Positions 1 to 64,000 of a stretch of 64,000 bases of DNA are shown one piece after another. The notes under the pieces were generated by a model. The model was given only the letters and a program-made list of their open reading frames with translations, did no database searches and had not been told where the DNA came from. A program made the translations under genes and the position numbers. How positions within the stretch are numbered: the first letter of the stretch is position 1; each line of letters begins with the position of its first letter. This DNA is from Hypnocyclicus thermotrophus (lineage in GTDB: Bacteria; Fusobacteriota; Fusobacteriia; Fusobacteriales; Fusobacteriaceae), in assembly GCF_004365575.1 (NCBI RefSeq), contig NZ_SOBG01000003.1, positions 62,001 through 126,000 on the forward strand, in the 5' to 3' direction.

Positions 1-1
1 A

Positions 2-805
2 ACTGAAAAAGAAGCTATAGTACCTAAAACTAAAATAGCTATTTCTACTTTTAGCTCTGCTATTCCATTAGCTAAAAAAAGAAATGTAGGTGAATTATTA
101 AGTGATATTTTGTCTACTGAACTTACTCAAACTAATAGGTTTATAGTTTTAGAAAGAGATTCTGTAGATAAAATAATGCAAGAAATTAATTTTTCTGAAG
201 GACTTGGACAAGGTAAAATAGCCAGTGAACAAAATTTATTAGATGCTGACTATATTGTAACTGGTGCTGTTACTAAATATGCTGTAAACATATCTGGAAA
301 AAAAGGCTTAGTTTCAAATAAAAAATCCCAATCAATAGAAGTAGCATTTGATTTAAGACTTATTGACGTAAGAACCGGTGAAGTGGTATTAGCTGATGTA
401 GGTGAAGGCTCTGGTAGTACTAATTCTAAAACTACTCTTGGAATGGGACAAACAAATAGCTATAATTCAAGTATAGAAAATGATGCTTTAAGAGCTGCTG
501 TAGTTGATGTATTAGACTCTTTTGTTAAAACAGTAGATAAGAGACCTTGGAGTGCAAGAGTAGCAAAAGCTAATCCAAGAGAAATATATATAAATGCTGG
601 AATAAAAAGTAACTTACCAATTGGGGCTAAACTTGAAGTATATGAACAAGGAGAAGCAATTGAACTTGATGGAAAACTTCTTGGCTATGAAGAAAAATAT
701 GTAGGAACAGCAACTGTCTCAGATTATTTAGGTGATGATGCTTCAAAATGTACTTATAATGGAAAACTCTTTCACATTCCTGCCATTGTAAGATTAAAAA
801 AATAA
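2..805 (+). CDS. CsgG family curli assembly/transport-like protein (5' partial)
   Basis: The reading frame is open from the window edge, so the N-terminus (signal or lipobox) is missing. The TTG at 110 is internal, not a start. The visible 267 residues follow the CsgG pattern: a strand KTKIAISTF near the start, then VGELLSDILSTEL, RFIVLERDSVDKIMQEI, a Gly/Gln-rich segment and ADYIVTGAVTKY. These features mark the CsgG/FlgO/LpoB alpha-beta fold. The C-terminal third has a small beta domain with a GxKLEVYEQG stretch. CsgG proteins sit at the outer membrane or periplasm; curli CsgG is a secretion channel, but many homologues are envelope lipoproteins of unknown role. No curlin genes are visible. 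The next gene, a DUF799 lipoprotein, is a known partner of CsgG genes in other diderms. Family assignment is solid, function is not. Confidence 0.85.
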   Translation, partial: TEKEAIVPKTKIAISTFSSAIPLAKKRNVGELLSDILSTELTQTNRFIVLERDSVDKIMQEINFSEGLGQGKIASEQNLLDADYIVTGAVTKYAVNISGKKGLVSNKKSQSIEVAFDLRLIDVRTGEVVLADVGEGSGSTNSKTTLGMGQTNSYNSSIENDALRAAVVDVLDSFVKTVDKRPWSARVAKANPREIYINAGIKSNLPIGAKLEVYEQGEAIELDGKLLGYEEKYVGTATVSDYLGDDASKCTYNGKLFHIPAIVRLKK

Positions 806-826
806 ATTACTTAATTGGAGAATTTT

Positions 827-1696
827 ATGATTAAAAATTCTAGTTTAAAAACTTTTTATATACTTTTAATTATTATAAATTTTATATCTTGCGAACCAAA
901 AAAAACTTTTATTATGCAGGTAGATGGTGGTCCTCCACCTGCTAGACTTGCTATTTTACCAGCTAATAATTTTTCTAATGATGTTCTTGGTGGATATGTT
1001 CAAAGAAACCTTCTCTATAAAAGTTTAAAGCAAAATCCTAAAGGATATTTAATTCAAAATATAAAAACTACAAATGAAAGACTTATAAATGCTGGAATAA
1101 CAGATGGCGCATTATTAAGTGCATTTCATCCTTTAGAACTTTGCGAAATACTTGATGTTGATGGTTTGTTATATATTGATATTTATGATATGGGAATAAA
1201 ATCATTGCCTTTTTACAATTCTAGATATATTTATTTAAATGTTCGTCTTTATAATTTTGAAAAATTTATTTGGCAAAAAGTAATAAATATTAATAATAGA
1301 CATATTGATATCGAAGGAGCTTTAGATAGTATCGATAATATATCACAAGGAAAAGTTAAAGAAGCTTTTAAAAAAGCTGGTGATTCTGTAACAACTCAAG
1401 TAATTGTAAAGCTCGGTATTGCAACATTATTTGAACATGAATTAAAACCTGAAATGAAAATGGTTGTAAATAAAATCATTTCTGTTATTCCTAGAGGCAG
1501 AAGTAGTAATAATAAATATTGGAAAAAAGTAGACTCTAAACTTAAAGAACTTCATTTAAAAGCTAAAAATAATGAAGAATTAGTTCCCAAAGAAGAAAAA
1601 AATAAAATCAGAAAACAATACGAAATAATGATACAAGAACAAGGGATTAATATAATAAAAACAAAAAATGATATAGATATAATAAATAATAAATAG
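827..1696 (+). CDS. DUF799/GNA1162-like lipoprotein
   Basis: The chosen start is ATG 827 with GGAG at 818-821; the frame also extends to a TTG at 815. The N-terminus is a lipoprotein signal with lipobox FISC, so Cys22 would be lipidated. The body has the layout of the DUF799 family: PARLAILPANN, then LYKSL, a GYLIQ strand, LINAGITDG, LELCEILDVDGLLYIDIYD and a beta-rich half. It follows the CsgG gene by about 20 bp and is surely co-transcribed. CsgG-DUF4810-DUF799 operons are known in other Gram-negative bacteria; a DUF4810 gene, if present, would lie left of the window. The Lys-rich tail of about 60 residues is probably disordered. Biochemical role is unknown; an outer-membrane accessory lipoprotein is inferred. 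Confidence 0.7.
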   Translation: MIKNSSLKTFYILLIIINFISCEPKKTFIMQVDGGPPPARLAILPANNFSNDVLGGYVQRNLLYKSLKQNPKGYLIQNIKTTNERLINAGITDGALLSAFHPLELCEILDVDGLLYIDIYDMGIKSLPFYNSRYIYLNVRLYNFEKFIWQKVININNRHIDIEGALDSIDNISQGKVKEAFKKAGDSVTTQVIVKLGIATLFEHELKPEMKMVVNKIISVIPRGRSSNNKYWKKVDSKLKELHLKAKNNEELVPKEEKNKIRKQYEIMIQEQGINIIKTKNDIDIINNK

Positions 1697-1742
1697 TTTT
1701 ATTATCTTCGTTATATTTTTTACGTGAAAGACAAAATAAAAG

Positions 1743-1771
1743 TTTACTTATAATGTCCATTATGCTATAAT
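1743..1771 (+). promoter_or_regulatory. Candidate sigma70 promoter of satP
   Basis: TTTACT at 1743-1748 and TATAAT at 1766-1771 are separated by 17 bp, 43 bp upstream of the satP start. Consensus match only; in such AT-rich DNA this is weak evidence. Confidence 0.4.
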
Positions 1772-1814
1772 AATTTCTGTATTTTTTATATTTTATTTTA
1801 AATTGGGAGGAATA

Positions 1815-2384
1815 ATGGAAAGAATAATTAAAGACACAACTGCAAATCCAGCACCTTTAGGGTTATTAGGTTTTGGATTAACTACTGTATTACTTAATTT
1901 ACACAATGCAGGTTTTTTTGAATTGAATGTGATGATTATGGCAATGGGTATTTTTTATGGTGGAATAGCACAACTTATAGCAGGTATACTAGAAAGTAAA
2001 AAAGGAAATACTTTTGGAGCTATTGCTTTTATTTCTTATGGAGCATTTTGGTTAACTTTAGTTGCTATATGGACTCTTCCTTTATTAGGATTACCTAAAG
2101 CATCTCCAACTGCTATGGGATGGTATTTATTAATGTGGGGAATTATGACTTTTGGTATGTTTATAGCTACTCTTAATGCTGCAAAAATTAGTCAATTTGT
2201 ATTTTTAAGTTTAACAATATTATTTGTTTTACTTGCTATATCTGATTTTACAGGAAGTCATACTTTACATACTATTGCTGGTTACGAAGGAATATTAACT
2301 GGTGCATTAGCTATCTATGATGCATTTGGACAAATTATTAATGAATCACTAAAAAAAGATATTATTCCACTTGGAAAAAAATAA
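1815..2384 (+). CDS. satP: Succinate-acetate/proton symporter SatP (GPR1/FUN34/YaaH family)
   Basis: The protein has 189 residues and six predicted transmembrane helices, the usual size for bacterial SatP. The family signature NPAPLGL is near the N-terminus (about residues 11-17), and the conserved MGIFYGGIAQLIAG helix follows. The family imports acetate or succinate with protons across the inner membrane. ATG 1815 is preferred because GGGAGG at 1805-1810 sits 4-5 nt upstream; the frame extends to a TTG at 1803. It is a single-gene unit, with a promoter-like pair upstream and a strong terminator just after the stop. The substrate in this organism (acetate, other short organic acids) cannot be read from sequence. 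Family call is confident. Confidence 0.92.
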   Translation: MERIIKDTTANPAPLGLLGFGLTTVLLNLHNAGFFELNVMIMAMGIFYGGIAQLIAGILESKKGNTFGAIAFISYGAFWLTLVAIWTLPLLGLPKASPTAMGWYLLMWGIMTFGMFIATLNAAKISQFVFLSLTILFVLLAISDFTGSHTLHTIAGYEGILTGALAIYDAFGQIINESLKKDIIPLGKK

Positions 2385-2392
2385 TGATTTTT

Positions 2393-2418
2393 AAACTGCT
2401 AATTTTAGCAGTTTTTTT
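2393..2418 (+). terminator. Rho-independent terminator after satP
   Basis: An 8-bp stem AAACTGCT/AGCAGTTT with a 6-nt loop is followed by a T run. It lies 9 bp past the satP stop. Confidence 0.85.
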
Positions 2419-2483
2419 ATTTGATTTATATTATTAAAATATGCTATTATGTAGATATAATTTTATTAAAGGGGTTTTTATTA

Positions 2484-3818
2484 ATGAAAAAATTTATTTT
2501 GATTTTAATCATGTTTATTTACTTTGATTTTTCTTATTCTTTGAGTAGCTATAAAAATGATTTTATTTTATTTACTAAAATTTTAGAAACTAATTATCCT
2601 TTATTAGAAAATAATATATCTAAAAATGAATATTTAAAATTAAAGAATAATATTTTAAATAATTTTCAAAATGATTATTTTTATTTATATAAATCGCTAA
2701 ATATAATTAGACATAATTTAAAAGACCATAATATAAAAATTAATCACCCAACTTTTATTGAAAATAAGTTATTAAATAATAATTACTTAAATTTAAATAT
2801 AAAAAATATAAATGGAAAAATAATTAATAAAACAATAAATTCAAATTTACCTTTTAATGGAGAAATCACTAAAATTAATAATATTGATATTGATACAATA
2901 CTTAAAAATTTATCAATTTATGAATCTAGTTCATATTCAAAAATTTTTCCTTATAGCTCTTTAGAAATCAATCATAATTTTTCCTTATTTTTTAAATATT
3001 TTTATGGTGATTTTAATAGCTATAATATAACTTATAAATTGAATGGTATCGAAAGAAATATAACTTTAAATCCAAAAAAAATAAATATTATAGAATATGA
3101 AAACAGTATTTCTTACGAAGAAATTTCAAATGATATAGCTTATATAAAATTTTATGATTATGATATTAATAATTTTAATAAATATTTTGAAAAATTTAAA
3201 TATAAAAAAAATTTAATTATTGATATTCGTAATAATTTTGACAATACTAATATAACTAATATATTATCTTATTTTATAAAAGATACAAAATATTTTTACA
3301 CGGATTATTTTTTAAAAACTAAAAAACTTTACAAAGAACATATAATAAATAATTATACTTTTAATGATATTTATTATAAAAAAAATAATGATTTTTATAA
3401 TTTAAAAAATTTATTTTTTAATAATTCAAATAAGCATTATATTCAGCAAAATAACAATAAAATAAATAGAAATTATGAAAAATATAATGGTAAAATTTAT
3501 ATATTAGAAAATACTCTTAGTGAAAATTCTTCAATAGATTTTTCTATTTTTTTAAAAAAATATTGTAATGCTGTTATAATAGGAGAAGATAGCAAGAAAA
3601 ATCTTAAACTAAAATCTATAAATAGTAATATTATTTATTTATTACCTAAAAGTAAAATTATTATTTCTATTCCTTATAAATATGTTGAAAGAATTAATAA
3701 TTATTATTTATTAATTCCTGATAATATTATTTATGATGATAATACAGAAACTGAATTCATTGACAATAAACTGAATTTTGTTTTAAATGATATTTTATTA
3801 AATAATAGTTCTAATTAA
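2484..3818 (+). CDS. Exported S41-type (tail-specific protease-like) protein, probably degenerate
   Basis: ATG 2484 is the start because AAAGGGG (2468-2474) precedes it; the frame is open to 2421. Residues 1-20 form a signal peptide. The following helices (FTKILETNYPLLE, LNIIRHNLKDHNIKI) resemble the N-terminal part of peptidase S41 proteins. Residues 240-420 then resemble the S41 core: IAYIKFYDY, NLIIDIRNNFDN, GKIYILENTLSENSS and NAVIIGEDS. The segment around ENSSIDF is where the catalytic Ser region of S41 enzymes lies. The usual GG after DIRNN is missing, so activity is uncertain. Codon use is extremely Asn/Lys/Ile rich, even beyond the neighbours. Probably a periplasmic protein of unknown substrate. 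It is convergent with the next gene across a shared terminator. Confidence 0.55.
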   Translation: MKKFILILIMFIYFDFSYSLSSYKNDFILFTKILETNYPLLENNISKNEYLKLKNNILNNFQNDYFYLYKSLNIIRHNLKDHNIKINHPTFIENKLLNNNYLNLNIKNINGKIINKTINSNLPFNGEITKINNIDIDTILKNLSIYESSSYSKIFPYSSLEINHNFSLFFKYFYGDFNSYNITYKLNGIERNITLNPKKINIIEYENSISYEEISNDIAYIKFYDYDINNFNKYFEKFKYKKNLIIDIRNNFDNTNITNILSYFIKDTKYFYTDYFLKTKKLYKEHIINNYTFNDIYYKKNNDFYNLKNLFFNNSNKHYIQQNNNKINRNYEKYNGKIYILENTLSENSSIDFSIFLKKYCNAVIIGEDSKKNLKLKSINSNIIYLLPKSKIIISIPYKYVERINNYYLLIPDNIIYDDNTETEFIDNKLNFVLNDILLNNSSN

Positions 3819-3844
3819 AAATCCCCTAATTAAAGGGGGTTTTT
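3817..3844. terminator. Bidirectional terminator between convergent genes
   Basis: AAAAATCCCCT pairs with AGGGGGTTTTT (one G-T) around an AATTA-type loop. A/T runs on both sides allow termination in both directions. The minus-strand gene stop lies within it. Confidence 0.8.
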
Positions 3845-4487
3845 ATATTATCAAATAATAAATATTTAAAATTATTATTAAAAATACCGTTATACTCATT
3901 ATTTTTATTGTATAATATTTTTTAGTTATAAATGATATAAGTAAACCAAAAACAAATAAAAATAATGACAATAGATATATCTTATAGTTTTTTACTTTTT
4001 TATTAAATTCTATATTACTATTTTTATTAAAAATAGTTTTTTTAGAGCTAAGATCTATTATTTCAATATCAAAATTAATTTTTTCATCTTTTTTAAGATA
4101 AAAATAATTTTTAATAGTGTATTCATTAATTTTTATATTTATTACATATTTTGTCTTTTTTAATATTCCTACTACTCTTTTATCTTCATAAAAATCATTA
4201 TTTTCTTTTTTTAGTATTTCATCTACTTCTTCATAATTTTCACTTAAAATATTTATATCTTTATTTTTTAAAACTAACTTTTCTTTTAATTTTGTTATTA
4301 TTTTTTCTGAAATCTTATTTTTATTTTTAGAAAAAAATCCAACATCTAATTCTTTTCCTTTATTTTTTTCTTCTAATAATTTTTTTATTATTACATCACT
4401 ATTTTTTTCTAATTCTGTATTCAACAAATTATCGAATGAAGCAAATGATAATAAATAGATTATAAAAAAAAGAATAATTTTTTTCAT
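3843..4487 (-). CDS. CsgG/LpoB/FlgO-like envelope protein with C-terminal membrane helices
   Basis: This 214-residue protein starts with a signal-type hydrophobic segment (residues 1-17). A soluble domain (about 20-165) has the order seen in the LpoB/FlgO/CsgG fold: helices ISEKIITKLKEKL, a strand DINILSENYEEVDEIL, a Tyr-containing loop, then a TKYVINIKINEY strand. Two hydrophobic helices (about 170-187 and 193-213) close the protein, which is not typical of LpoB or FlgO. ATG 4487 has AAGGGG 5-6 nt upstream. It lies 9 bp after the LPP20-like lipoprotein gene, so both are one operon. The fold assignment rests on pattern only and needs profile or structure comparison. Confidence 0.45.
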   Translation of the reverse strand: MKKIILFFIIYLLSFASFDNLLNTELEKNSDVIIKKLLEEKNKGKELDVGFFSKNKNKISEKIITKLKEKLVLKNKDINILSENYEEVDEILKKENNDFYEDKRVVGILKKTKYVINIKINEYTIKNYFYLKKDEKINFDIEIIDLSSKKTIFNKNSNIEFNKKVKNYKIYLLSLFLFVFGLLISFITKKYYTIKIMSITVFLIIILNIYYLII

Positions 4488-4496
4488 ACGAGCCCC

Positions 4497-5912
4497 TTAA
4501 TATTTTGAAAGTAAATTTTTTATAACTTCTAATATAGCTTGTTCTTCAGTTGTATAATCAGTATATATTGACCTAGTTAATGGTATATTAACCTCTTTTT
4601 TTGTATTATTTTTAAAATCAAAATATGTATATCTTACAGAAAACAATGCTTTATAACCATACCTTCCCTTTTCTGTTATTATTTTTAAATTTTCTACTTT
4701 TATTATATTCCACGTTTTATATTTATATATCGAATAATCATTTATTCTATCGTCTGATTCATATGCAGAAGGAGATTTGTTATATTTATATGATAATTCA
4801 TCAATAAAAATATCTAAATTTTTCGTATTAGATATTGATTTAGGAAATACAATCGCTAAGTTATCTTCTAATATCTCTTTTTCTATTTCACTTTTTAATA
4901 ATTTTTTATTTAAAATATTATCATCAAAATATTTTTTATAATTATCAAAATATACAATATAATTACTTTCATAATATCCATCTTTTGTAAAAGATTTTAT
5001 ATAATTTCTAATTTCATTTTTTTTAATTAAAACCTCTTCTTTTTCTATTATGTCTTGAATCTTTTTTTCTATTTCTTCAGCTTGTTTTATCTGTCTTGTT
5101 TTTAAATATAAATCTTTTAATCTAATCAAATCAAATTTATTTGGATTTGTTAAAAGTTCTAATTTATTTATCTGTTTTTTATATTCAAGTTGTTCTTTCT
5201 CATATTCTTCTTTTTCTTTTAGCTTAATTTGATTTACAAGTGCTATTTTTTCATCAATTTTCTTTTCTTGTTCATCATTTTCTATCTCTGCATATATTGC
5301 TTTAGCATTTTTATAATTTATAATTGCTTTTAAATAATTTTTTTCTTTTAAACTAATGTCTCCTTTATTTTCATATTCCAAAGCTTTTTTTTCTTTTTCA
5401 GTTAAAGCTTTTTTACTTTCTTGTATTAATTTTGTTCTTTCTTCAACTTTTTGTACAGCACTAACTTTATTTACTTCTAATAAAATTGTATATTTATACC
5501 CTAAAACCTCTTCTCCTTTATATTTAACATTATGTACTTCTAATACTGTATCAATTATATTACCAAAATTTTCTTTTGTTAATCCACTCACAGATAATGA
5601 ATTTTTTATATTTTCTTCACCATTTTTTTTCGCACTTTCTAATGCTTTTTCTTGTGTAAGGTATATTCCACCTATTCCTAAAAATAAATCAGAATTTATT
5701 TTGAATTTTTTATAACTTTCTCTAAATGCTGAAAAATTATCATACCAATAGCTATTTTCACTTTTTTTAACCTCTTTTATGCCTAAATCAATTATATCTA
5801 AATTCTCAGTTGTTTTTACTTTCTCATCAATTTTTGTTTTAAATGATTTTTGAGTATTACTACATGATATTGTTAAAATTAAAAAAGTGATAAATAATAA
5901 TATTTTTTTCAT
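4497..5912 (-). CDS. LPP20-like lipoprotein with coiled-coil/TPR-like middle
   Basis: The protein has 471 residues with a lipoprotein signal (lipobox TISC, Cys17). Residues 55-150 match the LPP20-type domain: a YWYDNFSAF segment, the GIGGIYLTQEKALESAKKNGEENI helix region, then a strand pair. LPP20 domains recur in cell-surface lipoproteins of Helicobacter and in FlgP/FlgT-like proteins. Residues about 155-310 are Lys/Glu-rich helices with a TPR-like unit (GDISLKEKNYLKAIINYKNAKA). The C-terminal 150 residues are beta-rich and not recognised. It is the first gene of a two-gene operon with the CsgG/LpoB-like protein. AAAGGAG at about 8 nt supports ATG 5912. Function unknown; outer-membrane location inferred. 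Confidence 0.6.
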   Translation of the reverse strand: MKKILLFITFLILTISCSNTQKSFKTKIDEKVKTTENLDIIDLGIKEVKKSENSYWYDNFSAFRESYKKFKINSDLFLGIGGIYLTQEKALESAKKNGEENIKNSLSVSGLTKENFGNIIDTVLEVHNVKYKGEEVLGYKYTILLEVNKVSAVQKVEERTKLIQESKKALTEKEKKALEYENKGDISLKEKNYLKAIINYKNAKAIYAEIENDEQEKKIDEKIALVNQIKLKEKEEYEKEQLEYKKQINKLELLTNPNKFDLIRLKDLYLKTRQIKQAEEIEKKIQDIIEKEEVLIKKNEIRNYIKSFTKDGYYESNYIVYFDNYKKYFDDNILNKKLLKSEIEKEILEDNLAIVFPKSISNTKNLDIFIDELSYKYNKSPSAYESDDRINDYSIYKYKTWNIIKVENLKIITEKGRYGYKALFSVRYTYFDFKNNTKKEVNIPLTRSIYTDYTTEEQAILEVIKNLLSKY

Positions 5913-6153
5913 TCATCTACTCCTTTCTAGTATTTATTTTTTTTTAGTTTGTCCTAAAATTCTAATTCTTTATTAATTTTAGTAGTTTAAATTTTTTTAT
6001 TATATATATTTTTATTTAATAAAAATTATTAAGCAGTTATTCTCTTTAAATTATACTTTATTTATCCAATGATTACAAGTAATATAGTAATTTTTATTGA
6101 TATATTTCATATAGTATGATATCATTTAATAAAAAAATATGAGGTGATAATCT

Positions 6154-7002
6154 TTGGTACATAAATTTGAAATTATTATTATTAAGTTATTATATAAACT
6201 ATTAATGCTTTTTCCTGAAAATTCTAGATATAATTTTGGTGGATTTTTAGGAAAGCTTGCATATAAATATATTAATAGTAGAAGAGAAATAACTTATAAA
6301 AACTTGAAAATTGCTTTTCCTGAAAAATCTGAAGAAGAACTTGAAAAAATAGCTAAAAAATCTTTTGAAATTATAGGAAAAACTTTTCTAGCTGGATTTT
6401 GGACTCCTAATATAATAGAAACTGATAAAGTTAAAATAAAAAACAAAAAACTTTTAGACGATATATATAATAAAAATAAAGGAGTTATCTTAGTTGGACT
6501 ACATATGGGAAATATTGAGGCTAATTTAAAATTAGCAAAATATTATAAAACATATGATGTAATAAGACGGCAAAAAAACCCCTATTTAGATGATTTCATA
6601 AATAATAATAGAAGAAAAACTGGAATTAATTTAATATACAAAGGTAAAACAACAATAAGAGAATTAATTAAAGCAATCAAAAATAAGAATTTAATATCTC
6701 TTTTTTCTGATCATTATGATAGTGGAGGAATAGAATTAGATTTTTTTGGTAAACCTACTCGTATGTCAACAGGTGCTATTACTATTGCTCTAAAATATAA
6801 TGCTCCTATTGTGTTATTTTTTAATACTTTAAATGAAGATAATACATCTACTATTCATATAAAAAAAGAATTTATTTTATTTAAAACTGGTAATTTAGAA
6901 AAAGATATAATATTAAATATGAAAAGAATAATAAAAGAATATGAAAATATTATTAGAGAATATCCTGAACAATGGATGTGGCTACATAAAAGATGGAGGT
7001 AA
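6154..7002 (+). CDS. Lysophospholipid acyltransferase of the lipid A LpxL/HtrB family
   Basis: The start is TTG 6154, with GAGGTG at 6141-6146; no nearby ATG fits. The 282-residue length and layout match lauroyl/myristoyl acyltransferases: a hydrophobic N-terminal segment, YKNLKIAFPEKS, the catalytic HX4E motif in GLHMGNIE (about residues 117-122), a downstream SLFSDHYDSGG block and the C-terminal WMWLHKRW. These enzymes add secondary acyl chains to Kdo-lipid A at the inner membrane. Four base pairs separate it from kdsB, so Kdo activation and Kdo-dependent acylation are made together. Which acyl chain and position is used cannot be told, so no LpxL or LpxM symbol is assigned. Confidence 0.88.
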   Translation: MVHKFEIIIIKLLYKLLMLFPENSRYNFGGFLGKLAYKYINSRREITYKNLKIAFPEKSEEELEKIAKKSFEIIGKTFLAGFWTPNIIETDKVKIKNKKLLDDIYNKNKGVILVGLHMGNIEANLKLAKYYKTYDVIRRQKNPYLDDFINNNRRKTGINLIYKGKTTIRELIKAIKNKNLISLFSDHYDSGGIELDFFGKPTRMSTGAITIALKYNAPIVLFFNTLNEDNTSTIHIKKEFILFKTGNLEKDIILNMKRIIKEYENIIREYPEQWMWLHKRWR

Positions 7003-7005
7003 GTT

Positions 7006-7749
7006 ATGAAATTTTTAGGTGTTATACCTGCTAGATACGGTTCTACTCGGTTTGAAGGGAAACCTTTAGCTGATATTCATGGTCATCCTATGATCGAATG
7101 GGTATATAAAAAAGCTAAATTATCTAATTTAGATGAAGTAATTGTAGCAACAGATGATTCTAGAATATACAATACTGTAACTAAATTTGGTGGTAAAGTA
7201 GAAATGACATCAACTAAACATAATACTGGTACTGATAGAATAGCTGAAATAGCTGAAAAATATAGTGATTATAACGTAATAATTAATATACAAGGTGATG
7301 AACCTATAATTGAAAAAGAGATGATTAACTCTTTAATAAATGCTTTTAAAAATGAAAATGAATTAAAAATGGCTACTTTAAAACATAAAATTATAGATTT
7401 TAAAAATGTTAAAAATGAAAATTTTGTAAAAGTTATTTGTGATAAAAATGATTATGCTATCTATTTTTCAAGAAGTATAATTCCTTTTCCAAGACATCTT
7501 GACATAGATAACTATTATAAACATATTGGTATCTATGCATATAACAGGGAATTTTTACTCCGTTATGCTAAAATGGAACAAACTCCCCTTGAAAAATCAG
7601 AATCACTAGAACAACTCAGAGCACTAGAAAATGGTTATAAAATAAAAGTTTTAGAAACTACATGTGAAATACATGGTGTTGATACAAGAGAAGATCTCGA
7701 AAAAGTAAAACAAATAATAATTGATAGAGATATAAAAATAAATAAATAA
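7006..7749 (+). CDS. kdsB: 3-deoxy-manno-octulosonate (Kdo) cytidylyltransferase
   Basis: KdsB makes CMP-Kdo from Kdo and CTP in the cytosol for LPS inner core synthesis. The 247-residue protein has the family signature IPARYGSTRFEGKPL at the N-terminus, the nucleotide loop VATDDSRI, TGTDRIAE, and INIQGDEPII, which includes the metal-binding Asp. PRH, YKHIGIYAY and EKSESLEQLRALENG are also present and are highly typical of KdsB. GGAGG at 6994-6998 precedes ATG 7006. It directly follows the lipid A acyltransferase, and the pair is closed by an 18-bp stem terminator. This gene is the clearest evidence that the organism builds an LPS outer membrane. Confidence 0.97.
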   Translation: MKFLGVIPARYGSTRFEGKPLADIHGHPMIEWVYKKAKLSNLDEVIVATDDSRIYNTVTKFGGKVEMTSTKHNTGTDRIAEIAEKYSDYNVIINIQGDEPIIEKEMINSLINAFKNENELKMATLKHKIIDFKNVKNENFVKVICDKNDYAIYFSRSIIPFPRHLDIDNYYKHIGIYAYNREFLLRYAKMEQTPLEKSESLEQLRALENGYKIKVLETTCEIHGVDTREDLEKVKQIIIDRDIKINK

Positions 7750-7750
7750 A

Positions 7751-7789
7751 AATAAAACCTAGAAATTTTAAAAATTTCTAGGTTTTATT
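7751..7789. terminator. Bidirectional terminator, 18-bp perfect stem
   Basis: Bases 7751-7768 pair perfectly with 7772-7789 across a 3-nt loop. It serves kdsB on the plus strand and the metal-transport operon on the minus strand, whose stop codon lies in the right arm. Confidence 0.85.
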
Positions 7790-8603
7790 TTAATCTAATT
7801 ATATATAATATCCCAAGTAAAAGTACAGTTATTACACTAACAGATACATTTAAATAAAAACTAAGAAATATACCTATAACTAATACAATCATATTTATAA
7901 ATATAGATTTTATAATTAACTTTTTTAAGCTATTATTATCATTTTGTACTATTGCTGGTGGAATAGTAAGTAATGCTATAACCATTAATATACCTATTAT
8001 TCTTACAAGCATAAGAACTGTAATAGCTATAAATATCATCATAAGAAGTTGTATTTTTTCTGTATCTATTCCTCTAGTTTTTGCAAATTCTTCATCAAAC
8101 ATTACTAATAAAATTTGATGATAAAAAAAGTATAAAAATATTAATATAAGTATATTTAATCCTAAAATTAAAAAAATATCTGATTTATTTATAAGTAAAA
8201 TATTCCCAAATAAATAATTCATTGGATCTACATATCCAGGTGTAATTGATATAAATAATACACCTACAGACATTCCTACTGACCAAATTATACCAATTAT
8301 CGTATCTTTTCGTTCTTTACCTTTTGTAATAGCATAATTTATAATATATGCCGATAAAATAGCAAATACAAGAGCTCCTATTGTAGGATTTATATATTTT
8401 ATATTAAGCGCTATCTCTAAATAAAGTGCTATTCCTATTCCACCAAGAATAGCATGGCTTATAGCACCCGCTACATAACTCATATTTTTAACTACTACAA
8501 TACTTCCTGATATTCCAAGACTTATACTTACGATAATAGCTATAATAAAAGCATAACGTAAAAAAGGAATATCTGGACTCATAAGTATATCAATAAAGTT
8601 CAT
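7785..8603 (-). CDS. Metal (Zn/Mn) ABC transporter permease, ZnuB-like
   Basis: This 272-residue membrane protein of the ABC-3 family has about eight hydrophobic helices. The conserved parts are SIVVVKNMSYVAGAISHAILGGIG near the N-terminus and the EEFAKTRGIDTEKIQLL coupling region. The later stretch LVRIIGILMVIALLTIPPAI is also typical. It forms the inner-membrane channel for a metal delivered by the ZnuA-like protein. Its start overlaps the ATPase stop by 14 bp, and GGAGG lies upstream of ATG 8603, indicating translational coupling. It is the last gene of the operon. Zinc versus manganese cannot be settled from the permease alone. Confidence 0.92.
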   Translation of the reverse strand: MNFIDILMSPDIPFLRYAFIIAIIVSISLGISGSIVVVKNMSYVAGAISHAILGGIGIALYLEIALNIKYINPTIGALVFAILSAYIINYAITKGKERKDTIIGIIWSVGMSVGVLFISITPGYVDPMNYLFGNILLINKSDIFLILGLNILILIFLYFFYHQILLVMFDEEFAKTRGIDTEKIQLLMMIFIAITVLMLVRIIGILMVIALLTIPPAIVQNDNNSLKKLIIKSIFINMIVLVIGIFLSFYLNVSVSVITVLLLGILYIIRLK

Positions 8604-9324
8604 TTTCTCCTCCTGTTTCTTTTATATTTACATCATGTCGAACTAATGCTACATCATTATCATATGATGACTTTATAATATTATCAATATTTACATCAAG
8701 AGGATGCTCTTTAAAATGTTTATTTATACAAAAAACTCTATCAGTTATATTTGATACAAAAGATGTATCATGAGTAATAAGAATTATTGTCATTTTCTCT
8801 TTTAATTTTTTTAAAAGTGAATTTAAATTTTTTCCAATTTCAACATCAATATTTGATGTTGGTTCATCTAAAAGAAGTATTTTTGCTTCTGTTGCTAATG
8901 CTCTAGCTATTAAAACACGTTGTTTTTGACCACCAGATAAACTATTAAAAGATTTGTTTTTTATTTTCTCAAGTCCAACCTCTCTTAATGCTTCTATAGT
9001 TTTTTCTTTATCTTCTTTTTTTATAAGTCCAAAATTTTTTACTCTTCCTAATAAAACTGTTTCAAATACAGAAATTGGAAATTTATTATCTAAATCAGAA
9101 TGTTGAGATACATATCCAATATTTGAAGTAGATAAGAAAATATCTCCAAAATCCGGAATAAGTAGTCCTGAAATTAATTTTATAAGAGTTGTTTTTCCCC
9201 CACCGTTAGGCCCTACTATTGTTACCATTTCATTTTCGTATATTTTAAAATTTAAATTTTGCAATACCCTTTCTTTTTCATATGAAAAACTAACATTTCT
9301 AAACTCTACTACAATATTTTTCAT
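8590..9324 (-). CDS. Metal (Zn/Mn) ABC transporter ATPase, ZnuC-like
   Basis: A 244-residue ABC ATPase with Walker A GPNGGGKT (about residues 38-45), Q-loop in YVSQHSDLD, signature LSGGQKQ, Walker B ILLLDEPTSN and H-loop LITHDTSF. The closest pattern is the ZnuC/MntB/TroB group (FPISVFETVLLGR). Its ATG overlaps the preceding stop (ATGA), and its own end overlaps the permease start, so the three genes are one transcript. It ends in TGA, which shows that TGA is read as stop here. It powers uptake by the neighbouring permease. Confidence 0.94.
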   Translation of the reverse strand: MKNIVVEFRNVSFSYEKERVLQNLNFKIYENEMVTIVGPNGGGKTTLIKLISGLLIPDFGDIFLSTSNIGYVSQHSDLDNKFPISVFETVLLGRVKNFGLIKKEDKEKTIEALREVGLEKIKNKSFNSLSGGQKQRVLIARALATEAKILLLDEPTSNIDVEIGKNLNSLLKKLKEKMTIILITHDTSFVSNITDRVFCINKHFKEHPLDVNIDNIIKSSYDNDVALVRHDVNIKETGGENELY

Positions 9325-10175
9325 TTTAAACTCTCCTCTATTTTTAGAGTTATATTTTTTATATTATTTATATAATCATATTCTAAAGGATTGATAACTT
9401 CCATTTTTCCATTTATAGCATTTGCGATTATTTTAGCACTTTTTAGTGAAAATTCTGGTTGAGTAAATATTGTATTTATTTTATATTTCTTAGTTTGGTT
9501 TATTATATTAAAAAGCTCTCTTGAAGTTGGTTCTTTTCCTTCTACTTCAATGGAATTTTGAATTAAGCCATATTCATCTGTAAAATATCCAAAAGAAGGA
9601 TGATATACTAATATTACTTTACCATTATATTTATCTAATTTTGATTTCACAAAATTATTTAATTCATCTAATTCATTTAAAAATTTTATATAGTTTTTAG
9701 TATAATATTCTTTGTTATTAGTATCATATTGTATTAAAGTATTATATATATGTTTTACTTCCTGTTTTACTAATATAGGTGACATCCATATATGAGGATC
9801 TTCTATACCTCGATGATGTTCACCAGCTTCTGATTTGAATTTTCTTTTCTTTATATCTTTAGATATATCTACTATTATTAAATCTTTAATAGTTTTAATT
9901 AATTTATTTTTAAATTTCTCTTCAAATTCTAAGCCAATTGTAAAATAAATCTTACTTTGACTTAATGCTATAATATCCTTTGTTGTTGGTTTAAATGTTT
10001 CTGGACTCATTCCTTTTTTTACAAGAGAATCAACTATAACTTTATCACCACCTATTTTTTCAACAAAATATTTTTGTGGTAAAATACTTGTATAAATTTT
10101 TAATTTATCTGTACTTGAAAATACTAAAGTTGAAATAAGTATAAAATTTAATATTATTAAAATTTTTTTTATCAT
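9321..10175 (-). CDS. Zn/Mn-binding periplasmic protein, ZnuA-like (cluster A-I)
   Basis: The start is ATG 10175, with GGGGTGG about 7 nt upstream; the frame extends to 10208. Residues 1-20 are a signal sequence without a clear lipobox Cys. Metal-site features of the A-I family are present: an N-terminal strand KIYTSILPQKYFVEKI, a short His-loop EHH then DPHIWMSP, YHPSFGYF, and EVEGKEPTSREL. The final domain has FTQPEFSLKSA in place of the usual late His/Asp segment. The short His-rich loop favours zinc, but manganese is possible. It heads the operon, directly downstream of a promoter with a palindromic operator, as expected for repression by a Fur-family regulator. Confidence 0.9.
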   Translation of the reverse strand: MIKKILIILNFILISTLVFSSTDKLKIYTSILPQKYFVEKIGGDKVIVDSLVKKGMSPETFKPTTKDIIALSQSKIYFTIGLEFEEKFKNKLIKTIKDLIIVDISKDIKKRKFKSEAGEHHRGIEDPHIWMSPILVKQEVKHIYNTLIQYDTNNKEYYTKNYIKFLNELDELNNFVKSKLDKYNGKVILVYHPSFGYFTDEYGLIQNSIEVEGKEPTSRELFNIINQTKKYKINTIFTQPEFSLKSAKIIANAINGKMEVINPLEYDYINNIKNITLKIEESLK

Positions 10176-10230
10176 ATAATCCACCCCTTTTTTATTATAA
10201 TATTTCAAACCATTTTATAGAGATTATAAA

Positions 10231-10277
10231 ATTTTGATTCTCAAAATAATTTTATATTGTTTTTTAATTACTGTCAA
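10231..10277 (-). promoter_or_regulatory. Promoter and palindromic operator of the metal-transport operon
   Basis: Read on the minus strand, TTGACA (10272-10277) and TAAAAT (10249-10254) are separated by 17 bp. One base further on is a perfect 7-3-7 palindrome ATTTTGA-gaa-TCAAAAT (10231-10247), which would cover the transcription start. This geometry suggests repression by a metal-sensing regulator such as Zur/Fur or MntR; which one is unknown. The -35 box lies just past the end of hflX. Confidence 0.65.
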
Positions 10278-10281
10278 TAGT

Positions 10282-11586
10282 TTATTTAATAATAAATTTT
10301 TTATATTTATTATAATCTTTTTTATTTAAAAAAGTTGTTATTAATATCCCATTTTCATTATATTCCTTTGAAATTACTCTACTATTTTCAAGTATATATG
10401 ATATTATGCTACCTTTAATAAATGGAATTTGCATATCAACTTTTTTCTCATCTTCAAATAAATTAATTTCTATTTTTTTAATTAGCTCTTCTAATCCATC
10501 TCCTCTTAATGCAGATATTTCAATTGAATTTTCCATTGGAATAACAATTTTTTTTAATTCATCTTGAGATAATTTATCAATTTTATTATAAACTGTTATA
10601 TAAGTTTTATCTTCTGCATTTAACTCTTTTATTACATCTTTCGTGACTTTTAATTGATGTTTATAATCTTTACGCGATATATCTAGTACATATATTAAAA
10701 GATCTGCTTCTGTTATCTCTTCAAGCGTTGATTTAAAAGCTTCTACTAAAAAATGAGGTAATTTACTCACAAAACCAACTGTATCAATTAATAAAAATTC
10801 TAAATTCCCTTCTAATTTTATTAGTTTATGAAATGGATCAAGAGTCGCAAATAACATATCTTTTGCAAATGATTCGGTTCTTTCAATATGATTATTATCT
10901 AACTTCATAAAATAATTTAAAAGAGTAGATTTTCCAGAATTCGTATATCCTACAAGTGCTACAGTAGGAATAGAATTCCTTTTCCTTTTTGCTCTTTGTA
11001 TTTCTCTATGTTTTTTTACTTCTTTCAATTGTTTTTCAAGATCACTTATTTTTTTTGAAATATACCTTCTATCTAATTCTAATTTTGATTCTCCAAGACC
11101 TCTGGTTCCTATCCCAGCACCTGTTCTTGAAAGCATTTTTCCCCATCCAATAAGTCTTGGTAGCTGATACTTTAATTTGGCTAATTCTATTTGTAGTTTA
11201 CCTTCTTTTGATTTTGCTCTATCAGCAAAAATATTTAATATAAGTCCTGTTCTATCTAAAATATCAGTTTTTACTATTTTTTCAAGGTTTCTTATTTGAA
11301 TTCCAGATAATTCTTCATCAAAAATAACAATATCTATATCATATCTATCTACTAAAAGATTTATTTCTTGTATTTTTCCTGTTCCTAAATATGTTGCACT
11401 TTCTATTTTTGATTTTGATTGTTTTATAATTTGTACTACTTCATAACCTATAGCATTGGCTAATTCTTTTAATTCATTTAATGAATCATCAATAGAAATA
11501 TTATTTTTTTCTTTAAATAGTTCTACTCCTACTATTAATGCCTTTTTTGGATTTAATTCCTCAGAAATATTATATATTTTAATCAC
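10282..11586 (-). CDS. hflX: Ribosome-associated GTPase HflX
   Basis: HflX binds the 50S subunit and splits stalled or heat-damaged ribosomes. The 434-residue protein shows the HflX N-terminal domain (VIFDEELSGIQIRNLE, DRTGLILNIFADRA), the glycine-rich helical region RTGAGIGTRGLGESKLE (about 154-170), and the G domain: G1 GYTNSGKS (213-220), G3 DTVG (268-271) and G4 NKID (334-337). The start is uncertain. GTG 11586 overlaps its own GGAG motif, and no well-spaced start is visible, although the protein alignment pattern (KKALIVGVEL) begins close to here. It is transcribed alone, and its 3' end abuts the metal-operon promoter. Confidence 0.95.
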   Translation of the reverse strand: MIKIYNISEELNPKKALIVGVELFKEKNNISIDDSLNELKELANAIGYEVVQIIKQSKSKIESATYLGTGKIQEINLLVDRYDIDIVIFDEELSGIQIRNLEKIVKTDILDRTGLILNIFADRAKSKEGKLQIELAKLKYQLPRLIGWGKMLSRTGAGIGTRGLGESKLELDRRYISKKISDLEKQLKEVKKHREIQRAKRKRNSIPTVALVGYTNSGKSTLLNYFMKLDNNHIERTESFAKDMLFATLDPFHKLIKLEGNLEFLLIDTVGFVSKLPHFLVEAFKSTLEEITEADLLIYVLDISRKDYKHQLKVTKDVIKELNAEDKTYITVYNKIDKLSQDELKKIVIPMENSIEISALRGDGLEELIKKIEINLFEDEKKVDMQIPFIKGSIISYILENSRVISKEYNENGILITTFLNKKDYNKYKKFIIK

Positions 11587-11700
11587 TCCATTTTTATTTT
11601 GTTTATACTATGTTATATTGTATATTTTTAATACTCTATTTGTCAATAAATAAAAAAATTTTTAAATTATGATCTTTCTTTATCATAATTTTAAAATTTT

Positions 11701-12732
11701 TTATGGTAATTGTAATATTTCTTTTATTTTATAATATGCTAGTTTTGGATTAAATTCTTCATCAAAAATAAGGCCAGGATTTTTGTTATCATACTCTCTT
11801 ACAATCCATGAATACTTATCACTTAATCCCCAAGTTGTAAATGCTGTTACTTTATCATATTTTTTTACTAATATCATTAATTTTTTATAAATTGTTGCTT
11901 GCTTTTCTAATTTCTCTTCTGTTAATTCTCCCTCAGTTTCTATATCTACTTCAGTAAAATTTATTTCTAATCCTAATTCTAAAAATCGTTTAATATTTTT
12001 CTCAACACTTTCCATATCTAAAGAATTATTTAATTTTAAATGAAATTGAAATCCTATTCCATCTAAAGGAACATTTTTAGATAATAGATTATTTACTAAT
12101 TCATATAAAAAATCTGATTTTGGATTTATTTCCTCTATCATATTATCATTTATAAAAAGTTTTGCATTTGGATCTTCCTTATGAGTCCATTTTAAAGCTT
12201 TTTCAATATAATCTTCACCAATATTTTTATACCAAAAAGTTTCTTTATATCTATTATATTCCAATGCTTCATTTATAACATCCCAAGCATATACTTTTCC
12301 TTTATAATGTTTTACAACTGTTTTTATATGATATGCAAGGATATTTTCAAAATTAACAGATGTATCATTTTCAAGTTTTAATAACCACTCAGGATTTTCA
12401 ATATGCCATATTAAAGTATGACCTCTTACTTTCATATTATTTTTTAACGCAAAATCTACTATTTTATCTGCCCTATCAAAATCAAATTCATATCTTTTAG
12501 AATGAATAAATCCCCATTTCATACTATTTTCTGGAGTAATATAATTAAATTCTCTTTTTAATGTCTCTGCAAATTTTATATCTTCAAGTTGAATACTTTC
12601 TATAGCTGTTCCTATTAAAATATTAGAATTCTTAGCATATTTTCTTAATGATTTATCTTCAGTATTATCTATTATTTTATTGCAATTACTAAAAACTAAA
12701 AGAATTATAAAACAAAAAAATTTTTTAAACAT
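11701..12732 (-). CDS. Secreted GH10 endo-1,4-beta-xylanase lipoprotein
   Basis: ATG 12732 with AGGAG upstream is preferred over the upstream in-frame ATGs near 12780. The N-terminus is a lipoprotein signal (lipobox FSNC, Cys17), so the enzyme is surface or periplasm anchored. A complete GH10 barrel of about 315 residues follows. It has FNYITPENSMKWGFI, RGHTLIWH, the acid/base Glu155 in WDVINEA, IGFQFHL, and the nucleophile Glu261 in FTEVDI, then TTWGLSDKYSW. Family 10 enzymes cut xylan or related beta-1,4 glycans. There is no carbohydrate-binding module. It is divergent from a LacI-family regulator and has its own promoter; no other xylan genes are nearby. Confidence 0.93.
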   Translation of the reverse strand: MFKKFFCFIILLVFSNCNKIIDNTEDKSLRKYAKNSNILIGTAIESIQLEDIKFAETLKREFNYITPENSMKWGFIHSKRYEFDFDRADKIVDFALKNNMKVRGHTLIWHIENPEWLLKLENDTSVNFENILAYHIKTVVKHYKGKVYAWDVINEALEYNRYKETFWYKNIGEDYIEKALKWTHKEDPNAKLFINDNMIEEINPKSDFLYELVNNLLSKNVPLDGIGFQFHLKLNNSLDMESVEKNIKRFLELGLEINFTEVDIETEGELTEEKLEKQATIYKKLMILVKKYDKVTAFTTWGLSDKYSWIVREYDNKNPGLIFDEEFNPKLAYYKIKEILQLP

Positions 12733-12768
12733 ATAATCTCCTATAAAAATTTTAATTTTATTAAGTCG

Positions 12769-12797
12769 ATTATACATCATTTTTTATATCATGTCTA
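12769..12797 (-). promoter_or_regulatory. Promoter of the GH10 xylanase gene
   Basis: On the minus strand TAGACA (12792-12797) and TATAAT (12769-12774) are 17 bp apart, about 37 bp before the xylanase start. No convincing LacI-type operator overlaps it. Confidence 0.6.
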
Positions 12798-12911
12798 TTT
12801 TTTGTTTTTTTTTACCATTTCAAAACAATTAATACAATTTTTTATTTTGAAATTTTAAAAAAATAAAAATCTTAAACTTACATTGTTTTTTTATAACTTT
12901 TCTTTTTAGTA

Positions 12912-12959
12912 TTGACAAATTATTTGATATCTCTTATTATATTTATAAACACGCGTTTA
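12912..12959 (+). promoter_or_regulatory. Promoter and LacI-type operator of the regulator gene
   Basis: TTGACA (12912-12917), a 17-bp spacer and TATTAT (12935-12940) are followed by TAAAC-ACGC-GTTTA at 12946-12959. This 14-bp inverted repeat with a central CG is the usual shape of LacI-family operators. It lies over the expected transcription start, 13 bp before the ATG, suggesting autorepression. Confidence 0.7.
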
Positions 12960-12971
12960 ACGGAGGTTGCT

Positions 12972-14030
12972 ATGAAAAGTGAAGATATTGCTAAATTAGC
13001 TGGGGTCTCTAGAAGTACTGTTTCTCGTGTAATCAATAATTATCCTAACATTCCCGAGAAAACAAAACAAAAAGTACAAGCTGTTATTGATAAATATGGC
13101 TATACCCCAAATTCTATTGCTAGAACTTTAGCAGGTAAAAAAAATAATATAATTGGTCTTTTTATTTTTGATAAATTTTATAATAAGAATATTGATCCAA
13201 ATAATCCGATGTATTCTATTCATGATTCTCCTTATTTATCAGAACTTATAAGCTATGTTACTGATGCTGCCGAAAATAATGATTTCAATATTCTTATATC
13301 CGTTATAAATAGCCAGTCTAAAAAAAATAAATTTGACAAATTAATAAAATCAGATATTATTAGCGGTGCTATAATTGTTGGTGGAGAAACTGATAAAGAA
13401 ATACTTGGTAAAATAATTAGTTCTAAAATAAAAACTGTATTTATAGATGAATATTTAGATGGTGAATATGATAATATTATTCATATTTATTCTGAAAATT
13501 ATGAAGGAGCTTATACTGCTACACAAGAATTAATAAAAGCTGGTCATAAAAAAATTGCTCACATTACAGGAAATTTAAAAAAATTTGATGCTAGAGAAAG
13601 ATTACGTGCTTTTAAAGATTGTTTAATCGATAATGGAATTAAATTAAATAAAAATTATATTATTGAAGGTGATTTTTCTCTAAAATCAGGTTATAATGCA
13701 GCTAAAGAACTTTACGAAAAAAATAAAAATAATATGCCAACAGCTATTTTTATTGCTAATGATTTAATGGCTGTAAAAGCTATTGAATATTTTAAAGAAA
13801 AAAATTTTAATATTCCACAAGATATTTCCATTATAGGTTTTGATAATCATTCTTTTGCTGAAATATTACTTGGTGGTTTGTCTACTATTTCAAGACCAAT
13901 AGGTGAACTAGCTATAAAAGCCGTTAATTCTTTAATAACCTTTATCTATTTAGATGATAAATCAAAAATTAAACAAGAAAAAATAAAATCAAATTATATC
14001 AATAGAAAAACAATAAAGCCCCCAAAATAA
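12972..14030 (+). CDS. LacI family transcriptional regulator
   Basis: ATG 12972 with CGGAGG upstream gives a 352-residue protein. The LacI-type helix-turn-helix is at residues 1-30 (EDIAKLAGVSRSTVSRVINN), followed by the hinge (YTPNSIARTLAGKK). A periplasmic-binding-protein-like sensor domain follows, with IISGAIIVGGE, HKKIAHITG, TAIFIANDLMAVKAIEYF and DISIIGFDNHSFAEI, where repressors bind a sugar ligand. It is divergent from the GH10 xylanase, so a xylo-oligosaccharide-type ligand is a reasonable guess. However, the clear operator sits on its own promoter. It could also control genes outside this window. Confidence 0.92.
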   Translation: MKSEDIAKLAGVSRSTVSRVINNYPNIPEKTKQKVQAVIDKYGYTPNSIARTLAGKKNNIIGLFIFDKFYNKNIDPNNPMYSIHDSPYLSELISYVTDAAENNDFNILISVINSQSKKNKFDKLIKSDIISGAIIVGGETDKEILGKIISSKIKTVFIDEYLDGEYDNIIHIYSENYEGAYTATQELIKAGHKKIAHITGNLKKFDARERLRAFKDCLIDNGIKLNKNYIIEGDFSLKSGYNAAKELYEKNKNNMPTAIFIANDLMAVKAIEYFKEKNFNIPQDISIIGFDNHSFAEILLGGLSTISRPIGELAIKAVNSLITFIYLDDKSKIKQEKIKSNYINRKTIKPPK

Positions 14031-14038
14031 GGGGCTTT
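14015..14038. terminator. Terminator between lacI-type gene and metE
   Basis: AAAGCCCC (14015-14022) pairs with GGGGCTTT (14031-14038), followed by T/A runs on each side. The regulator's stop codon is in the loop. It probably ends transcription from both sides. Confidence 0.8.
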
Positions 14039-14052
14039 TAAAATAAGATTTT

Positions 14053-16317
14053 TTATAAATTTTTACGTATATTTTTTGTTGCTACTACCATATTTCTTAA
14101 ACTTTCTATTGTTTCTTTATTACCTCGAGTTTTAAGACCACAATCTGGATTAATCCATAATTTTTCTATTTCTATTTTCTTAGTTAATTCATTTATAACA
14201 GTTTCAAACTCTTCTACGCTTGGTATTCTTGGTGAATGTATATCATAAACACCAGGCCCTACTTCTTTATCATAATTATTTTCATTCAATATATCTATCA
14301 TGGAAAGATCTGATTTAGCTGCTTCAATTGTAATAACATCTGCATCTAATTCTTTTATCTCATTAATTATATCTTTAAATTCACTATAACACATATGTGT
14401 ATGTATTTGAGTATCTGCTTTTACTTTACTATTTGTGAGCCGAAAAGCTTTTATTGCAATATCTAAATATTCTTTCCAATTTTCTTTTCTTAATGGTAAT
14501 TTTTCTCTAAGTGCAGCTTCATCTATTTGTATCACTTTAATACCAGATTTTTCAAGATCAAGAACTTCATCTTGAAGCGCCAAAGCAATTTGATAAGCGA
14601 TATCTCTAATTGATAAATCTTCTCTTACAAATGACCAATTTATAATCGTTATCGGACCTGTAAGCATCCCTTTTACATACTTATTTGTTAATTCTTGAGC
14701 ATATTTTATATATTCCACTGTAAAACTATCTTTTCTAGATATATCTCCAAATATTACTGGTGGTTTTACACATCTAGTACCGTATGATTGTACCCAACCA
14801 TTTTTAGTTATTAAAAAACCTTCAAAATTTTCACCAAAATATTCTACCATATCAGTTCTTTCAAATTCACCATGTACTAACACATCAATTTCTAAGTTTT
14901 CTTGTAATTTTATTACTTCTTCTATTTTAGAATAAATAAATTCATTATATTTATTTTTTGTTATCTCATTTTTTCTGTATTTGTTTCTTATTTTTCTAAC
15001 TTCCAACGTTTGTGGAAAAGAACCAATTGTTGTTGTTGGTAGTTTTGGTAAATTTAAATATTTTTTTTGTAATTTTATTCTTTCATCAAATTTTTCTTTT
15101 CTATAAAAATCCTCTTCTTTTAAATTTTTAACTTTTTCTTTTACTTCATTATTTAAAAATTCTGTTAAATTTTGTTTTGATTTTATTTTTTTTTGATTTT
15201 CATTGTATTTATTATGATTTTCAAAATCTTCAAATTCTAATATATTTTTTAGCTCTCTAAGTTCTATTAATTTTTCTACAGCAAATGATAAAAGAATTTT
15301 ATATTTTTCATCTAAACTAGTTTCATTTTTTATTGTAAATGGTAAATGAAGTAAAGAACAAGAAGACGATAAAACTAAATTTTCTATTCCTAATCTATCT
15401 ATAATTTCTATACTTTTTTTATAATCATTTATAAAAATATTTTTCCCATTTACAATCCCTGCAAATATCTCTTTATTATTTATTCCATATTTTTCTATAA
15501 GCTCAAAATTATATTCTCCATCAATTAGATCAAGACCAATCGCATCAAAATCTAATTTAATGATATTTTCATAAATATCTCTAATATCACCAAAATATGT
15601 TTGAAGTAATATTTTTTTCTCTTTTACATTCAATATTTCCTTATATATATTTTCAAAATTAATAATATCTTTATTATTTAAGTCTGTTACTAAAATTGGT
15701 TCTTCAATCTGAATATAACTAATATCAAGTTTATTTAAATTTTGAATAAGTTCTATATAAATTTCTTTGATATCATTAATATAATCTTCCAAATCTCCCT
15801 CTTTTATATTAGATAATTTTAAAAAAGTATAAGGACCAATTATAGAAATTTTAGGAGTAATTTCTAAATCTTTTGCTTCTTTATATTCACTTAATATTTT
15901 TTTTAGATTTAAATTAAAGCTAATATTTTTATCTAATTCTGGTACTAAATAGTGATAATTTGTATTAAACCATTTTTTCATCGCAAGTGCTTTTACATCT
16001 TTATCATTTTTTTGATATCCTTTAGCCATTGCAAAATAAGTATCTAATTCATCTAATTCTAATTCGTTATATCTTTTGGGTATCGCACCTAAAAGACATA
16101 TCGTATCTAAAAAATTATCATATAATGAAAAATCATTAATAGTTATATAATCTATACTATTTTCTTTTAAAATATTTAGATGTTTTTTTCTGATATTACT
16201 ACTTTCTTTTAATAATTCGTTTTTTGTTATTTCTTTTTTTAAAAAATTTTCTACTATTTTTTTTAATTCTCTATTTTCTCCAATTCTAGGAAATCCTATC
16301 ACTGATGTTTTATACAT
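14053..16317 (-). CDS. metE: Cobalamin-independent methionine synthase
   Basis: MetE transfers a methyl group from methyltetrahydrofolate-polyglutamate to homocysteine without B12. The 754-residue length is normal. The N-terminal domain begins with SVIGFPRIGENRELKK; the C-terminal catalytic domain has TTIGSFPQTLEVRK. It carries the zinc/homocysteine ligands His641 and Cys643 (HTHMC), Glu665 and Cys726 (NPDCGL). ATG 16317 is preceded by AGGAGG. The 500-bp leader holds a SAM-I riboswitch with terminator and a cobalamin riboswitch. Expression is therefore expected only when both SAM and B12 are scarce, which fits an organism that can also use B12-dependent MetH. No other methionine genes are adjacent. 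Confidence 0.97.
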   Translation of the reverse strand: MYKTSVIGFPRIGENRELKKIVENFLKKEITKNELLKESSNIRKKHLNILKENSIDYITINDFSLYDNFLDTICLLGAIPKRYNELELDELDTYFAMAKGYQKNDKDVKALAMKKWFNTNYHYLVPELDKNISFNLNLKKILSEYKEAKDLEITPKISIIGPYTFLKLSNIKEGDLEDYINDIKEIYIELIQNLNKLDISYIQIEEPILVTDLNNKDIINFENIYKEILNVKEKKILLQTYFGDIRDIYENIIKLDFDAIGLDLIDGEYNFELIEKYGINNKEIFAGIVNGKNIFINDYKKSIEIIDRLGIENLVLSSSCSLLHLPFTIKNETSLDEKYKILLSFAVEKLIELRELKNILEFEDFENHNKYNENQKKIKSKQNLTEFLNNEVKEKVKNLKEEDFYRKEKFDERIKLQKKYLNLPKLPTTTIGSFPQTLEVRKIRNKYRKNEITKNKYNEFIYSKIEEVIKLQENLEIDVLVHGEFERTDMVEYFGENFEGFLITKNGWVQSYGTRCVKPPVIFGDISRKDSFTVEYIKYAQELTNKYVKGMLTGPITIINWSFVREDLSIRDIAYQIALALQDEVLDLEKSGIKVIQIDEAALREKLPLRKENWKEYLDIAIKAFRLTNSKVKADTQIHTHMCYSEFKDIINEIKELDADVITIEAAKSDLSMIDILNENNYDKEVGPGVYDIHSPRIPSVEEFETVINELTKKIEIEKLWINPDCGLKTRGNKETIESLRNMVVATKNIRKNL

Positions 16318-16323
16318 AATTTT

Positions 16324-16384
16324 CCTCCTATTAATTTTTATTTCATTGAAATTACAACTTTAAATCTTAGTGTTATTAATAGGA
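16324..16384 (-). promoter_or_regulatory. Helix masking the metE Shine-Dalgarno
   Basis: On the RNA, UCCUAUUAAU (16384-16375) is perfectly complementary to AUUAAUAGGA (16335-16326), which contains the first four bases of the metE AGGAGG. The loop is 39 nt. The 5' arm is the end of a 9-codon leader ORF including its stop codon, so a ribosome there would open the helix. The pairing is visible; the function is inferred. Confidence 0.5.
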
Positions 16385-16405
16385 ACCGTCATAAAATAAC
16401 CTCAT
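16376..16405 (-). CDS. Putative 9-codon leader ORF upstream of metE
   Basis: ATG 16405 to TAA 16376 encodes MRLFYDGSY. AAGGTG lies 5 nt and GGAGGG about 11 nt upstream. The ORF starts 28 nt after the cobalamin aptamer and ends 58 bp before metE. Its final codons form one arm of a helix that covers the metE ribosome site. A short ORF can occur by chance; its position and ribosome site make it a candidate regulatory peptide whose translation, not sequence, matters. Confidence 0.4.
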   Translation of the reverse strand: MRLFYDGSY

Positions 16406-16432
16406 TATATCACCTTCCCTCCGAAGAATTTT

Positions 16433-16588
16433 AAAATAGGTAAGTCTCCTGACTTAGCTTCATCCTACTCCCTTGTCTTCCCAGAATCTCTTCCAGTGAC
16501 TTTTTTAAGGTTTCGTCCACAATACAGTAGCGGGGGCTGTGCTGGATTCTCACCAACTTCCTTGTTATGCACAAGTACACCTATTTTT
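16433..16588 (-). ncRNA. Cobalamin (B12) riboswitch
   Basis: The minus-strand RNA has the hallmark B12-box features: GGTGAGAATCCAGCACAG then CCCCCGCTACTGT, GTCACTGG, CTGGGAAG, and near the 3' end GAAGCTAAGTCAGGAGACTTACCTATTT. The ends (AAATAGG and CCTATTT) form the closing P1 stem. It senses adenosyl- or methylcobalamin and should switch metE off when B12 is present. No terminator follows it, so control is probably at translation. A loop ACCTT (16511-16507) could pair with AAGGT in the leader ORF ribosome site (16416-16412). Confidence 0.95.
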
Positions 16589-16603
16589 ATATATAATTTT
16601 TAA

Positions 16604-16635
16604 TAAAAAAACTCTTTCGAGTATGAAAGAGTTTT
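16604..16635 (-). terminator. Riboswitch-controlled intrinsic terminator (SAM-I expression platform)
   Basis: An 11-bp stem AAAACTCTTTC (16635-16625) / GAAAGAGTTTT (16618-16608) with a 6-nt loop is followed by a U run. It lies between the SAM-I aptamer and the cobalamin aptamer, so SAM binding should stop transcription before the B12 element is made. Confidence 0.9.
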
Positions 16636-16649
16636 ACTAAATAAACTAC

Positions 16650-16770
16650 CTCTCATCTTCGAATTTTTTGATTTAAACTTTTAATCAATAATTCCCGGAA
16701 TTAGCACCACACCTTAAATGGTAGGTTGCTGAAGCATCTAAGGGCCGTTCCCTCCGCTTCTCTTGATAAG
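16650..16770 (-). ncRNA. SAM-I riboswitch (S-box)
   Basis: The minus-strand RNA starts CTTATCAAGAGAAGCGGAGGG, followed by ACGGCCC, CAGCAACC, GGTGCTAATTCC and GATGAGAGG, the conserved S-box blocks in order. P1 is CTTATC (16770-16765) with GATGAG (16657-16652). It binds S-adenosylmethionine and promotes the terminator just downstream. It is the first of two aptamers in the metE leader. Confidence 0.96.
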
Positions 16771-16802
16771 AATTTATTAAATTTTAAAATTATATTATAA
16801 AA

Positions 16803-16831
16803 ATAATACAACTTTTTGTGAAATTAGTCAA
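16803..16831 (-). promoter_or_regulatory. Promoter of the metE leader RNA
   Basis: On the minus strand TTGACT (16826-16831) and TATTAT (16803-16808) are 17 bp apart, about 30 bp before the SAM-I aptamer. The -35 box overlaps the last codons of rnhA. Confidence 0.7.
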
Positions 16832-17282
16832 GATTTTTTTCATCAACTAACAAATCATACATTTGACTCCCTTTTACAGCTAATCTATCTGCTATCTCAT
16901 TATATCTATCTCCGTTATGTCCTTTTACATGAAAAAATTCTATTTTTTTAAAACCTTTTTTTAAATTATATAATTTCATCCATAAATCATAATTTTTTTT
17001 AATTTTTCCTTTTTTTATCCAATCATGTATCCATATGTTTATTCCGTTTACCACATAACTACTATCTGAATATACTTTTATTGGAATATCTTTTCTTTTT
17101 AATTGTTTTAATGCTTCTATTACCGCCATTAATTCCATTCTATTATTTGTAGTATTTTTATATCCACCAAATATTTCTTTTATTTTACCTTTATACATCA
17201 ATACAGCACCATAACCACCAGTATTTTCTTTTTCTTGATTATTTGCACATGCTCCATCTGTATATATTATAATTTCTTCCAA
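16824..17282 (-). CDS. rnhA: Ribonuclease HI
   Basis: RNase HI cleaves RNA in RNA-DNA hybrids, removing primers and R-loops. The 152-residue protein has the four carboxylates: Asp9 in YTDGA, Glu50 in NRMEL, Asp73 in YSDSSYVVNGI and Asp132 in NEIADRLA. His122 lies in KGHNGD. There is no N-terminal hybrid-binding domain, as in the E. coli enzyme. GGAG lies upstream of ATG 17282. It is divergent from the pel operon and upstream of the metE leader, with which it shares no functional link. Confidence 0.96.
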   Translation of the reverse strand: MEEIIIYTDGACANNQEKENTGGYGAVLMYKGKIKEIFGGYKNTTNNRMELMAVIEALKQLKRKDIPIKVYSDSSYVVNGINIWIHDWIKKGKIKKNYDLWMKLYNLKKGFKKIEFFHVKGHNGDRYNEIADRLAVKGSQMYDLLVDEKNLD

Positions 17283-17319
17283 AATAAATCTCCTTTTTTA
17301 ATATTTTCTTAATATCAAC

Positions 17320-17365
17320 AGTTTATAATATAATATTATACTAGTTTATAATATAATATTATACT
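17320..17365. repeat. Perfect 23-bp tandem repeat, two copies
   Basis: Bases 17320-17342 are repeated exactly at 17343-17365. Each unit contains the self-complementary core TATAATATTATA. It lies between rnhA and the pel operon, about 90 bp upstream of the first pel ribosome site, where tandem operators could sit. AT-only slippage is the simpler explanation. Confidence 0.75.
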
Positions 17366-17450
17366 TGATTTATACTATTTTATCAAATATAATAATTAAA
17401 AGACTTTAGTATATTAATATAATAACCTATAGCTTAAGGAGACATCTTAT

Positions 17451-17614
17451 ATGAAAAAAAATTTTTCCATCTTAAAAATATCATTTTAAACAATTTAAAA
17501 ATAAATGACAAAAATATAAATAATCTATTTATTAGTTCAATGTTTATTTTTTCTTATGACAAAAACACTCAAAAAGTTTTAAATGAAAAAAATAAAATCA
17601 ATTTCAATTGGTAA
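17451..17614 (+). pseudogene. Frameshifted short reading frame before pelD (possible pelD 5' end)
   Basis: AAGGAG (17436-17441) is well placed for ATG 17451, but that frame stops at once after an A8 run. One frame over, the sequence stays open from 17453 to TAA 17612-17614, with a protein-like composition (KKFFHLKNIILNNL start). pelD itself starts at 17583 with no ribosome site. One extra A in the A8 run and one fewer in the later A7 run (17584-17590) would join ATG 17451 to pelD as a longer N-terminus. Alternatively it is a separate small ORF. Decisive: sequence of a related strain. Confidence 0.35.
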
Positions 17615-18902
17615 TATCAAATACAAAAATATAGAAATTAATTCTGAAAAAAATAATATTATAAAAAAAATTATATTCCTTATAGTTGAATCAATTATTC
17701 TTTTTGGAGGTATTTTTACTTATTACTTTTATTTTTCACCATTTAAAGAAACATTTATTAATTTAAATATTCATCCCTATATAATAATTATTGCATTAAT
17801 TGCTATTCGATATGGAAATTATCTAACATTAATCTCAAGTACTATTGCAAGTGGATTTTTTATTTTTAGTTATTATTTATTAGACAAAGATATTATTATT
17901 TTCTTTAATGATTTTTCTCATTATAAATTTTTGTTAATGTTTTATATTACAGGTATTTTTATTGGTAAAGTAAAAGATGATCATACAGACAAAATAAATA
18001 CTTTAACAAAAAAAATTGAAATTTTAGAAGAGAATTATGATAAATTACGTGATACATTTGATAAAAACGAATTTATAAAAAAAGAATTGAAAAAACAAAT
18101 TATAACATCAGAAGAAAGTATTTTTTCTCTTTATGAAATAGCTAATTCAATGGAAAAACTCGATTCAGAAGAAGTTTTCACAGAGATAATAGGTGTTATT
18201 ATAAAATTTCTAAAAGCTAAAACTGTCTCATATTATACATTAAATAATTATAAAAATTTTCTTAGATTAAAAATACGTTACGGTAATAATTTTACTTTGC
18301 CTTCATCTATTGATATCAAACATGAAAAATTTTCTTATTTAAAAAACATTATAGAGAATAGATCTTATTATAAAATTTCTAATAACAATAATGATACTCC
18401 TATTATGAGTGCGCCAATTATAGCAGGAAATGAAATTCTAGGAATAATAAATATAGAAGAATTGGATTTTGAATATACAACGGAATATACTTTTAATCTA
18501 TTTAAAATAATAATTGATTGGACAAATAATGCTTTAGAAAAAGCAGAAAACTATAAACTTGCATCAGAAGGAAAGGTAAAAATAGAAAAATATTATAAAA
18601 ACACTAAAATTTATAAAAAAGAATATTTTAATAAAAGAGTATTATTAGAAGAAGAAAGAAAAATTAAATATAATTTAAATTATATTATTTTAGAATGTAA
18701 AAATAATTTAAATTTTTCTATACTTGAAATTGAAGAAAAATTTAGAAAAGTAATACGAGATGTGGATATTTTAGGATATGATGAAGATAAAAAAATAATT
18801 TCTATTTTATTACCTGCAACTAATATAAAATATTTGGATATAATAAAAGAAAGAATAGAATCAAAATTAGATTCTGAATTGGTGGTATATCATGCAAAAT
18901 AA
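17583..18902 (+). CDS. pelD: Pel polysaccharide c-di-GMP receptor PelD
   Basis: PelD is the inner-membrane subunit that activates Pel synthesis on binding cyclic-di-GMP. The 439-residue protein has four hydrophobic helices (about 28-48, 63-82, 84-101, 113-129) and a coiled-coil stretch (135-175). A GAF-like domain follows (about 180-320), then a degenerate GGDEF domain. The GGDEF signature is replaced by DEDKK, so it cannot make c-di-GMP. The inhibitory-site motif RxxD is kept as Arg392-Asp-Val-Asp395, the residues PelD uses to bind the nucleotide. ATG 17583 has no ribosome site, so the true 5' end may be at 17451. The stop overlaps the pelA start. Confidence 0.85.
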   Translation: MKKIKSISIGNIKYKNIEINSEKNNIIKKIIFLIVESIILFGGIFTYYFYFSPFKETFINLNIHPYIIIIALIAIRYGNYLTLISSTIASGFFIFSYYLLDKDIIIFFNDFSHYKFLLMFYITGIFIGKVKDDHTDKINTLTKKIEILEENYDKLRDTFDKNEFIKKELKKQIITSEESIFSLYEIANSMEKLDSEEVFTEIIGVIIKFLKAKTVSYYTLNNYKNFLRLKIRYGNNFTLPSSIDIKHEKFSYLKNIIENRSYYKISNNNNDTPIMSAPIIAGNEILGIINIEELDFEYTTEYTFNLFKIIIDWTNNALEKAENYKLASEGKVKIEKYYKNTKIYKKEYFNKRVLLEEERKIKYNLNYIILECKNNLNFSILEIEEKFRKVIRDVDILGYDEDKKIISILLPATNIKYLDIIKERIESKLDSELVVYHAK

Positions 18903-20715
18903 AAATAAAGTCTTAATATTAATTATTACTATTTTTATTACTGGTTTTTCTATTCAATTATTTCGTATAATAAATACAAATAGTTTGTTTAAGGTAAAAC
19001 AGCCTAAAACTCAAAATAATTTTTCTTATTCTTCTAGTAAATCTAAATTGAAAAACTATGATAAAATATATATTTTATTTAATAAAAATAATACTGATAT
19101 TAATAGTGTTTATTATAATTTAATAACAGTATTAAAACAAGCAAAAATTGAGTATATCAACATAGAAATAAATGATCCACTCCCAAAAATTAAGAAAAAT
19201 GATCTATTATTAATAACAACAGAAAAAATTAACATCTCTAAAAAAAATCTTAGAAATTTAACTAATATTGGAGTAAATATTGGGTTTTTAATTAGAACCA
19301 GCAAAAAAAATATACAAGAATTTATTGGTATAAAACCAAAAATTTATAAATATAATATAAAAAATGGAATAAAATTCAAAAAAAATATATTTCCAAAATT
19401 AAGTGATATCTCTTTGAATTCGGATGTTATTTTACATTCACTTTTAAATATAACAAAAAATGATTTTAATTCAAATATTGATATAATAGCAGAGACTGCA
19501 GAAAATAATCCTATTATTTGGATAAATAAATATAATAAAAGTAAAATTTTATTTGTTAATTCTAGCCTTTTTCAAGACAAATTAAACCGTGGATTAATGC
19601 TTCAATTGATTACCTCTATAAATAATAATTTTTTACCCTTTATATTTAATGCAAAACTTATACATATTGATGATTTCCCAGCTCCAATAAAACAAGGAAA
19701 AGATGACATAATTTTTAAAGAATATGGGATAGATAATAGTGTATTTTTTAAAAATATTTGATTATCTGATGTATTTAATTTATTTAAAAAATATAACTTT
19801 AAACCTACAGCATTTATTATAGGACAATATAATTTAGATGTAAATAATTTCCCTGATTTTTATGAAAGTGATATAAATGATATAAATTATTTAGGAAGAA
19901 AACTTTTAGAATTTAATAGTGAACTTGGTATACATGGTTACAATCACAATTCATTAGCTACAGATACTGAAATGAACTTTAAAGATTATGGATACAATCC
20001 GTGGCCTTCACAAGAAAAAATGGAAGAATCACTTAGAAAACTTAAAGACTTAATTTATTCAATATACGGTAAAATACCTATTTATTCATATGTTCCCCCT
20101 TCAAATATTATAGGAATTAAAGGACAAAAAGCAATCAAAAATGTATTTCCAGAAATAAAGGTATATGCTGGACTTTACATTGCTTCACAAGAAAAAGGTG
20201 TTCTTTTACAAGAATTTGGACCAAATAAAATAGTTAATGGTGTCTATAATCTACCTAGAATAAGCTCTGGATATATTTATGATAATTCTCAATTATGGAA
20301 TATATACAATGTAATTGCTCAATTTGGATATTTTAATCATTTTATTCATCCCGATGATTTATTATCTAAAGAACGTTCTAAAAATATGACTTGGAGAGAA
20401 TTGTATAAAAATTTCTCTTTACTTTTAAATGATGTTCATAAATCATTTTCTTTTTTAAGACCTATGACTACAATAGAATTTTATAATAGTTATAAGTCTA
20501 ATAAACAATTAAAGGTTTATTCAAAACAAGAAAACAATAAAATTTTTCTAAATTATAAAATGGCCGTATTTCCTGTACATCATTATTTTAAAAATTATAA
20601 AAAAATAAAATCAATTACTGGTGGAAACTATAAATTATTATTTTCAAATGATGAATACTATCTTTATTTAATAACATCTACTTCTAATGATGTTGTAATC
20701 GAATTAGAAAATTAG
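18892..20715 (+). pseudogene. pelA: PelA-like deacetylase interrupted by an in-frame TGA
   Basis: The 608-codon frame is continuous except for TGA at 19759-19761 (codon 290). The region has a signal-anchor helix, a Rossmann-like reductase-type domain (residues about 45-250), then a CE4-type deacetylase with IHIDDFPAPI (Asp260/261). After the stop come HGYNH (348-352) and FIHPDD. The stop separates the metal/base Asp from the two His, so the truncated product would be inactive. The surrounding residues (FFKNI-stop-LSDVF) suggest an original Trp, TGG to TGA. PelA deacetylates Pel; its usual N-terminal GH114 hydrolase is absent here and sits in a separate gene at 26241. Nonsense mutation or sequencing error are both possible. 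Confidence 0.8.
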
Positions 20716-20723
20716 GTGATTAT

Positions 20724-21698
20724 ATGTTATATACTATTTTACTTGCTATATTTTTTTTATTAGATATAAAATTTACTATTGATGCATTTTATTTTTTTTA
20801 TTATGATATACAAATTTATCTATTAATACATCTACTTTTATATTTTATCTATATTTTAGTTTCTAATTTATTAAATGAAGATACTACTTTTTTTAACTAT
20901 TTTGCATTGTGTATACCAATATTTGGTTTTTTTATGACTATTTTAAATAAACTTTTTACTAAATACCCTATACAAAATGATATAATTGATGATTATGAAA
21001 AATATTTGAAATATATAAATAACAGAAATCAACTTGAAAAAGTAAATGTTTTTGAAGAGATAAATATAATGAGTCTAGTTAACTCTCTTAATGTAAAAAA
21101 TGAAGATGATAGAAAACAAGAATTTATAAAATTTATAACTGATAATACTGATATAAAAGTTTCTATACTAAAAAAATCTATTAATTCAGATGATAAAGAG
21201 ATAGCACATTATGCCAGTACTATCCTTAGTTTTTTATCTGAAAATTTTGAAAATTTAATAGAAAATGCTCGAAAAAAATATCACATTGACAATAAAATTG
21301 AAGTTATTAATGATATTATAGATTATTATAATAAATATTTAGAATCAGAAATTATAGAAAAAGAAGTAATCCAAAACTATTATTACGAGTATTTAAAATT
21401 TTTAGATCTTGTATTAGCCGATGAAAGAATTAAAAAGAAAGAACATATTTTATTTAACAAAGCAAGAATACTATTTAAATTGAATAGATGTAAAGAAGCT
21501 TATCGACTAATAAATAAATTATTGGAAAAAAATGAAACTATTGAATATTATATGTTAAAATTACAGATATTATTTAACAGTAAAAAATGGCGAAAAATTA
21601 AAAAAATAGCACACTATATATTTAATACTCCAAAATTAAAAGATAATATTCCCGAAGAATATAAAGAAATCATAAAATTTTGGATAACATGGAAATAG
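20724..21698 (+). CDS. pelE: PelE-like membrane protein of the Pel synthesis complex
   Basis: The position between pelA and pelF and the layout identify it. The N-terminal two or three hydrophobic helices (about 1-24, 28-48, 55-75) are followed by an all-helical cytoplasmic region of about 240 residues. That region includes TPR-like units (FNKARILFKLNRCKEAYRLINK). PelE contacts PelD and PelF at the inner membrane in the known Pel systems. Length (324) is close to PelE of Pseudomonas. Sequence conservation in this family is low, so the call relies on context as well as topology. The frame is intact, unlike its neighbours. GGTG lies just before ATG 20724. Confidence 0.7.
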   Translation: MLYTILLAIFFLLDIKFTIDAFYFFYYDIQIYLLIHLLLYFIYILVSNLLNEDTTFFNYFALCIPIFGFFMTILNKLFTKYPIQNDIIDDYEKYLKYINNRNQLEKVNVFEEINIMSLVNSLNVKNEDDRKQEFIKFITDNTDIKVSILKKSINSDDKEIAHYASTILSFLSENFENLIENARKKYHIDNKIEVINDIIDYYNKYLESEIIEKEVIQNYYYEYLKFLDLVLADERIKKKEHILFNKARILFKLNRCKEAYRLINKLLEKNETIEYYMLKLQILFNSKKWRKIKKIAHYIFNTPKLKDNIPEEYKEIIKFWITWK

Positions 21699-21716
21699 AT
21701 TAGGACGTGATACAAG

Positions 21717-23139
21717 ATGAAAACAATTTGTTTATTAGCAGAATCCTATCCATATATTGCGGGTGGTGTATCTTCATGGATAAATCAATTAATCTCAGAA
21801 TTACCAGAATTTAATTTTAAAATTATATCTATTATGCCTTCTGATAAAGAATTTACTGAATATAAATATAAAATTCCTAAAAATATAATTTCTATTGATA
21901 CATTTTATTTACAAGATTTTAAAAAATTTTCTGCTACACCAAAAGAAAAAAAAATAAAATTATCAAAACAAGAATTAATTACATTAAAAAAATTTATACG
22001 ATTTGACCCTTCTATTAATTGGAAAACTTTTTCTAACTTAATTAGAAATATTGAAAAAAATAGGAACCAGTGTAGATTTTTTAAAAAGTAAAATCTTTTG
22101 GAATTTAATTATTGAATATTATAAAGATAAATTTCCAGAAGAAGGATTTAATGAGTTTTATTGGACAATATCATCAATGTTTTTATTTTTTATAACTGTT
22201 ATGCAACATAATCTCCCAAAAGCTGATATTTATCACGCGGTGTCTACTGGTTATCCTGGATTATTAGGGCTAATTGCTTCTCAAAGTTATAATAAAAAAT
22301 TTATATTAACTGAACATGGAATTTATGCAAGAGAGAGAGAAGAAGACATTATAAAAGCTGATTGGATTCGAAAAAAATATAAAAAATTATGGATAGATTT
22401 ATTTTATTTTATTTAAATTGGTGCATATAAAAATGCCGACGTAACTATTTCATTATTTAATGCCAATAAAAAAATACAATTAAAATATGGTAGTAAAAAA
22501 GAAAGTACTATAGTTATTCCAAATGGAGTTGATTTAAAAAGATATAATATTGAAAAAATTAAACATAAAAAATTTAATATTGGTGCTGTCGTTAGAGTTG
22601 TCCCTATAAAAGATATAAAAACATTAATTAGAAGTTTTAAAATTGTAATAAACAAATTAAAAACTACTGATATAAAATTATATATTATGGGGCCTTACGA
22701 AGAAAACTTGGAATATTATAAAGAATGTGTAGATTTAGTTAAATTTTTAGATCTAGAAAATTTAGTTATATTTACAGGAATAATTAACGTAAGTGAATAT
22801 TTAAAAAAAATAGATTTACTTGTACTTAGTTCTATTTCAGAAGCACAACCACTTGTAATTTTAGAAGGACTTGCTTCTGAAATTCCTTTTGTTTCTACAG
22901 ATGTTGGTGCTTGTAAAGAATTATTGTATGGAAATGAACAGGACAAATTAGGAAAGGCAGGAATAATTGTCCCGCCATTTTCTCCAAAAGAAATGAGTGA
23001 AGCTATTATAAAATTATATAAAAACAGAGAGTTACTCTATAAAATGGGTAAGATTGGTCGAAAAAGAATTGAAAAATATTATACAAAAGAATCTTTTATT
23101 AAACAATATAGAGATTTATACATGAAAATAGGTAATTAA
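21717..23139 (+). pseudogene. pelF: PelF glycosyltransferase (GT4) broken by a frameshift and a stop codon
   Basis: PelF is the cytosolic UDP-sugar transferase that polymerises Pel. The frame from 21717 shows AESYPYIAGGVSSWINQLI, typical of PelF. At the A7 run 22053-22059 the frame must drop one base to continue into VDFLKSKIFWNLI. A TAA at 22414-22416 then interrupts that frame just before GAYKNADVTISLFNANK. Downstream the enzyme continues with IPNGVDLKRYN and the GT4 EX7E region EAQPLVILEGL. Restored length would be about 473 residues, normal for PelF. Two independent lesions make a functional product unlikely, unless they are assembly errors. Confidence 0.85.
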
Positions 23140-23140
23140 T

Positions 23141-26100
23141 ATGGCAGGGATTGGTTTTGAATTAAAAAAAATGTTTGGAAAAGATGATACATTAACTAAA
23201 AGAGTAAAAGCCTATACTTATTCTACATTTGTATCAGCTGGACCCTGGATAATAACTATATTAGTTTTAAATATATTTTCAATTATTTCAAATTCTTTTT
23301 TTAGTGAATTAGTTGAAAAGAGTTTATTTATGGGAAGTATAGTCTATAGCTTTATATTTTCTCAAATAATTACAACACCTTGGCAAATGTTAATTACTAG
23401 ATACATATCAGATGAACTTTACATAAAACGTTATAGCAACATAAAAGCTTCATTTATTGGATTAACTAAAATTGTAATTATTTTATCATTTTTAACAGGT
23501 TATTTATATTATCTTAATAAAGATATTCCTTATTATTACAAATATATATCTATTTCATTACTTGTAATTACTTCACTTACATGGATAATTATGGTATTTT
23601 TAAGTAGTATAAAAAATTATAAATCTATATCAAATTCATTTATATTAGGTGGTACAATAGCTATAATATTGGAAATAATATTTTTAAAATATCCAATTAA
23701 TTTTGTTATATTTAAAAGCTCTACAAATATGCTTTTTGCTTATACCATAGGCATGTTTTTTACATATATGGGACTTGTTTATAGTTTTTTCAATACCTTT
23801 TCAGAAAAATCAGGAAAACAATTTGATTTTATTAGATATTTATCAAAATTTCCTTCAATATTTTTTATAGGACTTTTTTATATACTTGGATTATGGATAG
23901 ATGACATTTTAATTTGGTTTAGTTTTTTAGGAATTAACATAAAAAATATTTTTAGATTTTCACCGCTTTATGATACTGCTATATTTTGGGCTTATTTTAT
24001 TACTATTCCATCTTATGTACTTTTTGTAATAAAAATGGAAGTAAGTTTTTATGATAAATATAAAAAATATTTTTCGTTAATTTCACATAATGGTAATTTA
24101 GACGATATTGAGTCTGCAAGAAAAGATATGAAAACTACATTATATAAAGAATTAATACATCTCTTTGAAATACAAACTATTATTACTATTACTGCTATTG
24201 TTCTAGTAAATAAAGTTGTTGCCATTTTTAATTTACCTTTATTATTAGTACAAATATTTAAAATTTCAGCACTTGGTTCTTTATGTAATGTATTTATTTT
24301 AATAATTATTTTAATAATGCTATATTTTGAATATCGAAAACAAGCATTATTTATTGCTTTTTTATTTTTATTTTTTAATACTTTTTTTACTTTAATTTTT
24401 ATACCATTTGGTAGTAATTTTTTTGGTGCTGGATACTTTATTGCTACATTTACTACTTTAATAATTGCCCTGATTTTATTAGTTTATTCTCTAAAAGAAA
24501 TAAATTATTATACTTTTTTTAGACAACCAATATTTTCAGTCATTAAGAAAAACAATTTCAATTTCAATGGAATAAACAATATCATTTTAAAATTTAAAAC
24601 TTTTTTTTCAAATAGAAAAGTATCGTTAATAACACTAATTCTTTTAGGATTTTTAATATCTTATTCTGCAATAGTATATTATGATCCTGATAATGCTGAA
24701 AAAAGAAAACAAGATTTGATTACTAAATTAAATATATTTTTAGAAAAAAATAAACCTTCAGTTATTTTAGGGCGTGAAAGAAAAAATCTTACAAATATTA
24801 ACAGTGGTGTTCTTATAATTAATAATAAAAACAGTAATAAAAATAATAAAAACAAAACAATTATTCAAAAAAATCCAATTATTTTTAATACATATAATTT
24901 ATCTACAAAACCATCTCAAAATTTACCTAATGAATTATCTATTGACTTTAAAAATAATAACCTTTTTTCAAAAATAAATAATGATATAGATTCAAATGAA
25001 ATTTTTAATAACACAAAAAAAGATGTTAAAACATTAAAAAGTAAGATACAAGAGGATATAAATCAAAAAAATAATTTAATTATTAATAGCAAACTAAGCG
25101 AAGAATCACTTCAAAACAATAAAAAAACTAATAATAATATTAAAAACTCCCAAAATATTCAAAAAGATAAGAAAATAGAAAATAATATTATCGTTGATTC
25201 AATAAAGAAAAAAGAAAAAAATATATCTATTGTAAATAAACTTTACGGATATAATACTTTTCAAAAAAATTTATACTATGATGAAGGTTTAAATAATATA
25301 TTTAACTATAACAAAAATAATTTAAAATTTTTATCAAATACTTTTTTAGGTTTAAATAGTAATTCTAATTACTTGTATAATAGATTTTATCTAGAATACA
25401 TTAAAAATAATAATATTTTTGGTTATAAAAATAGCTTTTCTATTGGGAATATAGGAGAATCAAACAAATTATCAGTACTAAAAGAATATGATGATATATT
25501 TTTAGTAGATAGCTTAATTTATAGAGATTTATATTCGGTCAAAAATAATGATTATGGAAATATTAATACAGAATTTATAAATTCACTGTATTTTATTAAT
25601 AAAAATTTTAAAATTGCTACTTACTATTCAAAAGAAAATTTATATTATTTTAAAAATTTTACTCTGAAATATAAATTTAATAATAATTTTGGCGTTTTTT
25701 ATATTCCAAGAAATCTAATAAATTATTTTTATAAAAATGTATTCCGTGACATAGATAATAATTCAAAATTTGATGATGGAAATAAAGATGAAATAATATT
25801 TGCTAAAGAAATACATAATAAAAAATATAATTTAGGAATTTATAACTATAAATTCCTTCATTTTATCGCTTACAAAAACACAATAGCATCTTTAAAAGAT
25901 TATATTTTTTATATTGAAAATGATTTTTTAAATAAAAGTTTAACAACTTATTATAGTGAAAATTATAAAAATTACATTTATTTAAATTATAACTACGATT
26001 CAAACAAATATTTTATTAATAATAAACAATTTTATAATAATAATGTTTATTCTTTAATTGAAATCTCTAATAATAACTATAACTTCATTTATAATCTTGG

Positions 26101-26239
26101 AAAAGAATTTGTTATTAATAATAATGTTGACATTAATTTAGGAATCGGAAATACTCCTTTTTATTCTGTATGGGATAGTTGGAGAATCAATGAAGATAAT
26201 AAATTTTATTTTTATTTAAATTTTAAAAAGGAGTTTTAA
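23141..26239 (+). CDS. pelG: PelG transporter fused to a C-terminal beta-barrel-like domain
   Basis: Residues 1-460 are PelG: start MAGIGFELKKMFG, about twelve transmembrane helices, and STFVSAGPWIITI near residue 30, all typical. PelG moves the growing Pel chain across the inner membrane and normally ends near residue 456. Here the chain continues with another hydrophobic helix (495-515) and an Asn/Lys/Ile-rich linker (516-700). A final 330-residue region of alternating short strands follows, rich in Tyr/Phe/Asn, with a Ca-site-like loop DIDNNSKFDDGNKDE (about 870-884) and a C-terminal Phe after aromatic residues. Those are marks of outer-membrane barrels. No pelB porin or pelC is present, so the extension may supply the export pore. 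Frame intact. Confidence 0.85.
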   Translation: MAGIGFELKKMFGKDDTLTKRVKAYTYSTFVSAGPWIITILVLNIFSIISNSFFSELVEKSLFMGSIVYSFIFSQIITTPWQMLITRYISDELYIKRYSNIKASFIGLTKIVIILSFLTGYLYYLNKDIPYYYKYISISLLVITSLTWIIMVFLSSIKNYKSISNSFILGGTIAIILEIIFLKYPINFVIFKSSTNMLFAYTIGMFFTYMGLVYSFFNTFSEKSGKQFDFIRYLSKFPSIFFIGLFYILGLWIDDILIWFSFLGINIKNIFRFSPLYDTAIFWAYFITIPSYVLFVIKMEVSFYDKYKKYFSLISHNGNLDDIESARKDMKTTLYKELIHLFEIQTIITITAIVLVNKVVAIFNLPLLLVQIFKISALGSLCNVFILIIILIMLYFEYRKQALFIAFLFLFFNTFFTLIFIPFGSNFFGAGYFIATFTTLIIALILLVYSLKEINYYTFFRQPIFSVIKKNNFNFNGINNIILKFKTFFSNRKVSLITLILLGFLISYSAIVYYDPDNAEKRKQDLITKLNIFLEKNKPSVILGRERKNLTNINSGVLIINNKNSNKNNKNKTIIQKNPIIFNTYNLSTKPSQNLPNELSIDFKNNNLFSKINNDIDSNEIFNNTKKDVKTLKSKIQEDINQKNNLIINSKLSEESLQNNKKTNNNIKNSQNIQKDKKIENNIIVDSIKKKEKNISIVNKLYGYNTFQKNLYYDEGLNNIFNYNKNNLKFLSNTFLGLNSNSNYLYNRFYLEYIKNNNIFGYKNSFSIGNIGESNKLSVLKEYDDIFLVDSLIYRDLYSVKNNDYGNINTEFINSLYFINKNFKIATYYSKENLYYFKNFTLKYKFNNNFGVFYIPRNLINYFYKNVFRDIDNNSKFDDGNKDEIIFAKEIHNKKYNLGIYNYKFLHFIAYKNTIASLKDYIFYIENDFLNKSLTTYYSENYKNYIYLNYNYDSNKYFINNKQFYNNNVYSLIEISNNNYNFIYNLGKEFVINNNVDINLGIGNTPFYSVWDSWRINEDNKFYFYLNFKKEF

Positions 26240-26240
26240 G

Positions 26241-27089
26241 GTGATAATACTACTATTAATAAGCTTAATATTTATAAGTTGTTCTGGAAATGATATAAAA
26301 CAAAATAATGATAATAATAGCTGGCTTGTACAATATCAAAATATTAATATTGATGATATAATTAAGAGTAACTATAAAACAGTAATAATTGACTATTCAA
26401 AAGATGGTAGTGATATGCATAGTTTTACAAAATCAGAGATAGATAAACTCAAAAATCATAATATAAAAGTAATCTCATATTTGAGTATTGGAGAAGCCGA
26501 AGACTATAGATTTTATTGGAAAAATTCTTGGAATACAAAATATCCTATTTGGATAAAATATGAAAATCCAGATTGGAAAGGTAATTATAAAGTAGAATAT
26601 TGGAATAAAGAATGGGAAAATATTATCTATATTTATCTTGATAAAATTTTAAAAATTGGTTTTGATGGTGTCTATCTTGATGTTATTGATGCTTATAAAT
26701 ACTTAGATTCTAATATTAATTATAATGCTGAAAAAATGATAGAATTTATTGAAAAAATTTCCATATATACAAAATCTAAAAATCCTAACTTTTTAATTAT
26801 TCCACAAAATTCTGAAGATTTATTAAAATATGATAAAGAAAATAAATTTTTAAATAGCATTGATGGTGTTGGTGTAGAAAGCTTATGGTTTTATAAAAAT
26901 AAACCTCAAGATAAAAAAAATACTGATTATCGATTAAAATTTTTAAGACAATTACAATCTAAAGGAAAATTTATTTATGTAATAGAATATATAAATAAAA
27001 ATATTTATACTGCAAAACAACTTGCTATTAAAAATAATTTTTATTATTATATAGCAAAACCTGACTCAGATCTTGATGAAATAAATTAA
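26241..27089 (+). CDS. GH114 endo-alpha-1,4-polygalactosaminidase-like lipoprotein
   Basis: The start is GTG 26241, with AAGGAG at 26228-26233. The first residues are a lipoprotein signal (lipobox FISC, Cys14). The body is a complete GH114 barrel: WLVQYQNI, VIIDYSKDG, IKVISYLSIGEAEDYR, WKGNYKVEYW, GFDGVYLDVIDAY, and IIPQNSED. It ends with VGVESLWF and YVIEYI. In Pseudomonas this domain is the N-terminus of PelA and cuts Pel; here it is a separate lipid-anchored protein closing the operon, 1 bp after pelG. It probably trims or releases Pel at the periplasmic face or cell surface. It is intact although pelA and pelF are broken. Confidence 0.88.
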   Translation: MIILLLISLIFISCSGNDIKQNNDNNSWLVQYQNINIDDIIKSNYKTVIIDYSKDGSDMHSFTKSEIDKLKNHNIKVISYLSIGEAEDYRFYWKNSWNTKYPIWIKYENPDWKGNYKVEYWNKEWENIIYIYLDKILKIGFDGVYLDVIDAYKYLDSNINYNAEKMIEFIEKISIYTKSKNPNFLIIPQNSEDLLKYDKENKFLNSIDGVGVESLWFYKNKPQDKKNTDYRLKFLRQLQSKGKFIYVIEYINKNIYTAKQLAIKNNFYYYIAKPDSDLDEIN

Positions 27090-27090
27090 A

Positions 27091-27150
27091 AAAAATAAGA
27101 ATAACGTCACAACTTTAAAATAAAAAATTGTGGCATCTATTCTTATTTTT
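27091..27150. terminator. Bidirectional terminator after the pel operon
   Basis: AAAAATAAGAATA (27091-27103) pairs with TATTCTTATTTTT (27138-27150), with an inner stem CACAA/TTGTG. It separates the GH114 gene from the convergent diguanylate cyclase gene. Confidence 0.8.
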
Positions 27151-28579
27151 TATATTCTACAATTTTATTTTTTCCCTCTTCTTTTGCTTTATAAAGGGCT
27201 TCATCAGATTTTTTTATTAATCTTTCTATATTATCATCCTTTTCAAGAAAAGCTACTCCTATACTAAGTGTTATTTTTAATATTTCTTCATCTGCTGTAA
27301 TATATGTTGACATAATTTTTTGACGAATCTTTTCTAATTTATCCATTATATATTCTTTTTTCTTATCAAAAAATATGGCTACAAATTCATCTCCTCCATA
27401 TCTTGATAAAATATCTTCATTTTTTAAAAATTCTTTAATTATATTAGTTACTATAATTAAAGCTTTGTCTCCTATATCATGACCAAACGTATCATTAACT
27501 GATTTAAAATTATCTATATCTATAGTGCAACAAGCAATAAAAGTATTTTCTTTTTGATATTCTACTATTCTTTTAGCAGTTTCTTCTAAAAAACCTTTTC
27601 TATTAAATGTTTTTGTTAAATAATCTGTTAATGCTTCATTTTTAATTTTTTTATTACTTAATATATATTGCAAAATTAATATCAAGTAAATAAATACAAT
27701 CAAAATAGTTGTTGTTATAAAAATAGCCCCTATTTCTTTTATTTTGATTTCACTACTTTGCATAACTTCATCTAATGACATAGCTTGAATAATATCTAAT
27801 TTATCTATATTTGTTTTTTGCTTAATAAAAATAAAATTATTTCCATCTATAAAATATTCTAAATAATCTTTTTTATTCAATTCGTTTATTATATTTTTAT
27901 TAAAATTAATATTTTTTTTGCTTTTTAATATTATTTCATTATTATATAGTAAAAAATTAAATCCATGAATACCAATCACATAATTTTTTAAATCATTTTC
28001 AAAACTATCTATCAATATATCTGCTCCAATATATCCAATTATTTGATCATTTTTTCTTATAGCTTTAACTGCTGTCATTCCAATTTTTTTTGTAGTGTAC
28101 TCTTTATATGGAGTGGTAAAAACAGCTTTATTACTAGTTTGTGCAAAACTATACCACGGACGTTTTTTCACATCATAATTTTTATCACTTATAGTTCCAT
28201 TACTATCAATATAAAAATTTGCGCTATCATTTGCCAACCACACAAGATAAACTTCATCATCTATTTTTTCTAATTCTAATAATGTTTTTAAAATACTATT
28301 ATATTCAGTTCTTAAAATATCTCTTCTTTCTTTAGTTTCTTTTAAATAATTTATTAATTCATTATTTTTAGAAATTATTTCTACTGCATAAAGTGTTTTT
28401 TCAAGTTTATGCGATATTTCTTTATCCTGTCTTTTCGTTATTTCTAAAAAATTAATCACATTTTTATTTTTTATCTCTTTATATACTTTTTCTCTTACAA
28501 TAACATATGAAGCAGTTATTATTATTATGACTAATAAAAAACTAATAATATTTATTTGTAACTCCTTTTTTTTATTCAT
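27143..28579 (-). CDS. Membrane diguanylate cyclase with Cache sensor domain
   Basis: The 478-residue protein has a transmembrane helix (about 10-28) and an extracytoplasmic dCache-type domain (35-270, with RPWYSFA and GYIGADILID). A second helix (285-308) leads to a C-terminal GGDEF domain (about 315-478). The active motif is intact, RYGGDEF at 393-399, with DIDNFKSVNDTFGHDIGD upstream. The product-inhibition site is KxxD (386-389) rather than RxxD, so feedback control is probably lost. It should make cyclic-di-GMP in response to a small external ligand. It lies tail to tail with the pel operon, whose PelD binds c-di-GMP, so a functional link is likely. GGGAG precedes ATG 28579. Confidence 0.93.
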   Translation of the reverse strand: MNKKKELQINIISFLLVIIIITASYVIVREKVYKEIKNKNVINFLEITKRQDKEISHKLEKTLYAVEIISKNNELINYLKETKERRDILRTEYNSILKTLLELEKIDDEVYLVWLANDSANFYIDSNGTISDKNYDVKKRPWYSFAQTSNKAVFTTPYKEYTTKKIGMTAVKAIRKNDQIIGYIGADILIDSFENDLKNYVIGIHGFNFLLYNNEIILKSKKNINFNKNIINELNKKDYLEYFIDGNNFIFIKQKTNIDKLDIIQAMSLDEVMQSSEIKIKEIGAIFITTTILIVFIYLILILQYILSNKKIKNEALTDYLTKTFNRKGFLEETAKRIVEYQKENTFIACCTIDIDNFKSVNDTFGHDIGDKALIIVTNIIKEFLKNEDILSRYGGDEFVAIFFDKKKEYIMDKLEKIRQKIMSTYITADEEILKITLSIGVAFLEKDDNIERLIKKSDEALYKAKEEGKNKIVEYKK

Positions 28580-28658
28580 ATTTATCTCCCTAATTATATT
28601 GCTAATCTTATTTTTTTACTATATAATTATAATACATGGTTTTATAGGAGGTGTCAAT

Positions 28659-29414
28659 TTGAATATAAAAAAAAATTTCATTGAAGATATATCTTGTAGT
28701 ATTTTTTATAAAAATACTACAAAAAAAATACCTTTAGTCGTTGTTTTACATGGATATAACGGAAGTAAAAACAATTTAGAAAAAAGATTAAATATTGGAA
28801 AAAAATTTGCAAATAATGGATATTATACCGTGCTTTATGATGCACCAAATCATGGTGAACGAAATAAATACAATATAGACAATAATCATGATATGTTCTT
28901 TTATCTTTTGAAAAAAAATGTTGTTGATTTGGAAAAAGTAATTAATTATTTTAAAAAGTTAGAAAATATAGATGAAAATAAAATATTTCTTACAGGAATC
29001 TCTTTTGGTGCTATGACAATTTTTAAATATATTTCTAAATATACTGTTTTTGCTAGTGCTCCAATAGTAGGTTGCAGTAATATTGATGAATTCATATTAC
29101 ATTATAATAAAAATAATATAATAAAAAAAATTGATAAAATTACTACTGAAATAATCGAAAATTTTAATCCTTTTGATAATATAATAAAAAACTATAATAA
29201 CCATTTAATAATGATAAATGGTAAATATGATAAAATAATGCCTTATCACTCTAATGAAAAACTTTATAAAACACTTAAAAAAAAGTATAATCATAATAAT
29301 AATAACTCTTTATTAGAGTTTTATTTATTAGATTATGGTCATTTTCAAAACGAAGAAATGTTTGATATTGTAATCAAAAAGTTTAATCAAATATTAAAAA
29401 TAAAAAATCAATAA
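28659..29414 (+). CDS. Alpha/beta hydrolase (esterase/peptidase-like)
   Basis: The frame is open from 28527, but that part overlaps the divergent cyclase gene. TTG 28659 with AGGAGGTG at 28646-28653 is the likely start, giving 251 residues. An alpha/beta hydrolase fold is clear: VVLHGYNGSKNN (oxyanion loop), YDAPNHGER, nucleophile elbow GISFGA with Ser, then MINGKYDKIMP (acid Asp) and DYGHFQ (His). The YDAPNHGE pattern is seen in the prolyl oligopeptidase/YtmA-like hydrolases. There is no signal peptide with this start. Substrate unknown. It may be co-transcribed with the SDR gene 21 bp downstream. Confidence 0.8.
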   Translation: MNIKKNFIEDISCSIFYKNTTKKIPLVVVLHGYNGSKNNLEKRLNIGKKFANNGYYTVLYDAPNHGERNKYNIDNNHDMFFYLLKKNVVDLEKVINYFKKLENIDENKIFLTGISFGAMTIFKYISKYTVFASAPIVGCSNIDEFILHYNKNNIIKKIDKITTEIIENFNPFDNIIKNYNNHLIMINGKYDKIMPYHSNEKLYKTLKKKYNHNNNNSLLEFYLLDYGHFQNEEMFDIVIKKFNQILKIKNQ

Positions 29415-29435
29415 AAAAATATTAGGAGGTAATAA

Positions 29436-30215
29436 ATGAAAACAGCTTTAATTACAGGTGCAAGTAGTGGTATTGGTAAAGAATTAGCATATATTCATGC
29501 GAAAAATGGTGGTAATTTAGTTCTTGTGGCTAGAAGTAAAGATAAATTAGAAAATATAAAAAAAGATATTGAATCAAAATATAAAGTTAAAGTAGATATA
29601 ATAATAAAAGATTTAAGTATCCAAAGTTCACCTTTTGAAATATATAATGAAGTAAAAGAAAAAAAAATTGATATTGAATATTTAATTAATAATGCTGGAT
29701 TTGGCGGTATTGGATATTTTCATAAAAGGGATTTATCTAAAGATTTATCTATGATAAATGTAAATATAGTTGCACTTACTGCTCTTACACATTTATTTTT
29801 ACAAGATTTCACTAAAAAAAATAGTGGTAAAATACTAAATGTTTCTTCTACTGCTAGTCTTTTACCTGGACCTTTACAAGCTGTATATTATGCAACAAAA
29901 TCTTTTGTTACTTCATTTAGTAATGCACTTTCTCAAGAATTAAAAAATACAAATATTACAGTAACAAATCTAATGCCAGGCGCTACTAATACAGGGTTTG
30001 GAAAAGTTTCTGGCATGGATAAAACAATTTTATTTAACAAAACTGCTTCTGCTAAAAAAGTAGCGCTTGACGGATATAACGGTATGCTTCGTGGTAAATT
30101 AGATATAGTTTCTGGTATTACATTTTCTCAAAAAATCATGTTTTTACTTCTTCCATTTACTCCAAAAAAATTAAAACTTCTTTCTGTATTTAAAATGCAA
30201 CAAGAAATAAATTAA
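29436..30215 (+). CDS. Short-chain dehydrogenase/reductase
   Basis: This classical SDR of 259 residues has the nucleotide motif TGASSGIGKE (7-16), NNAGFGG, the catalytic Ser in NVSSTASLLPGP and YYATK (Tyr-x3-Lys). An Arg at the end of the second strand (LVARSKDKL) favours NADPH. The closest general group is the DltE/YqjQ-like oxidoreductases, with unspecified substrate. It follows the hydrolase gene and has AGGAGG about 8 nt before ATG 29436. The C-terminal region LLLPFTPKKLKLLSVF is hydrophobic and may touch the membrane, pointing to a lipid-like substrate; this is a guess. Confidence 0.88.
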   Translation: MKTALITGASSGIGKELAYIHAKNGGNLVLVARSKDKLENIKKDIESKYKVKVDIIIKDLSIQSSPFEIYNEVKEKKIDIEYLINNAGFGGIGYFHKRDLSKDLSMINVNIVALTALTHLFLQDFTKKNSGKILNVSSTASLLPGPLQAVYYATKSFVTSFSNALSQELKNTNITVTNLMPGATNTGFGKVSGMDKTILFNKTASAKKVALDGYNGMLRGKLDIVSGITFSQKIMFLLLPFTPKKLKLLSVFKMQQEIN

Positions 30216-30230
30216 TTTAATAAAAAAATT

Positions 30231-30260
30231 TTGTTATTTTATAATAATATATAGTATAAT
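30231..30260 (+). promoter_or_regulatory. Promoter of the double-receiver gene
   Basis: TTGTTA (30231-30236), 18-bp spacer, TATAAT (30255-30260), 40 bp before the TTG start. Confidence 0.5.
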
Positions 30261-30299
30261 AAAAAAGAAAGTCTTTTTTAATAGAAAGGAGTATTTTAA

Positions 30300-31070
30300 T
30301 TGTATACAATATTACATATTGATTCTAGTTATTTTTTTAGAAAAATTTTTAAAGATAAATTTGAAAGCGAGGGTATAAATTATATTGGTGTCTCATCTCT
30401 TTCAGAAGCAAGAAATGAACTTATGTATGATCCTAAAATAAATATTATATTAACAGCAGTAGAATTCGAAGACGAAAATATAGAAGAATTTATATATGAA
30501 TTAAGTGATAGTAAATATAAAAATATACCTATTTTTGTTATAACTGGAAATACTTCTACACAAAAAAGAATAGAGATTTTTAATTTAGGTATTGTTGATT
30601 ATATATTAAAAAATACTCCTATTGATGAAATTGTAGAAAATATTTTAGCTTTTACTCGTGAATCAGAACTTTTACAAGAACTTCGAAAAGCAAAAATTGC
30701 TGTTTTAGATGATAGTAAATTTGAAATAATGAGACTAGAAGATATATTTAAAGCAAATAATATTAAAAATATAGATTTTTATACTGAGATTGAAGATTTA
30801 GAAAATTCTAATAAACAATACGATATTTATCTTATTGATATGGTATTAAAAAATCGTTCTGGTGAAGATATGATACTTAAAATAAGAGAAAATAATAAGT
30901 ATTGCCCAATAATAGCAGTATCTTCTATAGCAAATGCTAAAACTATATCACATGTATTATTAACTGGTGCAAATGATTATATTGTAAAACCTTACGTTCA
31001 AGAGGTTTTACTTGCTAGAATGGAAATAGCTCTTCGTAATTATCTTGTTATAAAGGAGTTCCTTAAATAA
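30300..31070 (+). CDS. Double receiver-domain protein without output domain
   Basis: TTG 30300 is the start, with AAAGGAG about 8 nt upstream. Residues 1-120 form a receiver domain whose phospho-acceptor position is not Asp (ILTAVEFED), so it is a pseudo-receiver. Residues about 137-256 form a second receiver with the acidic pair LDDS, the acceptor Asp in YLIDMVLKN, a Ser in AVSS and the Lys in IVKPY, so it can be phosphorylated. No DNA-binding or enzyme domain follows. Such proteins act as phosphate relays or by protein contact. No kinase is nearby. The next gene starts directly at its stop codon, suggesting the 73-residue product is a partner. Confidence 0.85.
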   Translation: MYTILHIDSSYFFRKIFKDKFESEGINYIGVSSLSEARNELMYDPKINIILTAVEFEDENIEEFIYELSDSKYKNIPIFVITGNTSTQKRIEIFNLGIVDYILKNTPIDEIVENILAFTRESELLQELRKAKIAVLDDSKFEIMRLEDIFKANNIKNIDFYTEIEDLENSNKQYDIYLIDMVLKNRSGEDMILKIRENNKYCPIIAVSSIANAKTISHVLLTGANDYIVKPYVQEVLLARMEIALRNYLVIKEFLK

Positions 31071-31292
31071 ATGAAGTTTATTTTAGATAACATAAAATCT
31101 ATATTAAAAGATCAAAATTATTTAGAATATGATAAAATATATTCTAAAATGATAGAAGCTTGTAAAAACAATAAAATAATTGAAATAATTGATAAAAAAG
31201 GAAACATTGTGACTATCCTTCATAATAAAGAAGAAATGGAATACTACCATAAGAAACTTATTCAAGTTCACGGTATTTATGGTTATTTCTAA
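31071..31292 (+). CDS. Small protein of unknown function, coupled to the receiver protein
   Basis: The 73-residue frame starts at the base after the preceding stop (TAAATG), and GGAG (31053-31056, inside the receiver gene) is placed for it. Predicted as two or three helices with one short beta hairpin (IIEIIDKKGNIVTIL); no membrane segment, no Cys. A strong terminator follows, so it ends the operon. I do not recognise the family. The tight coupling suggests it works with the double-receiver protein. Confidence 0.7.
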   Translation: MKFILDNIKSILKDQNYLEYDKIYSKMIEACKNNKIIEIIDKKGNIVTILHNKEEMEYYHKKLIQVHGIYGYF

Positions 31293-31298
31293 TTTTTT

Positions 31299-31325
31299 AA
31301 CATAGGATTTCATCCTATGTTTTTA
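31299..31325 (+). terminator. Rho-independent terminator
   Basis: AACATAGGAT (31299-31308) pairs with ATCCTATGTT (31312-31321) over a 3-nt loop, then a T run. Confidence 0.9.
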
Positions 31326-31400
31326 TTTCTTTTTTATTTCCTATTTTAAATGGAAAAATTCATAATAAAAAAAATCGTGATAAAAATTCTAAAAAAATAA

Positions 31401-31429
31401 TTGTATAATATATTATAAAAGTTTATAAT
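31401..31429 (+). promoter_or_regulatory. Promoter of uvrA
   Basis: TTGTAT (31401-31406), 17-bp spacer, TATAAT (31424-31429), 25 bp before uvrA. No LexA-type box was recognised. Confidence 0.5.
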
Positions 31430-31454
31430 ATAACCATAAAAGAAAGGTGATAAA

Positions 31455-34283
31455 ATGAGTGATAAAATCATAATTAAAGGTGCTAGAGAACATAACTTAA
31501 AAAATATAAATATAGAAATTCCTAAAAATCAATTTGTTGTAATTACTGGAGTGAGTGGTAGTGGTAAATCAAGTTTAGCTTTTGATACCATTTATTCTGA
31601 GGGACAAAGAAGATACGTAGAAAGTCTATCCGCTTATGCTCGCCAATTTATTGGACAAATGCAAAAACCAGATATAGATAGTATCGAAGGACTTTCCCCT
31701 GCTATTTCTATAGAACAAAAAACTACTAATAAAAATCCTCGTTCTACCGTAGGAACAATTACTGAAATATATGACTATATGAGACTTTTATGGGCACATA
31801 TAGGAGAACCTCATTGTCCTATATGTGGAAAAGGGGTTAAAGGTCAAAGTGTTCAAGAAATAGTTGATACAATTATTGAAACTAATAATGAAAAAGATAA
31901 AATGATAATACTAGCTCCTATTATAAAAGATAAAAAAGGAACTCATAAAAATTTATTTTTAAATTTATTAAAAAAAGGTTATGTTCGTGCAAGAGTAAAT
32001 AATGAAATACTTTATCTTGAAGATAGTATTGAACTTGACAAAAATAAAAAACACAATATAGAAGTAGTTATTGATAGAATTATATTAAAAAAAGATGATA
32101 AAGAATTCTTACAAAGATTGACAAATGCTATTGAAACAGCTGTTGAATTAGCCGAAGGTAACGTTATTGCAAATATTAATGGCACTGATATTTTCTTTAG
32201 TGAAAACTTTACTTGTCCTGATCACAATATAAGTTTTCCTGAAATTAATCCTAGATTATTTTCTTTTAATGCTCCTTATGGTGCTTGTCCTGAGTGTAAT
32301 GGTCTTGGGAAAAAATTAGAGGTAAATGAAGATTATCTTATAATTGACGAAAATCTTTCTTTAAATGAAGGAGCAGTTTATATTCCTGGTGCAAATAGTA
32401 AAAAAGGTTATGTATGGAATGTTTTTTATTCAATGACATTGGCTTTTAATATTGACTTAAATAAACCATTTAAAGATTTAACTAAAAGAGAAAAAGATAT
32501 TATTTTTTATGGAACTAAAGAAAAAAAATTTAAAGTAAATTATGTTGGGGAAAATTTTTCTTATAACGGCATGAAATCTTTTGAAGGAATAGTAAAGAAT
32601 ATAGAAAGAAGATATTATGAAACTACTTCTGAAGCTATAAAAGAGGAAATTGAAAATAAGTATATGATAGAAAGAGTATGTAAAAAATGTAATGGAAAAA
32701 GATTAAAAGATGAAGTTCTATCTATACACATAAATAATAAAAATATTATGGACGTTTCTTTTATAAGTATAAGAGAATCCTTAAAGTTTTTTAAAGAGAT
32801 TAAATTAACTCAAAAACAAAAACAAATAGCAAAAGAAATTTTAAAAGAAATAAAAGAAAGATTAAACTTTTTAGTAAATGTTGGATTAGACTATTTAATG
32901 CTTGCTCGAGAAACAAAAACTCTTTCCGGTGGTGAATCACAACGTATTAGATTAGCAACACAAATAGGTTCGGGACTTACTGGCGTTATTTATGTACTTG
33001 ATGAACCTAGCATAGGATTACATCAAAGAGATAATGATAAACTATTAGGTACATTAAATAGACTTAAAAAATTAGGAAATACTCTTATTGTAGTAGAACA
33101 CGATGAAGATACTATGCTTCAAGCTGATTATATTATAGATATGGGGCCTCATGCTGGTAAATATGGCGGAAATATCGTAGCTAAAGGTACTCCCGAAGAA
33201 ATAATGAATAATGAAAGCTCAAAAACAGGGAAATATCTAAAAGGTGAAAACATTATAAAAGTTCCAGAAAAAAGAAGGGAACCTCTTGGATATATAGAAT
33301 TAAAAGGCGCTAAAGGAAATAATTTAAAAAATATTAATGTTAAAATTCCTTTAGGAGTAATGACCCTTGTTACTGGAGTAAGTGGTAGTGGTAAATCTTC
33401 TTTAATTAATCAAACATTATATCCTATTTTATTTAATAAATTAAATAAAGGTAAACTTTATCCTCTAGAGTATAAAGAAATAATAGGAATAGAACATTTA
33501 AATAAAATAATTGATATTGACCAAAGTCCTATAGGAAGAACTCCTCGTTCAAATACTGCTACATATACTAAAATTTTTGATGAAATCCGTGATATATTTG
33601 CCCAAACAAAAGACTCTCAGTTTCGGGGATATAAAAAAGGAAGATTTTCTTTTAATGTAAAAGGTGGGCGATGTGAAGCGTGTCAAGGGGCTGGAATTAT
33701 TAAAATAGAAATGAATTTCTTACCAGATGTATATGTAACTTGTGACGTATGTAAAGGAAAAAGATATAATAGAGAAACACTTGAAGTATATTATAAAGGA
33801 AAAAATATTGATGAAGTATTAAATATGAGCGTTGATGAAGCATATAATTTTTTTAAAAACATTCCAAAGTTAGAAAGAAAACTAAAAGTTTTAAAAGATG
33901 TAGGACTTGGATACATTAAACTTGGACAACCTGCTACTACTCTTTCTGGTGGTGAAGCACAAAGGGTAAAGTTAGCCACTGAACTTTCAAAAAAATCTAG
34001 AGGCAAAACAATTTATATATTAGATGAGCCCACTACTGGATTACATTTTGATGATATAAAAAAATTATTAGAAGTATTAAATAAACTTGTAGAAAAAGGA
34101 AATACCGTAGTTATCATAGAACATAATTTAGATGTTATAAAAATTGCCGATTATATAATTGATATAGGTCCTGAAGGTGGAAATCAAGGTGGAGAGATTA
34201 TTGCAATAGGAACACCTGAAAAAATTATAAAATCTAAAAAAAGTTACACTGCTAAGTATTTAAAAAAATATCTCTCTAAATAA
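31455..34283 (+). CDS. uvrA: Excinuclease ABC subunit A
   Basis: UvrA recognises bulky DNA damage and loads UvrB in nucleotide excision repair. The 942-residue length is standard. Two ABC modules are visible: Walker A GVSGSGKS (32-39) with LSGGESQRI and [14 protein letters not shown], then a second GVSGSGKS (near residue 640) with LSGGEAQRV and [14 protein letters not shown]. Zinc-module cysteines are present: CPICGKG early, [20 protein letters not shown], and CEACQGAG with [12 protein letters not shown] lies upstream of ATG 31455. It is followed by an NHL protein and murI, with no uvrB or uvrC here. Confidence 0.98.
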
Positions 34284-34303
34284 ACGTAAGGAGTAGGTGC
34301 ACT

Positions 34304-35302
34304 ATGAAAAAAATATATATTTTTATGTCGATATTTTTTCTAATAACTACTATTAGCTTTGGAAAAAGTAGATATCAATTTTTTAAAAGTAAAGTTATGC
34401 CAAAAAGCGTAGCTGTAAGTAATTCGGGTGAAATTTTTATTGTTGATTCTATAGCTGATCAAATAATGAAATACAGTAAAAAAGGAAGATATATTAAGTC
34501 TTATTACTATGATGATCTAAAAACTATATCCGATATATTCTATTATAAAGGAAAATTATACATTCTTTCACTTAAAGAACAAATTTATGTTATTGATACA
34601 AATGGTAATTTATTAGAAAAACATCAATATAATAAAGGAAAATTACTTGGTGAATTTAATAAACCTACTTCTATTTATGTAGATGATGAATATATTACTA
34701 TTGCTGATAGTGGTAATAATAGAATTCAACTTCTTACTACTGATTTTAAAATTGTACGTGATTTTGGATATAAAGGTTTATTTTATACTGCATTTTCTGA
34801 TATTAGTAGTGTTTCTAGAATTAATGATTATTTTTTAGTAGCTGATAAAGATACTGGCGAAATAAAAGTTTTTGATAAATCTGGACTATATGAAAGAAAT
34901 ATACAAGATGAAAAAGGAAATGATGTAAGAGCATTTATAGCTCCTAATGATATTTTTGTATATAAAAATTATATTTATATTGTTGATTCAGGTTCATCTA
35001 AAATATCAGTTTATAATAAAGATTTTAAACTTTTATATAAATTTGGATCTAAAGGAACTGGTAAAACAGAATTTGGATCAATAAAAAGTATTTGGGTAAA
35101 TGATAAATATTTCTATATAGCTGATACAACTAATAGTGTAGTAAAAGTTTTTAATACCAAAGATTTAAAATATAGATTTTCATTAGGAGTAAATAAAGTT
35201 TTAATGTACATTATTTTAATGTTAGCTTTTATTGCCCCAGTAGCATTAGGAATTGAGATACTTATATTAAAAAAACATAGAAAAGGTGATATTATTGATT
35301 AA
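34304..35302 (+). CDS. Exported NHL-repeat (six-blade propeller) protein with C-terminal membrane anchor
   Basis: The protein has a signal peptide (1-20) and a series of NHL repeats (about 30-290), each with the pattern GEFNKPTSIYVDDEYITIADSG then RIQL. A transmembrane helix follows (about 300-325) with a basic tail (KKHRKGD). The propeller would face the periplasm or outside. NHL propellers bind proteins or sugars; the ligand is unknown. It sits between uvrA and murI, overlapping the murI start by 8 bp, so it is co-expressed with the cell-wall enzyme. A cell-envelope role is inferred. Confidence 0.8.
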   Translation: MKKIYIFMSIFFLITTISFGKSRYQFFKSKVMPKSVAVSNSGEIFIVDSIADQIMKYSKKGRYIKSYYYDDLKTISDIFYYKGKLYILSLKEQIYVIDTNGNLLEKHQYNKGKLLGEFNKPTSIYVDDEYITIADSGNNRIQLLTTDFKIVRDFGYKGLFYTAFSDISSVSRINDYFLVADKDTGEIKVFDKSGLYERNIQDEKGNDVRAFIAPNDIFVYKNYIYIVDSGSSKISVYNKDFKLLYKFGSKGTGKTEFGSIKSIWVNDKYFYIADTTNSVVKVFNTKDLKYRFSLGVNKVLMYIILMLAFIAPVALGIEILILKKHRKGDIID

Positions 35303-36107
35303 TACTGATAACCGTGCAATAGGAATTTTTGATTCTGGATTTGGAGGCCTTACTGTATTAAAAGAAATCGAAAAAAAATTATCAAATGAAAATATAATCT
35401 ATTTTGGTGATACTGCTAGACTTCCTTATGGTTCAAAATCTAAAGAAACAATTATAAAATATAGTAAAGAAATATATAATTTTTTAAAAAAGAAAAATGT
35501 AAAATTAATAGTTATAGCTTGTAATACTGCTTCGTCTTTTGCTCTTGATACTCTTCAATCAATCAGTGATATTCCTGTAATTGGAGTTATAAAAGCTGGT
35601 AGTCGATGTGCTAGTAGAGAATCAAAAGGAAATATATTGGTTATTGGAACTAAAGGAACTATAAAAAGTGAAGTATATAAAAAAGAAATTCATAGTATTA
35701 GTAATAATATAAATGTTTATCAACAATCTTGTCCTTTATTTGTACCTCTTGTAGAAGAAGGAATGCTTGATGATAAAATTACTATTTTATCAATAAAAAA
35801 ATACTTAGATAATTATATTGATAAAATCGATTCGATTTTACTTGGGTGTACTCATTATCCATTATTAAAGGAAAGTATACAAAATACTTATAATAAAAAT
35901 ATAAATATAATAAATCCTGCCGAAGAAGTTGCAGAAGAAGTTTTTAATATTTTAAAACAAAATAATCAATTAGCAAATAATGTAAATAGAACTTTAGAAT
36001 TTTATGTAAGTGATGATAGAGATAAATTTATAGAGTATGGTAGTCTTTTTCTTGGATATAAGATAAAAAATGTAAAAGAAATAGATATAGAAGAATATAA
36101 AGCCTAA
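35295..36107 (+). CDS. murI: Glutamate racemase
   Basis: MurI converts L- to D-glutamate for peptidoglycan. The 270-residue protein shows IFDSGFGGLTVLKEI, YFGDTARLPYG, the first catalytic Cys in ACNTASS, GVIKAG, and the second in LGCTHYPLL. TTG 35295 is the preferred start because AAAGGTGAT precedes it; GTG 35286 in the same frame overlaps that ribosome site. It overlaps the NHL gene by 8 bp. The stop lies in the stem of a bidirectional terminator shared with the ferredoxin gene. Confidence 0.97.
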   Translation: MINTDNRAIGIFDSGFGGLTVLKEIEKKLSNENIIYFGDTARLPYGSKSKETIIKYSKEIYNFLKKKNVKLIVIACNTASSFALDTLQSISDIPVIGVIKAGSRCASRESKGNILVIGTKGTIKSEVYKKEIHSISNNINVYQQSCPLFVPLVEEGMLDDKITILSIKKYLDNYIDKIDSILLGCTHYPLLKESIQNTYNKNINIINPAEEVAEEVFNILKQNNQLANNVNRTLEFYVSDDRDKFIEYGSLFLGYKIKNVKEIDIEEYKA

Positions 36108-36126
36108 GCAAATTGCTTAGGCTTTT
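36099..36126. terminator. Bidirectional terminator between murI and ferredoxin genes
   Basis: AAAGCCTAAGC (36099-36109) pairs with GCTTAGGCTTT (36115-36125), 5-nt loop, with A/T runs outside. The murI stop is in the left arm and the ferredoxin gene ends in the right arm. Confidence 0.85.
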
Positions 36127-36398
36127 ATTGATACAGCTTGCATTGGACATGAAGTTACACATATACCACATCCAGTGCACTTTTCTTCATCTACTCTATA
36201 TCCTTTTGGTATTAAAAATCCAAAAATACTTCTTTTTTTCTGTTGTTCTCCTTTTTTTAAAGGAATTATCGCCCCTACTGGACATACTCTTTTCACTGGA
36301 CAAAATGGCGATTTGTCACATTGATTTTGGTCTATTACAGCTACTTTTTTTGATTTTTTAAATTTTTTAGATTTTATTTTTTTCATTTTCTCCTCCAA
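36117..36398 (-). CDS. 4Fe-4S dicluster-type ferredoxin domain protein
   Basis: A 93-residue protein with two Cys-rich segments. The first, CDKSPFCPVKRVCPVGA, has an unusual CX5CX5CP spacing. The second is a canonical CTGCGICVTSCPMQA 4Fe-4S motif. A short basic N-terminus (KKIKSKKFKKSKK) precedes. It is likely a small electron carrier, typical of anaerobes. It stands alone on the minus strand with GGAG before ATG 36398. Redox partners are not visible; the FAD oxidoreductase gene upstream on the same strand ends 180 bp away and may read through. Confidence 0.85.
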   Translation of the reverse strand: MEEKMKKIKSKKFKKSKKVAVIDQNQCDKSPFCPVKRVCPVGAIIPLKKGEQQKKRSIFGFLIPKGYRVDEEKCTGCGICVTSCPMQAVSIKA

Positions 36399-36575
36399 AA
36401 TATAATTATATTATAATATTATGATTTTATAATTTATTATAGTATAATTATTTTCTTTTGTCAAAACAATAAAATAAATTTTATATTTATTTCATTATAT
36501 ATATTTATAGAGATTATTCTTTCTATATTTCTCTTTTAAATTTTTAATGATATAAGGCTCTTTTCAAAAATTATT

Positions 36576-38129
36576 TTATTCAAATTCTCCAAAATTCATA
36601 TCTACAACTTTCATTCCATCAATTGCAGCACTTATAATTCCACCAGCATATCCTGCTCCTTCACCAATAGGAAAAAGATTCTCTATATTAATTGATTTTC
36701 CTGTTTTATCTCTTGTAATTCTTATAGGTGCTGATGTCCTAGTTTCTGGTGCAATTAGATTAGCATTTTTTGTAAAAAGTGGCATTTTTTTCTGCCAATA
36801 TTTCAATGCATTTATCATATTTCTATTGATAACTTCTGGAAAAAAATTATTTAAATTATATGAATATAAGTTCATTTTATAACTTGATTCTATTTCTTGT
36901 TTGGTTTTATTATTTTTTAAGAAATCATTTACACTTTGATATAAAGCTCCATAAGTAGATATTATTTCATATGTTTGTTTTTCAAGTTTTTCTTGAAGCT
37001 TCATACCGTCAAATAATTTATTTCCATAATCATTTTCTCGAATTGCTACAACAATAGCGGAATTAGAAAATTTTCCATCTCTTTGACTATAACTCATTCC
37101 ATTAACAAGTGATGTATTTTTTTCAGAAGCAGCATTAACTATTTCACCACCTGGACACATACAAAATGAAAATACACCTCTCTTTTCATTTTGGTTATTA
37201 TAAGTAAAATTATACGTTGCACTTCCCAATATTTCACTATTATAAAATTTTCCATGTTGCATTCTATCAATATCATATCTAGGACTTTCAATTCTCGCTC
37301 CTACTGCAAAATCTTTATTTTCTAAAAACACATTATTTTTATTTAACATATAATATGTATCTCTAGAACTATGCCCTATTGCTAAAAATAAATAATCAAT
37401 ATCTATTAATTCATTTTTATTTATTTCTATTTGTGATATTTTTTTATTTTTTATTTTTATGTCTGTTAAAATAGAATTAAAATAAAATTCTCCACCCATA
37501 GATTCTATTTTTTTTCTTAAATTAGTAACTACTACTTTTAATACATCTGTACCTATATGTGGCTTATAATCAAATAAAATCTCTTTTTGAGCACCACATT
37601 CTACTAACGTTTTAAATATTTCATCTTTATATATACTCTTTACTCTTGTTGTTAATTTACCATCGGAATACGTTCCTGCTCCACCTTCTCCAAATTGTAT
37701 ATTCGAATTCGAATTAAGCTCATTTTCTTTTATAAATAACTCTATATCTCTATCTCTTTCATCTATTTTTTTCCCTCTTTCAAAAATAATAGGTTTATAG
37801 CCTAATTTACAAAGTCTATATGCAGCAAATAAACCTGCAGGCCCTGTTCCTATTATCGCTATTATTCCTTCTATATTTTTTGATTTTATTTTTTTTAATT
37901 TCTTTTCTTTTACTTCTTCAAATTTTGTATTTATCTTTTTATTTAGTTCAATTTCTACATTATATAATAAAAAAATACTATTTTTATTTCTACTATCAAT
38001 CGAACGTTTTTTATATTCTATTTTATTTATACAATTTTTATTTATTCCATTTTTTTTTAAATACTCATATATTCCTTTTTTTTGATTTATATTTACAGGA
38101 ATTTTAATATTTTCTACTTTTATTTTCAT
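36576..38129 (-). CDS. FAD-dependent oxidoreductase (COG2509-like)
   Basis: The 517-residue flavoprotein has a small N-terminal domain of about 90 residues. A dinucleotide-binding motif IAIIGTGPAGLFAAYRL (about 93-109) then FERGKKIDERDRDIE follow. Later signatures are QFGEGGAGTYSDGKL, GHSSRDTYYML, VGARIE, and a C-terminal FPIGEGAGYAGGI with the FAD-contacting Gly/Ala run. This is the pattern of COG2509 uncharacterised NAD/FAD-utilising dehydrogenases, widely conserved in anaerobes. Its ATG overlaps the stop of the methyltransferase gene (TAATG), making it the last gene of the polA operon. Substrate unknown. Confidence 0.85.
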   Translation of the reverse strand: MKIKVENIKIPVNINQKKGIYEYLKKNGINKNCINKIEYKKRSIDSRNKNSIFLLYNVEIELNKKINTKFEEVKEKKLKKIKSKNIEGIIAIIGTGPAGLFAAYRLCKLGYKPIIFERGKKIDERDRDIELFIKENELNSNSNIQFGEGGAGTYSDGKLTTRVKSIYKDEIFKTLVECGAQKEILFDYKPHIGTDVLKVVVTNLRKKIESMGGEFYFNSILTDIKIKNKKISQIEINKNELIDIDYLFLAIGHSSRDTYYMLNKNNVFLENKDFAVGARIESPRYDIDRMQHGKFYNSEILGSATYNFTYNNQNEKRGVFSFCMCPGGEIVNAASEKNTSLVNGMSYSQRDGKFSNSAIVVAIRENDYGNKLFDGMKLQEKLEKQTYEIISTYGALYQSVNDFLKNNKTKQEIESSYKMNLYSYNLNNFFPEVINRNMINALKYWQKKMPLFTKNANLIAPETRTSAPIRITRDKTGKSINIENLFPIGEGAGYAGGIISAAIDGMKVVDMNFGEFE

Positions 38130-39676
38130 TAAATTTCTCCTTCAAAAAATTTATCTATTTTTTCTTGAATTTCATCACTATACGATTTTATTTGTTTTCT
38201 TACTAATTTTTCTATATATTTTACCTTTTCATCATCATTAGGATAATAAATTGGTGTTTCTTTTAATGGTGTCGCATAGAGTTCCAAATTTTTTCCTTTT
38301 CTTTTTCCATTATAATAAAACCATTTATAAAATGTAGATGAGTTTAAGTATCCAAGTATATAAAAAAGATTAATACTACTCTCTTTTTTTGTTAAATAAT
38401 ATATATCTGCACTTCCATAAAAATCTTTTTTAGTATAAGCAAACATATTTAATTTACATCTTTGACGTGAAACAATTTTTTCTTTTTTAAATATTTCTTC
38501 ATCTCTAGCCCATTGCAATTCATACCAGTTTATTTTTTTAGTTTTTACTTCTCTACGCTCAATTAATTTATCGTAAAAAGGTCTTAAATATTCTTCTAAT
38601 TCATTATTTATCTTAATTTTATTATCTAAATAAAGTATCCAATATTTATTTCTTTCATCAATATTATATATATTTATATCTGGACTTTTATAAAAAGGTC
38701 TTAAATATTTTTTAAATTTTTCATTAAATTCTTTAAAAATAAATGCTTTATCATAACCACTAATAATTCCTTGATTAATATATAAAATATCATCTAAAAA
38801 ATAAGTTTTTTTATTAAAAATAGTATTTAATTTTAACAATTCCTTTTCTTTTGCAATTACTATTTTATTTCTATAATTAAATAAATATTTATTATTTAAT
38901 TTAAACTCTTGATTATTTGATATTATTTTTATATTTTTTTCAATATTATTTTTTGTTATAGAAAATATTATATTATGTTGACCAATAGCATCTTTAAATA
39001 CAGATTTATTAATATTATTTATATAATAAAAACTGCAATTTTCTTTTATACAAGTCCTTAATTTTTTAGCATAATCAGCTTGTAACCAATAATTAGTAGT
39101 AATATACGTTAAAATTCCATTCTTTTCTAATATTTCTATTCCTTTTTCTATGAAAAAATAAAGATAATCCATTCTTCCTTCATAGTATTTTTTACCAAAT
39201 TCAGTTTTTTTTATTTTATCAAATATTTCTTTATTATTTTTCTCGCCTAAATATGGTGGATTTCCTATAACAATATGATATTTTTTATCAAAATTTTTTA
39301 AAAGAGAATCAGTTTGATAAAGTTTTATTTTTTTATTTACTAATTTATATTTATCAAGTATTTTTTTTATTCTACATCTTAATACAGATAATGCTTCTTT
39401 ATCTATATCATAACCTTCTATCCAAGTACTTATGTAATCATAATATCCAAAATATCTTTTATGCAATTTTATTAAAAATTCTATTAAATCAATTAATAAA
39501 TTACCTGAACCACATGATAAATCAACAATTTTTAAGTTTTTTAAAGCTTTTTTTCTATCTTGAAACCCAAATTTTTTATAATTAGAAAAAAAATATCTTA
39601 GTGATATGGCACTCATATCTCTAGATATTTTTTGAGGTGTATATACTTTATAATTACTATTAGTATTTAAATACAT
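38129..39676 (-). CDS. Eco57I/TaqI-type adenine-specific DNA methyltransferase
   Basis: The 515-residue protein has the SAM-binding motif I VDLSCGSGNLL (51-61) and the catalytic motif IV NPPY (139-142). An acidic EGYDIDKEAL (motif II) lies between them. The C-terminal half (about 290-515) resembles a TaqI-like target-recognition domain, with YGSADIYYLT and YILGYLNSSTFYKWFYY. This is the architecture of N6-adenine methyltransferases of Eco57I type. There is no N-terminal PD-(D/E)XK nuclease and no restriction gene beside it, so it looks like an orphan or regulatory methylase. It overlaps murJ by 17 bp and the FAD gene by one base, so it is embedded in a housekeeping operon. Confidence 0.85.
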   Translation of the reverse strand: MYLNTNSNYKVYTPQKISRDMSAISLRYFFSNYKKFGFQDRKKALKNLKIVDLSCGSGNLLIDLIEFLIKLHKRYFGYYDYISTWIEGYDIDKEALSVLRCRIKKILDKYKLVNKKIKLYQTDSLLKNFDKKYHIVIGNPPYLGEKNNKEIFDKIKKTEFGKKYYEGRMDYLYFFIEKGIEILEKNGILTYITTNYWLQADYAKKLRTCIKENCSFYYINNINKSVFKDAIGQHNIIFSITKNNIEKNIKIISNNQEFKLNNKYLFNYRNKIVIAKEKELLKLNTIFNKKTYFLDDILYINQGIISGYDKAFIFKEFNEKFKKYLRPFYKSPDINIYNIDERNKYWILYLDNKIKINNELEEYLRPFYDKLIERREVKTKKINWYELQWARDEEIFKKEKIVSRQRCKLNMFAYTKKDFYGSADIYYLTKKESSINLFYILGYLNSSTFYKWFYYNGKRKGKNLELYATPLKETPIYYPNDDEKVKYIEKLVRKQIKSYSDEIQEKIDKFFEGEI

Positions 39677-41126
39677 TTTTTCCCTTTCTTTTTATTGGAT
39701 AACTCCAAATTATTAGATATATTGTCACAAATGAAAATAATTTTATAAAAATATTATTAAAATACAATGATACAATAAATGCTATTGTTGCAATCAAGCT
39801 AACTATTAAAATAAATCTAACTATTTTAAATAAATTTAATTTAAAATACCTTTTATTAAAAATAAAATATAATAACAAAAAATTAATCATTGCAGATATT
39901 GATGTAGAAAGTGCAAGTCCTATATGTTTTAGTTGTTTTATCAATAAATAATTTAATATTATATTTATAAAAATGGAAATTATAGAAAATATTACAGGTG
40001 TTTTTGTATTTTTCATACTGTAAAATGCTCTACTTAGTAAATGTATTGCAGAGTAAAAATATAAACCTAATACATAATAAAAAAGCGATTCACTCGTTAA
40101 CTTAATAGCTTCATTAGTATATTTTCCATATCCTAATATTAAAAATATTATATTTTTTGAATATAATGTAAGAATAAAAATACTAGGTATAATAAAAAAT
40201 GCAAGTATTTTTAATCCCTGTTCAATGTATGACTTTGCTTCATTAAGATCTTTTTTTTCGATAGATTTTGATAAATGGGGATAAATAATTGTAGATAATG
40301 ATATTGCAAATACACCTAGTGGTAAATTATATATTCTAGTAGCATTTTCTAATGCTGAGACTGAACCACTTTTTAAATATGAAGCAAAATATACATCAAA
40401 TACGGAGTTTATTTGCCTTGCAAATATTCCCGCTAACATCGGAATAATTAAAACAAATATTTTTTTTAAATACTCATCTTTAAAATCTATTTTAAAACTG
40501 TATATTTTTACTATTTTAAAAAAACTTGGTAATGTAATAACTAACTGTAGTATACCACCTACTGTTACACCTGTTGCAAGCGCGTATACTCCTAAATTTT
40601 TACTATATCTAATAGCAAATATAATAATAGATATATTAAATAAAAGAGATGTAGATGCCGGAATAATAAATTTTTTAAAATTATTAAGTATGGCACATAT
40701 CATTCCACTAAGACCAATAAATAATATATAACTAGACATTATTTTAAGTAAAATTGATGCTAATTTTTTTGTTTTTTCATCATATCCATTTGCTATGAAA
40801 CTAATTATATTTTTTGAAAAAAATAAATTTAATGCTGTGATAAGTATTAAAAATATAAATAATAAATTTAATACCGAAAAAATAAGATTTTTAGCTTCTT
40901 TTTCTCCAAATTTAACCTCTTTTTCATTATATAAAGGTATAAATACCGTTCCTAAAGCCCCTTCACCTAAAAGTTGTCTAAATAAATTTGCTATTTTAAA
41001 AGCAGAAAAATATGCATCTGTTGTATAATTCGCTCCAAAAATTGTAGCTATAATTATAGTTCTAATTAACCCAAGTATTCTACTAAGCATTGTAATTATC
41101 ATTACAATAATTCCAGTTCTAAACAT
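39660..41126 (-). CDS. murJ: Lipid II flippase MurJ (MviN)
   Basis: MurJ flips the peptidoglycan precursor lipid II across the inner membrane. The 488-residue protein has about fourteen helices. MurJ signatures are SRILGLIRTIIIATIFGANYTTDAYFSAFKIANLFRQLLGEGALGTVFIPLY in the first helices, including the essential Arg residues (the pattern is continuous over residues 15-66). FARQINSVFD near residue 235 is also typical. Its ATG overlaps the scpA stop, and its end overlaps the methylase start, so it is translationally coupled on both sides. Confidence 0.95.
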   Translation of the reverse strand: MFRTGIIVMIITMLSRILGLIRTIIIATIFGANYTTDAYFSAFKIANLFRQLLGEGALGTVFIPLYNEKEVKFGEKEAKNLIFSVLNLLFIFLILITALNLFFSKNIISFIANGYDEKTKKLASILLKIMSSYILFIGLSGMICAILNNFKKFIIPASTSLLFNISIIIFAIRYSKNLGVYALATGVTVGGILQLVITLPSFFKIVKIYSFKIDFKDEYLKKIFVLIIPMLAGIFARQINSVFDVYFASYLKSGSVSALENATRIYNLPLGVFAISLSTIIYPHLSKSIEKKDLNEAKSYIEQGLKILAFFIIPSIFILTLYSKNIIFLILGYGKYTNEAIKLTSESLFYYVLGLYFYSAIHLLSRAFYSMKNTKTPVIFSIISIFINIILNYLLIKQLKHIGLALSTSISAMINFLLLYFIFNKRYFKLNLFKIVRFILIVSLIATIAFIVSLYFNNIFIKLFSFVTIYLIIWSYPIKRKGKNVFKY

Positions 41127-41812
41127 TAATTCTCCTTTTTTACTATATATTTATCTTCTTTTATATCTATTTTACCATATCTATATAATTCTAATATTGC
41201 TAAAAACAAGTATACTCTATGCATTTTATCATTTGCACTTTGAAACAAATTAATATAATTTATTTTTTGATTATTTTCAATATTTTTTATTAATTTTTCT
41301 ATTTCATCTTCTAAACTATAAATATTTTCTACTACTATTTTTAATTCTTCTTTTTGTGAAGTTTCAACAACTGTTTTATATGCAATAAAAAGCTTTTCCA
41401 ATGTTAAATCACTCAAATCCACTTCATTATTCTCAACATTTATTTCTTTTAATCCAGCTCGAGTAAATGAAATATTATATTCGTTTTCTTTTTCTTTTAA
41501 AAGTTGACTCAATTCCACATATTGTTGATATTCTAAAAGTTTTATACTTAATTCTTCTTTTCTTTTTTTATGTAAAGAATAATTTAATACTGAAAGTGCT
41601 TTTATCTCTAATAAATCTGCAGCCATCGCTAAAAAATCTGCTTTTAAAGGTATATTATCTATTTCTAGTTTTTCTATTATTTCTAAATAAGTTTCAATTA
41701 ATTCTAATATATTTATTTCCGTAATATTAAGCTTTTTTTTATTTATTAAATGAAGAAGAAGGTCTAAAGGACCTTCAAAATTTTCTATTTTAACATTTAT
41801 ATCATTATTCAT
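41126..41812 (-). CDS. scpA: Segregation and condensation protein A
   Basis: ScpA is the kleisin that bridges SMC heads in chromosome condensation. The 228-residue protein has the start KIENFEGPLDLLLHLINKKKLNI (residues 6-28), then IPLKADFLAMAADLLEIKALSVL, which are diagnostic. A C-terminal winged-helix region follows (FLAILELYRYGKIDIKED). scpB is not in the window, which is slightly unusual because the two often adjoin. It overlaps ribF by 8 bp upstream and murJ downstream within a seven-gene operon. Confidence 0.94.
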   Translation of the reverse strand: MNNDINVKIENFEGPLDLLLHLINKKKLNITEINILELIETYLEIIEKLEIDNIPLKADFLAMAADLLEIKALSVLNYSLHKKRKEELSIKLLEYQQYVELSQLLKEKENEYNISFTRAGLKEINVENNEVDLSDLTLEKLFIAYKTVVETSQKEELKIVVENIYSLEDEIEKLIKNIENNQKINYINLFQSANDKMHRVYLFLAILELYRYGKIDIKEDKYIVKKEN

Positions 41813-42755
41813 TTTCTTTCACCTTAAGATGATTTTCCCATATTATTATATCATTTTTTATAGCTTCTATTAATTCTTCCATTGTGTCAAATTTTTTTTC
41901 TTCTCGTAGATATTTTTTTACTTTTACCATTATTTCCTTCCCATATATTTCTTTATCGAAATTCAAAATATGTACTTCTATATGATATTCATTTTCTATA
42001 TTTTCGTTTACAGTAGGATTATGTCCTATATTTAATAATCCATCATAAATATTATTATCTCCTTCTACAATAACTTCTACTCCGTATATACCATTTGGTG
42101 GATATATTTTATTATATGTTTTTATATTTGCCGTAGGAAATCCTATTTTTCTACCTATTTTTTTCCCGTGAATTACTTCTCCCATTATTAAAAATGGATA
42201 CCCTAAATATTTTTCAGCTAATTCCATTTCACCTTTTTCTATCAATTCTCTAATCAAAGTGCTACTAATAATTGTATTGTCAATAGTTACTGGCTTTATA
42301 ATAGTAGTTTTTATATTAAAATCTTTCGCCATTTGTATAAGATCTTCTGCTTTTCCTGCTCTTTTTGCTCCAAATGTATAATTAAATCCCGCAAAAAGAT
42401 GTTTTGCTTTTAGTTTTGTATAAATTATTTCACTTACAAATTCATAAGGTGTAAGCTTTTTAAACTCTTCTGTAAAATGGGCTATTACAAGTACATCTAC
42501 CCCTATTTTTTTCAATAAATGTATTTTTTCTTTTTCATTGTTTATAAGTATTCTTCTATTTTCATTATGAAATACTTTTTTAGGATGTTCACTAAAAGTC
42601 ATTACAACTGCTGTTCCATTATTTTTTTTTGCACATTCTACAGATGATTTTATTAATTTTTTGTGACCTTTATGTATTCCATCAAAAGTACCAAGTGCTA
42701 AACACACATTTTTATAATCTTTTTTATAGTTTTCTAATCCTATAATTATTTCCAT
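41805..42755 (-). CDS. ribF: Bifunctional riboflavin kinase / FAD synthetase
   Basis: RibF makes FMN from riboflavin and then FAD. The 316-residue protein has the N-terminal adenylyltransferase domain: ALGTFDGIHKGHKKLI (HxGH motif), FAGFNYTFGAKRAG, and STLIRELIEKG. The C-terminal riboflavin kinase domain has GKKIGRKIGFPTANI, PPNGIYGVEV, and LNIGHNPTVNENIENEYHIEVHIL. All expected motifs are present. It lies directly after whiA (adjacent bases) and overlaps scpA by 8 bp. No FMN riboswitch was seen upstream. Confidence 0.96.
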   Translation of the reverse strand: MEIIIGLENYKKDYKNVCLALGTFDGIHKGHKKLIKSSVECAKKNNGTAVVMTFSEHPKKVFHNENRRILINNEKEKIHLLKKIGVDVLVIAHFTEEFKKLTPYEFVSEIIYTKLKAKHLFAGFNYTFGAKRAGKAEDLIQMAKDFNIKTTIIKPVTIDNTIISSTLIRELIEKGEMELAEKYLGYPFLIMGEVIHGKKIGRKIGFPTANIKTYNKIYPPNGIYGVEVIVEGDNNIYDGLLNIGHNPTVNENIENEYHIEVHILNFDKEIYGKEIMVKVKKYLREEKKFDTMEELIEAIKNDIIIWENHLKVKENE

Positions 42756-43652
42756 TTAGTTCTCCTCAATAAGTTCATTATATAGCTCTTCTAATCTACG
42801 AAATCTATTTCTAATTCCTGATTTTGATATTCCTACTTTATTTGCAATCTCAGTTAAACTTGCTTCTGGATTATTTAATCTCACTATTGCAGCTTCTTTT
42901 AATACTGATGATAAGTTATCTAGTCCATAATTTTCAGAAATATAATTTATAATATTAATTTGTTTTTGAGCCGTATCAAGAGTTTTCATTTCATTAGCTA
43001 CTTCCCAATTCATTTCTCGAATAGTTTTATTTTTAATATCTTTTACCATTGTTATTTCTTCATATTCAAAAAATGATTTCACAGCACCTATCATTACTAA
43101 AATATCCATTATATCTTCAGAATTTCTTAAATAAACTAAATGTTTATTTTTCTTTTGTGTAAGAAACACTCTTCTTCCCGTATTTCTAAGTACTTTATAT
43201 AAAAGTTTAGCTCCTTCTTCTAAATCAATAAAAAAATCAAGAGCATACTCTTTGTTTGGTTCTTTTATATATCCTGTAGCTAAAAAAGCTCCTCTAGTAA
43301 AACCAATCACAGCTTTATCTGCAAGCCTTCTAACCAATTTATCTTCTAATTTATTTAAATTTTCAATAAACTCATTATATCCTTTTTGATACGGTATCTC
43401 TATAATATATACTTTATGTTCGCCAAAAGATTTTGTTATAGAATATTTTATATGAATCCTTAAACTTGAAAATTCTTTTAAAAATTTATATATTCTGTTA
43501 GCTAAATTTAAATTTTCAATTTTCAATAAAATTTTATTATTTAAAATAGCATTTTTACATTTTAAAATTGCTAATAATTCATAATGTTTTTCTTTTTCTA
43601 TCTCTATTTCTTTTAAAAATACTTCTTCTTTTACTATATTTGTATAAGACAT
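42756..43652 (-). CDS. whiA: WhiA-type DNA-binding protein (DUF199)
   Basis: The 298-residue protein has the two-domain WhiA layout. The N-terminal LAGLIDADG-like fold shows RRLADKAVIGFTRGAFLATGYI and EYALDFFIDLEEGAKLLYKVLRN. The C-terminal HTH has NPEASLTEIANKVGISKSGIRNRFRRL. WhiA controls cell division or sporulation genes in Gram-positive bacteria; its role in diderms is little known. It usually follows yvcJ and yvcK (rapZ and gluconeogenesis factor), but here it lies between polA and ribF. GGAG lies upstream of ATG 43652. Confidence 0.93.
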   Translation of the reverse strand: MSYTNIVKEEVFLKEIEIEKEKHYELLAILKCKNAILNNKILLKIENLNLANRIYKFLKEFSSLRIHIKYSITKSFGEHKVYIIEIPYQKGYNEFIENLNKLEDKLVRRLADKAVIGFTRGAFLATGYIKEPNKEYALDFFIDLEEGAKLLYKVLRNTGRRVFLTQKKNKHLVYLRNSEDIMDILVMIGAVKSFFEYEEITMVKDIKNKTIREMNWEVANEMKTLDTAQKQINIINYISENYGLDNLSSVLKEAAIVRLNNPEASLTEIANKVGISKSGIRNRFRRLEELYNELIEEN

Positions 43653-43673
43653 TTTTATCTCCTTAACGTCTTT

Positions 43674-46367
43674 TTATTTTGCTTCACTCCAATTTTTTGC
43701 ATATGCAAAATTTACTTTTAATTTTACATTTTGTAATCTTATTTTATTTTCCATTATTTCTTTAATTTTTGGTATCATTTCTTCAAGTTTTTCATCTTTT
43801 ATTTCAAAAATAAGTTCATCATGTACTTGGAGTAACATATACACATCTTTATTGTCAACTATTTTATCAAATAACTCAATCATTACCATTTTTAGAATAT
43901 CTGCAGCACTGCCTTGTATAACTGTATTTACCGCCATTCTCTCAGCTTGATTTTTTATATTTTTATTTTTATTATCAATTCCTATTATCTTTCTTTTTCT
44001 ATCAAACAAGGTTTTTACATATCCATTTTCTTTTGCAAATTTTATTATTTCATTTTGTAAGTCTTTTACTTTTTTATATTTATCAAAATATTTATCAATA
44101 TATTCTTTTGCATCTTTTACTGTAATATTTAATTCTTGAGCTAATCCAAAAGGTGTTTTACCATATATTATACTAAAATTTACAATTTTAGCAATATTTC
44201 TTTTTATCGAATCTACTTCCTCTAAAGTTTCCAAGTCAAATATTTTCATAGCAGTTATAGCATGTAAATCCAAATCATTTTCATAAGCATTTATAAGTTC
44301 AGTATCTTTACTTATTTCAGCTAAAACTCTTAATTCTATTTGTGAATAATCAAATGATACAAGAGAAAAACCATCTTTTGCTATAAATGCTCGTCTTATT
44401 TTTCTTCCCTCTTCTGTTTTTGAAGGAATATTTTGTAAATTTGGATCTGTTGATGAAAGTCTTCCAGTTGCTGTACCATTTTGATTAAAACTTGTATGTA
44501 ATTTTGAATTATTGTCAACTAATTTTGGCAATGCTTCTACATAAGTATTTAATAATTTTGTGAGCTTTCTATACTCTAATATATATTTTGCTATTTTTTC
44601 TCCACTTCTAACTAATTTTTCTAAAACATCTACATTTGTAGAATAACCTGTTTTTGTTTTTTTTATAGGATTTATATTTAATTTTATAAAAAGAATTTCA
44701 GCAAGTTGTTTTGGTGAATTTATATTAAATTCTTCTCCTGCTATTTTATATATTTCTTTTTTTAATTGTTCTATTTTTTCTTTTAATTCAATAGAATATT
44801 TACTCAAATAACCTCTATCTAAAGTAATTCCTTCTAACTCCATATTACTAAGTACTGGAACTAATGGCTGTTCTATTTCTATTAAAAGTTTTTCAAGATT
44901 TTCTTTTTTTAATTTATTTAAAACTATTTTATAAATTTCTTTTAATGCTAATATTCTTTTAGATAAAAAATCTGCTAATTTTTCTTTTTCAAGTTGTGAA
45001 ATAGCTGTTTTTCCAAAAATATCTTTTTGAGATTCAAATGCCTCTCCTATTTCATTAAATATAAGTGTATCTAAATCATCTTTTAAATTAGCATATAATA
45101 AATAATGTGCCAACATTATATCAAATCCTATTTTAATATTAAATCGTTCATTTAATATATCTTTAAATTTATAGGTAACAAACTTTTTATTTAAATTAAA
45201 TATTTTTTGAATCTCACTTTTTTCTATATTTTGAGCACCAATATAATTATGTTTATATGAAATATAGTAAATATTATCATCAATTAAAAATAAAAATGCT
45301 ACTCCATTGAATAAAAATATAACTTCTTCTTCTAACTTTTTTAATTTTTCAATCAAGTTATTTATTTCATTACTATTATTTATAAAAACAACCTTTTTTT
45401 CTTTGTTATTTAATTTTTTATTATTAAATTCTTTATTATCATTATTAAAAAGTGATAAATTTCCGCTTTCATCTATTTTATCTAAATCATATTTTTTTAT
45501 AAATGACTTAAAATCAAGATTTTGACATAATTTTTTAAAAGTTTTTTTATTAATATCTTTATACTTTATTTCATTTAAATCTATTTTTATATCTAAATTT
45601 ATTTTTATAGTTGCCAATTCTTTACTTAAAAATGCTAATTCTTTATCTTCAATAAAATTTTGAACAAGAGATTTACCAATCCCTTTAAATTCTGTTAATT
45701 TATCAATATTTTCATAGACACCTTCTAAACTTCCAAAAGCATTTAATAAGGGAATAGCTTTTTTTTCTCCTACTTTTCTTATTCCAGGTATTCCATCACT
45801 TGTATCACCTATCATTCCAAATAAATCAGGAATAAGATTAGCTTTTACTCCTAAATACTCTATTACATCATCATCATTTTTTATATATTTAAATCTATTT
45901 TTACCTTCACCTTTTCCAAGTAATACAATATTAATATTTTCATCAACAAGTTGTGCTATATCTTTATCTCCTGTAATAATATATACTTCTATTCCTTGTT
46001 TTGATAAATTTTTAGAAATAGTTCCCATAACGTCATCAGCTTCGTGACCAGCCACTTTAAATTTTTTTATATTAAAACTATCCATAAGTTCTTCTATTAG
46101 TGGTAATTGTACTACTAAATCATCTGGCATAGGTTTTCTATTTGCTTTATAATTTTCATATTTTTCAGTTCTTTTTAATGTTTTTCTTTTTACATCAAAT
46201 GTAGCTACTATATAATTAGGTTTTATCTCATCTATAACACTTGATATAATATTTGCTGTACCATAAACTGCTCCTGTTGGCTCACCTTCTTTATTTCTCA
46301 TATTTAATAGCGAAAAATATGACCTATACATTATTGCACTTGTATCTAAAATAACTGCTTTTTGCAT
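43674..46367 (-). CDS. polA: DNA polymerase I
   Basis: The 897-residue protein has the 5'-3' exonuclease domain (LDTSAIMYRSYF, KVAGHEADDVMG, ITGDKDIAQLVD) in residues 1-290 and the polymerase domain in about 490-897. Polymerase motif A is SFDYSQIELRVLA, motif B RNIAKIVNFSIIYG and motif C LQVHDELIFE. The middle region (about 325-480) has the 3'-5' exonuclease fold, but the catalytic DxE pair is not visible (VVFINNSNEIN). Proofreading is therefore probably absent, as in many Pol I enzymes. It heads the seven-gene minus-strand operon; GGAGG precedes ATG 46367. Confidence 0.97.
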   Translation of the reverse strand: MQKAVILDTSAIMYRSYFSLLNMRNKEGEPTGAVYGTANIISSVIDEIKPNYIVATFDVKRKTLKRTEKYENYKANRKPMPDDLVVQLPLIEELMDSFNIKKFKVAGHEADDVMGTISKNLSKQGIEVYIITGDKDIAQLVDENINIVLLGKGEGKNRFKYIKNDDDVIEYLGVKANLIPDLFGMIGDTSDGIPGIRKVGEKKAIPLLNAFGSLEGVYENIDKLTEFKGIGKSLVQNFIEDKELAFLSKELATIKINLDIKIDLNEIKYKDINKKTFKKLCQNLDFKSFIKKYDLDKIDESGNLSLFNNDNKEFNNKKLNNKEKKVVFINNSNEINNLIEKLKKLEEEVIFLFNGVAFLFLIDDNIYYISYKHNYIGAQNIEKSEIQKIFNLNKKFVTYKFKDILNERFNIKIGFDIMLAHYLLYANLKDDLDTLIFNEIGEAFESQKDIFGKTAISQLEKEKLADFLSKRILALKEIYKIVLNKLKKENLEKLLIEIEQPLVPVLSNMELEGITLDRGYLSKYSIELKEKIEQLKKEIYKIAGEEFNINSPKQLAEILFIKLNINPIKKTKTGYSTNVDVLEKLVRSGEKIAKYILEYRKLTKLLNTYVEALPKLVDNNSKLHTSFNQNGTATGRLSSTDPNLQNIPSKTEEGRKIRRAFIAKDGFSLVSFDYSQIELRVLAEISKDTELINAYENDLDLHAITAMKIFDLETLEEVDSIKRNIAKIVNFSIIYGKTPFGLAQELNITVKDAKEYIDKYFDKYKKVKDLQNEIIKFAKENGYVKTLFDRKRKIIGIDNKNKNIKNQAERMAVNTVIQGSAADILKMVMIELFDKIVDNKDVYMLLQVHDELIFEIKDEKLEEMIPKIKEIMENKIRLQNVKLKVNFAYAKNWSEAK

Positions 46368-46471
46368 AATATTCCTCCAAATAATTCTTATTACATTTTT
46401 TATATTATAACATAATTACTTTTTTAATATAATATTTATTTAAGAATTTTTTAATATTTTATGTAGTATTA

Positions 46472-46522
46472 TATAATAGGAACATCTTTAAAATAACTAA
46501 TGTAAGTAAGCATATTTACTTA
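46472..46522 (+). promoter_or_regulatory. Promoter -10 and hairpin in the EAL gene leader
   Basis: TATAAT at 46472-46477 is followed by about 130 nt of untranslated leader. TAAGTAA (46503-46509) pairs with TTACTTA (46516-46522) and is followed by a T7 run, a terminator-like shape in AT-only form. Further A/T runs (46530-46575) can pair with each other. Possible attenuation; not tested. Confidence 0.3.
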
Positions 46523-46615
46523 ATTTTTTTAGTTTTTTTTTTAAAAAAACTTGTTTTTTTAAAAAAAATTGTTTAAAATATATCATATTTTATTAATTAA
46601 TGATAGAGGTTAAAA

Positions 46616-48412
46616 ATGGAAATCAAACATCAAATTCAATTAAATCTAAATGAAATGAAAATGTTTAAACATATAATTGATGAAAAAAATGAATATACCA
46701 AAAAATTATATAGAGCCTCTTTTATTATAACTGGCACTATTCCTTTTATTTTTTTAATCCAAAAATTTATTACAAAAGAACATATTTCTATACCTTTTAT
46801 TTTATCTGTTTTATTTTTTTTTAGTCTTCTTATTTTTTCATTTTATACAAAAAATATAGAAAAATTAAAAACAGTGATAATTATTGCGTCATTATTTTTC
46901 TTAATTATTTCATTATTATTACCAGATACATATAATTCTTGGCTTATTATTATTTTTGGAGCTATTCCGCTTGCATTTTACACTCAAGGTGTAAAAAGAG
47001 CTCTCGATTATTTAATTGTATTTTCACTTTTATTTTTAACGATAATTTTTCTTTATCAATTAAATTTTATAAAAAATATATCTTTTACTTTTAATCCAAT
47101 GGAAAGTATTGTAATATTTTTTTCTTTTATCATTAATTTAATTCTTATTTATATTTCTGAAAAATATCACGAAAAATATTTCGATCGAGTTATTGAAAAA
47201 ATTGTATATGACGATATTACAAATTTCCCAAAACAAGATGTCCTTTTTAATAACTTAGATAAAACTAAAAATTATATTTTAACAATTATTAGAATTGAGA
47301 ATTTTTCAAATTTGATTAGTATTTTTGGATATGAGTTTTCAGAAAATATTCTTTATTATTTAGCAAAAAAGATAAATCGTATTGAAAAAGAATACAATTT
47401 TTTACCTTTTAGACTTATTAATAATGAATTTGCTCTTTTATTTGAAATAGAAAAAAACAATCCAAAAGAAAAAATATATAAAGATATTGAATTAATACAA
47501 AAAAAATTATCTCGTAATAGATTAAAATGGGGAAAATTACCTATTAATTTATTTTTAAGATTTGGTATAACTATTATAGAAAATGGTAACGGTGAAAAAG
47601 CTCTTTCAAACGCTGATATTTCTTTAAAAAAACATAAAGATAAAGAAATTACAATGTATCATCAGTCAGATGATAATAAAGAAAATTTTTTAAATAATAT
47701 AATTAAAATAAATTTATTAATTAATATCGAAGAAAGATTAAAAGTAGTATATCAACCTATTTATAACAGTAACAAAGAAATCGAGTGGTATGAATGTTTA
47801 TTAAGAATAAGAAATGATCGTTATGAATATGAATCTATATTCAATTATTTAAAACTAGCTAGAGCTCTTGGAATTTATGAAAAAATATCTCGTTTTGTTA
47901 TAAATAATGCTGTTGAACAAGCAAAAAATACAAATAAAATGTTATCTATTAACATATCTATCAATGATATTGCTAATGATAGTTTTTTATTTTATCTAAA
48001 AGAAAAGTCATTTGAGTTAGGTGAAAACATTAATAAAATAATTTTAGAAATTCTTGAAGAAGATGAAGCTTTAGATATGAAAAAATCTATAAATAATATT
48101 GAAATAGCTAAAAAGATTGGCTATAAAATAGCTATCGATGATTTTGGTGCTGGTTATTCTAATATTGTTAAATTTATAGAAATGCCTACAGATATTTTAA
48201 AAATTGATGGACATGTTATTAAAGAAATTTTAAATGACAAGTCAATTGAGCTTATTGTAGATACTGTTGTTATCATGGCTAAACATAAAAAATTAAAAGT
48301 AGTTGCTGAATTTGTAGAAAATAAAGAAATTTTTGATAAACTAAAAGATATGAATTTAGATTATTATCAAGGTTATTATTTATCAAAACCAATTGACAAA
48401 ATAGATAAATAA
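46616..48412 (+). CDS. Membrane EAL-domain cyclic-di-GMP phosphodiesterase with degenerate GGDEF
   Basis: The 598-residue protein has a membrane region with about five helices (45-190). A degenerate GGDEF domain follows (about 195-345), where the signature reads INNEF, so it makes no c-di-GMP. The EAL domain is about 360-598. Catalytic features remain: ECL replacing EAL with the Glu kept, NISINDI, EILEED, IDDFGAGYSN, LKIDG, and VAEFVE with its Glu and QGYYLSKP. It should hydrolyse c-di-GMP and oppose the cyclase at 27143. AGAGG precedes ATG 46616. It is a single-gene unit with a structured leader and its own terminator. Confidence 0.9.
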   Translation: MEIKHQIQLNLNEMKMFKHIIDEKNEYTKKLYRASFIITGTIPFIFLIQKFITKEHISIPFILSVLFFFSLLIFSFYTKNIEKLKTVIIIASLFFLIISLLLPDTYNSWLIIIFGAIPLAFYTQGVKRALDYLIVFSLLFLTIIFLYQLNFIKNISFTFNPMESIVIFFSFIINLILIYISEKYHEKYFDRVIEKIVYDDITNFPKQDVLFNNLDKTKNYILTIIRIENFSNLISIFGYEFSENILYYLAKKINRIEKEYNFLPFRLINNEFALLFEIEKNNPKEKIYKDIELIQKKLSRNRLKWGKLPINLFLRFGITIIENGNGEKALSNADISLKKHKDKEITMYHQSDDNKENFLNNIIKINLLINIEERLKVVYQPIYNSNKEIEWYECLLRIRNDRYEYESIFNYLKLARALGIYEKISRFVINNAVEQAKNTNKMLSINISINDIANDSFLFYLKEKSFELGENINKIILEILEEDEALDMKKSINNIEIAKKIGYKIAIDDFGAGYSNIVKFIEMPTDILKIDGHVIKEILNDKSIELIVDTVVIMAKHKKLKVVAEFVENKEIFDKLKDMNLDYYQGYYLSKPIDKIDK

Positions 48413-48416
48413 ACAA

Positions 48417-48442
48417 AAAAAAGAGGTATTAACCTCTTTTTT
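48417..48442 (+). terminator. Rho-independent terminator after the EAL gene
   Basis: AAAAAAGAGGT (48417-48427) pairs with ACCTCTTTTTT (48432-48442), 4-nt loop, followed by T-rich DNA. Confidence 0.88.
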
Positions 48443-48508
48443 TATTTATTTATTTTTTGTACAATTAAACTTGCAATTTTTAAATATTTAATTAAATATA
48501 TATTTTTA

Positions 48509-48553
48509 TTGACAAACATTATATATTATGTTAAAAATTGATTAGCCAGCTAA
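48509..48553 (+). promoter_or_regulatory. Promoter and MarR-type operator of the ABC exporter operon
   Basis: TTGACA (48509-48514), 17-bp spacer, TAAAAA (48532-48537), then the inverted repeat TTAGC-CA-GCTAA (48542-48553) over the expected transcription start. MarR proteins bind such short palindromes, so autorepression is likely. Confidence 0.6.
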
Positions 48554-48574
48554 CTAAAATAGGAGGTGAATATT

Positions 48575-49009
48575 TTGAATGAAGAAATTTATAATAAAAA
48601 TATTGAAGAACTTTTTCATGTAGTTTCAAAAATGCATTTTAAAACCGTAATTCAAGAATTGGAAAAAATAGGTCTATATAAAGGTCAACCACCAGTTCTT
48701 TTTATGCTATACAAAAAGAATGGATTACCTCAAAATAAAATTGCTGAAAAAATACACGTTTCAAAAGCTACTCTTAGTAAAATGCTACAACGAATGGAAA
48801 AAAATGAATTTATAAAAAGAATAAAGGATAAAAATGATAAACGAATTACTCGGGTTTATATTACTGAAAAAAGTATAAAATTAAAACCTTTAATTGATGA
48901 AAAATTTAAAAATATTAATAATATATCTTTTAAAAATTTTTCTGTTGAAGAAAAAAAATTAATGAAATCATTATTATTAAAAATATACTTTAATTTAAAA
49001 AATATTTAA
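48575..49009 (+). CDS. MarR family transcriptional regulator
   Basis: TTG 48575 is the start; AGGAGGTG (48561-48568) is ideally spaced, and the upstream GTG of the same frame lies inside that site. The 144-residue protein has the MarR winged helix: PVLFMLYKKNGLPQNKIAEKIHVSKATLSKMLQRME (about residues 40-75). The wing follows with KDKNDKRITRVYITEK, whose D-x-R pattern is typical. It precedes two ABC half-exporters, a common arrangement in which the repressor senses a toxic compound and releases the exporter operon. The ligand is unknown. Confidence 0.93.
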   Translation: MNEEIYNKNIEELFHVVSKMHFKTVIQELEKIGLYKGQPPVLFMLYKKNGLPQNKIAEKIHVSKATLSKMLQRMEKNEFIKRIKDKNDKRITRVYITEKSIKLKPLIDEKFKNINNISFKNFSVEEKKLMKSLLLKIYFNLKNI

Positions 49010-49074
49010 AATCTAAATAATAAAATTATGGATAAAAATAAAATTTTATAATCAAATAAAAATTAAGGAGAATT

Positions 49075-50802
49075 ATGGATAAAATAAAAAAATTAATTGA
49101 ATATACTAAAAAATATCGATTATTTACTCTATTAGCACCTTTATTTATGATGGTTGAAGTTATTGCTGATCTATTTTTACCATTTATTTCTAAAAATATA
49201 ATAAATATTGGAATAGTAAATAATGATACAGCTTATATCTTTAAAATGGGATTACTTATGTTAATAACTACTTTAATTGGTGCTTTTGGTGGTATAATGT
49301 GTTCTGTATTTGCTGCAAAAGCTGCTATTTCTACATCAACTGATTTACGTGAAAAACTTTTTTCTAAAATTATAAAATTAGATTTTTTTAATTTAGAAAA
49401 ATTAAAAACAGGAAATCTTATTACTCTACTTACCGATGATATTTCTAAAATTCAAGGTCTTATATTAGCCGGTACTAGGATAGTTGTGAGAGCTCCCTTA
49501 TTATTTATAGGTGGTCTTATTATGGCTATCATTACAAGTAAAAAACTTTCATTAGTTTTAATATTTATCATTCCGATTATGATTTTTTTAATGTATTTAA
49601 TTTTAAAAAAGAGTTTCCCTTTGTTTTATAAAATACAAAATAAACTTGATATAGTAAATAAAATCTCTCAAGAAAATCTATTTGGAATAAAAACTGTAAA
49701 ATCTTTTTCGAGAGAAGAATATGAAGAAAATAGATTTTCTACAGCTAATAGAAATTTTATGAACAATATAATTACTTCTTCAAAAATTATTTCACTTCAA
49801 AGACCTTTAATCATGATGTTTTTAAATTTTGGTGTATTATTAATAATATATTTTGGTGGAAAAGGAGTTATATCAAAAAGTGAAAATTTAGGTACAATTA
49901 TAGCTTATATAAATTATTTAGAAATAATTATTTTCTCTATTGTTATGACTTCTATGATTCTCATAAATTTATCTAGAAGTATTGTTTCAGTGGATAGAAT
50001 TGAAAAAATTTTACAATTAAACGAGGAAAAATATTTATCAACAAATAATAATAATATATCTGGTGATATTACTTTTAAAAATATATATTTTGCTTTCGAA
50101 GACAATAAATATATTTTAGAAAATATATCTTTTAAAATAAAAGAAAATGAAACTATCGGTATAATAGGTGTTACAGGTTCTGGAAAATCTACTTTAGTTT
50201 CTCTTATTCCAAAATTTTTACTTCCTCAAAAGGGAAATATTTATATTGGTAACAAGAACATAAATGAGTACTCTTTAGATATATTACGAAAAAATATAGG
50301 ATTTGTATTTCAAGATAATATTATTTTCTCTGGAAGTATAAAAGAAAATATAACTTTTGGAAATAAAAATCTTTCTATAGAAGATATTAAAAAATATGCA
50401 AAAATGTCAAAAGCAGATGAATTTATTGAGAACTTAGAAAAAAAATATGATAGTATTATTGGACAAAGAGGAGTTAATTTATCTGGTGGACAAAAACAAA
50501 GATTATCCATTGCCAGAACTCTTGCTAATAAACCTAAAATAATTATTTTTGATGATTCTACAAGTGCTCTTGATGCAGAAACAGAAAAATATATTATGAC
50601 TCAAATAAATGAAAATATTAAGAATTGTACTAAAATAATTATATCTCAAAAAATTAGTAGTGTAATGAATGCTGATAAAATAATTGTACTAGATAATGGA
50701 AAAATTGAAAATATTGGAAAACATAATGACTTATTATTAAATAGTAAACTCTATAATGAAATTTTTAATCTACAAATTGGCGGTGATATAGATGTCAAAT
50801 AA
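49075..50802 (+). CDS. Heterodimeric ABC exporter subunit with degenerate ATP site
   Basis: The 575-residue half-transporter has six helices (about 1-310) and an ABC domain. Walker A is GVTGSGKS, signature LSGGQKQR (canonical). The Walker B segment reads IIIFDDSTSALD, with Asp in place of the catalytic Glu, and the H-loop His is Gln (ISQKISS). This is the non-hydrolytic half of an asymmetric exporter (as in BmrCD or TM287/288). Its partner is the next gene, overlapping by 11 bp. It follows marR by 65 bp; AAGGAG precedes ATG 49075. A drug or peptide export role is inferred. Confidence 0.92.
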   Translation: MDKIKKLIEYTKKYRLFTLLAPLFMMVEVIADLFLPFISKNIINIGIVNNDTAYIFKMGLLMLITTLIGAFGGIMCSVFAAKAAISTSTDLREKLFSKIIKLDFFNLEKLKTGNLITLLTDDISKIQGLILAGTRIVVRAPLLFIGGLIMAIITSKKLSLVLIFIIPIMIFLMYLILKKSFPLFYKIQNKLDIVNKISQENLFGIKTVKSFSREEYEENRFSTANRNFMNNIITSSKIISLQRPLIMMFLNFGVLLIIYFGGKGVISKSENLGTIIAYINYLEIIIFSIVMTSMILINLSRSIVSVDRIEKILQLNEEKYLSTNNNNISGDITFKNIYFAFEDNKYILENISFKIKENETIGIIGVTGSGKSTLVSLIPKFLLPQKGNIYIGNKNINEYSLDILRKNIGFVFQDNIIFSGSIKENITFGNKNLSIEDIKKYAKMSKADEFIENLEKKYDSIIGQRGVNLSGGQKQRLSIARTLANKPKIIIFDDSTSALDAETEKYIMTQINENIKNCTKIIISQKISSVMNADKIIVLDNGKIENIGKHNDLLLNSKLYNEIFNLQIGGDIDVK

Positions 50803-52612
50803 AAAAGAAAATAAAATAAATATTGGTGGAATGAGAAGGCGTGGATTTCATGGAAATTTTCAAAAAGAAAAAGCTAAAAATCCATTTCCAACTATGATTA
50901 GATTATGGCACTATATTAAAAAACAAAATTTTAAAATGTTTTTAGTATTTATTTTTATTATATTAGAAGCTACTTTTTCAACGCTTGCCCCAGATTATTT
51001 AAGAATAATTTTTGATAAATTTAATACTATTAACAAAATAAAAATAATTATGCCTTCTATTTATATGTTACTTATGATATATTTCTTAAAAAATATATCA
51101 ATGTGGCTTAATTCATATTTCGTAATAGATGTTGCTCAAAAAACTATTGCAAATTTAAGAGAAGATTTATTTAAAAAAATTCAAATATTAAAAATAGAAT
51201 TTATTGATAAAAATGAAAACGGAGATTTTATAAGTAGACTTATAAATGATATTGAAAATATCAGTAATACTCTTAATGAAACTATAACACAATTAATATT
51301 AAGTGTTATTTTAGTTATTGGTTCGCTATTTTTTATGTTTAAACTAAATATTATTCTTACTTTAACTGTGATATTTACTGTACCTATTACTATGTTACTT
51401 ACTTCATTTGTAGCAAAATTTACAGGAAAATATTTTAAAAGCACACAAAAAAAACTTGGTGAATTAAATGGCTTTATTGAAGAACAAATTACGGGTATAA
51501 AAATAGTAAAAGCTTTTGCACAAGAAACGCCTATTATTAATAAATTTTCTCAAAAAAATCTGCCCTTAAAAAATGATATAATTAAAGCTCAAATTTTTTC
51601 TGGAATAATGGGCCCTATTATGAATTTTATCAGTAACTTAATATTTTTAGTAATTATTTTAGTCGGCAGTTATCTCATTACTATTGACAAAGCTACTATA
51701 GGTATTATTGTTGCTTTTCTTAGTTATTCACGTAATTTTAATAGACCACTTATTCAATTAGCTCAATTATATAATAATTTTCAAAGTGCAATAGCTGGAG
51801 CTGAACGTGTATTTGAAATAATTGATGAAGAAAGTGAATTTGATAATGACGGAAAAATTATTGTTGATAAACTTGAAGGAAATGTAGAATTTCAAAATGT
51901 TTATTTTTCTTATGAAAAAGAAAAACAAGTTCTTAAAAATATTAACTTTAATGTAAAAAAAGGAGAAACAATAGCTATTGTTGGTCCTACTGGTGCTGGT
52001 AAAACTACAATAATCAATCTATTAACAAAATTTTATAATATCAATAAAGGAAAAATTTTAATTGATGGAATTGATATTAACGATATGAATAAAAAATCTT
52101 TAAGAAAACGATTAGGTATAGTCCTTCAAGATACCTATATTTTTTCGGATACTGTACTTGAAAATATAAAATTTGGAAATTTAGAAGCAACGTTTAAAGA
52201 AATTCAAAAAGCCGCTAGTTTATCAAATGCAGATAAGTTTATTAAAAAATTACCAAATGAATACAATGAGATACTTAGTGAAGAAGGTGGAAATTTAAGT
52301 AAAGGTGAAAAACAATTAATCTCTATTACTCGTGCTATTTTAGCAAATCATGATATTTTAATACTTGATGAAGCTACAAGCAATGTTGATACAATTACAG
52401 AAAAACATATACAAGAAGGAATGCTTAACCTAATGAAAGGTAAAACAAGTTTTATAATTGCACATAGATTAAGCACTATAAAAGAAGCTGATAAAATAAT
52501 AGTTATTGATAATGGAGAAATAGTTGAAATAGGAACTCATAATGATTTGCTTACTAGAAAAGGATTTTATTATAATTTATATACCACTCAAACAAATTTT
52601 AATTTAAAATAA
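50792..52612 (+). CDS. Heterodimeric ABC exporter subunit with active ATP site
   Basis: The 606-residue half-transporter has a basic N-terminal extension of about 40 residues (MRRRGFHGNF), six helices and an ABC domain. Walker A is GPTGAGKT, Walker B LILDEATSNVD with the catalytic Glu, and the H-loop IIAHRLSTI is complete. Its own signature is altered to LSKGEKQ. Altered signature here and altered Walker B in the partner fall in the same composite ATP site, so one site is active and the other degenerate. It is coupled to the upstream subunit by overlap; GGCGGTGAT precedes ATG 50792. Confidence 0.93.
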   Translation: MSNKKENKINIGGMRRRGFHGNFQKEKAKNPFPTMIRLWHYIKKQNFKMFLVFIFIILEATFSTLAPDYLRIIFDKFNTINKIKIIMPSIYMLLMIYFLKNISMWLNSYFVIDVAQKTIANLREDLFKKIQILKIEFIDKNENGDFISRLINDIENISNTLNETITQLILSVILVIGSLFFMFKLNIILTLTVIFTVPITMLLTSFVAKFTGKYFKSTQKKLGELNGFIEEQITGIKIVKAFAQETPIINKFSQKNLPLKNDIIKAQIFSGIMGPIMNFISNLIFLVIILVGSYLITIDKATIGIIVAFLSYSRNFNRPLIQLAQLYNNFQSAIAGAERVFEIIDEESEFDNDGKIIVDKLEGNVEFQNVYFSYEKEKQVLKNINFNVKKGETIAIVGPTGAGKTTIINLLTKFYNINKGKILIDGIDINDMNKKSLRKRLGIVLQDTYIFSDTVLENIKFGNLEATFKEIQKAASLSNADKFIKKLPNEYNEILSEEGGNLSKGEKQLISITRAILANHDILILDEATSNVDTITEKHIQEGMLNLMKGKTSFIIAHRLSTIKEADKIIVIDNGEIVEIGTHNDLLTRKGFYYNLYTTQTNFNLK

Positions 52613-52642
52613 TTTTTTAAAAATTACTAAAAAAATTATATA

Positions 52643-52680
52643 GATATACACATTATAAAAATATATATAATGCGTATATC
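52643..52680. terminator. Terminator hairpin between ABC exporter and EamA genes
   Basis: GATATAC-a-CATTATA (52643-52657) pairs with TATAATG-c-GTATATC (52666-52680), one internal mismatch, A/T-rich flanks on both sides. Confidence 0.65.
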
Positions 52681-52689
52681 TTATATTTT

Positions 52690-53580
52690 TTATTTGTTTT
52701 CATTTTTTATTTTTTCATATATTAGTTTATCTTTTATTTTCATTTCTGAAACAATCATTGCAGTTACAATAAAACTGCCACCTATAATACCCTTTATTGT
52801 AAATACTTCACCTCCTAAAGTCCAAGAAAATATAGCAGCAAAAACTGGTTCTAAAGAAAAAATTACTCCTACTCTAAAATCATCTATAAATTTTTGTGCT
52901 TTTAATTGAATAATAAAAGCAGATGCAGTAGGAAATATTGCTAAAAAAATAATACTTTTCAATGCATTAATATTTATATTAAAAACTTCATTATAATAAA
53001 CTTTTGATAAAAATAAACTAAATAATCCTACTACTAAAAACTGTTGAAAATTCATTAAATAAGGACTTATATTATTTTTCATGAATTTTCCTGAATATAA
53101 AAGATGTAAACAATAAGCTATTGCTGCAATTAATGTGTATAAATCACCAATATTTATAGATTTCATTCCACCTGTTAATATCCATAACCCAATTGTAGCT
53201 AATACTGCTGATATTATTTTAAATTTTGTAGGAATTTCTTTAAAAATTATATATCCAAAAATAGGAATAAATAATACAAAAAGACCTGTTATAAATCCAG
53301 AATTTGAAGCTGTCGTATATTTTAAGCCTACTGTTTGAAACATATATAAGGAACCAAGTAAAACACCTAAAGTTATTCCATATTTAAAATTTTTAAAAAT
53401 ATTTTCTTTTTTTATAATTAAAAAAATCAAAAAAATTAAAGATGCCAATAAAAATCTATAACTAACTAATAATAATGGATTTATAAATGCAAGGCTATCT
53501 TTTACTACATAAAAAGTACTTCCCCAAATAGCAGCTGCATAAACTAAACCAATTTCTGATAAAATTTGCTTTCTTTTCAT
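52690..53580 (-). CDS. EamA/DMT family transporter
   Basis: The 296-residue protein has ten predicted helices in two homologous halves. The EamA signatures are AAIWGSTFYVVKDSLAFINPLLLVSYRFLLASLIF at the N-terminus and FSLEPVFAAIFSWTLGGEVFTIKGIIGGSFIV in the last quarter. Family members export or import amino acids and other metabolites across the inner membrane. The substrate cannot be read from sequence. A basic C-terminal tail follows the last helix. It is a single gene, convergent with the ABC exporter operon, with GGGGTG before ATG 53580. Confidence 0.92.
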   Translation of the reverse strand: MKRKQILSEIGLVYAAAIWGSTFYVVKDSLAFINPLLLVSYRFLLASLIFLIFLIIKKENIFKNFKYGITLGVLLGSLYMFQTVGLKYTTASNSGFITGLFVLFIPIFGYIIFKEIPTKFKIISAVLATIGLWILTGGMKSINIGDLYTLIAAIAYCLHLLYSGKFMKNNISPYLMNFQQFLVVGLFSLFLSKVYYNEVFNININALKSIIFLAIFPTASAFIIQLKAQKFIDDFRVGVIFSLEPVFAAIFSWTLGGEVFTIKGIIGGSFIVTAMIVSEMKIKDKLIYEKIKNENK

Positions 53581-53708
53581 TTTTCACCCCAAATCTTTAT
53601 ATTTTAAACATATACTCAAATTATGATATTAAAATTATTGAATTATGTCAAGACTTATAATAATTCTTGACATAATAAAAAAAATGTTGTACGTTGTATC
53701 GTGTAAAC

Positions 53709-53762
53709 AACTTAAATAAATTCATGAAGTGAATTTATGAGAAACTTAAATAAATTCATGAA
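53709..53762. repeat. 20-bp direct repeat with an embedded hairpin upstream of treZ
   Basis: The 20 bp at 53709-53728 recur exactly at 53743-53762. Between them, ATAAATTCA (53716-53724) and TGAATTTAT (53730-53738) form a perfect 9-bp inverted repeat with a 5-nt loop. They lie 70-120 bp before treZ in a 250-bp gene-free stretch, a position suited to an operator. Confidence 0.7.
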
Positions 53763-53831
53763 AATAAAAATTTGAATATATAAAAATAATATCTTAAAAT
53801 TAAAATAAGAATAATATTAGAGAGGTGAAAA

Positions 53832-55547
53832 ATGAAATTAGGTCATAGTTATGAAGAAGACTGTTCAAAATTTGTAGTTTGGGCAAATAGACACAATGTA
53901 ATGAAAATAATTTTCCCAGAATTGGATAGAGAACATGACATGGAAAAATTAAAAGGAAGTTATTTTGAATATAAATGTTCAAAATTACCAGAAGGCACAA
54001 AATATTATTTTCAAACTGCTGATGGAAATCTTTATCCTGATCCAGCTTCAAAATCTCAACCAAAAGGGGTACATAAATACTCAGAAATTATAAATGTAAA
54101 AAATAAAGATAAACCAAAACAATTTAAAGGAATTGATTTAAGAGATGCTATTATTTATGAAATACATATTGGAACTTTTACTAAAGAAGGTACATTTGAT
54201 GCAGCAATTAAAAAGATTTCTTATTTAAAAAAACTTGGAATAAATGTTGTTGAGATAATGCCAGTTTTTAGCTTCCCTGGAGATAGAAACTGGGGATATG
54301 ATGGAGTATATCCTTATGCTGTAGATGAAAGTTATGGTGGAGTAAAAGAATTTATAAGATTTATTAATGAATGTAATAAAAATAATATTGCCGTAATTTT
54401 AGATGTTGTTTACAATCATTTTGGGCCTGAAGGAAATTATTTAGGTATTTATAGTCAATATTTTACTAAAAGATATTCAACACCATGGGGAAGTGCTATT
54501 AGCTTTGACGGTAGAAATAGTGAACATGTAAAAAAATACTTTTTAGATAATGTAAAATTTTGGTTAGAAGATGTAAAAATTGACGGATTTAGATTAGATG
54601 CGATTTTATCTATTTATGATTTTAGTGAATCTCATTTTTTAGATGATTTATATGATCTGGTAAAAGATACTGAAATAAAAGAAAAAAGAATTATAAATGT
54701 TATTTCTGAAAATCCTTATCATACAATAAAATCAAATTATAAAATAAAACTCGATGGACATTGGGAAGAAGATTTTCATCACAGTATCCATTCATATTTT
54801 ACAGGTGAAACACATACTTATCTCAGAGAATATGGTAGTTTTAACAAAATTAAGGACATGTTTGAAAATGGTTATTGTACAGAATTTTGGCGAAATAAAT
54901 ATTTTAGTGAACCATATAGATTAATTATATCAATCCAAACTCACGATCAAATAGGTAATAGACCTTTTGGTGATAGACTTAGTAATTTAATTACTTATGA
55001 ACAATATAAATTAGCAGCTTTCTCAATGTTTGCTTTGCCTTATACTCCTATGTTATTTATGGGCGAAGAATACTTTGAAACAAATCCATTTTTATTTTTC
55101 ACCTCATTTAGTGATAAAAAGGTAATTAAAGGTGTTCGAGCAGGAAGAAAAAAAGAATTTGAGTTTTTAGATGAAGACATACCCGATTCTCAAGATATTA
55201 ATACTTTTTATAGTTCAAAATTAGATTTTGAAAAATTAACAAATAAAAAACATTCTGAAACATTTAACTTTTATAAAACTATGATACAATTAAAAAAAGA
55301 AAAAATATTAGGATATAATAATAGAAGCAAAGTTGAGGTTTATGCAGATGAAGAAACTAAAATTATTTATATAAAAAATTGTTATAAAAATAGTTTTGCA
55401 TTAATGAATTTTTCTGATAAAGAAACAAATTATACTCTATTTAAAGATATGAAAGTTATTTTTTCAGGAAACAACTACTCTTTAATTGGAAAAATTGAAA
55501 ATAATATCAAATTACAACCTTATGGATTCGTACTGTATGAATATTAA
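53832..55547 (+). CDS. treZ: Malto-oligosyltrehalose trehalohydrolase-like GH13 enzyme
   Basis: TreZ releases trehalose from maltooligosyl-trehalose. The 571-residue protein starts with a short beta domain (1-90, with PDPASKSQPKGVHKYSEI), then the GH13 barrel. Typical TreZ stretches are IIYEIHIGTFTKEGTFDAAI, VVEIMPVFSFPGDRNWGYDGVYPYAV, LDVVYNHFGPEGNYL and the nucleophile Asp in DGFRLDAI. The acid/base Glu is in VISENPYH, and IQTHDQIGNRPFGDRL and MLFMGEEYFE follow. A branching or debranching GH13 enzyme is the main alternative, but THDQIGNR and the FPGDRNWGYDG order favour TreZ. treY, its usual partner, is not in the window. AGAGGTG precedes ATG 53832. Confidence 0.85.
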   Translation: MKLGHSYEEDCSKFVVWANRHNVMKIIFPELDREHDMEKLKGSYFEYKCSKLPEGTKYYFQTADGNLYPDPASKSQPKGVHKYSEIINVKNKDKPKQFKGIDLRDAIIYEIHIGTFTKEGTFDAAIKKISYLKKLGINVVEIMPVFSFPGDRNWGYDGVYPYAVDESYGGVKEFIRFINECNKNNIAVILDVVYNHFGPEGNYLGIYSQYFTKRYSTPWGSAISFDGRNSEHVKKYFLDNVKFWLEDVKIDGFRLDAILSIYDFSESHFLDDLYDLVKDTEIKEKRIINVISENPYHTIKSNYKIKLDGHWEEDFHHSIHSYFTGETHTYLREYGSFNKIKDMFENGYCTEFWRNKYFSEPYRLIISIQTHDQIGNRPFGDRLSNLITYEQYKLAAFSMFALPYTPMLFMGEEYFETNPFLFFTSFSDKKVIKGVRAGRKKEFEFLDEDIPDSQDINTFYSSKLDFEKLTNKKHSETFNFYKTMIQLKKEKILGYNNRSKVEVYADEETKIIYIKNCYKNSFALMNFSDKETNYTLFKDMKVIFSGNNYSLIGKIENNIKLQPYGFVLYEY

Positions 55548-55586
55548 TTATATATAAAATATATAATATCTATATGAATAATAAAA

Positions 55587-55615
55587 TTGACAAATCATCT
55601 TTAGACTGTTAAAAT
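55587..55615 (+). promoter_or_regulatory. Promoter of the histidine operon
   Basis: TTGACA (55587-55592), 17-bp spacer, TAAAAT (55610-55615), about 30 bp before the leader peptide start. Confidence 0.75.
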
Positions 55616-55645
55616 AAATTAAATTATAAATTCGAGGTAAAAATT

Positions 55646-55690
55646 ATGAAGATAAATATAACAATAAAATTACATCATCATAGACATTAG
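55646..55690 (+). CDS. hisL: Histidine operon leader peptide
   Basis: ATG 55646 to TAG 55688 encodes MKINITIKLHHHRH, with four His codons among the last five. GAGGT (55634-55638) is the ribosome site. It lies just after the his promoter and before an intrinsic terminator. The peptide is a regulatory reading frame: stalling at the His codons during histidine shortage changes the folding of the RNA that follows. The sequence is short, but the His run and the position make chance very unlikely. Confidence 0.93.
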   Translation: MKINITIKLHHHRH

Positions 55691-55703
55691 TAAAGGTTTG
55701 TAA

Positions 55704-55818
55704 CTTTGTGATACCACATAGATACAAGCCGATTTGTAGTACAAATAAATTGTGTCTATGGTGGAAAATTATGAAATTTAAAATTTTGCCATCCTAGATA
55801 TTTAGGATGGTTTTTTTT
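55704..55818 (+). promoter_or_regulatory. Histidine operon attenuator
   Basis: Mutually exclusive stems are visible. B (55704-55710) pairs with C (55715-55721). C extended (55714-55726) pairs with D (55751-55764) over about 12 bp with one bulge. D (55760-55770, GGTGG-AAAATT) pairs with E (55782-55793, AATTTT-g-CCATC). E (CCATCCTA 55789-55796) pairs with F (TAGGATGG 55803-55810), then T8: the terminator. This A-F logic matches the classical enterobacterial his attenuator: a stall gives B:C and D:E and read-through; free translation gives C:D and E:F and termination. Confidence 0.85.
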
Positions 55819-55832
55819 ATAAGGGGGAATAT

Positions 55833-56969
55833 ATGAAAGAATTTAAAAATTTTGATTTAGAGGAAACTTTAATAATAAAATTTAGAAAACTTTTTGAAAG
55901 TTATGGTTATGAAAAAATTAAGGTAAATACTTTTGAAACTTATGATACTTATTTTAAAAATAAAGATATTATAAATAATGAAAAAGTATTAAAAATTATA
56001 CATCCAAATGGTAGTTTGTATGCATTACGTGCTGATATGACTATGATAATAGCTAAAAAATTTGCTAATGATTTTCAAACTAAAGATATTAATATATCTG
56101 AAAAAGTTTATTATTATGACAACATTTTTAGAAATGAATTCGGAATAAATGGTGGTTTAAAAGAAAAAAGACAAGTTGGTATAGAAAATCTTGGAACTAA
56201 TGGTATTTTCAATGATGTTGAAACTATAATTTTAGCATTAAATAGTTTAGAAACTATATCTGATAATTATATTTTAGAGATTTCAAATGTAGAACTTTTA
56301 AAAAGTATTTTTAAAAATATTAATATTACAGAAGATGATAAAAATATAGTTCTTAAATTTATTTTTACAAAAAATCGTGATGAATTATTAAAATTTCTTG
56401 ATAATTTAAAAATTGAAACTAATTATAAAAATATAATAGATGATATTACAACTTGCTATGGTAGTATTAATGATATTTTAATAAAATTATCAAAATATAA
56501 TGAATTAAAAGATTCTCTAAATTATTTTAATAATTTAAAACTTTATATTGGTGAGAGACAATTAAAAAAAATAAAAATCAATTTTTCTATATCAAATAGT
56601 TTAGAATATTATACTGGCCTTATTTTACAAGGGTTTGTAGAAGATATAAATAATCCAATAATAATTGGTGGTAGATATGATAATTTAAGTAAACGATTTG
56701 GAAAAGCTTTTCCTGCAATTGGATTTGCTATTGACTTAGATAGTTTAATAAAAAAATTAGATATCAAACATCATTTAGCTGATTATCTTATTTTCTATAC
56801 AGAAGAATCTGTAAAATTTCTACAAGATATAGATAATCTAAGAAAACAAGGAAAAACAGTAAAAATATCTCCATATAAAAAACTTACTAATAAAACAATT
56901 GAAGAATTGCATAAAAAATATAAAAATATATGTAAATATGTAGGAGGTGAACTAAAATCATGTATTTAA
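55833..56969 (+). CDS. hisZ: ATP phosphoribosyltransferase regulatory subunit HisZ
   Basis: HisZ is a catalytically inactive HisRS-like protein that activates the short form of HisG and carries feedback inhibition. The 378-residue protein has the class II synthetase-like fold: YGYEKIKVNTFETYDTYF, YALRADMTMIIAKK (motif 2-like), EKRQVGIENLG, and a late FGKAFPAIGFAIDLD block. It lacks the HisRS anticodon-binding domain. GGGGG precedes ATG 55833. It is the first structural gene after the attenuator and overlaps hisG by 10 bp, matching the stoichiometric HisZ-HisG complex. Confidence 0.93.
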   Translation: MKEFKNFDLEETLIIKFRKLFESYGYEKIKVNTFETYDTYFKNKDIINNEKVLKIIHPNGSLYALRADMTMIIAKKFANDFQTKDINISEKVYYYDNIFRNEFGINGGLKEKRQVGIENLGTNGIFNDVETIILALNSLETISDNYILEISNVELLKSIFKNINITEDDKNIVLKFIFTKNRDELLKFLDNLKIETNYKNIIDDITTCYGSINDILIKLSKYNELKDSLNYFNNLKLYIGERQLKKIKINFSISNSLEYYTGLILQGFVEDINNPIIIGGRYDNLSKRFGKAFPAIGFAIDLDSLIKKLDIKHHLADYLIFYTEESVKFLQDIDNLRKQGKTVKISPYKKLTNKTIEELHKKYKNICKYVGGELKSCI

Positions 56970-57589
56970 ATATAGCACTTCCAAAAGGAAGACTTGGAGA
57001 AAAATCCTATGAAATTTTGAAAAAATTGGGATATTCATCAAAAGATTACGAAAATAAAGATAGAAAATTAGTATTTATAAATGTAGATAAAAAAATAAAA
57101 TATTTTTTAGTGAAAGCAAGTGACGTTCCTGTATACGTAGAAAGAGGCGCTGCCGATATAGGAGTAGTTGGAAAAGATGTATTAATGGAAAGTAAAGCAA
57201 ATGTCTATGAAATTCTTGATTTAGGTTTTGGTAAATGTAGATTTGCTGTTGCTGCTCCTATAGATTTTATTGATAATTATGAAAAAAAACTTGTAGTTGC
57301 TACAAAATATATAAATGTTGCTAGAGAATATTTTGAAAAAAAAGAAAGAGAAATTGATTTAATAAAACTAAATGGTTCTGTAGAGTTAGGCCCACTTGTA
57401 AATTTATCTGATGTTATTGTAGATATTGTAGAAACTGGAAGTACTTTAAAAGCAAATAATTTAGAAGAAAGAGAAAAAATTTGTGATATTAGTGCTCGAC
57501 TTATTGTTAATAGAAATAGTTATAGATTTAAAAATAATATTATAAATAAATTAATTAAAGAAATCAAGGGGGAGATAAAAAATGATTAA
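56960..57589 (+). CDS. hisG: ATP phosphoribosyltransferase, short form HisG
   Basis: HisG couples ATP and PRPP, the first step of histidine synthesis. The 209-residue protein is the short form, without the C-terminal regulatory domain, and needs HisZ. Conserved parts are LPKGRLGEKSYEIL, VERGAADIGVVGKDVL, CRFAVAAP, and the PRPP-binding ELGPLVNLSDVIVDIVETGSTLKAN. It overlaps hisZ upstream and hisD downstream (8 bp), so the three are translationally coupled. GGAGG lies about 7 nt upstream of ATG 56960. Confidence 0.97.
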   Translation: MYLNIALPKGRLGEKSYEILKKLGYSSKDYENKDRKLVFINVDKKIKYFLVKASDVPVYVERGAADIGVVGKDVLMESKANVYEILDLGFGKCRFAVAAPIDFIDNYEKKLVVATKYINVAREYFEKKEREIDLIKLNGSVELGPLVNLSDVIVDIVETGSTLKANNLEEREKICDISARLIVNRNSYRFKNNIINKLIKEIKGEIKND

Positions 57590-58874
57590 AATAGTTTCTT
57601 ATAAAGATAATAAATTTATTTTAGATGAAATTTTAAATAATACTACACAATTTGAATATGATGAAGTAAATAAAGCTGTAATTGAAATATTAAAAAATAT
57701 AAAAGAAAATGGAGATAAAGCTGTATTAGAATATAACGAAAAATTTGATGGAGTAAAACTTAATTCTCTTCAAGTAACTAAACAAGAAATAGATGAAGCA
57801 TATTTTGATAATATATCTCTTGAATTAAGAAACTCTCTTGAACTTGCCCATAAAAAAATAAAAGAATTTCATGAAAAACAAAAAAGAAATTCTTTTATAG
57901 ATACAAATACGCCAAATAAAATAGTCGGACAATTAATTAATCCAATAGAAAAAGTAGGAATCTATGTACCTGGTGGTACTGCTAGTTATCCTTCTACAGT
58001 ACTTATGAATGCAGTACCTGCTAAAATTGCTGGTTGTAAAGAAATTATTATGGTTACTCCTCCTGGAAAAAACGGAAAAGTTCCTGCAAATATTTTAGCT
58101 GCTGCTAAAATTGCTGGCATTGATAAAATATTTAAAGTTGGTGGTGCACAAGCTATTGGAGCTCTTAGTTTTGGTACTGAGACTATTCCGAATGTATATA
58201 AAATTGTAGGACCTGGAAATATTTATGTAGCTATGGCTAAAAAAATGGTTTATGGTCAAATTGATATTGATATGATTGCTGGTCCTAGTGAAGTGTTAAT
58301 TATTGCTGACAAAACTGCTAATTATAGATATTTAGCTGCTGATTTATTATCACAAGCAGAACATGATAAGTTTGCTACTAGTATTTTAGTAACCACTTCA
58401 GAAGAATTAGCTAAAAAAGTACAAAAGGAAATAGAAATACAATTAAATCAACTTCCTCGAAAAGAAATAGCTGAAACATCTATTAATAATCAAGGTAGAA
58501 TCATAATTGTAAATGATATAAAAGATGCTTGTTATATTGCAAACAAAATAGCTCCAGAACATCTAGAACTTGCTGTAAAAAATCCATTTGAAATATTAGG
58601 ATATATTAAAAATGCAGGAGCTATCTTTATGGGTGAATATTCACCTGAACCACTCGGTGATTATATGGCTGGACCAAATCATACCCTACCAACTAGTGGT
58701 ACTGCAAAATTTTCTTCGCCACTTGGAGTAGATGATTTTATAAAAAAATCTTCTATCATATATTATGATAAAAATGCTTTAAAAGAATTAAAAAACGATA
58801 TAATCAATATTGCTACAAGTGAAGGTCTTGATGCTCATGCTAATTCTATAAAAATAAGATTTGAAGATAAATAA
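57582..58874 (+). CDS. hisD: Histidinol dehydrogenase
   Basis: HisD oxidises L-histidinol to histidine in two NAD-dependent steps. The 430-residue protein has VGIYVPGGTASYPSTVLMNAVPAKIAG, GGAQAIGALSFGTETIPNV, IDMIAGPSEVLI, and the catalytic and zinc residues in SQAEHDKFA. IAPEHLELAVKNP and GPNHTLPTSGTAKFSSPL are also typical. Zinc is bound at the Gln/His and late Asp/His sites. It overlaps hisG by 8 bp; GGGGGAG precedes ATG 57582. Confidence 0.97.
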   Translation: MIKIVSYKDNKFILDEILNNTTQFEYDEVNKAVIEILKNIKENGDKAVLEYNEKFDGVKLNSLQVTKQEIDEAYFDNISLELRNSLELAHKKIKEFHEKQKRNSFIDTNTPNKIVGQLINPIEKVGIYVPGGTASYPSTVLMNAVPAKIAGCKEIIMVTPPGKNGKVPANILAAAKIAGIDKIFKVGGAQAIGALSFGTETIPNVYKIVGPGNIYVAMAKKMVYGQIDIDMIAGPSEVLIIADKTANYRYLAADLLSQAEHDKFATSILVTTSEELAKKVQKEIEIQLNQLPRKEIAETSINNQGRIIIVNDIKDACYIANKIAPEHLELAVKNPFEILGYIKNAGAIFMGEYSPEPLGDYMAGPNHTLPTSGTAKFSSPLGVDDFIKKSSIIYYDKNALKELKNDIINIATSEGLDAHANSIKIRFEDK

Positions 58875-58914
58875 AGTTAGAATATTAAATAAAAATAATT
58901 AAAAAGGTGATAAT

Positions 58915-59973
58915 ATGAAATTTTGGTCAAATAAAGCAAAATCAATATCTCCCTATACTTATGGGGAACAACCAAAAGATAAAAAATATATAAAACTAAA
59001 TACAAATGAAAATCCATATCCTCCGTCACCAAAAGCTATAAAAATCATTAAAAATCTTGATGAAAACATTTATAAATTATACTCAGATCCTACATGTAAT
59101 GAACTAAAAGAAGCAATAAGTAAAGTTTATAATGTAGAAAAGAAACAAATTTTTATAGGAAATGGTTCTGATGAAGTTATAGCTTTTAGTTATCAATCAT
59201 TTTTTAATAAAGGTGATAAAATAGTTTATCCAGATATAACATATAGTTTTTATCCTGTATATTCAAAATTATATGAAATAGAAGAAATTATAAATCCATT
59301 AAATGACGACTTTACTATGAATCTAAAAGGTTTTAATAAAAAATCAAAAGGAATTATTATTACAAACCCAAATGCACCTACTGGAATTGCACTTACTTTA
59401 GATCAAATAGAATCTATCATAAAAGATAATTTAGATAAATTAATTATAGTTGATGAAGCTTATGTTGATTTTGGTGCTGAAAGTGCTGTAAAATTAATTA
59501 ATAAATATGAAAATTTACTTGTAATTCAAACTTTTTCAAAATCAAGAAGTTTTGCAAGCCTTAGAATTGGATTTGCAATTGGAAATAAAGAATTAATTCA
59601 AGCATTACATATTATTAAAGATTCTTATAATCCTTATACAGTTGATACAATAGGAATAAAGGCTGGTGCTGCTGCAATGCTTGATGTAGAATATTTTAAT
59701 AAAACTAGAAATACAATTATAGCTACAAGAGATAGAATAAAAAAAGAGCTTGATAAATTAGGATTTAAGAGTACTAATTCAAAATCGAATTTTTTATTTA
59801 TAAAACATAACTCTTTTAAAGGTGAATATATTTTTAAAAAACTAAAAGAAAATGGTATACTTGTAAGATATTTTAATAAACCTAAAATCAATAATTATTT
59901 AAGAGTAAGTATTGGAACAGATGAGGAAATGGATGAAATGATAAGAATATTAAAAGAAAAAATATTAAAGTAG
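58915..59973 (+). CDS. hisC: Histidinol-phosphate aminotransferase
   Basis: HisC is the PLP-dependent aminotransferase converting imidazole-acetol phosphate to histidinol phosphate. The 352-residue class I/II enzyme has LNTNENPYPPSPKA, the nucleotide cofactor loop GNGSDEVI, ITNPNAPTGIA, VDEAYVDFG (Asp/Tyr contacting PLP) and the Schiff-base Lys in FSKSRSFASLRIGF, followed by YLRVSIGTDEEMD. HisC-type histidinol substrate preference is inferred from operon position. AAAAGGTG precedes ATG 58915, and the next gene begins just after its stop. Confidence 0.96.
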   Translation: MKFWSNKAKSISPYTYGEQPKDKKYIKLNTNENPYPPSPKAIKIIKNLDENIYKLYSDPTCNELKEAISKVYNVEKKQIFIGNGSDEVIAFSYQSFFNKGDKIVYPDITYSFYPVYSKLYEIEEIINPLNDDFTMNLKGFNKKSKGIIITNPNAPTGIALTLDQIESIIKDNLDKLIIVDEAYVDFGAESAVKLINKYENLLVIQTFSKSRSFASLRIGFAIGNKELIQALHIIKDSYNPYTVDTIGIKAGAAAMLDVEYFNKTRNTIIATRDRIKKELDKLGFKSTNSKSNFLFIKHNSFKGEYIFKKLKENGILVRYFNKPKINNYLRVSIGTDEEMDEMIRILKEKILK

Positions 59974-59982
59974 GTGATATTT

Positions 59983-60570
59983 ATGAGAAAAGCAGAAATT
60001 AATCGTATTACAAAAGAAACAAAAATTAATATTTCATTAAATATTGATGGTACAGGAAAAAATAATATAAATAGCGGTGTCGGTTTCTTAGATCATATGT
60101 TAATATTATTTGCAAAACATGGATTATTTGATTTAAATATAAAATGTGATGGCGACTTATATATTGATGCACACCATACTGTAGAAGATATCGGAATTGC
60201 TCTTGGAGCTGCTTTTAAAAAAGCTTTAGGTAATAAAAAAGGAATTAAAAGATATGGAGATATTTATCTTCCTATGGACGAAACTCTTTGTTTAGTAGCT
60301 GTAGACTTGGGTGGTAGAAATTATTTACATTTTGAAGCTAAATTTCCTTCTCCATTTCTTGGAACAATGTCAAGTGAGCTTATTAAAGAATTTTTCTTTG
60401 GATTTTCAAGAGAATGTGGTATAAATTTACATATAAAACTCATACACGGAGAAAACTCACATCACATCTCAGAAGCTATGTTTAAAGGTTTTGCTAAAGT
60501 AATGGATTTTGCTACATCAATTGATACTAGAATTATAAACGAAATTCCATCTACTAAGGGGGTAATTTAA
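59983..60570 (+). CDS. hisB: Imidazoleglycerol-phosphate dehydratase
   Basis: ATG 59983 is chosen because TAGGTGAT precedes it; a GTG at 59974 in the same frame overlaps that site. The 195-residue enzyme has GVGFLDHMLILFAKHG, the metal site DAHHTVEDIGIALG, and the repeat GENSHHISEAMFKGFAK. All manganese ligands (His/Glu clusters) are present. It is the monofunctional form, without the histidinol-phosphatase domain found in enterobacteria. Its stop overlaps the hisH start (TAATG). Confidence 0.96.
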   Translation: MRKAEINRITKETKINISLNIDGTGKNNINSGVGFLDHMLILFAKHGLFDLNIKCDGDLYIDAHHTVEDIGIALGAAFKKALGNKKGIKRYGDIYLPMDETLCLVAVDLGGRNYLHFEAKFPSPFLGTMSSELIKEFFFGFSRECGINLHIKLIHGENSHHISEAMFKGFAKVMDFATSIDTRIINEIPSTKGVI

Positions 60571-61193
60571 TGATTGCAATAATTGATTATAGTGTTGGAA
60601 ATCTACATTCTATAAAGAGTGCCCTTGATTTCTTAGGAGTTGAAAATATTATAACTAATAATGAAGAAGATATTCGAAAAGCTAAAGCACTTATACTTCC
60701 TGGTGTTGGCGCTTTTAGAGATGCAATAAATTCATTAAAAGCAACTGGACTTATTCCTGTTATAAAAGAAGAAGTTAAAAAAGGAAAATATTTACTTGGA
60801 ATATGTCTTGGAATGCAACTTTTATATGAAAAAAGTTACGAATTTGGAGAATATGAAGGACTTGGATTTTTAAAAGGTGATATTTGTTCAATTAAAGAGG
60901 ATTTAATAAATAAAGATTTAAAAGTTCCTCATATGGGATGGAATAATCTTATTTTCAAACAAAAAGATAATCTTATTACAAAATATATAAAAGAAGAGGA
61001 CTATGTATATTTTGTACATTCGTATTATGTAAAGTCAGATTTTTCTGAAGTAGTGGGATATACTAAATATAATATAAATATTCCAGCTATTGTAAACAAT
61101 AAAAATATTTTTGGAATGCAATTTCATCCAGAAAAAAGTGGTACTGTAGGTTTAAATTTATTAAAAGCCTACGCAAATATTGTATTAAAATAA
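60570..61193 (+). CDS. hisH: Imidazole glycerol phosphate synthase, glutaminase subunit
   Basis: HisH supplies ammonia from glutamine to HisF. The 207-residue class I amidotransferase has the oxyanion region PGVGAFRDAI, the nucleophile Cys in GICLGMQLL, VPHMGWNNL, and the His-Glu dyad in QFHPEKSG. All catalytic residues are intact. It is translationally coupled to hisB. Normally hisA follows; here a small membrane protein gene lies between it and hisF. Confidence 0.97.
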   Translation: MIAIIDYSVGNLHSIKSALDFLGVENIITNNEEDIRKAKALILPGVGAFRDAINSLKATGLIPVIKEEVKKGKYLLGICLGMQLLYEKSYEFGEYEGLGFLKGDICSIKEDLINKDLKVPHMGWNNLIFKQKDNLITKYIKEEDYVYFVHSYYVKSDFSEVVGYTKYNINIPAIVNNKNIFGMQFHPEKSGTVGLNLLKAYANIVLK

Positions 61194-61210
61194 AAAAAAA
61201 GAGGTGTATA

Positions 61211-61420
61211 ATGACTAAAAAAACTATTATTTTTGATTTAGTTTTTTTAGGGGTTTCTATTTTACTAGTAATATATGGTTATTTTTTCAGGGATATTCAA
61301 TATAAAAATTATATTGATTTAGGTATTTTTTTTATTTTATTAATTTCAATTTTAAAAAATTTTGTAATAATCCCATTAAATTATTACTATAGTTTTTTTC
61401 AATATCTTTATATTTATTAA
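61211..61420 (+). CDS. Small two-helix membrane protein between hisH and hisF
   Basis: The 69-residue frame has AAGAGGTG correctly placed before ATG 61211. It encodes two hydrophobic helices (about residues 7-27 and 36-57) with a short charged loop FRDIQYKNYIDLG and an aromatic tail. I do not recognise the family. It sits where hisA is normally found and is transcribed with the his operon. It may be a passenger gene, or a promoter-like TATAAT at 61445-61450 may give hisF its own start. Translation is plausible but not certain. Confidence 0.6.
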   Translation: MTKKTIIFDLVFLGVSILLVIYGYFFRDIQYKNYIDLGIFFILLISILKNFVIIPLNYYYSFFQYLYIY

Positions 61421-61481
61421 TTTATTTTGCTCCAAAAATTTTTGTATAATTTAAAAAGGAAAATAAAGTGAGGTGAGAGTA

Positions 61482-62243
61482 TTGTTAACCAAAAGAATTA
61501 TTCCGTGTTTTGATGTAAGAGATGGAAGAGTAGTTAAAGGAAAAAAATTTCAAGACATAAAAGACGTAGAAGATCCTGTTGTTTTAGCAAAAAAATACAA
61601 TGCACTTGGTGCTGATGAACTTGTATTTTATGATATTACTGCTTCTTTTGAAGAAAGGAAATTGTTTACTAATATTTTAGAAAAAGTAGCAAGTGAAGTA
61701 TTTATACCTCTAACTGTTGGTGGTGGTATAAATTCACTTGAAGATTTTTCTCGAGTACTTAATGTTGGTGCTGATAAAGTAAGTGTAAATTCTGGAGCTA
61801 TTAAAAATCCTAATTTAATTAAAAAAGCTGCAGAAAAGTTTGGAAGTCAATGTGTAGTACTTTCTATGGATATAAAAAAAGTAGAAAATCAATGGAGAGT
61901 ATTTTCAAAAGGTGGTAGAGAAGATACTGGTATTGACGCTATTGAATGGGCAATCACTGGAGAACAATTAGGGGCAGGAGAACTTGTAATCAATAGTATG
62001 GATACTGATGGAGTTAAAGCTGGATTTGATTTAGACCTTTTAAGAGCTATATCAGAAAAAGTAGAAATTCCAATTATCGCTTCTGGGGGTGCTGGAACAA
62101 TGAAGCATTTTAAAGAAGTTTTTGATATTCCCGGAGTAGATGCAGGACTTGCTGCCTCTGTATTTCATTATGGTGAAATTGAAATACCAAATTTAAAAAA
62201 ATATTTAAAAGAACAAGGTGTTAATATAAGAATGACTAAATAA
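61482..62243 (+). CDS. hisF: Imidazole glycerol phosphate synthase, cyclase subunit
   Basis: TTG 61482 is the start: it gives the universal HisF beginning [12 protein letters not shown], and GAGGTGAG lies upstream. The frame's GTG at 61473 is inside that ribosome site. The 253-residue barrel has the catalytic Asp in [61 protein letters not shown] with the second Asp, and ASGGAGT. This is HisF rather than HisA, judged by DITAS and NSMDTDG. HisF and HisH form the ammonia-channelling synthase. Confidence 0.97.
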
Positions 62244-62366
62244 ACAATCCATTTTATAGATGAATTTAATATAGAAAATCAAAATGATTTTTATACTTAA
62301 ATTAATATAAAATTTTTAATTTAATTGTTTTAAAAATAATAAAGTTTCAATATGGAGGATATAATC

Positions 62367-62978
62367 ATGATGAATAAAATAAAATTCGATGAAAAAGGGT
62401 TAATCCCTGCAATAATACAGGATATAAATACTAAAGATATACTTATGATGGCATATATGAATAAAGATAGTTTATTAAAAACTCTAGAAACTAAGCAAAC
62501 ATGGTTTTATAGTCGTTCTAGACAGGAATTATGGAATAAAGGAGCCACTTCTGGAAATGTACAAAATGTTAAAAAAATAAGTTATGATTGTGATGGTGAC
62601 ACTCTCTTAATTGAAGTAGAACAAACTGGAGTAGCCTGCCATACTGGTAAATATTCATGTTTTTTTAATGAACTATATAAAACTGATGATTATAAAATAA
62701 ACTTTTCTCTAGATATTTTATACAATGTTATAGAAGATAGAAAAAACAATCCTAAAGAAGGTTCTTACACAAATTATTTATTTGATAAGGGGCTTGATAA
62801 AATATTAAAAAAAGTAGGAGAAGAAAACGCAGAAGTAATTATTGCATCAAAAAATGAAGATATTTCAGAATTAAAATATGAAATAGCTGATTTAGTTTAT
62901 CATACTTTAGTTCTTATGATAGAAAAAGGTATTAAAATACAAGATATTAAAGAAGAATTATCTAAAAGAGTAAAATAA
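62367..62978 (+). CDS. hisI: Bifunctional phosphoribosyl-AMP cyclohydrolase / phosphoribosyl-ATP pyrophosphatase
   Basis: HisIE catalyses steps two and three of histidine synthesis. ATG 62367 follows GGAGG at 62354-62358; the frame's earlier ATG (62352) overlaps that site. The HisI domain (1-105) has [23 protein letters not shown], and the Zn/Mg site [22 protein letters not shown]. The HisE domain (about 110-203) has [23 protein letters not shown] and EIADLVYH. The fused form is common. A 120-bp gap separates it from hisF; the DUF6485 gene begins right after its stop. Confidence 0.96.
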
Positions 62979-62979
62979 G

Positions 62980-63207
62980 ATGTCAAATCATTTTTGTAAT
63001 TGTGTAGATACAGAATGTAAGTTTAATCCTAAAAATGGATTTATAAATAATTGTGATTTATGTATACAAAAAAACCTTAAATATCGAGAAATCCCTGCTT
63101 GTTTTTTCAAACTCATCAAAAAAGAATTAACTGATATAAATGATTTTTCTATTGAAAATTTTGCTAAATTAGTAATGTCAAAGAAAAAAGATAAAAAACA
63201 GGATTAA
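62980..63207 (+). CDS. Small Cys-rich DUF6485-like protein
   Basis: The 75-residue protein begins 1 bp after the hisIE stop, so it is in the same transcript. It has a Cys-rich N-terminus (CNCVDTECKFNP, then CDLCIQKN) and REIPACFF, the pattern of the DUF6485 family. The Cys pairs could bind zinc or an iron-sulfur cluster. Members are common in anaerobes and their function is unknown. A helical, Lys-rich C-terminus follows. Whether it has any link to histidine synthesis is not known; a terminator ends the operon here. Confidence 0.75.
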   Translation: MSNHFCNCVDTECKFNPKNGFINNCDLCIQKNLKYREIPACFFKLIKKELTDINDFSIENFAKLVMSKKKDKKQD

Positions 63208-63228
63208 TATAAATTAATCCTGTTTTTT
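63194..63228 (+). terminator. Terminator of the histidine operon
   Basis: AAAAACAGGATTAAT (63194-63208) pairs with ATTAATCCTGTTTTT (63213-63227), 4-nt loop, then T. The last gene's stop is inside the stem. Confidence 0.9.
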
Positions 63229-63343
63229 ATCTTTATAAATAGATTGATTTAAAATTAAAATTTTTCTTAATAGAAAAGATTTTTATATTTTTAATTGTAT
63301 TTAAATATGATATAATTATATCAAAATTACTAGGAGCTTATAT

Positions 63344-64000
63344 ATGAATGAAACAGAATTATACAAACCCATTGAAAAATATTTTATTGAAAAAGGATAT
63401 ATTGTTAAAGGTGAGGTTAAAAACTGTGACCTCGTAGCTTTAAAAGAAGAAGAATTAATTGTAATTGAAATGAAACTTTCTATTAATCTTACTTTAATTT
63501 TACAAGCAATAGAAAGACAAAAAGTTGCTGATTATGTATATGTAGCTACTCCTAAACTTCCTAAAAATTTACAAACTAGAAGAAAAATATTAACACTTCT
63601 AAAACGTCTAAATATTGGTTTATTTATTATAAAAAATAATAAATTAGAAGAAATAATATCACCTTTTGAAGAGTATAATTTCTATAACAATAAATCTAAA
63701 AGAAATAAAATAAAAAAAGAAATTTTGACTAGAAAAAATAATCTAAATATCGGTGGGACTAATAAAACTAAAATTATTACTGCATATAGAGAACAAGCTC
63801 TTTTTATAGCTTATGTTCTATTAAAATATGGTAATCTTTCACCAAAAAAAATAAAAAAAATTACTAAAATAGAAAAAAGTGGCCAAATACTTTATACAAA
63901 TTTTTATAACTTTTATACTCATATTAACCGTGGAGTATATGGATTAAGTAATAATGGAAAAAAATATTTAGAAAAATTTATACTAGAATATTCCGAATTA
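63344..64000 (+). CDS. DUF2161 PD-(D/E)XK-fold protein (3' partial)
   Basis: ATG 63344 with AGGAG upstream opens a frame that runs off the window (219 codons). The N-terminus NETELYKPIEKYF, GYIVKGEVKNCDLVAL and IVIEMKLSINLTLILQAIERQ matches the DUF2161 family, a predicted PD-(D/E)XK phosphodiesterase. The core residues are visible as Glu24, Asp29 and Glu42-x-Lys44. Family members usually end with a winged-helix-like region, which is also seen here (TAYREQALFIAYVLLKYGNLSPKKIKK). The biological role of DUF2161 is unknown. It has its own start region after the his terminator. Confidence 0.8.
   Translation, partial: MNETELYKPIEKYFIEKGYIVKGEVKNCDLVALKEEELIVIEMKLSINLTLILQAIERQKVADYVYVATPKLPKNLQTRRKILTLLKRLNIGLFIIKNNKLEEIISPFEEYNFYNNKSKRNKIKKEILTRKNNLNIGGTNKTKIITAYREQALFIAYVLLKYGNLSPKKIKKITKIEKSGQILYTNFYNFYTHINRGVYGLSNNGKKYLEKFILEYSEL

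Follow-up and report, generated by a model that had tools for sequence, protein, structure and literature searches.

A cobalamin riboswitch and a nine-codon leader ORF upstream of metE in Hypnocyclicus thermotrophus: a probable translational relay

The metE gene considered here lies on the minus strand of a 64,000-nucleotide stretch of the H. thermotrophus genome (the window) and is preceded by a cobalamin riboswitch whose P13 hairpin is about 85 nt from the metE Shine-Dalgarno sequence (SD). The initial annotation had proposed a relay, in which the riboswitch controls a short leader ORF and translation of that ORF frees the metE SD. From the sequence comparisons described below this relay is well supported, the same parts recurring in related leaders, but two features of the proposal required revision: the kissing partner of the P13 loop had to be corrected, and a SAM-I riboswitch with its terminator, located farther upstream, had been overlooked.

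Organization of the metE leader

The elements of the leader are collected in Table 1. The promoter is a candidate by consensus match only, and the number of promoter matches in the region was about the same as the mean for shuffled sequences. Two aptamers follow it. The SAM-I aptamer is one of five SAM-I matches in this genome; the cobalamin aptamer, which matched the RF00174 covariance model over its full length (model positions 1–189) with a score that places it in the cobalamin class, was the only cobalamin match found in the genome. The absence of a terminator after the cobalamin aptamer, as originally described, was confirmed by a scan of the window leader, which found no terminator-like site between that aptamer and metE and, thus, nothing in this interval by which the AdoCbl part would act through transcription termination. 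The SAM-I aptamer and its terminator (16608–16772, minus strand) lie directly 5′ of the cobalamin aptamer, and the whole is a tandem SAM/B12 metE leader with a transcriptional and a translational stage. The order of SAM-I aptamer with its own terminator, AdoCbl aptamer, and metE is the layout of a tandem NOR gate, and it is likely that this leader is a NOR gate working at two levels, transcriptional for SAM and translational for B12. As the genome also encodes metH, the B12-dependent synthase (PF02965), repression of metE by B12 would make physiological sense. The leader ORF is separated from metE by 58 nt, the distance from its ATG to that of metE is 88 nt, and 39 nt form the loop between the two arms of the helix that covers the metE SD.

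Table 1. Features of the metE leader in the window
Feature	Position	Strand	Evidence or remark
Candidate sigma-70-type promoter TTCACA-17-TATAAT, 5′ of both riboswitches	16794–16822	−	11/12 consensus matches
SAM-I riboswitch aptamer (RF00162)	16650–16772	−	80.6 bits (gathering 44.4)
Putative intrinsic terminator of SAM-I riboswitch, AAAACTCTTTC-ATACTC-GAAAGAGTTTT + U-run	16608–16635	−	Sole terminator-like site in leader
Cobalamin riboswitch aptamer (RF00174)	16422–16599	−	114.1 bits (gathering 31.5)
L5, GCCCCCGC; cytidines are the likely L13 kissing partner	16530–16537	−	The five closest leaders have an identical L5
P13 hairpin UCUUC-GGAGG-GAAGG; loop L13 + 3′ arm = leader-ORF SD	16413–16427	−	Stem covariation
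16-mer CTTCGGAGGGAAGGTG (P13 + leader-ORF SD)	16411–16426	−	Exact copies in 3/98 fusobacterial genomes
Leader ORF, nine codons, MRLFYDGSY + TAA	16376–16405	−	ATG at 16405; second TAA 16375–16373
Anti-SD arm UUCCUAUUAAU, last leader codons + stop	16375–16385	−	Holds 99% of predicted metE SD pairing
SD arm AUUAAUAGGAG of anti-SD helix	16325–16335	−	Folding + shuffle test
metE SD AGGAGG	16324–16329	−	Duplex energy −10.2 kcal/mol; spacing 6 to ATG 16317
metE, cobalamin-independent methionine synthase, 754 aa	14053–16317	−	PF01717 + PF08267; NCBIfam NF003556 + TIGR01371 above cut-off

The leader ribosome site and the helix over the metE SD

Among 98 fusobacterial genomes, three contain the exact 16-mer, and in these it is confined to the interval separating a cobalamin aptamer from metE. 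The five-pair stem around its loop covaries: in a set of seven distinct leaders from the phylum with GGNGG-type L13 loops, which were picked for their loop type, a choice that somewhat favours pairing, 97% of the cells were paired and seven cells had changed on both sides, giving a score of 0.66. None of 500 shuffles scored as high, and every slid register scored much lower. We concluded from this covariation around the loop that the 16-mer is P13; as read from the sequence, the loop GGAGG is L13 and the SD of the leader ORF at once, so that the riboswitch carries the leader ribosome site within its L13 hairpin. The ribosome site and the ORF MRLFYDGSY were indeed present as first reported, and no other leader ORF surveyed had an SD region that paired with the anti-SD as strongly as GGAGGGAAGGTG (duplex energy −15.5 kcal/mol).

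Sequences able to form an L5–L13 kissing loop are present in the aptamer and the expression platform (GCCCCCGC and GGAGG; predicted pairing). In the M. tuberculosis metE riboswitch, a kissing loop between L5 cytidines and L13 guanines was demonstrated by mutation and compensation (PMC11260477), and by analogy the most likely contact of the aptamer here is between CCCCC of L5 (16536–16532) and the P13 loop GGAGG (16422–16418). The initial annotation had instead paired the aptamer loop ACCTT (16511–16507) with AAGGT of the leader ribosome site; that complementarity exists, but it is not the conserved L5–L13 contact, the L5 of this class being a cytidine-rich loop whose cytidines are the usual partner of L13 (PMC11260477), and we ruled it out as the conserved kiss. 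A separate observation came from folding of the free RNA, in which the aptamer sequence AACCUUA (16506–16512) paired with UGAGGUU of the first leader codons (16398–16404; minus strand), a possible competing structure at the leader start which, in the model, makes accessibility of the leader SD in the apo state uncertain.

The 10-bp perfect complementarity that had been noted between the end of the leader ORF and the metE SD region (TCCTATTAAT, 16384–16375, with ATTAATAGGA, 16335–16326) is there, and extends to 11 bp if one U-G pair is counted. A perfect helix of such length over the metE SD had a probability of 0.003 in 1000 dinucleotide shuffles. With a predicted unpaired probability of 0.22, the metE SD cost 3.4 kcal/mol to open, a value reached by 22% of the shuffles (p 0.22) and by 23% of the genes in the window; judged by modelled thermodynamics alone the occlusion is moderate and ordinary, and the helix is the weakest of those in the five helix leaders described below. 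When the 146-nt tail was folded whole, its stability was not above that of shuffles (z 0.8), indicating that total folding energy is uninformative here. The test for the longest uninterrupted helix suits the window, but bulged helices in relatives escape it, and the SD opening cost is the better measure. Taken singly, the window sequence is only suggestive as evidence against chance.

Folding with and without the aptamer pairs enforced, one of the checks named in the initial annotation, left the metE SD unpaired at 0.23–0.24 either way. With a ribosome footprint placed on the leader stop, this value was 0.65 for the whole leader and 0.90 for a short segment. Because closure of the metE SD was independent of the aptamer and was relieved by the footprint, the only predicted handle of the aptamer is the leader SD, and its only predicted link to metE is translation of the leader. 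As this is the sole predicted link, B12 should repress: the L5–L13 contact would form, the leader would fall silent, and the hairpin would stay shut.

Leaders of the same design in other Fusobacteriota

MetE was sought in the 98 fusobacterial genomes and the metE loci were then scanned with Rfam; among these loci a cobalamin aptamer upstream of metE was found additionally only in two genomes, G062 and G063, which represent two other families of the same taxonomic order and encode MetE proteins 63% and 59% identical to that of the window. Conservation in related metE leaders had been suggested as a test, and the comparison supported the relay: the 16-mer is present unchanged in both leaders and is followed by a leader ORF, of 30 codons in G062 and 7 in G063, and by an anti-SD helix, the helix having a different sequence in each. 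A SAM-I aptamer upstream of metE is absent in both. In G063 the ORF encodes MKLVNTS, the helix is CUUCUUA.UAUUUUUGUUUU/AAAAUAAAAAUA.UAGGAGG, and opening of the SD costs 7.7 kcal/mol. In G062 the ORF encodes MRCEKFLFSLCFIIFISVMKSKKIIKTEEK, its stop codon and the start codon of metE overlap as TAATG, and the ORF reads through both arms of a long, bulged anti-SD helix with an SD opening cost of 11.0 kcal/mol.

Three further cobalamin leaders contain such an ORF. A second cobalamin riboswitch in G062, located before a TonB/BtuB-like receptor gene, is followed by the ORF MTKRNIPP with a TAA stop and by a 13-bp helix (AUUCCUCCUUAAU/AUUGAGGAGGAAU; SD opening 12.2 kcal/mol). The gltS leader of G053 contains the ORF MTMNRRTTVLRF, and its SD opening cost is 7.1 kcal/mol. 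The second cobalamin leader of G063, also before a receptor gene, has the ORF MTRLIPI, but no anti-SD helix was predicted there and opening costs 0.5 kcal/mol; the median for genes in the window, for comparison, is 2.2 kcal/mol. A hairpin like that of a ribo-attenuator, with the gene's ribosome binding site (RBS) in the 3′ arm and leader codons in the 5′ arm, is predicted in the window, in both G062 leaders, in the G063 metE leader, and in G053. The partner of the SD sits at the leader stop in four of these five helix cases, the exception being G062 metE with its longer ORF. The peptides themselves are not conserved, MRLFYDGSY, MRCEKFLF..., and MKLVNTS sharing nothing.

Fisher's combined probability for SD occlusion over all six leaders, including the one that has no helix, was about 3e-6, and it is on account of this recurrence in relatives that we regard the leader design as more than chance. 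Since only three metE leaders were available for comparison and their A/U-rich arms could not be aligned column by column, the claim for the helix rests on structural recurrence. Fourteen metE genes of the phylum lack an aptamer; among them, the SD was open in seven (≤1.5 kcal/mol) and partly closed in seven (3.5–6.5 kcal/mol); by these predictions, occlusion of an SD as such is not unique to riboswitch leaders, whereas its placement in leader codons is.

About 150 cobalamin matches were collected across the phylum, and 128 aptamer–gene pairs were parsed by script. A terminator-like hairpin was present in 93 pairs and none was detected in 35, a number which is an upper bound since the detector overlooks some long hairpins (L207, L245, and L246). 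With a strong leader ORF defined as an ATG with an SD at −11 kcal/mol or better, the terminator-containing set of 93 had no such ORF, against 6 in the set of 35 (Fisher p 3e-4). When 80 metE loci from other phyla were screened with regular expressions, few cobalamin leaders appeared. L016, which combines an RF00174 aptamer with metE in a member of the Firmicutes, has a terminator-type leader and was set aside. A nucleotide search of plasmids gave matches only to parts of single aptamers.

A probable relay from riboswitch to leader ORF to metE, and its alternatives

We consider it probable that the locus contains a translational cobalamin riboswitch controlling the ribosome site of the nine-codon leader ORF, and not that of metE, with a SAM-I and terminator stage upstream. 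The SAM-I riboswitch and its terminator would first decide whether the transcript is made. When B12 is absent, the P13/L13 region would be free and ribosomes would initiate on the leader ORF; ribosomes at its last codons and stop would then cover the 5′ arm of the anti-SD helix, and the metE SD thereby exposed would be used by newly recruited or re-initiating ribosomes. When B12 is bound, L5 (CCCCC) would kiss L13 (GGAGG) and hide the leader SD in P13, and with the leader silent and the anti-SD helix shut metE would be off, the overall logic being repression by SAM or B12 at two levels. Sequence comparison establishes the parts, their order, the covariation of P13, and the persistence of leader ORF and anti-SD helix as their sequences change; ligand binding, leader translation, opening of the helix, its coupling to metE, and the direction of regulation we infer. 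We also lean, by a little, towards the broader proposal that such leaders form a natural class of expression platform, with an aptamer that gates nothing but a mini-ORF and with the last codons of this mini-ORF as the anti-SD strand of the real gene; this class would be the natural counterpart of synthetic ribo-attenuators, would recur in the Fusobacteriales ahead of metE, gltS, and a BtuB-like receptor gene, and in the window would stand behind a SAM-I switch as a two-level NOR gate.

Leader translation might be real and yet act mainly through survival of the transcript, by blocking Rho or RNase, or through plain re-initiation, with little contribution from the helix. Riboswitch-linked leader ORFs have been connected with Rho in M. 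tuberculosis (PMC12810186), and the ORF of the G063 receptor leader lacks an anti-SD helix. Strong anti-SD helices with differing sequences in four other leaders, however, argue that the helix matters. A/U-rich leaders are, moreover, generally poor sites for Rho, and on balance we judge this explanation unlikely.

The main rival is presented by a SAM-II case that operates without leader translation (PMC9373788). By this reasoning the leader SD would be a loading site, hidden when B12 is bound; exposed, it would recruit 30S subunits for initiation directly at metE, the leader remaining untranslated. In S. meliloti metA an SD inside the SAM-II riboswitch is required, yet the start codon used is AUG2, 74 nt downstream, and translation is not lost when AUG1 is mutated (PMC9373788); in the window the two ATGs are spaced by 88 nt. 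Against a loading site, metE has a strong SD of its own, the anti-SD arm lies in leader codons in five of the six leaders and at the stop in four, and the G062 ORF continues across both arms to a TAATG that takes in the metE start codon, arrangements that standby loading would not need. We therefore hold direct loading to be distinctly unlikely.

It is less probable still that the leader ORF is incidental, that is, that L13 is G-rich for the L5 kiss and merely resembles an SD, the ATG is there by chance, and metE is controlled in some other way. In agreement with this explanation, many fusobacterial cobalamin leaders have a G-rich L13 and no leader ORF, but strong leader ORFs were confined to leaders without a detected terminator, a leader ORF with a conserved SD occurs in three of three metE leaders, and folding predicted no other link between P13 and the metE SD. 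Attenuation by a leader peptide, with ribosomes stalling on leader codons according to amino-acid or tRNA supply independently of the aptamer, is hardly credible even though a short ORF precedes an amino-acid biosynthesis gene, for the start codon is the only Met codon, the peptides share nothing, and the window leader contains neither the series of codons specifying the regulated amino acid nor the terminator after the ORF that mark such attenuators.

The riboswitch-to-leader-ORF-to-metE relay resembles several known systems in part. In the open-access papers searched, riboswitch-controlled leader ORFs were represented by mycobacterial cases, and fusobacterial cobalamin riboswitches with metE by a single general review. 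In M. tuberculosis ppe2, the L13/SD hairpin of the B12 aptamer likewise belongs to a short upstream ORF, uPPE2, translation of which is required for the downstream gene (PMC11260477). There, however, stop and start overlap in AUGA and the gene has no SD, giving coupling by termination and reinitiation, whereas the window metE has an SD of its own, closed by a predicted hairpin from leader codons, and lies across the 58-nt gap; a stop/start overlap, TAATG, was found only in G062. The same TAATG junction occurs in synthetic ribo-attenuators, in which ribosomes of a riboswitch-controlled ORF open a downstream hairpin hiding a second RBS (PMC5496857); these differ in being engineered and in having 150 bp of the riboswitch's working ORF ahead of them, and the window stop lies inside the 5′ arm rather than in a TAATG. 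In E. coli iraD, CsrA blocks a short leader ORF whose translation opens a sequestered downstream SD, but the regulator is a protein instead of an aptamer (PMC5574718). The Bacillus clausii metE tandem similarly has a SAM-I followed by an AdoCbl aptamer, both predicted OFF switches, with metH also present; either ligand is described as suppressing transcription in that NOR gate, in contrast to the window, where the terminator belongs to SAM-I only and the B12 part is proposed to be translational (PMC9481103). Salmonella mgtQ, a short ORF before mgtB, promotes translation from a structured downstream RBS, but is intergenic, depends on peptide residues, and involves no riboswitch (PMC8092293).

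Riboswitch-linked leader ORFs have become known very recently, mainly from mycobacteria and with a different coupling. If the relay is correct, these fusobacteria would provide an independent bacterial lineage with riboswitches that target a leader ORF instead of the gene, the coupling hairpin being written in the leader codons. Such a leader would offer a compact, testable system for the opening of one RBS by the ribosome of another and a natural template for the design of ribo-attenuators. It would also caution that, where a translational riboswitch and the SD of its gene lie far apart, the control may pass through a small ORF that annotation has skipped.

Several observations concern neighbouring cases. 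The only other species of the window's genus in the 98-genome set, G001, gave neither a metE nor a cobalamin riboswitch match. The gltS gene of G053 (L089 1501–1830) encodes a sodium/glutamate symporter and is preceded by a cobalamin riboswitch and leader ORF; GltS of G060, 92% identical over the part compared, was rejected as a second example, as a transposase-like stretch and no aptamer lies upstream. In genus g3, three receptor genes (L268, L273, and L274) have a 14–15 codon ORF between the cobalamin aptamer and a terminator-like hairpin, and because of that hairpin they were not counted as members; in L272 of the same genus the leader ATG has been lost (ATAAG). In genus g5, L207, L245, and L246 have an (M)NYYIIMIYLLKNNIYNY-like leader ORF after the L13 sequence CGGGGAG, followed by a long, strong hairpin with a T-run, and the SD of the gene is open; these also were not counted, and are possibly leader ORFs within a terminator-type platform.

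Follow-up and report, generated by a model that had tools for sequence, protein, structure and literature searches.

The window analysed here, a 64,000-nucleotide stretch of the Hypnocyclicus thermotrophus genome (contig NZ_SOBG01000003.1, positions 62,001 to 126,000), carries a pel operon in the order pelD-like gene, DUF2194 deacetylase gene, pelE-like gene, pelF, pelG fusion and GH114 glycoside hydrolase gene (Table 1). The arrangement is that of the pelDEADAFG-type operon, with pelD, pelE, deacetylase, pelF and pelG together and no pelB or pelC within the operon (as a preliminary description of the locus had stated), and it recurs in the second species of the genus (genome G001). Immediately after the operon both species have, on the opposite strand, a gene for a dCache-GGDEF protein; its product is a possible source of c-di-GMP for the pelD-like protein.

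The pelG gene (23141-26239, forward strand) is one uninterrupted open reading frame of 1032 amino acids. The PelG model (PF16933) aligns over its full length with residues 1-459 (E=2.9e-136, 455 bits against a gathering cut-off of 29). Like other PelG proteins, this one stands among pelD-like, DUF2194, pelE-like, pelF and GH114 genes; it is unlike them in its roughly 570 extra residues, comprising a helix, a linker and a putatively exported domain, and most extensions of PelG in other Fusobacteriota are of a different kind. The complete PelG, the extra helix (residues 494-512) and the Asn/Lys-rich linker in a single frame are as first described, as is the C-terminal Phe, an aromatic last residue being common to all three members of the C-terminal domain family. 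Residues 461-496, ahead of and into the helix, hold seven Lys or Arg and no Asp or Glu, a distribution that favours a periplasmic C-terminus. By hydropathy there is no hydrophobic segment beyond residue 520, and codons 441-1032 contain no ATG and only two GTG or TTG codons. Without an internal ATG, independent synthesis of the C-terminal domain is improbable, and separate translation was accordingly rejected; with no second hydrophobic segment either, export would have to proceed solely through helix 494-512.

Table 1. Features of the pel locus in the window, with the loci of other PelG fusions
Feature	Coordinates or loci	Strand	Comparison with G001	Basis and remarks
pelD-like gene	17583..18902	+		GAF match below cut-off
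DUF2194 (PelA deacetylase) gene	18892..20715	+		in-frame TGA at 19759
pelE-like gene	20724..21698	+		weak TPR match
pelF	21717..23139	+		3-base deletion near 21743; frameshift near 22054; in-frame TAA at 22414
PelG core, polytopic inner-membrane Pel exporter	23141..24520 (residues 1-460)	+	92% identity, dN/dS 0.09	PF16933; hydropathy segments
Extra transmembrane helix	24620..24676 (residues 494-512)	+	84% identity, dN/dS 0.20 (helix region)	hydropathy 2.38; no lipobox; basic stretch 461-493 ahead
Asn/Lys-rich linker	24701..25231 (residues 521-697)	+	47% identity, 20 gapped columns, dN/dS 0.66
C-terminal domain, predicted to be exported	25232..26236 (residues 698-1032)	+	83% identity, dN/dS 0.14	separate homologue L069:2449-3648, E=1.6e-21
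GH114 glycoside hydrolase, PelA hydrolase-like, lipoprotein-like N-terminus	26241..27089	+		PF03537 E=1.5e-22; TIGR01370 E=3.2e-79
dCache-GGDEF protein	27143..28579	-		PF00990 E=1.3e-38
Repeat-fused PelG genes, other Fusobacteriota	L012, L014, L015, L016, L051-L064			mostly behind internal lipobox at about residue 500
PelG fusions of Bacilli	L080-L082, L087, L090, L091, L093, L097-L099, L107, L112, L115, L117, L121			lipobox at junction

Conservation of the fusion and damage to its operon

The second species of the genus carries the same fusion, 1050 amino acids long from the equivalent start and 80% identical over its whole length. Divergence between the two species is distributed unevenly (Table 1), in a pattern that indicates purifying selection on both the PelG core and the C-terminal domain and a fast-evolving, nearly neutral linker. 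Because a second species keeps the fusion, with low dN/dS at both ends, chance read-through does not account for it; the open reading frame is a genuine gene fusion, conserved in the genus.

The operon itself is damaged in the window genome. Lesions that the preliminary description does not mention interrupt both pelF and the deacetylase gene there; the two genes are whole in G001, and the flanking genes tested in the window genome (methionine synthase, uvrA and polA) are intact. An altered genetic code was rejected as the cause, one in-frame stop being TGA and the other TAA, with a frameshift besides. With these two genes disrupted, Pel synthesis has probably been lost in the window strain, if the assembly is right, and the pathway would no longer be active there. 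Broken genes are also seen in other Fusobacteriota pel loci, among them a pelG with stops (L017, genome G037), a barrel-like gene with a TGA (L055, G088) and a split pelF (L064, G054), and Pel loss may be recurrent in the phylum. One might conclude from the lesions that the fusion is itself a decaying remnant, without function in any member of the genus. That the sister species has the same fusion together with intact pelF and deacetylase genes, and that the C-terminal domain evolves at a dN/dS of 0.14, make this highly improbable; the loss applies at most to the window strain.

Origin of the C-terminal domain and other PelG fusions

Among 98 Fusobacteriota genomes searched with a single sequence and then with a profile, the domain family is confined to the two genomes of this genus; the fusion, which the preliminary description had proposed to seek more widely in the phylum, was thus found in the second species and the domain in none of the others. 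Two weak matches from the single-sequence search (E 0.002-0.007) were dropped, as they were not upheld with the profile. No match to the domain was found in Pfam, NCBIfam or PDB sequences. A full-length relative does occur in Candidatus Mcinerneyibacterium, where it is a protein of 399 residues (31% identity). Unlike the fused domain it is the product of a separate gene and has a hydrophobic N-terminus predicted to act as a signal peptide, and that gene is the first of a pel operon ordered domain, GH114, pelD, deacetylase, pelE, pelF, pelG. The other loci fetched around PelG contain no further relatives, and the tail that directly follows the window helix has no significant similarity to the tail of Mcinerneyibacterium PelG. 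The conserved blocks in the alignments of the family include LKExDxIFLxDxLxYRDLYxVxxN. An Asp/Asn-rich stretch of the window domain (25748-25792, DIDNNSKFDDGNKDE), with the Mcinerneyibacterium counterpart DINRNGTAVDESGKD, resembles a calcium-binding loop.

Since its only separate relative found heads a pel operon, the domain belongs to Pel export, and what was joined in this genus were two pel proteins, an exported product of the pel operon having become attached to PelG. Mcinerneyibacterium accordingly encodes the two parts separately, as a free domain homologue and a pelG, and this counts against the preliminary description. An Omp85/BamA-family protein is present both in this genus and in Mcinerneyibacterium, so that an outer membrane is to be expected in each and is very likely in the latter.

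PelG is fused to other partners elsewhere. In most other Fusobacteriota it precedes a different domain, built of YDxxGFxxxGIxxxTG-type repeats without a Pfam match; three of these proteins have an alanine-rich, signal-peptidase-I-like junction in place of the lipobox, and one genus (L013, L065-L067) has an unfused PelG, with the repeats on a lipoprotein of their own encoded beside it. In Bacilli of the genera Paenibacillus, Brevibacillus, Rummeliibacillus and Psychrobacillus, a lipobox marks the junction in 15 of 15 PelG fusions and precedes a long passenger; in the one tested (L080) this passenger is a CotH kinase domain (PF08757, E=5e-65), and the remaining ones begin with a like sequence. 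CotH-like genes adjoining Gram-positive pel operons have been reported as separate genes (PMC7112168). We found no description in the open-licence literature of a PelG with an exported C-terminal domain, or of Fusobacteriota pel operons. The lipobox-led fusions resemble the window protein in that an added helix and then an exported domain follow PelG at the corresponding position, and are unlike it in their unrelated passengers, in their lipobox and in their separate origins on the PelG tree. Three changes on that tree are needed for the three kinds of fusion; on at least three occasions PelG has acquired an exported C-terminal domain, each time with an unrelated passenger. Horizontal transfer of the operon is not claimed; the clade formed by the other 22 Fusobacteriota rows does not include the PelG of this genus, yet all 24 may group together (support 79.7).

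Because most of them have a lipobox at the junction, the repeat and CotH kinase fusions look like cleavable precursors. This weakens the earlier proposal that a single chain runs from the inner to the outer membrane, of which the single open reading frame with its fusion stands. By extension, helix 494-512 might act as an internal signal peptide, the chain then being cut and the domain set free in the periplasm or the outer membrane, with no bridge across the envelope. The lipobox and signal-peptidase-I-like junctions of the other fusions point in this direction, as do the separate lipoprotein of one Fusobacteriota genus, the free homologue in Mcinerneyibacterium and, at the end of the window helix, an SYS-A sequence conserved in both species. 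Against this, SYS-A is a tolerable rather than a strong signal peptidase I site, there is no lipobox at the junction helix of either the window protein or its G001 counterpart, and there would be less call for a long linker separating the domain from the site of cleavage. We consider a released domain somewhat unlikely, and a tethered one, tentatively, the more likely of the two.

The empty export slot and the barrel question

A PelB profile that recovered two held-out PelBs at 3e-90 and 1e-74 found no PelB in the window genome (G000), in G001, in Mcinerneyibacterium or in Propionigenium maris; the lack of pelB noted in the operon thus extends to the genome. A separate barrel-like protein, for which a signal peptide is predicted, is encoded in each of the 22 other PelG-positive Fusobacteriota genomes, beside the pel genes in nearly every case (in one, just fragments on a contig end). 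This protein, assigned to the barrels on the strength of its alternation and of a single weak match to OMP_b-brl (E=3e-5, below cut-off), is missing from both genomes of the present genus, alone among PelG-positive Fusobacteriota, and from Mcinerneyibacterium too. The family is new (alignment A2: L012:5423, L014:5777, L016:11662, L013:3064 and 17 more) and may be the Pel pore of Fusobacteriota. As it is missing just in this genus, the C-terminal domain could replace it by its position in the system, and so may fill the slot that it leaves empty.

This empty slot is the best remaining argument for the model of the preliminary description, in which the domain is an outer-membrane export pore joined to PelG and the chain bridges both membranes. 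The absence of PelB from the genome and the presence of BamA are in keeping with it. The counterpart in that model is the PelB of Pseudomonas aeruginosa, a TPR scaffold with a 16-stranded outer-membrane barrel, for which it has been suggested that an uncleaved helix, N-terminal to the TPRs and barrel, stays in the inner membrane, so that the protein bridges both membranes (PMC12141448); a two-membrane-bridging chain is not itself a new idea. Unlike PelB, the window protein has no TPR match, no match to the PelB profile and no barrel-like alternation, and it has a low-complexity linker and is fused to PelG.

Strand alternation was scored as hydrophobicity autocorrelation on the Wimley-White interface scale (lags 2 and 4 minus lags 1 and 3), expressed as z against shuffles. 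The window domain scores -0.9, its G001 counterpart -0.6 and the Mcinerneyibacterium homologue -0.2, values to be read in the knowledge that the statistic is home-made, that barrel and non-barrel classes overlap and that the domain family comprises just three members. Five E. coli outer-membrane barrels range from 1.1 to 3.2, 17 PelB barrels from 0.4 to 3.5 and the 21 separate pel-locus proteins of other Fusobacteriota from 1.0 to 3.6, so that the domain and both relatives fall below all 43 known or likely barrels (0.4 or more). Non-barrels overlap with these ranges, with a mean of -0.54 and a maximum of 1.7 among 26 E. coli proteins other than outer-membrane barrels, and a mean of -1.1 and a maximum of 0.8 among 14 AT-rich proteins of the same loci (PelF, deacetylase and GH114). 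As a family average the C-terminal domain scores -0.9 against 3.7 for the separate pel-locus proteins. Two other hydrophobicity scales, and likewise the first version of the test, gave the same sign for the window and G001 domains. Homology between the domain and the separate barrel-like proteins was sought with BLAST, HMMER and hhalign and was not found by any of them; nor was homology to PelB barrels found by profile (hhalign probability 0). AlphaFold2 gave a pLDDT of 31 for the window domain alone, too low to read any fold, and a pLDDT of 29, an unusable model, with the Mcinerneyibacterium homologue as query and the window domain in the alignment.

The outer-membrane barrel features once ascribed to the domain are therefore not borne out: its alternation is like that of non-barrels, it has no Pfam, NCBIfam or PDB match, and a barrel identity is not supported. 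With a home-made statistic and overlapping classes, the probability of a barrel is lowered only, and a very Asn/Tyr-rich barrel could escape the test. A pore tethered to PelG is distinctly unlikely in light of the scores, the lack of profile homology or of a PDB chain match, and the absence of a confident model. We would likewise judge it very unlikely that an inner-membrane Pel transporter and an outer-membrane pore belonging to a new family of barrels share a single polypeptide, which SecYEG and BAM would both have to handle. Were it so, synthesis, export and exit through the outer membrane would all be held together.

A proposed periplasmic partner for PelG

The reading that we favour, with confidence evenly balanced for and against, is that the C-terminal part belongs to the Pel machinery as an exported domain of non-barrel type, more likely tethered to PelG than released and serving as its periplasmic accessory. 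PelG would insert into the inner membrane, and the extra helix, behind its strongly basic cytoplasmic stretch, would carry the C-terminal part across into the periplasm. With a linker of about 180 residues, roughly 65 nm when stretched, the domain would have within its reach the exit of PelG, the cell wall or the periplasmic side of the outer membrane. There it may act on the Pel chain emerging from PelG, as an accessory present in a 1:1 ratio with the transporter. Purifying selection at both ends of the fusion, a sister species with intact pelF and deacetylase genes, a free full-length homologue heading the Mcinerneyibacterium pel operon, and an alternation test that groups the domain with non-barrels are all consistent with such a tethered, non-barrel accessory. 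On the other side, this genus alone among PelG-positive Fusobacteriota lacks the barrel-like protein, which is the pattern expected of a domain that serves as the pore, an aromatic residue closes the chain in three of three members, and the alternation test is of our own making; the SYS-A sequence after the helix, as a tolerable signal peptidase I site, speaks against the tether itself.

The fusion bears on the question of how Pel passes through the envelope of outer-membrane bacteria that have neither PelB nor PelC. Nearly every Fusobacteriota pel locus examined combines an exported PelG extension, or an adjoining lipoprotein, with a separate barrel-like protein; this genus instead has a fused domain of a new family. 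More broadly, PelG fusions, mostly with a signal-peptidase-type junction, point from sequence alone to the periplasmic partners of PelG, and they raise the question of whether a polytopic transporter can be the precursor of a lipoprotein.
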